Both the position numbers and the translations under genes were made by a program. Of a stretch of 18,664 nt of DNA, positions 1 through 18,664 are shown piece after piece. The DNA is from Bacillota bacterium. GTDB taxonomy: Bacteria > Bacillota > Clostridia > Acetivibrionales > DSM-1351. Numbering within the stretch: the first letter of the stretch is position 1; every line of letters begins with the position of its first letter. The DNA lies in contig JAEZIV010000290.1 of assembly GCA_023436515.1 (NCBI GenBank), positions 1-18,664 of the forward strand, given 5' to 3'. Under the pieces are notes generated by a model, which did not search any database, was not told the DNA's origin, and saw only the letters and a program-made list of their open reading frames with translations.

Positions 1-1
1 C

Positions 2-64
2 TTTAACAGTGACCATTTTGGTGAAGCTATTAGTTTTGACAGATTTGAAGTTGTTCTTTATTAA
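2..64 (+). CDS. 3' end of an unidentified upstream gene (partial)
   Basis: An open frame enters from the left edge and ends with TAA at 62-64, giving 20 residues that finish in ...DRFEVVLY. A well-formed terminator follows 74 nt later, which fits the end of a real gene. The fragment is too short to assign a family. A beta-strand-like hydrophobic end of this kind occurs in many carbohydrate-active enzymes, but that is only a loose resemblance. Confidence 0.4.
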   Translation, partial: FNSDHFGEAISFDRFEVVLY

Positions 65-137
65 TTGTCGGAATTGAATATTTCAAGCATAATTGGCAAA
101 TAAGAAAAGTATTATTTATATTTAAAATGCTAATTCT

Positions 138-171
138 AAAGATGCATGGGTAAAACTATGCGTCTTTTTTT
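138..171 (+). terminator. Intrinsic terminator of the upstream gene
   Basis: A 9-bp stem (AAGATGCAT at 139-147 pairing with ATGCGTCTT at 158-166, one G-T pair) encloses a 10-nt loop and runs into a seven-T tract. It lies between the partial gene and the xylB promoter, so it insulates the xylose operon from upstream transcription. Confidence 0.75.
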
Positions 172-231
172 ATATACCGCTTGATCTTAGTAAAGTCAAA
201 ACAAAAACTTGGCAAAAAAACGAAATTTACT

Positions 232-260
232 TTGACATACCATGGCAGAATTGATATACT
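232..260 (+). promoter_or_regulatory. Sigma-A promoter of the xyl operon
   Basis: A perfect -35 TTGACA (232-237), a 17-nt spacer and -10 TATACT (255-260) predict transcription starting near 267. This is about 40 nt before the xylB start codon. The adjacent palindrome overlaps the -10 end and the start site, so the promoter is probably repressed by the ROK regulator encoded in the operon. Confidence 0.85.
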
Positions 261-282
261 TTATAATATAATATTATAAAGT
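258..282 (+). promoter_or_regulatory. Palindromic operator over the xyl transcription start
   Basis: Arms ACTTTATAATAT (258-269) and ATATTATAAAGT (271-282) are perfect reverse complements around a single central A. The site overlaps the last -10 bases and the predicted start point, the classical position for a repressor. The likely ligand is the ROK repressor encoded by the second gene of the operon; this is inferred from location. Confidence 0.7.
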
Positions 283-307
283 TAACGTCGGAAAGGGGGA
301 CTATACA

Positions 308-1843
308 TTGTCTTTTCTAATTGGTATCGATCTTGGAACCTCAGGTGTAAAGACTGTGTTATTTAATGAAAGCGGAAAACCTGTAGCAAGTTCCACCGTG
401 GAGTACCCACTGTATCAACCAAACCTTGGATGGGCCGAGCAGGATCCTGAGGAATGGTGGAGGGGTACATGTGAAAGCATAAATAATGTTATGCGTAAAA
501 GCGGCGTTGATAAGCGTGAGGTTAAAGGTGTAGGCTTATCAGGTCAGATGCATGGTGCTGTTCTTCTTGACAAGGATGACAAGGTACTGAGAAAGGCTAT
601 TATCTGGTGCGACCAGAGAAGTGCTGCAGAATGTGATCAGATCACAGAAATCATCGGTAAGGAAAGACTTATTGAGATTACAGCTAATCCCGCACTTACA
701 GGCTTCACTGCTTCTAAAATCATGTGGGTTAAAAATAATGAGCCACAGATATTTGAAAAGATAGCAAAGATATTGCTGCCTAAGGATTATATCAGACTCA
801 GACTTACCGGCGAATATGCAACTGAGGTTTCTGATGCCAGCGGTATGCAGCTGATGAATATAGCCGAAAGAAAATGGAGCGATGAGGTGGTTAGCAAACT
901 TGGGTTATCTACTTCCATGCTTGGTAAGATGTACGAATCACAAGAGGTAACAGGAAAGGTTACAGCTTCAGCAGCTGAAATTACCGGACTTAATGAAGGC
1001 ACTATAGTAGTAGGCGGAGCCGGCGACCAGGCTGCAGGAGCAGTTGGAAACGGCATAGTTATGCCAGGTGTAGTATCTTCAACCATTGGTACCTCCGGTG
1101 TTGTATTTGCATATACAGACAAACTGACAATCGACCCTCTAGGGAGAGTCCATACCTTCTGTCATGCAGTTCCAAATACCTATCATATAATGGGTGTTAC
1201 TCAGGGAGCAGGCTTGTCCTTAAAGTGGTTTAGAGACACCTTCTGCATAGATGAAATCATGACTGCGGAGCTGTCAAATATAGATGTATACAAGCTTCTT
1301 GATGCTGAGGCTGAGACAATAAAGCCTTGCAGTGATGGACTTGTTTATCTGCCATATCTGATGGGTGAAAGAACACCTCATCTTGATCCAAATGCAAGAG
1401 GAGTATTCTTTGGGCTGACAGCAAAGCACTCAAAGCCCCACTTTTTACGTTCAATAATGGAAGGTGTTACTTACAGTCTTAAGGATTGTATGGAAATTAT
1501 CACCGGAATGGGCGTTGAGGTATCAGAGGTAAGAGCATCAGGCGGCGGCGGAAAGAGCGGAATATGGAGACAAATGCAGGCCGACGTTTTTGGAACCAAC
1601 ATAAACAGAATTAAGTCAGACGAGGGACCTGCTCTTGGTGTTGCAATTCTTGCAGGTGTAGGAGCGGGAATCTATTCCAGCGTACCTGAGGCATGCAGTG
1701 CTGTTATTGAAATAAAGGATACTTTGGCTCCTATTCAGGAAAACATAGCTAAGTACAACGAATTCTATAAATTATATACGCAGCTTTATAAATCCCTAAA
1801 GGGTGATTTTACTCAGCTGACCAACAGCTTGGCAAAATTCTAG
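308..1843 (+). CDS. xylB: Xylulokinase
   Basis: FGGY-family sugar kinase that phosphorylates D-xylulose with ATP to D-xylulose 5-phosphate, the second step of isomerase-type xylose use, in the cytoplasm. The 511-residue length is normal. Visible motifs are the N-terminal phosphate loop DLGTSGVK (residues 8-15), GLSGQMHG near 77-84, WCDQRS near 100, the GGAGDQAAGAVGNG segment with the likely catalytic Asp about residue 240, and the adenine-binding ASGGGGKSGIWRQ stretch near 415. The TTG start at 308 is chosen because GGGGGA (295-300) lies 7 nt before it and the protein begins exactly at the family's first beta strand. It is the first gene of the operon with the ROK regulator and xylA, expressed from the promoter at 232-260. 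Assignment to xylulokinase rather than another FGGY kinase rests strongly on xylA two genes downstream. Confidence 0.95.
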   Translation: MSFLIGIDLGTSGVKTVLFNESGKPVASSTVEYPLYQPNLGWAEQDPEEWWRGTCESINNVMRKSGVDKREVKGVGLSGQMHGAVLLDKDDKVLRKAIIWCDQRSAAECDQITEIIGKERLIEITANPALTGFTASKIMWVKNNEPQIFEKIAKILLPKDYIRLRLTGEYATEVSDASGMQLMNIAERKWSDEVVSKLGLSTSMLGKMYESQEVTGKVTASAAEITGLNEGTIVVGGAGDQAAGAVGNGIVMPGVVSSTIGTSGVVFAYTDKLTIDPLGRVHTFCHAVPNTYHIMGVTQGAGLSLKWFRDTFCIDEIMTAELSNIDVYKLLDAEAETIKPCSDGLVYLPYLMGERTPHLDPNARGVFFGLTAKHSKPHFLRSIMEGVTYSLKDCMEIITGMGVEVSEVRASGGGGKSGIWRQMQADVFGTNINRIKSDEGPALGVAILAGVGAGIYSSVPEACSAVIEIKDTLAPIQENIAKYNEFYKLYTQLYKSLKGDFTQLTNSLAKF

Positions 1844-1917
1844 GTATATGCTTAAATACCTGAGGGATTACCTTGAAAGTAGATTGATAAAGTCACAGAG
1901 GAAGGGGGGCTACAAAC

Positions 1918-3129
1918 GTGAAAGTGGGTAAAACAGGCAACAGTAAATTCCTGAAGGAGTTTAATGAAACCTCTCTGCTGGAGCTTATCAGGGTTAACAG
2001 GCAAATATCCAAGGCAGAGCTTGCTCATATTTCAGGTTTATCTCCCACCGCGTGCGGCATTATTGTTACAAATCTGTTGGAAAAGGGCTATATCCGAGAG
2101 GCTGGCATTGGTGTATCCAAGGGGGGCAGAAGACCCAATCTTTACGAGCTTAATCCCAGGAGCTACTACTCCATAGGTGTTGATATTGATGTAGACTTCA
2201 TTCGGTTTATATTAATGGATATTACCGGGAAGGTAGAATATAGGGATAGGATTTCAATTGATTCGGATCAGTCGGTTTCTCAATTCATAAGTATTATGGA
2301 AAAAAAGGTACGCCAAATTGTAGAGCTAAGGGGAATACCTGATAACAGACTGTTGGGAGCGGGAATATCAGTACCGGGGATGGTTGATAATAAAACCCAT
2401 GAGATTATTTTTGCTCCTAATCTGGGATGGGAAAGAGTTGACCTGGAGCAGATGATGTCGGGTATTGGCAGTTTCCCTATCTATGTGGATAATGAAGCAA
2501 TGTGCTCCGCAATTGGTGAGAACTGGGTTGGCTGCTGTATAGGACTTAAAGACTTTGTGTGCATCAATATGAAATCCGGTATAGGCTCAAGCATTTATGC
2601 TAGAGGAAATCCGTACAGAGGCTGCAGCGGAAGCGCCGGAGAGATCGGGCATATTATGGTGGATAACAACGGCCCCCAATGTGCCTGCGGTAATTACGGC
2701 TGTCTGGAGACGCTTGTCTCAGCAAGGGCAATGGTTGAAAAGGCCCAAAGGCTTGTAAGGCAAGGCTTGATATCTGATTTGTCAGAAACAATGGACATTA
2801 ACTCTATTAAGACAATTGATGACATAATCGGTGCGGCAAAGTCAGGAAATGAAGCAGCAAGAGTGATTCTTGTAGAAGCTGCCGGGTACCTTGGTATTGC
2901 AATAGCTAATCTGATAAACACAGTAAACCCTTCCAGAATAGTTCTTGGAAAGGAACTGGTTAAGTTTACTGAGGATATTCTGGAGCATCTACGAAATATT
3001 TCGTTGGCGAAAGCCTTGAAATATCCGGCATCAAGGGTTGAGATACTAACTTCTGAACTAGGTGAGGATACCTCGGCACTTGGAGCGGCAATCATACCAC
3101 TAAAAAAACTCTTCGGCTATAGGCTGTAA
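1918..3129 (+). CDS. xylR: ROK-family transcriptional repressor, probable xylose repressor
   Basis: A 403-residue DNA-binding ROK protein. An N-terminal winged helix (about residues 18-75, SKAELAHISGLSPTA recognition region) precedes the ROK sugar-binding fold. The ROK zinc site is intact: H245 in GEIGH, and C255, C257 and C262 in the CACGNYGC segment. The kinase phosphate loop is degenerate (IGVDIDVD instead of DxGxT), as expected for a regulator rather than a sugar kinase. The GTG start at 1918 is preceded by GGAAGGGGGG (1900-1909). It lies 74 nt after xylB and 65 nt before xylA, so it should be co-transcribed and autoregulated. Xylose would be the inducer by analogy with XylR of Bacillus. 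The dyad at 258-282 is its likely operator. Its family is certain, its sugar specificity inferred. Confidence 0.88.
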   Translation: MKVGKTGNSKFLKEFNETSLLELIRVNRQISKAELAHISGLSPTACGIIVTNLLEKGYIREAGIGVSKGGRRPNLYELNPRSYYSIGVDIDVDFIRFILMDITGKVEYRDRISIDSDQSVSQFISIMEKKVRQIVELRGIPDNRLLGAGISVPGMVDNKTHEIIFAPNLGWERVDLEQMMSGIGSFPIYVDNEAMCSAIGENWVGCCIGLKDFVCINMKSGIGSSIYARGNPYRGCSGSAGEIGHIMVDNNGPQCACGNYGCLETLVSARAMVEKAQRLVRQGLISDLSETMDINSIKTIDDIIGAAKSGNEAARVILVEAAGYLGIAIANLINTVNPSRIVLGKELVKFTEDILEHLRNISLAKALKYPASRVEILTSELGEDTSALGAAIIPLKKLFGYRL

Positions 3130-3165
3130 GAGCGTTAAAATAAACGAATAAAAACTATATGACAA

Positions 3166-3180
3166 GCGTGTAAGGCACGC
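3166..3180 (+). promoter_or_regulatory. Short hairpin directly before the xylA ribosome site
   Basis: GCGTG (3166-3170) and CACGC (3176-3180) form a 5-bp GC-rich stem with a 5-nt loop, ending 4 nt before the GGAGGG ribosome site of xylA. It has no T-tract, so it is not a terminator. It could stabilise a processed xylA transcript or tune translation. Confidence 0.35.
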
Positions 3181-3194
3181 AGATGGAGGGTATT

Positions 3195-4511
3195 ATGTCA
3201 GAAATTTTTAACGGAATTTCGAAAATCAAGTATGAAGGCAGTGGTTCAGATAATCCATTGTCCTTTAAGTACTATAACCCAGATGCGGTTATAGCTGGTA
3301 AGACAATGAAGGAGCACTTGAGATTTGCAGTTGCATACTGGCATACTTTTGCAGCTGCCGGTGCTGATATGTTCGGTGCAGGCTCATGGGAAAGACCATG
3401 GAATACCTTGTCAGCTATGGATGCTGCAAAGTATAAGGTTGAAGCAAATTTTGAGTTTGCAGAAAAATTAGGCGTTCCTTTCTTCTGCTTCCACGATAGA
3501 GATATAGCTCCAGAAGGAGACAGTCTTGCAGAAACAAACAAGAATCTTGATGTTATTGTTGCCGCTATCAAGGAAAGAATGAAATCAAGCGACGTTAAGC
3601 TTCTCTGGGGAACAACAAATGCATTCGGTAACCCAAGATTCATGCATGGAGCATCTACTTCACCTAATGCTGATATTTTTGCTTACGCAGCAGCTCAGGT
3701 TAAGAAGGCTATGGAAGTAACCAAGGAATTAGGCGGAGAGAACTATGTATTCTGGGGTGGTAGAGAAGGTTATGAAACTCTTCTTAACACAGACATGAAG
3801 CTGGAGCTGGACAACCTGGCAAGATTCCTAAAGATGGCTGTTGACTATGCTAAGGAAATAGGTTTTGACGGACAGTTCCTTATCGAACCAAAGCCAAAGG
3901 AGCCAACAAAGCACCAGTACGATTTCGATGCAACCACAGTTATCGGTTTCTTAAAGACATACGGCTTAGATCCTTATTTCAAGCTGAATATTGAAGCTAA
4001 CCATGCAACCTTGGCAGGACATACCTTCCAGCATGAATTAGCAGTCAGCAGAATCAACAATATGCTGGGCAGCATAGATGCTAACCAGGGTGACGTAATG
4101 CTTGGATGGGATACAGACCAATTCCCAACTAATATCTATGATTCAACTCTTGCTATGTATGAAGTGTTGAAGGCAGGCGGTCTGGGCAAGGGAGGACTCA
4201 ACTTTGACTCAAAGGTAAGAAGAGGTTCCTTCGAGCCAGCTGATCTGTTCTATGGACATATCGCAGGTATGGATACTTTTGCAAAGGGTCTTATCATAGC
4301 TGACAAGATGGTTTCAGACGGCAAATTCGATGCATTCGTAGCTGATAGATATTCAAGCTACACAACCGGCATTGGTAAGGATATTGTTGAAGGCAAGGTT
4401 GGCTTTAAGGAATTGGAAAAATACGCTCTTAGCGCAAAGATCCAAAACAAGTCAGGACGTCAGGAAATGCTGGAATCCTTGTTAAACACATATATTTGTG
4501 AAACTAAATAA
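3195..4511 (+). CDS. xylA: Xylose isomerase (group II)
   Basis: Converts D-xylose to D-xylulose (and D-glucose to D-fructose in vitro) in a TIM barrel using two divalent metals. The protein has 438 residues, the normal group II length. Family residues are all visible: the proton-shuttle H100 and D103 in [16 protein letters not shown] at 185-194, metal ligand E231 and K233 in [10 protein letters not shown]267 and H270 in NIEANH, D295 in SIDANQGD, and D306/D308 in [11 protein letters not shown] chose ATG 3195, 5 nt after GGAGGG (3185-3190). The upstream in-frame ATG at 3183 lies in the ribosome site itself and would add four residues absent from the family. Third gene of the xyl operon, ended by a strong terminator at 4533-4569. 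Confidence 0.97.
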
Positions 4512-4532
4512 TAAGCAGGTAAAATAAAAATT

Positions 4533-4569
4533 GCGGTCCCTTCCGTATTGAAGGGGCCGCTGTTTTTTT
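4533..4569. terminator. Bidirectional intrinsic terminator (xylA / UPF0316 gene)
   Basis: An 11-bp stem (4533-4543 with 4550-4560, one G-T pair) and 6-nt loop is followed on the plus strand by TGTTTTTTT. On the minus strand the same stem is followed by AATTTTTATTTTA. It therefore serves both xylA and the convergent gene ending at 4636. Confidence 0.9.
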
Positions 4570-4635
4570 CTAGAATAAGCTATACTTTCACCGTAGGGAC
4601 AATTGCTTCAAAAGGTGATCGGAGCTTAGTCAGGT

Positions 4636-5214
4636 TTATCTTCCTGACCTGCCAAAGAGCTTGTGGGCCTTACTAATAGGGAAAACGCCTTCCTTGGCAG
4701 TGCGGGCATCTTCAATAGAGTAAAAGGCTTTTGAATTGCACATATTTATAATGGAGATAACATTATCTATATCCTTTCGCCTTACTACAGTGTAAATAAG
4801 CTTTACATCACCGGTTACTCCCTTTGCGTCTACGGTAGTAACACCATAGCCTGCTTCCGACAGGCGTTCTCTCAATCTACACTCATCCTTAACAAGAATA
4901 ACTCTCACTATATTTATTCCAATAGCGAGCTTTTCCTCTATCCGCATTCCAATAAAGGTACCCATGGAGAAGCCCCCTGCATAAGCCAGATAGCAAAAAA
5001 TATTGTCAAGGTTCTTCATAATCTGACTAATAGCTACCAGCCAGATTAACACCTCGAAGAATCCAAGAAAGGGTGCTATTAGCTTTTTGCCCCTTGAAAC
5101 AAAAATAATTCGCATAGTGCTAAGAGAAACGTCAAAAATTCTGGATATAAAGATTAAAAGAGGCAGCATAACCCAGGAAAAAAGATTACTATTTAATATT
5201 GAATCAATTATCAT
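4636..5214 (-). CDS. UPF0316 membrane protein (DUF5698/DUF2179 type)
   Basis: A 192-residue integral membrane protein of unknown function, recognised by its resemblance to the UPF0316 family (Bacillus YebE type). Three hydrophobic segments (about residues 10-26, 45-65 and 72-92) include the family-like SRIFDVSLSTMR stretch at 24-35. A soluble C-terminal domain (about 105-178) resembles DUF2179. ATG at 5214 is preferred because GGAGG (5224-5220 on the minus strand) lies 5 nt before it. A TTG at 5229 in the same frame sits upstream of and within that ribosome site. The gene stands alone, convergent with xylA and divergent from the AraC-GyrI gene, with its own candidate promoter at 5268-5296. 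No role in the neighbouring systems is suggested by the sequence. Confidence 0.85.
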   Translation of the reverse strand: MIIDSILNSNLFSWVMLPLLIFISRIFDVSLSTMRIIFVSRGKKLIAPFLGFFEVLIWLVAISQIMKNLDNIFCYLAYAGGFSMGTFIGMRIEEKLAIGINIVRVILVKDECRLRERLSEAGYGVTTVDAKGVTGDVKLIYTVVRRKDIDNVISIINMCNSKAFYSIEDARTAKEGVFPISKAHKLFGRSGR

Positions 5215-5267
5215 AACAACCTCCATCAAAGTTTCACCAATGAGTAATTAAAAGCCAGCTTATCTTA

Positions 5268-5296
5268 ATGTTATTATTGATCCTAAGTAAGGTCAA
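5268..5296 (-). promoter_or_regulatory. Candidate promoter of the UPF0316 gene
   Basis: On the minus strand, -35 TTGACC (5296-5291), a 17-nt spacer and -10 TAACAT (5273-5268) lie about 55 nt before the start codon. The -10 matches consensus at four of six positions. The rest of the 277-nt divergent gap to the AraC-GyrI gene is AT-rich, and I see no convincing plus-strand promoter in it. Confidence 0.45.
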
Positions 5297-5491
5297 CAGT
5301 AAGTGAGCCTTTCAATAAAAAGTATACAGGAGCTTAGGGCTGTAAATAACAGCAGGATTTGGCTTATGAGGACTTGCTGGTATATAACTTAAAAAAATAC
5401 ATAATCTTATTTATCCCCTAAAATATTATAGAAAATATCAAAAATTACATAATTATTTTGTTACAATTAATATGAGGTGAATTTTTACATA

Positions 5492-6874
5492 ATGAATTAT
5501 TACGAACGCGTTCAGAGAGCTATCGATTATATTGAAGAAAACCTGAGTTACGAAATAGAATTGCAAACTGTATCAAAGGAAGCCTATATGTCTATTGCCA
5601 GCTTGTATAGACTCTTTTTCTCCATGACCGGATTTTCGGTCAAGGAGTATATCCGGCGTAGAAGAATAAATGAAGCATCCCGATACCTTGTATATACTAA
5701 AAGAAGTATCTTTGATATTGCCTTTGACTTCTGTTTCGAAAGCCAAGAGGCCTTTACCAGGTCCTTCAAACAATTGACAGGTCTCACCCCCGGGGCTTTC
5801 AGAAAAAGTAAAGCCAAGTTTGAATTTGAAAGGGTGAACGTTGTGGAAAATTATTTGGAAATTCAGGATGCCGAGTTACTTGAAAAGTATCCCGACATAA
5901 AGGTTGTAAAGGAATTAAAGCCAGTTAGAGTGGCATATTACAGATACATTGGGAAGTGCCCCGAGGGAAAGGCCTGGAAGGTGCTTCTGGAATGGATAAG
6001 AAAGGCTGGCCTAGATCAAGAGGATTGCAAAATGAGAATATTCGGTTTTGACAACCCTCCTCCCCCTCCGAACTTTATTCCCGGGGAGACTGAGTACGGA
6101 TATGAGTTTATGGTTACTATTGATGAGGACCTGGTTGTAGATGACGAGAACGTTAAAACAAAGGTATTCGACGGTGGGAGATATGCGGTAATGAGCATTT
6201 CCAACGTTGATGGCTATGGCATCATGAATGGCTGGGAAAGGTTCAGAAAGTGGCTCTCGGCAAGCAAGTATCTTATAGGAACTCACCAATGGCTTGAGGA
6301 GCACCTTTCCTTTAATGATGAAAACAGTGAAAGCATGAAGATTGACCTCTATATGCCACTATCGGATCAGGACAAGTATGACTTTGAAAATAAAGTGGAT
6401 ATTTGTGAGGTTGAACCAGTTACCGTTGCCTACTATCGGGCAGTAGGAGATAAGCCCTGGGAGGAAGCCTGGAAGGTAATGCTGGAATGGGCTCGGGCCA
6501 AGGGCTTTTTCTCTCGGCAGGCAAGTCGGAGATTTATGAATTATAGTAGCATTCCTACTGCCTACCCTGGTGAACCTGGCTTTTGGTTTGAGGTATGCAT
6601 GGAGGTAGACGGGAATATTGGAATTGAGGATGAAAGGGTTAAGCTGAAAAAGTTCAAGGGTGGTCTATACGCCTGTGTGGACACAGATAAAAAAGGCGCG
6701 GACGCTGTTTGGCCGATGCTGGAAAAGTGGATGTTTGGTAATTCAAAATACACCTATTCCTCACAGCATCAATGGTTTCAGGAGCAGTGGCTGGATAAGC
6801 ACCAGTGCCCCGAAGTCCAGCCCGACACTCTCCCGGTAAAATGTTATGCTGCTGTAAAAAAGCTAAAGAGATAA
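5492..6874 (+). CDS. AraC-type regulator fused to two GyrI-like domains
   Basis: A 460-residue protein with an N-terminal double helix-turn-helix of the AraC family (about residues 5-104; SFKQLTGLTPGAFRK is the second helix pair) and two consecutive GyrI-like/SHV effector domains (about 138-292 and 304-458). The two copies align clearly: LKPVRVAYYRYIG...AWKVLLEWIRKAGL against VEPVTVAYYRAVG...AWKVMLEWARAKGF, and each ends in a HQWLEE/HQWFQE segment. GyrI-like domains bind diverse small, often aromatic or cationic compounds (BmrR, Rob, SbmC/GyrI families). I infer a ligand-responsive activator of the next three genes. ATG 5492 is preferred, with GAGGTGA at 5474-5480. The GTG at 5477 falls inside that ribosome site. 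A run of five prolines occurs at residues 189-193. It is separated from the UvrA-like gene by 66 nt containing a terminator-like hairpin. Confidence 0.88.
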   Translation: MNYYERVQRAIDYIEENLSYEIELQTVSKEAYMSIASLYRLFFSMTGFSVKEYIRRRRINEASRYLVYTKRSIFDIAFDFCFESQEAFTRSFKQLTGLTPGAFRKSKAKFEFERVNVVENYLEIQDAELLEKYPDIKVVKELKPVRVAYYRYIGKCPEGKAWKVLLEWIRKAGLDQEDCKMRIFGFDNPPPPPNFIPGETEYGYEFMVTIDEDLVVDDENVKTKVFDGGRYAVMSISNVDGYGIMNGWERFRKWLSASKYLIGTHQWLEEHLSFNDENSESMKIDLYMPLSDQDKYDFENKVDICEVEPVTVAYYRAVGDKPWEEAWKVMLEWARAKGFFSRQASRRFMNYSSIPTAYPGEPGFWFEVCMEVDGNIGIEDERVKLKKFKGGLYACVDTDKKGADAVWPMLEKWMFGNSKYTYSSQHQWFQEQWLDKHQCPEVQPDTLPVKCYAAVKKLKR

Positions 6875-6880
6875 TAAATA

Positions 6881-6923
6881 GACTCAAAGGGGTGAAGTTT
6901 AAAACTTCTCCTTTTTGGTGTCT
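6881..6923 (+). terminator. Terminator-like hairpin / possible attenuator
   Basis: GGTGAAGTTT (6891-6900) pairs with AAACTTCTCC (6902-6911, one mismatch), and a TTTTT run follows at 6912-6916. Outer bases GAC (6881-6883) and GTC (6919-6921) can extend the stem with bulges. The hairpin lies between the regulator stop and the UvrA-like ribosome site (6932-6936). It could end most regulator transcripts and meter readthrough into the three-gene block, because no strong promoter is visible after it. Confidence 0.55.
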
Positions 6924-6940
6924 TTATATAAAGAGGTAAT

Positions 6941-9391
6941 ATGAAAAGTATCAAAATTCAGAATGCTAAAATACATAATTTGAAGAACCTTGATGTAGAA
7001 ATACCACGGGATAGATGTACAGTAGTAACAGGTGTAAGCGGCTCCGGTAAATCAAGCCTGATATTCGATGTTTTGTACAAGAAAGCCAGGGATCTTTATC
7101 TGGATGCAATCGGAATACGTCAGCATCATTATTCGGACGCGGCTGACAGTATAAAGGGCTTGTGCCCTGTTGTAGCTGTAGAGCAAAATATTGCCAGAGC
7201 TACCTCCTCCCGCTCGGTGGTAGGAACCAGGACAAATATATTTGAATACCTCAGACAGCTTTATGCTTCGGCGGGAGAACGGGAGTGTGTCCAGTGCGGT
7301 TCTGCAATAACCGGATGCAATGTTTGCAGGGTTTGCGGGACCTCGCCCGAGCCCTTTCCAAAAGGCTACTTCTCCTTTAATACTATAAACGGCAAATGTC
7401 AGGTATGCGGTGGGCGTGGCTTTAACTGGGAGCCCTCTGAGGAAAAGCTCACAGCAAATTCCAATAAGCCTATAAAAAAGGCGTACTGGTTCTGGATGTT
7501 CAAGCCCTGCCTTCAAAAGTTCCACGTTATTGGACAGAGGTTTGATATATCCCTGGATATGAGTCTCGACCAACTGGAGGAGGAAAGTAGGAAGGCAGTA
7601 TTGCATGGGTGGGGGGATTTCCCGGGAATAATACCTTTTGCCGCTTCACAAATAGATTATCTTCTATATAAATGCCCTTCAGCGGGACCGGGTATGCTGG
7701 AACGCTACTATGAGCGCAGGGTATGCTGCAGCTGTAAAGGCATGAGGCTGGGAACGGGGCCCCTGTCGGTATTGTTAAAGGGAAAAAGCATGGGGGAATT
7801 GTCTCTGATGACATTAGAGGAGCTGGACCTTTTTTTATCTGAGCTAAAGACAGGCTACTCTTCAGACAGCTTCGAGTCGGGACTGATTAGTTCGATAAAA
7901 AGACAAATTGAAGGGTTCCGATGTGTTAACCTCTCTTATCTGAGCCTGTATAGGTCCATTCCAACTCTCAGCGGCGGAGAGATACAGCGTCTGTATATAA
8001 TGCGTCACATAACCTCAAGACTGGACTCCGCATTGTTTATTTTTGACGAGCCTACCGCCGGGCTTCATGAGATTGAGAAGGTAAAGCTGATTCAAAACAT
8101 AAAAGCCCTGGGGGCGGGCAGGAATGGGCTTATTATTGTAGAGCATGACAGAAATACAATTGAAATGGCCGACCATATTATTGATATTGGACCTCTGGCG
8201 GGAAGCTGCGGAGGAACGGTTGTATATAACGGGCCCGTTAAAGGCATATATCAATGTGAGGCTTCCTATACCGGAAAGTATCTTTCAGGACGGCTGAGTA
8301 TTCCGTCAAAGACGGCTGAGCAGTACCGCAAGGTTACCCCTGAAACCCCCAGGCTTAAGCTTCGGAATGCCCACGCAAATAATCTTCAAAAGGTTGATGT
8401 GGACATACCACTGGGTATAATATGCGGAATAGCCGGAGTTTCCGGCAGTGGTAAAAGCACTCTAGCTTCAAAGGTTTTAGTCCCTATGCTCCATAAATAC
8501 TTTAAGGAAATAGACGAGCTAGAGGTTGATACCGATGATGTTAGCGAGGATGGGGAGGGTATTTCTGAGCATGAGGATATAACAGCTTTGGACAAGGAGA
8601 CTTTATTAACGGGGATTGAAAACATCGCAGGCTTTGCTGATGAAGCCCAGATACCCATGAGCAGGTTTATCACTTCTACTCCTCTTTCCTATCTTGGGCT
8701 ATGGGATAGAGTACGAAAAATATATTCACTTCAGCCGGATGCCGTTAAAAAAGGGCTTACCATGTCCCATTTTTCTTTTAACTCCTCGAAGGGGGCCTGC
8801 CCTGAATGTAAGGGACGAGGTGTTAAAAGGATGAGCTTTAATTCACCAATATATTTTGAATGTGAGCTATGCCACGGAAAAAGATTTGATAATGAGGTCC
8901 TGGAAGTACGCTACAAAGGGTTGAATATTCATCAACTGCAAAGCCTCAGTATTTCTGAAGCTGTTTCCTTCTTTAAGGCTGACGAAACAATAAATGAAAT
9001 GCTTGTCATGCTGGACAGGACAGGCTTGGGTTATATGAAGCTTGGGCAGCCCATCCCTACCTTAAGCGGGGGAGAGGCCCAAAGGCTCAAGATAGCCAAG
9101 GAGCTTGGGAGAAGGCGGAGTGGAAGCATATTATATATTCTTGATGAGCCCACCACAGGTTTGAGCTTTCATGATACGGCAAATTTGCTTCCTTTATTGG
9201 AGGAGCTGGCACAAGCCGGGAATAGCGTTCTTGTTATAGAACACGATCCCGATGTACTCTCCTTTTGCGACTATATTATTGAAATGGGCCCGGGAGCAGG
9301 GGTGAAGGGCGGACAAATAATTGCTGAGGGCTCTCCCTGTGAACTCAAGAGTAATCCCCGGTCGCTTATTGGAAGGTACCTGAAAATATAA
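6941..9391 (+). CDS. UvrA-like ABC ATPase lacking the UvrB-binding domain (copy 1)
   Basis: An 816-residue soluble twin-ABC protein of the UvrA superfamily. Half 1: Walker A GVSGSGKSS 31-39, CxxC pairs at C116/C119 and C129/C132 and C153/C156, signature LSGGE 343-347, Walker B LFIFDEP 365-371, His402. Half 2: Walker A GVSGSGKST 499-507, zinc finger C620/C623...C641/C644, LSGGE 708-712, Walker B LYILDEP 731-737, His768. Housekeeping UvrA is about 940 residues. Here the chain passes from the first CxxC straight to the FSFN region (about 145), so the UvrB-binding domain has no space. That architecture is typical of UvrA2/DrrC-type proteins linked to DNA-binding drugs rather than nucleotide excision. 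An acidic insert follows the second Walker A (about 521-560). ATG 6941 has AGAGG 4 nt upstream. First of three genes with the hydrolase and copy 2. Confidence 0.9.
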   Translation: MKSIKIQNAKIHNLKNLDVEIPRDRCTVVTGVSGSGKSSLIFDVLYKKARDLYLDAIGIRQHHYSDAADSIKGLCPVVAVEQNIARATSSRSVVGTRTNIFEYLRQLYASAGERECVQCGSAITGCNVCRVCGTSPEPFPKGYFSFNTINGKCQVCGGRGFNWEPSEEKLTANSNKPIKKAYWFWMFKPCLQKFHVIGQRFDISLDMSLDQLEEESRKAVLHGWGDFPGIIPFAASQIDYLLYKCPSAGPGMLERYYERRVCCSCKGMRLGTGPLSVLLKGKSMGELSLMTLEELDLFLSELKTGYSSDSFESGLISSIKRQIEGFRCVNLSYLSLYRSIPTLSGGEIQRLYIMRHITSRLDSALFIFDEPTAGLHEIEKVKLIQNIKALGAGRNGLIIVEHDRNTIEMADHIIDIGPLAGSCGGTVVYNGPVKGIYQCEASYTGKYLSGRLSIPSKTAEQYRKVTPETPRLKLRNAHANNLQKVDVDIPLGIICGIAGVSGSGKSTLASKVLVPMLHKYFKEIDELEVDTDDVSEDGEGISEHEDITALDKETLLTGIENIAGFADEAQIPMSRFITSTPLSYLGLWDRVRKIYSLQPDAVKKGLTMSHFSFNSSKGACPECKGRGVKRMSFNSPIYFECELCHGKRFDNEVLEVRYKGLNIHQLQSLSISEAVSFFKADETINEMLVMLDRTGLGYMKLGQPIPTLSGGEAQRLKIAKELGRRRSGSILYILDEPTTGLSFHDTANLLPLLEELAQAGNSVLVIEHDPDVLSFCDYIIEMGPGAGVKGGQIIAEGSPCELKSNPRSLIGRYLKI

Positions 9392-9427
9392 GTCGGCTCA
9401 TAGAGGAGTCAGTCCGACTGCTGTCGG
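9391..9427 (+). promoter_or_regulatory. Mutually exclusive hairpins between UvrA-like copy 1 and the hydrolase
   Basis: AGTCGG (9391-9396, starting on the stop codon's last base) can pair with CCGACT (9414-9419). CCGAC (9414-9418) can instead pair with GTCGG (9423-9427) around a TGCT loop. The shared middle strand makes the two folds exclusive. No T-tract follows, so any effect would be on translation or transcript stability rather than termination. The rest of the 96-nt gap holds only the hydrolase ribosome site GGGAGG at 9477-9482. Confidence 0.4.
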
Positions 9428-9487
9428 TATAACCATGTATATTATTAGCACTTAGTCTGCATAGCAAGCAGTTGGTGGGAGGTCGAA

Positions 9488-10612
9488 ATGAAGGTATATT
9501 ACCCTGAAAAAGAATGGCTGCAGGTCAAGCCCGCAGAGGTGGGAGTAAACAAGGAAGCCGTATTGCACGCTGAAAAAGAGCTGAACATTAATAATAGCAT
9601 CATAGGAATGATGGTAGTTAAGGATGGATACATTGTTTTAGAGAAATACAACCCCCGTTACGATGAAAATACAGTCAGTCAGCTCTATTCTGTGACCAAG
9701 AGCTTCATATCGGCCCTTTTCGGTATAGCCTGCAGTATGGGAATGATTGAAAGTATTGATGATCCAGTATATAAATATTTTCCTGAGTACCAGCCCAAGG
9801 CCGACAGGTTTCTCCAGAAAACCGTTACACTGAGGCATCTGCTTACCATGACTGCCGGTTTATATGTATCTAAGAGACGTAGCTTCGGGTCAAGAATTGA
9901 GGATTCTAATGAGTGGGTCAGGAATATAATGGAGCTGCCAATCTCCCTTAAGACAGCAAATGAATTTCATTACAATGATCTGTATCCCCACCTGATATCG
10001 GCATTAATCACTAGACAGTCGGGAATTTCTACTATAGATTTTGCAAATAAGTATCTTTTTAGTAAGCTAAACATGAGCAAAATTGCACCTTTACAAACGA
10101 AGAATGCCCTGGATTATGCTCTGTTTAACAAAATAGCGGATGATACTATTCAAAAGGGCCGTTCCATCTGGCCCTGTGATCCCGAGGGAATTCCGGTGGG
10201 TGGATTTGGGCTGATGACTACCCTCAGGGACATGGCACGTTTCGGATACCTGTATCTCAGAGACGGAAAATGGGAAGATATTCAGGTTATCCCTGAAAAA
10301 TGGATAAGGGAATCTATTGGAGTATTTACCGGAACGGGGAAAAGAACTGCACTATCTGCAATAATGAATGAAAAGGATGCAGAGGAGTCCGGAGAAGATA
10401 AAGCCGTGGGGGTTGAGGGCTACGGATATTATTGGTGGATATCTGAAGGTAATATAGAGTACTATTGTGCCTTAGGCTACGGAGGTCAGAGGATAATTGT
10501 AATCCCCTCTCAAAATATGGTCATTGCAATAAAAACCACTTACAGCGGAATGAATGAATATATTCATGCTGACAGACTGTGGCAGAAAATAGTATTGGAT
10601 AGTCTGTCTTGA
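9488..10612 (+). CDS. Cytoplasmic serine hydrolase of the beta-lactamase/class C family
   Basis: A 374-residue penicillin-recognising-type serine hydrolase (Pfam beta-lactamase fold). The nucleophile motif SxxK is S68-V-T-K71, the second motif is Y162-N-D, and the third-motif position reads GYGGQ (331-335), a form seen in esterases, amidases and 6-aminohexanoate-dimer-type hydrolases rather than true beta-lactamases (KTG). There is no signal peptide or membrane segment, so it should act inside the cell, which argues against a classical periplasmic or secreted beta-lactamase role. ATG 9488 follows GGGAGG (9477-9482). Its stop at 10610-10612 is 11 nt before the second UvrA-like start, indicating tight co-translation. 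Given the setting between two UvrA-like ATPases, I infer that it hydrolyses an ester or amide of a small molecule handled by the same module. The substrate cannot be read from the sequence. Confidence 0.85.
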   Translation: MKVYYPEKEWLQVKPAEVGVNKEAVLHAEKELNINNSIIGMMVVKDGYIVLEKYNPRYDENTVSQLYSVTKSFISALFGIACSMGMIESIDDPVYKYFPEYQPKADRFLQKTVTLRHLLTMTAGLYVSKRRSFGSRIEDSNEWVRNIMELPISLKTANEFHYNDLYPHLISALITRQSGISTIDFANKYLFSKLNMSKIAPLQTKNALDYALFNKIADDTIQKGRSIWPCDPEGIPVGGFGLMTTLRDMARFGYLYLRDGKWEDIQVIPEKWIRESIGVFTGTGKRTALSAIMNEKDAEESGEDKAVGVEGYGYYWWISEGNIEYYCALGYGGQRIIVIPSQNMVIAIKTTYSGMNEYIHADRLWQKIVLDSLS

Positions 10613-10623
10613 TAGGAGAGAAA

Positions 10624-13212
10624 ATGATTACCATAAAATCAGCGAATTTACATAACCTTAAAAATGTTGACATAGAGATACCTGAAAACTCGTTTACTGT
10701 TGTTACCGGGGTAAGCGGATCGGGTAAATCAACAGCAATATTTGATATCCTGTATGAGGGCGGAAAGCAGGCCTATCTTGAGGCTATCGGGCTGGCACCG
10801 GTCATTGAAAGAGAGCGCAGCTATGAGAGTATTGAGGGCTTGAAACCTGCTATAGCCGTTACTCAGAAAACGGTTGCAGAAACCAACCCCCGATCTGTAG
10901 TCGGAACAAAGTCAGGTGTGCTTGATCTCTTAAGGGATGTTTACTCCTTTTGGGGGGAGGTGGCCTGCAGTAAATGCGGCTGCCCATGTGTTACAACTGA
11001 TAGGGGCATCGAGGCTTCAACCGCGGATACAGTCCAGCAAAAAGCTAGTAACAAGCTTGTGTGCCCCACCTGTGGCAGTATTGAAAAGAGACCGGGCCCT
11101 TTTTCCTTTTCCTTCAACTCGGTGCATGGAATGTGCCTGCACTGTACGGGACGGGGATATATGGACGAAATCAGCATTGATAAAATCATAGGTGACGGTG
11201 ATACCTCCCTTTCGGGTATTTGTCGTAAGGTTGGAGTGAATTTAAATAAGGAGAGGTTTGAAGGCTTCCTTTCTAGTTTTGGTTTGACCGGTAGAAGTCT
11301 TTTTTCAGAGCTTCCGGAAGAGGCTCAAGAAATTTTTTTATCAGGGAGGCCGGGAGTAATGAAGGGTCTGCTGTCTTATCTTGCGGGCAGACCCATATAT
11401 GACAGACTGCAATATACCAGGATGTATAAATGTACTGAATGCAATGGTGAACGAATTCGTCCTGAGGCTGTGAGAGTCACTATTGAAGGCAAAACCATAA
11501 GTCAGCTTTCCAATATGACCATAAAGGAAATGAGAGATATCCTTGAACGTTGGGTGGCAAAAAAGGAAGTGCACGGGGTGCAAGGGAGTGCTGCTGAGGC
11601 CCACAGTGATAACAAGTTTCCCGAAGGGATGGACAGGGAGACTCAAAGGATAAGAACAGAAGCGGCATGTGAAGGGCGGAGTGTTATACCTTCCGTAAGA
11701 AATGCAAGCTCGGTAAACCTTAATACAGCTAAGGTAATCCTGCGCCGGTTAAAGCAGTTTGAAGAGGCCGGCCTTTCACATCTGAGCCTTTACAGGCCAA
11801 TGCCCACCTTAAGCGGGGGCGAGGCTCAGCGATTATTTCTTGCCTCACACATTGAAAGTGAAATGGGCTCTGTAATATATATATTTGATGAGCCCACCAG
11901 CGGCCTCCATGAGTCGGAAAAAAAGGCTTTGATAAACAAGCTCCTGGCTCTGAGAGATAACGACAATACTGTAATAGCAATTGAACACGATAAAGGCACC
12001 ATAGCGTTGGCCGAGCATGTTATTGACTTTGGACCCCTGGGAGGGGAAAAGGGCGGAGAAGTAGTGGCAAAGGGCTCTGTAAAAGCGCTGATGGATAGCG
12101 ACAGATCAGTTACAGGAGCTTCCTTAAAGGGCACAAGGGCTATTCCAGTGAGAGGAAGGCGTAACCTGCCTGAAGTAGGAGCGGAATCGGGTCAAATATT
12201 GCGGCTGTGTGGCGTCAGGACACATAATCTGAAGAACCTTGAGGTAGAAATTCCTTTGGGTATGATTGTGGGTATAGCCGGACTGTCGGGGAGTGGAAAA
12301 AGCTCACTTATTGGGGACACACTTATTCCGGCACTTTATGATAGGTTTGGAAATTTTTCATCGGAAACCGAAAATTTAGAGGAAGAGCAGCCTGAGGAGG
12401 CAGCATTCTCGGAGGCTGTTTATAGTAGCATCAATGGGCTTGAATATTTATCGGGCTTTTGTGAGGTATACCAAAAGCCCATAGGAAGAAACAGACGCTC
12501 AATACCTTTGACCTATGCAGGTATATGGGATGACATCAGAGCTCTGTTTGCCCGACAGCCCGAGGCTAAGAAAAGCGGACTGAAGGCTGGACATTTCTCT
12601 TTTAACTCGATAGGTGCCTGCAGGGGCTGCCGTGGCATGGGCAGCATTGACAGATATATGGGTGAGTTGGGCTATGTTTCGGTTGGCTGCCCCGATTGTG
12701 AAGGGGACAGGTACTCCGACGAGGTCCTGCAGGTGAGATATAGAGGAAGAACAATAAAGGATGTATTAAATATGAGTATCGAAGCTGCTGCCGAACTGTT
12801 TTCCGAGGAGCCAAAGATAGCTTATATGCTCAGGACTCTTGTCAGAACAGGTCTGAGCTATCTCCGATGTGGACAGACGGTGTCCACCCTGAGCGGAGGT
12901 GAGGCTCAGCGTATAAAGCTGGCCGAGGAGCTGGGAAAGCAGAGAAAGGGTAATATACTCTATATATTGGATGAGCCAACAGCCGGCTTGTCCTTTCATG
13001 ACACTGCCATGCTATTGGGTATGCTGGAGGACTTATGCAGCAACGGGAACAGTATTATAATTATCGAGCATGACCTTGATGTGCTTAAGTTCTGCGACTA
13101 CATAATTGAGTTGGGTCCCGGCGGAGGAGATAACGGGGGCAGAGTTATAGCCGCAGGTTCTCCGGAGGACCTAAAGCAGCACTCTCATTCAATAATCGGA
13201 CAATACTTTTGA
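10624..13212 (+). CDS. UvrA-like ABC ATPase lacking the UvrB-binding domain (copy 2)
   Basis: An 862-residue diverged paralogue of the gene at 6941. Half 1: Walker A GVSGSGKST 29-37, CxxC pairs at C115/C118, C147/C150 and C171/C174, LSGGE 396-400, Walker B IYIFDEP 418-424, His455. Half 2: Walker A GLSGSGKSS 553-561, zinc finger C666/C669...C689/C692, LSGGE 756-760, Walker B LYILDEP 779-785, His816. Here too the UvrB-binding domain is absent. Two features differ from copy 1: a hydrophilic insert at about 312-365 before the first signature motif, and a shorter acidic insert at about 578-598. ATG 10624 is chosen: AGGAGAG (10614-10620) precedes it, and the N-terminus then lines up with copy 1. 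A TTG at 10609 overlapping the hydrolase stop is possible but would add five residues not shared by the paralogue. Last gene of the block. Confidence 0.9.
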   Translation: MITIKSANLHNLKNVDIEIPENSFTVVTGVSGSGKSTAIFDILYEGGKQAYLEAIGLAPVIERERSYESIEGLKPAIAVTQKTVAETNPRSVVGTKSGVLDLLRDVYSFWGEVACSKCGCPCVTTDRGIEASTADTVQQKASNKLVCPTCGSIEKRPGPFSFSFNSVHGMCLHCTGRGYMDEISIDKIIGDGDTSLSGICRKVGVNLNKERFEGFLSSFGLTGRSLFSELPEEAQEIFLSGRPGVMKGLLSYLAGRPIYDRLQYTRMYKCTECNGERIRPEAVRVTIEGKTISQLSNMTIKEMRDILERWVAKKEVHGVQGSAAEAHSDNKFPEGMDRETQRIRTEAACEGRSVIPSVRNASSVNLNTAKVILRRLKQFEEAGLSHLSLYRPMPTLSGGEAQRLFLASHIESEMGSVIYIFDEPTSGLHESEKKALINKLLALRDNDNTVIAIEHDKGTIALAEHVIDFGPLGGEKGGEVVAKGSVKALMDSDRSVTGASLKGTRAIPVRGRRNLPEVGAESGQILRLCGVRTHNLKNLEVEIPLGMIVGIAGLSGSGKSSLIGDTLIPALYDRFGNFSSETENLEEEQPEEAAFSEAVYSSINGLEYLSGFCEVYQKPIGRNRRSIPLTYAGIWDDIRALFARQPEAKKSGLKAGHFSFNSIGACRGCRGMGSIDRYMGELGYVSVGCPDCEGDRYSDEVLQVRYRGRTIKDVLNMSIEAAAELFSEEPKIAYMLRTLVRTGLSYLRCGQTVSTLSGGEAQRIKLAEELGKQRKGNILYILDEPTAGLSFHDTAMLLGMLEDLCSNGNSIIIIEHDLDVLKFCDYIIELGPGGGDNGGRVIAAGSPEDLKQHSHSIIGQYF

Positions 13213-13231
13213 TAAGAATGTCATTTTTACT

Positions 13232-13257
13232 GTGACGAATATAGCTTAATATGTCAC
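13232..13257. terminator. Weak hairpin between convergent genes
   Basis: GTGAC (13232-13236) pairs with GTCAC (13253-13257), with an inner ATAT/ATAT pairing and a 2-nt bulge. No T-run follows directly on either strand. It occupies the 41-nt gap between convergent UvrA-like copy 2 and the AraC gene and overlaps the latter's stop. It may end transcription inefficiently. Confidence 0.3.
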
Positions 13258-14054
13258 GTCAGGTTTTTATACCTTGAGGGCGGCACACCAAATTTCTTCT
13301 TAAACATCTTTGAGAAGTTGTATATGTCCTCATAGCCTGTACTTCTTGCCGCCTCGCTTACAGAATAACCATGCTTGGCAAGGAGTGTGGCTGCCTTTTC
13401 CAACCGGAAATTGACAAGGAAATTTTGAGGGGTATCGCCGGTGTTTTTACAGAACACTCTACATAGATATCTTCTGTCGATGCCAAGCATGGCGGCTATG
13501 CTCTCGACAGATATTTGATTTGCATAATTAGCTTGAATGTAATCCTTTGCTCTTTTGGAATATAAGCTTCCGCTGCTCATTTTACTGGAGGGTCGGAATT
13601 CTTCATGAAGTATTGAAAACATCTCCAATATCTTACTGGCTAGAAATAGTTCTGTAGAGTGAGGAAGGTCTGCTGCCTCCTTCATACTTAGAAAAGTATT
13701 TCTCAAGGAGGGAACTGACAAGGTGCATTTATCTTCTGAGAGGCCGCTGCTCTCTAAAAGCTCCTGTACCACCTCGCCATTAAAGCCTATCCAGATATAT
13801 TCCCAGGGCTCCTTTGAATCGGCCTTGTAGAAGGTTAATTCGTAGGGTCGGATAAGAAATATTGAGCCTTTGGAGAGGGTGTAGATAACACCCTTCCTTT
13901 CAAAGGTGCCGCAGCCGGAAATCACATAGTGTATAAGGTAATACTCTCTTGAAGCAGGGCCAAAGGAATGCCCGGGGTCACAATTCTCCCAGCCAAAGAT
14001 GAGAGGGTTTATATCATTATAAGCTTTGTTTAAGAGTGGAATGTTATGAGTCAA
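13254..14054 (-). CDS. AraC-family regulator with N-terminal cupin sensor
   Basis: A 266-residue transcription factor. The N-terminal half (about 1-140) has the AraC-binding/cupin pattern (HYVISGCGTFERKG near 42-55, GSIFLIRPYELTFY near 62-75), and the C-terminal half (about 165-262) carries the two helix-turn-helices ending in the family signature YNFSKMFKKKFGVPPSRYK. Such proteins usually sense sugars. The TTG start at 14054 is supported by GGAGG on the minus strand five nt upstream, and no ATG or GTG suits. It follows the nitroreductase gene by 44 nt on the same strand, so both are probably co-transcribed. The divergent GH4 alpha-galactosidase is the natural target: its promoter has a poor -35 and a palindrome, as is usual for activated genes. 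That regulatory link is inference. Confidence 0.88.
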   Translation of the reverse strand: MTHNIPLLNKAYNDINPLIFGWENCDPGHSFGPASREYYLIHYVISGCGTFERKGVIYTLSKGSIFLIRPYELTFYKADSKEPWEYIWIGFNGEVVQELLESSGLSEDKCTLSVPSLRNTFLSMKEAADLPHSTELFLASKILEMFSILHEEFRPSSKMSSGSLYSKRAKDYIQANYANQISVESIAAMLGIDRRYLCRVFCKNTGDTPQNFLVNFRLEKAATLLAKHGYSVSEAARSTGYEDIYNFSKMFKKKFGVPPSRYKNLT

Positions 14055-14098
14055 AATGGCCTCCGTTAAAAACTATTTCCAAGAGAGTATTTCAGGGG

Positions 14099-14737
14099 TT
14101 AAATGAATCTCAAGATAGATGCTTGCTCCTTAAGCTTTTTATCCTTTGGAGTATATACAGGCTCACCAACCGGGATAACGCTTATAAGCCTGAGGTCCTC
14201 TCTTACTCCGAGAAGCTCCTTTATAGTGTCCTCTGCTACAACAGGGTCATTCATCCAACAGGCGCCGTAACCCTGTTCGGTAATGGCAAGCAGCATGTTC
14301 TGGATTGCAGCACCTATAGACAGTACATCGTAGTAGCCAAGCTTATCCAGCATGGAGCGGTAATCATAGCCCTTTTCATAAAAAGCCTCAACAGCCTGAG
14401 CATCATAGTGTTTTGACTTGTCCATAAATACAAAAATAACTAATGGAGCATTTCTGAAAAAGCTTACGGTATTTTTCCGTACTGTCAGAAATTCTTCTGT
14501 AGCTTTCGAATAGGTGCCATAGAATTCCACAGAACTCTTGCCGGTTTCATCAGCCAGTTTAGATATCATATCCTTGTCATCAACAGCAACGAAGTACCAG
14601 CCCTGGCTGTCACAGCCGCTGGGTGCATGGGTGGCACAGGTAATGAAATATTCTGCAAGCTCCCTGGGAACAGGTTTGTCTGTAAACTTGCGAATGCTTC
14701 TTCTCTTTTTAGCTAAATCCAAGAAATTATTCTGCAT
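14099..14737 (-). CDS. Nitroreductase-family FMN oxidoreductase
   Basis: A 212-residue flavoprotein that would reduce nitroaromatics, quinones or related electrophiles with NAD(P)H. Family marks are the N-terminal RRSIRKF phosphate-contact segment (12-18), APSGCDSQGW (about 38-47), the central SIGAAIQNMLLAITEQGYGACW stretch and the PVGEP segment near the end. ATG 14737 is preceded by GGAGG on the minus strand (14748-14744), 6 nt away. A strong minus-strand promoter lies at 14801-14830, overlaid by a repeated GTTACAT motif, which suggests repression relieved by an electrophile or redox signal. The physiological substrate is unknown. It is first in a two-gene unit with the AraC regulator. Confidence 0.9.
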   Translation of the reverse strand: MQNNFLDLAKKRRSIRKFTDKPVPRELAEYFITCATHAPSGCDSQGWYFVAVDDKDMISKLADETGKSSVEFYGTYSKATEEFLTVRKNTVSFFRNAPLVIFVFMDKSKHYDAQAVEAFYEKGYDYRSMLDKLGYYDVLSIGAAIQNMLLAITEQGYGACWMNDPVVAEDTIKELLGVREDLRLISVIPVGEPVYTPKDKKLKEQASILRFI

Positions 14738-14763
14738 AAAAAACCTCCAATTAAATTAGTATT

Positions 14764-14826
14764 ATGTAACTAAAAGCCCTCTGCAATACAGCTTAGTTAC
14801 ATTATAACAAATATAAGTTACATTAT
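14764..14826. promoter_or_regulatory. Triple GTTACAT operator array
   Basis: AGTTACATTAT occurs twice in direct orientation (14795-14805 and 14816-14826) exactly 21 bp apart, two helical turns. An inverted ATGTAACTA copy lies at 14764-14772, and its TGTAACTA pairs with TAGTTACA at 14794-14801. The two direct copies flank the -10 and sit in the spacer of the nitroreductase promoter. The pattern is that of a dimeric winged-helix repressor. GTTAC/GTAAC half-sites recall HxlR/MarR-type sites, but the protein is not encoded by any recognisable gene here. Confidence 0.6.
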
Positions 14827-14830
14827 TCAA
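14801..14830 (-). promoter_or_regulatory. Promoter of the nitroreductase-AraC unit
   Basis: On the minus strand, -35 TTGAAT (14830-14825), an 18-nt spacer and perfect -10 TATAAT (14806-14801) lie about 64 nt before the ATG. Confidence 0.7.
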
Positions 14831-14855
14831 TTTATCTATGAAATCATTCTGTTAT

Positions 14856-14871
14856 TCTATTAAGTAATAGA
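14856..14871 (+). promoter_or_regulatory. Palindrome before melA
   Basis: TCTATTA and TAATAGA flank a central AG, a perfect 7-bp inverted repeat. It lies 25 nt before the melA ribosome site. A possible -10 TATAAG (14872-14877) abuts it, with only a poor -35 (CTGTTA), so this may be the binding site of a melA regulator. Confidence 0.45.
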
Positions 14872-14910
14872 TATAAGCAAAATGATATTTATATATGGAG
14901 GTAAGGCAAT

Positions 14911-16236
14911 ATGGTCAAAATAACATTTATGGGTGCGGGAAGTACCGTTTTTGCAAAAAATGTTCTGGGTGACAGCATGTGCTCAGAGGCATTAAGGGAT
15001 GCCGAGATATGCCTGTACGATATTGATGGCGAGAGGCTTAAGGAGTCTCAATTAATGCTTGAGGCTATAAATAGAAATATAAATAGCGAAAGAGCAAAAA
15101 TAAAAACCTATCTTGGAGTTGAAAACAGAAAGGAAGCCCTGAGAGGTGCCAACTTTGTTGTAAATGCAATACAGGTGGGGGGCTACGACCCATGTACAAT
15201 AATAGATTTTGAAATACCTATAAAGTACGGTTTGAGACAGACCATAGCAGATACCCTTGGAATCGGGGGAATAATGCGTACACTGAGAACAATTCCTGTT
15301 ATGGAGCAGTTTGCCAGGGACATGGAAGAGGTCTGCCCCGATGCCTGGTTCCTCAATTATACAAATCCCATGGCAATGCTTGCAGGCTATATGCAAAGGT
15401 ATACAGGAGTTAAAACTGTGGGTTTGTGCCACAGTGTTCAGGTTTGCTCAGAAGGGCTGTTGAACTTCTTGGGTATGGAAGACAAGCTGGAAGGCCGAAG
15501 AGAGCTTATAGCAGGTATAAACCATATGGCATGGCTGTTGGAGATCAAGGATAAGGCTGGCAATGATCTCTATCCTGAGATCAGGAAGCGTGCAAGAGAA
15601 AAAAATCTGAAAGAAAAGCATTGGGATATGGTCAGATATGAGTATATTGACAAGCTGGGTTACTATTGTACCGAGTCCAGCGAACACAATGCGGAGTATA
15701 ACCCGTTCTTTATAAAGGCAAAATACCCTGAGCTGATTGAAGCCTTTAATATACCTCTTGATGAGTATCCAAGAAGGTGCATTCATCAGATTGAGAGCTG
15801 GAAGCAGCAAAGAGATGAGCTTTTGAATAATCCTTTACTCTCACATGACAGAAGTCATGAATATGCATCCTTTATAATGGAGGCTATTGTCACAAACAAG
15901 CCATATAAAATAGGCGGAAATGTTATAAATAGAGGAGGCTTAATAGAAAACCTACCTCACGACGCATGTGTTGAGGTTCCCTGTCTTGTTGACGGAAGAG
16001 GTGTAAATCCTTGCAGTGTTGGTCGTCTGCCGGTACAGCTTGCCGCTATGAATATGACTAATATCAATGTACAATTAACTACTATCGAAGCAGCTGTAAC
16101 AAAGAAAAAGGAGCATATCTATCACGCGGCAATGCTTGATCCTCATACTGCGGCAGAGCTTTCTCTTGACGACATTGTAAAGATGGTGGATGAATTAATC
16201 TCAGCTCATGGCGATTGGTTGCCAAAATATAAATAA
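14911..16236 (+). CDS. melA: Alpha-galactosidase, glycoside hydrolase family 4
   Basis: A 441-residue NAD- and Mn-dependent GH4 enzyme that cleaves alpha-galactosides such as melibiose by a redox elimination mechanism in the cytoplasm. The nucleotide-binding loop is GAGSTVF (8-14). NYTNP is at 149-153, the metal and specificity motif C173-H174-S175, and the GINHMAW segment provides His205. The CHS form of the CHx motif is the alpha-galactosidase type; glucosidases and phospho-glycosidases usually have other third residues. ATG 14911 follows GGAGG (14897-14901). It is monocistronic, closed by a strong terminator at 16269-16304, and divergent from the nitroreductase-AraC pair, whose AraC protein probably controls it. 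No sugar transporter is encoded nearby, so uptake must come from elsewhere. Confidence 0.93.
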   Translation: MVKITFMGAGSTVFAKNVLGDSMCSEALRDAEICLYDIDGERLKESQLMLEAINRNINSERAKIKTYLGVENRKEALRGANFVVNAIQVGGYDPCTIIDFEIPIKYGLRQTIADTLGIGGIMRTLRTIPVMEQFARDMEEVCPDAWFLNYTNPMAMLAGYMQRYTGVKTVGLCHSVQVCSEGLLNFLGMEDKLEGRRELIAGINHMAWLLEIKDKAGNDLYPEIRKRAREKNLKEKHWDMVRYEYIDKLGYYCTESSEHNAEYNPFFIKAKYPELIEAFNIPLDEYPRRCIHQIESWKQQRDELLNNPLLSHDRSHEYASFIMEAIVTNKPYKIGGNVINRGGLIENLPHDACVEVPCLVDGRGVNPCSVGRLPVQLAAMNMTNINVQLTTIEAAVTKKKEHIYHAAMLDPHTAAELSLDDIVKMVDELISAHGDWLPKYK

Positions 16237-16268
16237 AATATTTTTTTGCTCTAATTAGGATAATTAGG

Positions 16269-16304
16269 AAACGCCTTGTTCCAGATGGTACAAGGCGTTT
16301 TTTT
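16269..16304 (+). terminator. Intrinsic terminator of melA
   Basis: A perfect 11-bp stem (AAACGCCTTGT 16269-16279 with ACAAGGCGTTT 16290-16300) and 10-nt loop run into seven T's. Confidence 0.92.
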
Positions 16305-16365
16305 ATAAGAATTTATAGTTTACCAATTTAATTACAAGGGGGTGAAAAAGGCTAATGTTTTTACC

Positions 16366-16394
16366 TTGACATAATATAATGATAATCATAAAAT
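16366..16394 (+). promoter_or_regulatory. Promoter of the hydroxyacid dehydrogenase with Fur-box-like spacer
   Basis: TTGACA (16366-16371), a 17-nt spacer and TAAAAT (16389-16394) form a good sigma-A promoter. Its spacer holds ATGATAATCAT (16379-16389), the core of the Fur box. Across the 19-nt window 16375-16393 the sequence matches the classical Fur consensus at 15 positions. A leader of roughly 110 nt follows before the start codon. Confidence 0.6.
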
Positions 16395-16512
16395 TGCCTT
16401 TATAAGGTACAAACGGCTGCTTATTACATAAGAGGCAGAGGTGTTTGGGAGGATTAAGACTATTCCTTATAATGATTTTAGTAAACAAGGGAGCAGATTG
16501 GAGTGGGAAAAG

Positions 16513-17472
16513 ATGAAAATAACAGTTTTAGACGGTTACGCAATGAATCCCGGAGACTTAAGCTGGGATGAGATAAATAAGCTTGGTGAGTTGACGGTAT
16601 ATGATAGAACTCCAAAGGAGCTGGTTATTGAGAGAATAGGTGACTCGGAAATTATTCTGACCAATAAGGTGATTCTGACCAGAGAGGTGCTTGAAAAATG
16701 CCCGTCAATAAAATATATAGGTGTTATGGCTACAGGCTATAATGTGGTTGACACAATAGCGGCAAAAGAGCTCGGTATAACAGTTTCAAATGTACCTGCC
16801 TACAGTACCGATTCGGTAGCTCAGCTGGTATTCGCATTTATCCTTGAATTCTGTCACCATGTGGGAGAGCATAACAGGTCAGTGCAGGAGGGAGAATGGG
16901 TACGCTCCAAGGATTTTGCATACTGGAAGTATCCCTTAATCGAGCTTTCAGGTAAAACGTTGGGACTGATTGGCTTTGGTGCGATAGGACAAGCAGTAGC
17001 AAGGTTGGCAGCGGCGTTCGGAATGAAGGTATTAGTCTATAGCAGAACTGTAAGAAAGGATTTTGAAACAGAAAAACTGAGATTCGGAACTTTATCCAAG
17101 GTTCTTTCAGAGGCTGATTTTATAAGTCTTCATTGCCCATTAACTGAAGAGACAAGGGAACTCATAAATAAGGAAATAATAGCGTTAATGAAGCCGGGTG
17201 CATTTTTAATAAATACTTCCCGGGGGCCCGTTATATCTGAAAAGGATGTGGCTGATGCACTTAACAACGGCGGGCTGTCAGGTGCGGCGGTTGATGTTGT
17301 AGCTATAGAACCGATACTGGAAGATAATCCTCTACTAAAGGCAAAAAACTGTATAATCACCTCGCATATTGGCTGGGCTCCATTTGAGGCCAGAACAAGA
17401 TTAATGAATACATTGGCAAAAAATATTGAGGCTTTTATAGAAGGAAAGTCAATGAATGTAGTAAACCTATAA
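16513..17472 (+). CDS. D-isomer-specific 2-hydroxyacid dehydrogenase (glycerate dehydrogenase-like)
   Basis: A 319-residue NAD(P)-dependent dehydrogenase that reduces a 2-ketoacid such as hydroxypyruvate or glyoxylate to its D-hydroxyacid, in the cytoplasm. The dinucleotide loop is GFGAIG (154-159). The catalytic triad is R237 (NTSRGPV), E266 (AIEP) and H285 (SHIGWAP). Length and motifs best fit glycerate dehydrogenase/hydroxypyruvate reductase, though D-lactate or phosphonate substrates are not excluded. ATG 16513, with GGAG at 16500-16503, starts at the family's first beta strand (MKITVLDG). An in-frame GTG at 16441 would add 24 residues without family likeness. It has its own promoter (16366-16394) and no clear terminator after it. 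Confidence 0.9.
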   Translation: MKITVLDGYAMNPGDLSWDEINKLGELTVYDRTPKELVIERIGDSEIILTNKVILTREVLEKCPSIKYIGVMATGYNVVDTIAAKELGITVSNVPAYSTDSVAQLVFAFILEFCHHVGEHNRSVQEGEWVRSKDFAYWKYPLIELSGKTLGLIGFGAIGQAVARLAAAFGMKVLVYSRTVRKDFETEKLRFGTLSKVLSEADFISLHCPLTEETRELINKEIIALMKPGAFLINTSRGPVISEKDVADALNNGGLSGAAVDVVAIEPILEDNPLLKAKNCIITSHIGWAPFEARTRLMNTLAKNIEAFIEGKSMNVVNL

Positions 17473-17589
17473 CAAGGAAAAGAAATGAATCCGGGTGGTA
17501 TTATTTAGAAAATAAAAACATAATTACTTATCACACAATATATTAATTAGGAATAGAAGAGATTACTCGACAGAGCTGAGGTGATTAGC

Positions 17590-17673
17590 TTGAAAGATAC
17601 ACTCGGTTGGTCATCGTGCTTTTCACAGCATGAAAGATACACTCGGTTGGTCATCGTGTTTTTTACAGCGTGA
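17590..17673 (+). CDS. Possible 27-residue peptide within the tandem repeat
   Basis: TTG at 17590 is preceded by GAGGTGA (17578-17584) with a 5-nt gap, a convincing ribosome site. The peptide begins MKDTLGWSSCF and ends at TGA 17671. It spans repeat units 1 and 2. No family is recognised and it may be a remnant of a once longer gene. Confidence 0.25.
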   Translation: MKDTLGWSSCFSQHERYTRLVIVFFTA

Positions 17674-17710
17674 AAAATTCATCCGGCTAGTCATGGAGTA
17701 TTTCACGCTG
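17591..17710. repeat. Three-unit 40-bp tandem repeat
   Basis: Units at 17591-17630, 17631-17670 and 17671-17710. Units 1 and 2 match at 37 of 40 positions, while unit 3 matches them at 26-27. A shorter degenerate piece may continue to about 17740. Unit junctions are palindromic (TTTCACAGCATGAAA, TTTTACAGCGTGAAA, TTTCACGCTGAGAAA) and repeat every 40 bp. Unit 3 is also bracketed by a perfect 10-bp inverted repeat (CAGCGTGAAA 17666-17675, TTTCACGCTG 17701-17710). It lies in the 306-nt gap between the dehydrogenase and the methyltransferase. The rest of that gap (17473-17577) is AT-rich without recognised signals. Confidence 0.85.
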
Positions 17711-17778
17711 AGAAAAGCCACTATGTGTCTTTTCATTACTGTTTGTGTCGCTGTGGTAGCGGCGAAATGGAGGTTAAT

Positions 17779-18405
17779 ATGAAGCATATGGAGAAGATAA
17801 GAGAATATTACGAAAGTAATAATATTGAAGGGTATCCCGATTATTTCATACTGGGCTGGGAGAGTGAACAGGCGCAAAGAACAAGATTCAAGCAACTAAT
17901 TGGAGACATTGCTATTGACAATAAAGCTATACTGGATGTTGGATGCGGGACCGGAAACTTGTTGGAGTATATAGGTGATCGGTTCAGAGGCTTTAAATAT
18001 ACCGGAGTTGATGTTTTACCTCATATGATTGATAAAGCAAAGCAAAAGCAGCTGGACGGTGAGTTTAAATGTATAGATTTATTTAAGGGCAACCCATATA
18101 AAAATAAGTCATTTGATATCATATTTTCATCGGGGATATTCAATCTGAATCTTGGGAACAATCAAGAATTTCTAATGGATGCTATAAATGAGTTTCTAGG
18201 TCTTGCTAAGGAAACAGTAGCCTTTAACCTCTTATGGGATAAATCTGATGACAAGGATGACAAGTATTATTACTTTTCACCGGAGGAAGTTTTAGATAAC
18301 CTTAAAAGGCACCATGCTTCAAAATGGGAAGTATCAATTCAAAAGGGATATCTACAAAATGACTTTACTGTGCATATGCATAACAAAAATAGTGAAGGGC
18401 CATAA
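17779..18405 (+). CDS. Class I SAM-dependent methyltransferase
   Basis: A 208-residue Rossmann-fold methyltransferase. Motif I LDVGCGTGN (52-60) binds S-adenosylmethionine, the acidic residue after strand 2 is D78 in YTGVDVL, a motif like SFDIIFSSGIFN (111-122) corresponds to strand 4, and a region rich in D and K follows (about 154-163). The C-terminal part is short, and the substrate cannot be inferred. ATG 17779 is chosen because GGAGG (17769-17773) lies 5 nt upstream and the N-terminal helix starts there. An in-frame GTG at 17725 would add 18 residues encoded partly by repeat-derived sequence. The gene is preceded by the tandem repeat, which may regulate it, and is followed by no visible terminator. 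Confidence 0.88.
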   Translation: MKHMEKIREYYESNNIEGYPDYFILGWESEQAQRTRFKQLIGDIAIDNKAILDVGCGTGNLLEYIGDRFRGFKYTGVDVLPHMIDKAKQKQLDGEFKCIDLFKGNPYKNKSFDIIFSSGIFNLNLGNNQEFLMDAINEFLGLAKETVAFNLLWDKSDDKDDKYYYFSPEEVLDNLKRHHASKWEVSIQKGYLQNDFTVHMHNKNSEGP

Positions 18406-18505
18406 TAAATGGGACATATTCGGAGGATTCCGGAATATTTCCTAGCAAACGAGTGTTGAATTAAAATAACATAGAAATACGGTGTGTTTACAAAGGTCAA
18501 AAAGC

Positions 18506-18534
18506 TTGAAATCCAGATGCCGAGGTGTTATACT
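18506..18534 (+). promoter_or_regulatory. Outward promoter P1
   Basis: TTGAAA (18506-18511), a 17-nt spacer and TATACT (18529-18534). A perfect 6-bp inverted repeat GTGTTA/TAACAC (18525-18530, 18537-18542) covers its -10. It points out of the window to the right. Confidence 0.6.
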
Positions 18535-18626
18535 TCTAACACATCGTGAGTGAGCGATGGACAACCCCTTTTGTAGGGTCAGTACCGGAGTGTAAATAGA
18601 ACAAATAATTACATGAAAATCAGGTG

Positions 18627-18655
18627 TTGACAAAGACAAAAAGGCGTGATATTAT
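18627..18655 (+). promoter_or_regulatory. Outward promoter P2
   Basis: A perfect TTGACA (18627-18632), a 17-nt spacer and TATTAT (18650-18655). With P1 121 bp upstream this makes a tandem pair, as is common for rRNA and other stable-RNA operons in Firmicutes. The transcribed gene lies beyond the window. Confidence 0.7.
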
Positions 18656-18664
18656 ATAAAAGCT

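What the first reader, a model, noticed from the sequence alone, without database searches (positions are those of the whole stretch)
5492..13212. Candidate drug-defence module: AraC-GyrI2 / UvrA-like / serine hydrolase / UvrA-like
Four plus-strand genes combine a sensor with two small-molecule-binding GyrI-like domains, two UvrA-like ATPases of the type known from resistance to DNA-binding drugs (DrrC for daunorubicin, Ecm16 for echinomycin), and an intracellular SxxK hydrolase between them. No biosynthetic genes are in the window, so it would be defence or detoxification rather than self-resistance. I know of no described system with this combination. The functional link is inferred from order, spacing and domain types.
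Basis: partly seen in the sequence, partly recalled or inferred. Interest (0 to 1): 0.75.

Follow-up and report, generated by a model that had tools for sequence, protein, structure and literature searches.

The report
Twin UvrA-like cassette with hydrolase
A bacterium, probably a clostridium, carries a drug-sensor-type regulator, two different UvrA-like DNA-binding-type ATPases and an intracellular ester/amide-type hydrolase in one short gene row; it is probably a small unit that protects DNA from DNA-binding compounds, a plausible new arrangement of known part types rather than a new kind of system.

Summary
The four genes are real, intact and in the stated order. Both UvrA-like proteins lack the UvrB-binding domain, so they are not repair UvrA; they sit in a broad UvrA-like clade with C. 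difficile proteins. Unlike Ecm16 and UvrA2 they keep the zinc-module-1 cysteines. They are not a recent duplication: cores are 45-47% identical, insertion domains 19%, and in Ecm16 that domain decides drug recognition (PMC10192343). The hydrolase is a PF00144 enzyme without a signal-like N-terminus, nearest in fold to esterases and amide hydrolases. It ends 11 bases before the second UvrA-like gene; a terminator-like hairpin separates the regulator from the rest. Orthologues of UvrA-A, hydrolase and UvrA-B show parallel identity ladders (79-90%, 58-67%, then 46% or less); contig lengths place hydrolase with a UvrA-like gene in two relatives. So a UvrA-hydrolase-UvrA unit probably exists, in a narrow group. 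Gene order was not seen in any other genome; regulator linkage and drug function are untested. Most likely: inducible removal and cleavage of a DNA-binding compound.

The parts
5492..6874 (+). Regulator: N-terminal AraC-type HTH followed by two GyrI-like (Cass2) domains; possible longer GTG start at 5477
   Evidence: Pfam PF12833, and PF14526 and PF06445 with two stretches each; best PDB match 7R3W, E 6e-21 over residues 7-295, which is STM3175 (PMC10414762)
6880..6922 (+). Terminator-like hairpin between regulator and first UvrA-like gene (possible attenuator or operator dyad)
   Evidence: RNA fold -17.7 kcal/mol, z -4.4, 0 of 200 shuffles as good; rear arm CTCCTTTTT; not listed by the consensus terminator scan
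6941..9391 (+). UvrA-like ATPase A, 816 aa, no UvrB-binding domain; zinc module 1 reduced to C116/C119 and C129/C132 with 9 residues between; 105-aa insertion domain
   Evidence: Pfam/NCBIfam, motifs, tree and cysteine map
9488..10612 (+). PF00144 serine hydrolase, 374 aa, SVTK 68-71, Tyr162, GYGGQ 330; no signal-like N-terminus
   Evidence: Pfam E 1e-27; motifs and hydropathy; S68, K71, Y162 invariant in 56 of 56 aligned sequences; model pLDDT 89.3; fold matches
10624..13212 (+). UvrA-like ATPase B, 862 aa, no UvrB-binding domain; zinc module 1 with 28-aa loop; 95-aa insertion domain; starts 11 nt after the hydrolase stop
   Evidence: Pfam/NCBIfam, start site, motifs, tree and cysteine map

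Best explanation
An inducible DNA-protection cassette. Shown: a regulator with AraC-type HTH and two GyrI-like domains (a small-molecule-binding type); two divergent UvrB-domain-less UvrA-like ATPases with intact ATPase motifs and zinc cysteines; a PF00144 hydrolase without export signal, tightly spaced to the second. Inferred: the regulator binds a DNA-targeting compound and switches on the genes behind it; A and B bind drug-loaded DNA through their different insertion domains and use ATP to dislodge the compound without UvrB/UvrC, as is proposed for Ecm16; the hydrolase then cleaves an ester or amide bond of the freed compound. The likely source is a competitor's or environmental compound, since no biosynthetic gene is nearby.
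For: No UvrB-binding domain in A or B; complete Walker/signature/zinc motifs. Insertion domains conserved within each orthologue set (A 55-80%, B 69-94%) but 19% between A and B, against 45-47% in the cores; in Ecm16 this domain is needed for DNA binding and its sequence sets the drug response (PMC10192343: introduction, first part of Results, Discussion). The regulator's best solved relative by sequence is STM3175 (7R3W), whose GyrI-like domain traps albicidin (PMC10414762: abstract and one section). Hydrolase lacks a signal-like stretch and folds most like esterases and 6-aminohexanoate-dimer hydrolase. Linkage: 11-nt gap to B; parallel identity ladders; shared contigs of 49,265 and 86,089 bases; chimera P0003.
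Confidence: 0.45

Rival explanations
1. A general DNA-damage tolerance cassette: the UvrA-like proteins recognise endogenous or oxidative lesions or assist repair, and the hydrolase serves metabolism of a stress metabolite; no specific drug is involved.
For: UvrA2 proteins are linked to tolerance of DNA-damaging agents, with unclear role (PMC5128194, passages); a UvrA paralogue in a three-gene operon of Porphyromonas gingivalis is reported to matter under peroxide stress (PMC3747172, passages). The clade of A and B is broad (94 of 124 tips), as a general stress function would predict.
Against: GyrI-like regulator and hydrolase point to a small molecule; insertion domains of A and B differ strongly.
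Confidence: 0.25
2. Only partly a unit: hydrolase and B (perhaps A) are co-transcribed, while the regulator is a separate gene that happens to lie upstream, and the hydrolase acts in unrelated metabolism.
For: Hairpin between regulator and A; a regulator of the same layout on a Paenibacillus plasmid shows no UvrA gene among the ORFs read nearby; hydrolases of this fold have varied substrates.
Against: Same strand, 66-nt gap; parallel identity ladders and shared contigs for A, hydrolase and B; 11-nt gap between hydrolase and B.
Confidence: 0.2
3. Self-resistance for a natural product made by genes elsewhere in the genome, or a relic of a lost biosynthetic cluster.
For: Known UvrA-like resistance genes sit in producers' clusters (PMC10192343 Table 1; PMC10413001 section 3.1).
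Against: No biosynthetic gene among the other nine genes of the window; the wider clade includes organisms not known to me as producers (recall).
Confidence: 0.1

Closest known systems
Ecm16 / DrrC (UvrA-like self-resistance ATPases of Streptomyces)
   Same: Two ABC ATPase modules, no UvrB-binding domain, insertion domain and zinc modules 2 and 3 kept; Ecm16 structure 7SH1 matched by sequence (A E 2.5e-112, B E 1.3e-108)
   Different: Zinc-module-1 cysteines kept; no biosynthetic gene in the window; two divergent copies with a hydrolase between; drug function untested
Deinococcus UvrA2 (class II UvrA)
   Same: UvrB-binding domain missing; similar length (842 aa)
   Different: UvrA2 lacks zinc module 1 and falls outside the 94-tip clade of A and B; core identity 34-42%, insertion domain 15-17%
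C. difficile UvrA-like protein P0021 and the wider group at about 45% identity
   Same: Same 94-tip clade, same short zinc module 1 (9-aa gap), no UvrB-binding domain; a near relative carries the source name 'UvrA protein 2' (P0039)
   Different: About 45% identity; insertion domain 22-23% to A and B; gene neighbourhood not seen
STM3175 (YgiV), albicidin-trapping AraC/GyrI-like regulator
   Same: AraC-type HTH followed by a GyrI-like domain; best PDB match
   Different: Window protein has a second GyrI-like domain and sits before UvrA-like genes; albicidin binding untested
PF00144 esterases/amide hydrolases (Lsa45, PIB-1, 6-aminohexanoate-dimer hydrolase, family VIII esterases)
   Different: Own small orthologue group (58-90%), then 39% or less; substrate unknown

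Membership tests
Canonical NER UvrA | UvrB-binding domain inside zinc module 1 | tested here: not met
   Gap of 9 aa in A and 28 in B against 122 and 126 in two canonical UvrA proteins; 21 of 21 canonical tips have a segment of at least 100 aa there, 0 of 103 others do
UvrA-like class II (UvrB-independent) | UvrB-binding domain absent with both ATPase modules intact | tested here: met
UvrA-like class IIa (CosU, DrrC; Ecm16 has the same two losses) | Loss of the first zinc-finger motif as well as the UvrB-binding domain | tested here: not met
   Four zinc-1 cysteines present in A and B, in the A orthologues P0002, P0004 and P0005 and in all five aligned B sequences; absent in DrUvrA2, L046, L047. 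Class definition from passages of PMC9241694; Ecm16 from PMC10192343
UvrA-like class IIa (CosU, DrrC; Ecm16 has the same two losses) | Confers resistance to a DNA-binding drug | not testable with these tools
   Needs strains and drugs
AraC/GyrI-like regulators (Rob, STM3175) | AraC-type HTH plus GyrI-like domain | tested here: met
   Pfam above cut-offs; 7R3W E 6e-21
GyrI-like cyclopropanoid hydrolases (CCH) | Paired catalytic Glu and aromatic cage | tested here: inconclusive
   No solved CCH was returned for either domain; regulator model unusable, pLDDT 35.9. Features from PMC5684135 section 7
PF00144 serine hydrolases | SxxK nucleophile motif plus conserved Tyr | tested here: met
   S68, K71 and Y162 invariant in 56 of 56 aligned sequences
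Class C beta-lactamase | Score above the curated class C model | tested here: not met
MADS anti-phage system | Full set of mad genes | tested here: inconclusive
   A and B match the mad3 and mad8 models (mad3 E 5.9e-60 and 4.6e-70); regulator and hydrolase match no PADLOC model; the other nine genes were not scanned

The most novel reading that the evidence does not exclude
A two-reader 'extract and destroy' resistance unit: two divergent UvrA-like proteins with different insertion domains, possibly a heterodimer, recognise one class of drug-loaded DNA, eject the drug with ATP, and hand it to a co-expressed cytoplasmic hydrolase that opens an ester or amide bond; a regulator with two drug pockets turns it on. 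No such coupling of a UvrA-like ejector with a drug-cleaving enzyme showed in the listings of my ten paper searches.
Probability: 0.2. Interest if true: 0.7.

Novelty: new variant of a known kind. Interest (0 to 1): 0.42.

Why it matters
UvrA-like ejector proteins are described mainly from actinomycete producers. A regulated cassette in clostridia would suggest that the same mechanism serves defence outside producers, and the linked hydrolase and sensor give direct handles for finding the compound. It also puts a testable question to a large UvrA-like clade that includes C. difficile proteins: what does it protect DNA from, and why did it keep zinc module 1 after losing the UvrB-binding domain?

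Tried and rejected
Genome context: no genome is held for the window. The single genome-contig scan used exact patterns from one sequence and returned one archaeal locus, L001, whose UvrA is canonical in length (940 aa). The genome search reached that one archaeal genome (Cass2 family in 0 of 1 genome; 7 of 14 control genomes positive); I had no genome handle from the window's likely phylum, and a plasmid locus is not accepted as centre. Four of eight viral-contig scans: two with UvrA alignments gave 42 and 12 loci with best-segment identities of 27-56% (short segments at the top; the loci were not examined one by one); none encoded the hydrolase or matched the regulator. Plasmid and phage collections gave only distant UvrA relatives, no DNA match to the block in plasmids, hydrolases of 29% identity or less among those listed (20 of 199; some 30% over shorter stretches), and one regulator relative covering at least 80% (15 records in all). 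One search returned no match at 1e-120, although with a looser limit lists a few at 1e-120 to 1e-122; I did not resolve this.

Hydrolase as class C beta-lactamase: rejected. A and B as a recent tandem duplication: rejected, since A groups with six other tips (support 0.958) and B with twelve others (0.946); the deeper nodes joining these groups are weak, 0.43-0.46. Regulator structure from one sequence failed, mean pLDDT 35.9, not used. Rfam: no match in the window at gathering scores. The promoter and terminator scans exceed shuffles only moderately (29 against 17.9 +/- 4.9; 11 against 8.6 +/- 2.9) and were not used. Contig 56,770 (UvrA-like P0010 46%, hydrolase-like P0254 36%) is reported but not counted as support for the unit: both families are large and one shared 57-kb contig may be chance.
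Full report
The window has 13 evident genes. The block of interest is an AraC-type regulator with two GyrI-like stretches, UvrA-like A (816 aa), a PF00144 hydrolase (374 aa) and UvrA-like B (862 aa from its likely ATG start at 10624). The nine flanking genes are sugar metabolism, a DUF5698/DUF2179 protein, a second AraC regulator, a nitroreductase, a dehydrogenase and a methyltransferase; I see no natural-product biosynthesis gene among them. No whole genome is held, so a cluster elsewhere is not excluded, and the host is not identified; 'clostridial' rests on the names given to two orthologues (P0124, P0236).

Transcription. The hydrolase stop and B's ATG are 11 nt apart, with TAGGAG between them. 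A and the hydrolase are 96 nt apart; the fold of that gap is no better than shuffles (z -0.3). Between regulator and A (66 nt) lies a strong hairpin with a U-rich rear arm (-17.7 kcal/mol, z -4.4, 0 of 200 shuffles as good), which the consensus scan did not list. It may be a terminator of the regulator transcript, an attenuator before A, or an operator dyad. So A-hydrolase-B is the likelier transcription unit and the regulator a neighbour that may control it (inference).

What A and B are. By sequence both match UvrA of known structure first (3PIH, 2R6F) and also UvrA2 (2VF7) and Ecm16 (7SH1). Of 233 proteins from the two UvrA searches (P0001-P0233), 192 of 770-1000 aa were taken (P0001, identical to A, left out); a k-mer redundancy filter left 118, and with six other sequences 124 went into the tree. 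A and B sit in a clade of 94 tips (support 0.997) that excludes the 21 canonical UvrA tips, Deinococcus UvrA2, a Streptomyces and a Cytobacillus plasmid UvrA and six others. A groups with P0179, P0028, P0018 and its orthologues (7 tips, 0.958); B with P0166, P0011, P0144 and others (13 tips, 0.946); the node joining these groups has support 0.43. All 103 non-canonical tips lack the UvrB-binding domain; 75 of 103 keep two CxxC/H pairs of zinc module 1 and 28 of 103 do not (with this pattern 4 of 21 canonical tips also show fewer than two pairs). This separates A and B from Ecm16 and from class IIa, defined by loss of both (PMC10192343; PMC9241694 passages). The published division of UvrA homologues cited there (Marszalkowska 2013) was seen only as a reference, so I cannot say whether this subtype is already named.

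A and B are not redundant copies. Their cores are 45-47% identical, but their insertion domains only 19%. Within orthologues the insertion domain is conserved: A against P0002/P0004/P0005 80/55/55% (cores 67-88%); B against P0121/P0122/P0123/P0124 94/83/69/73% (cores 67-89%). Ecm16 without this domain does not bind DNA, and with DrrC's domain it loses the strong drug-stimulated ATPase. So A and B probably read different features, or two sides of one target (inference).

The regulator's best solved relative is 7R3W (E 6e-21), which is STM3175, an AraC-type regulator whose GyrI-like domain traps albicidin (PMC10414762, abstract and structure section). The window protein adds a second GyrI-like domain. 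Domain 1 alone matched only 7R3W (E 0.0009) and domain 2 alone matched no PDB sequence; its model failed (pLDDT 35.9), so pocket residues were not judged. The paper on GyrI-like hydrolases (PMC5684135, passages and one section) shows that such domains can also be enzymes; this was not resolved here.

Is it a unit? The three protein searches give parallel ladders (alignment identities): A 82, 67, 66, then 46% or less; B 88, 82, 67, 67, then 43% or less; hydrolase 90, 79, 59, 59, 58, then 39% or less. The chimera P0003 (56% to A, 62% to B) is left out of both ladders. Contig lengths act as fingerprints: P0002 (A type) and P0235 (hydrolase) share 49,265; P0121 (B type) and P0234 (hydrolase) share 86,089; P0010 (UvrA-like, 46%) and P0254 (hydrolase-like, 36%) share 56,770. 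Among lengths above 20 kb this is 3 coincidences against a mean of 0.024 when lengths are shifted by 1-500 bases. P0003's first part is 73% identical to P0005 (A type) and its second part 83% to P0124 (B type), as expected if A and B lie in tandem in that lineage and were fused by deletion or by assembly. Against this: I did not see gene order on any other contig, no listed contig shows all three genes, only the 120 best rows of each list were compared, and the longest contig of a cluster can hide others. The unit thus looks old enough to span about 60% identity but taxonomically narrow.

Most likely mechanism: ligand-bound regulator switches on A-hydrolase-B; A and B recognise drug-loaded DNA and eject the drug with ATP without UvrB; the hydrolase inactivates it. 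Each functional step is inferred from relatives; none was tested. I rate this 0.45, general damage tolerance 0.25, partial linkage 0.2, self-resistance 0.1.

Verdict: a good observation. The cassette is a new variant of a known kind, not a categorically new system.

Noticed in passing
UvrA tree and count: A large UvrA-like clade, including C. difficile proteins, lacks the UvrB-binding domain; 75 of the 103 non-canonical tips examined keep two CxxC/H pairs of zinc module 1 around a shrunken loop (9 aa in most of those printed). I found no assigned function for it in my paper searches.
   Followed up: partly
P0003 (1188 aa): Protein joining most of an A-type UvrA-like protein to the rear part of a B-type one; listed with three contigs, so either a real deletion fusion or a repeated assembly error.
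   Followed up: partly
window 6880-6922: Strong hairpin with U-rich rear arm between regulator and first UvrA-like gene, suggesting attenuation.
   Followed up: partly
window 13254-14737 (-): Second AraC-family regulator and a nitroreductase-family gene, opposite strand, directly after the block; nitroreductases can act on nitro-drugs (recall), but no link was tested.
   Followed up: no
window 6941-9391 and 10624-13212: Both UvrA-like proteins match the PADLOC mad3 model of the MADS anti-phage system (E 5.9e-60, 4.6e-70), hinting that mad3 is UvrA-related.
   Followed up: no
window 7484-7501 (A residues 182-187): The insertion domain of A is rich in aromatic residues (16 of 105), with a YWFWMF run, which might contact planar ligands; speculative.
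   Followed up: no
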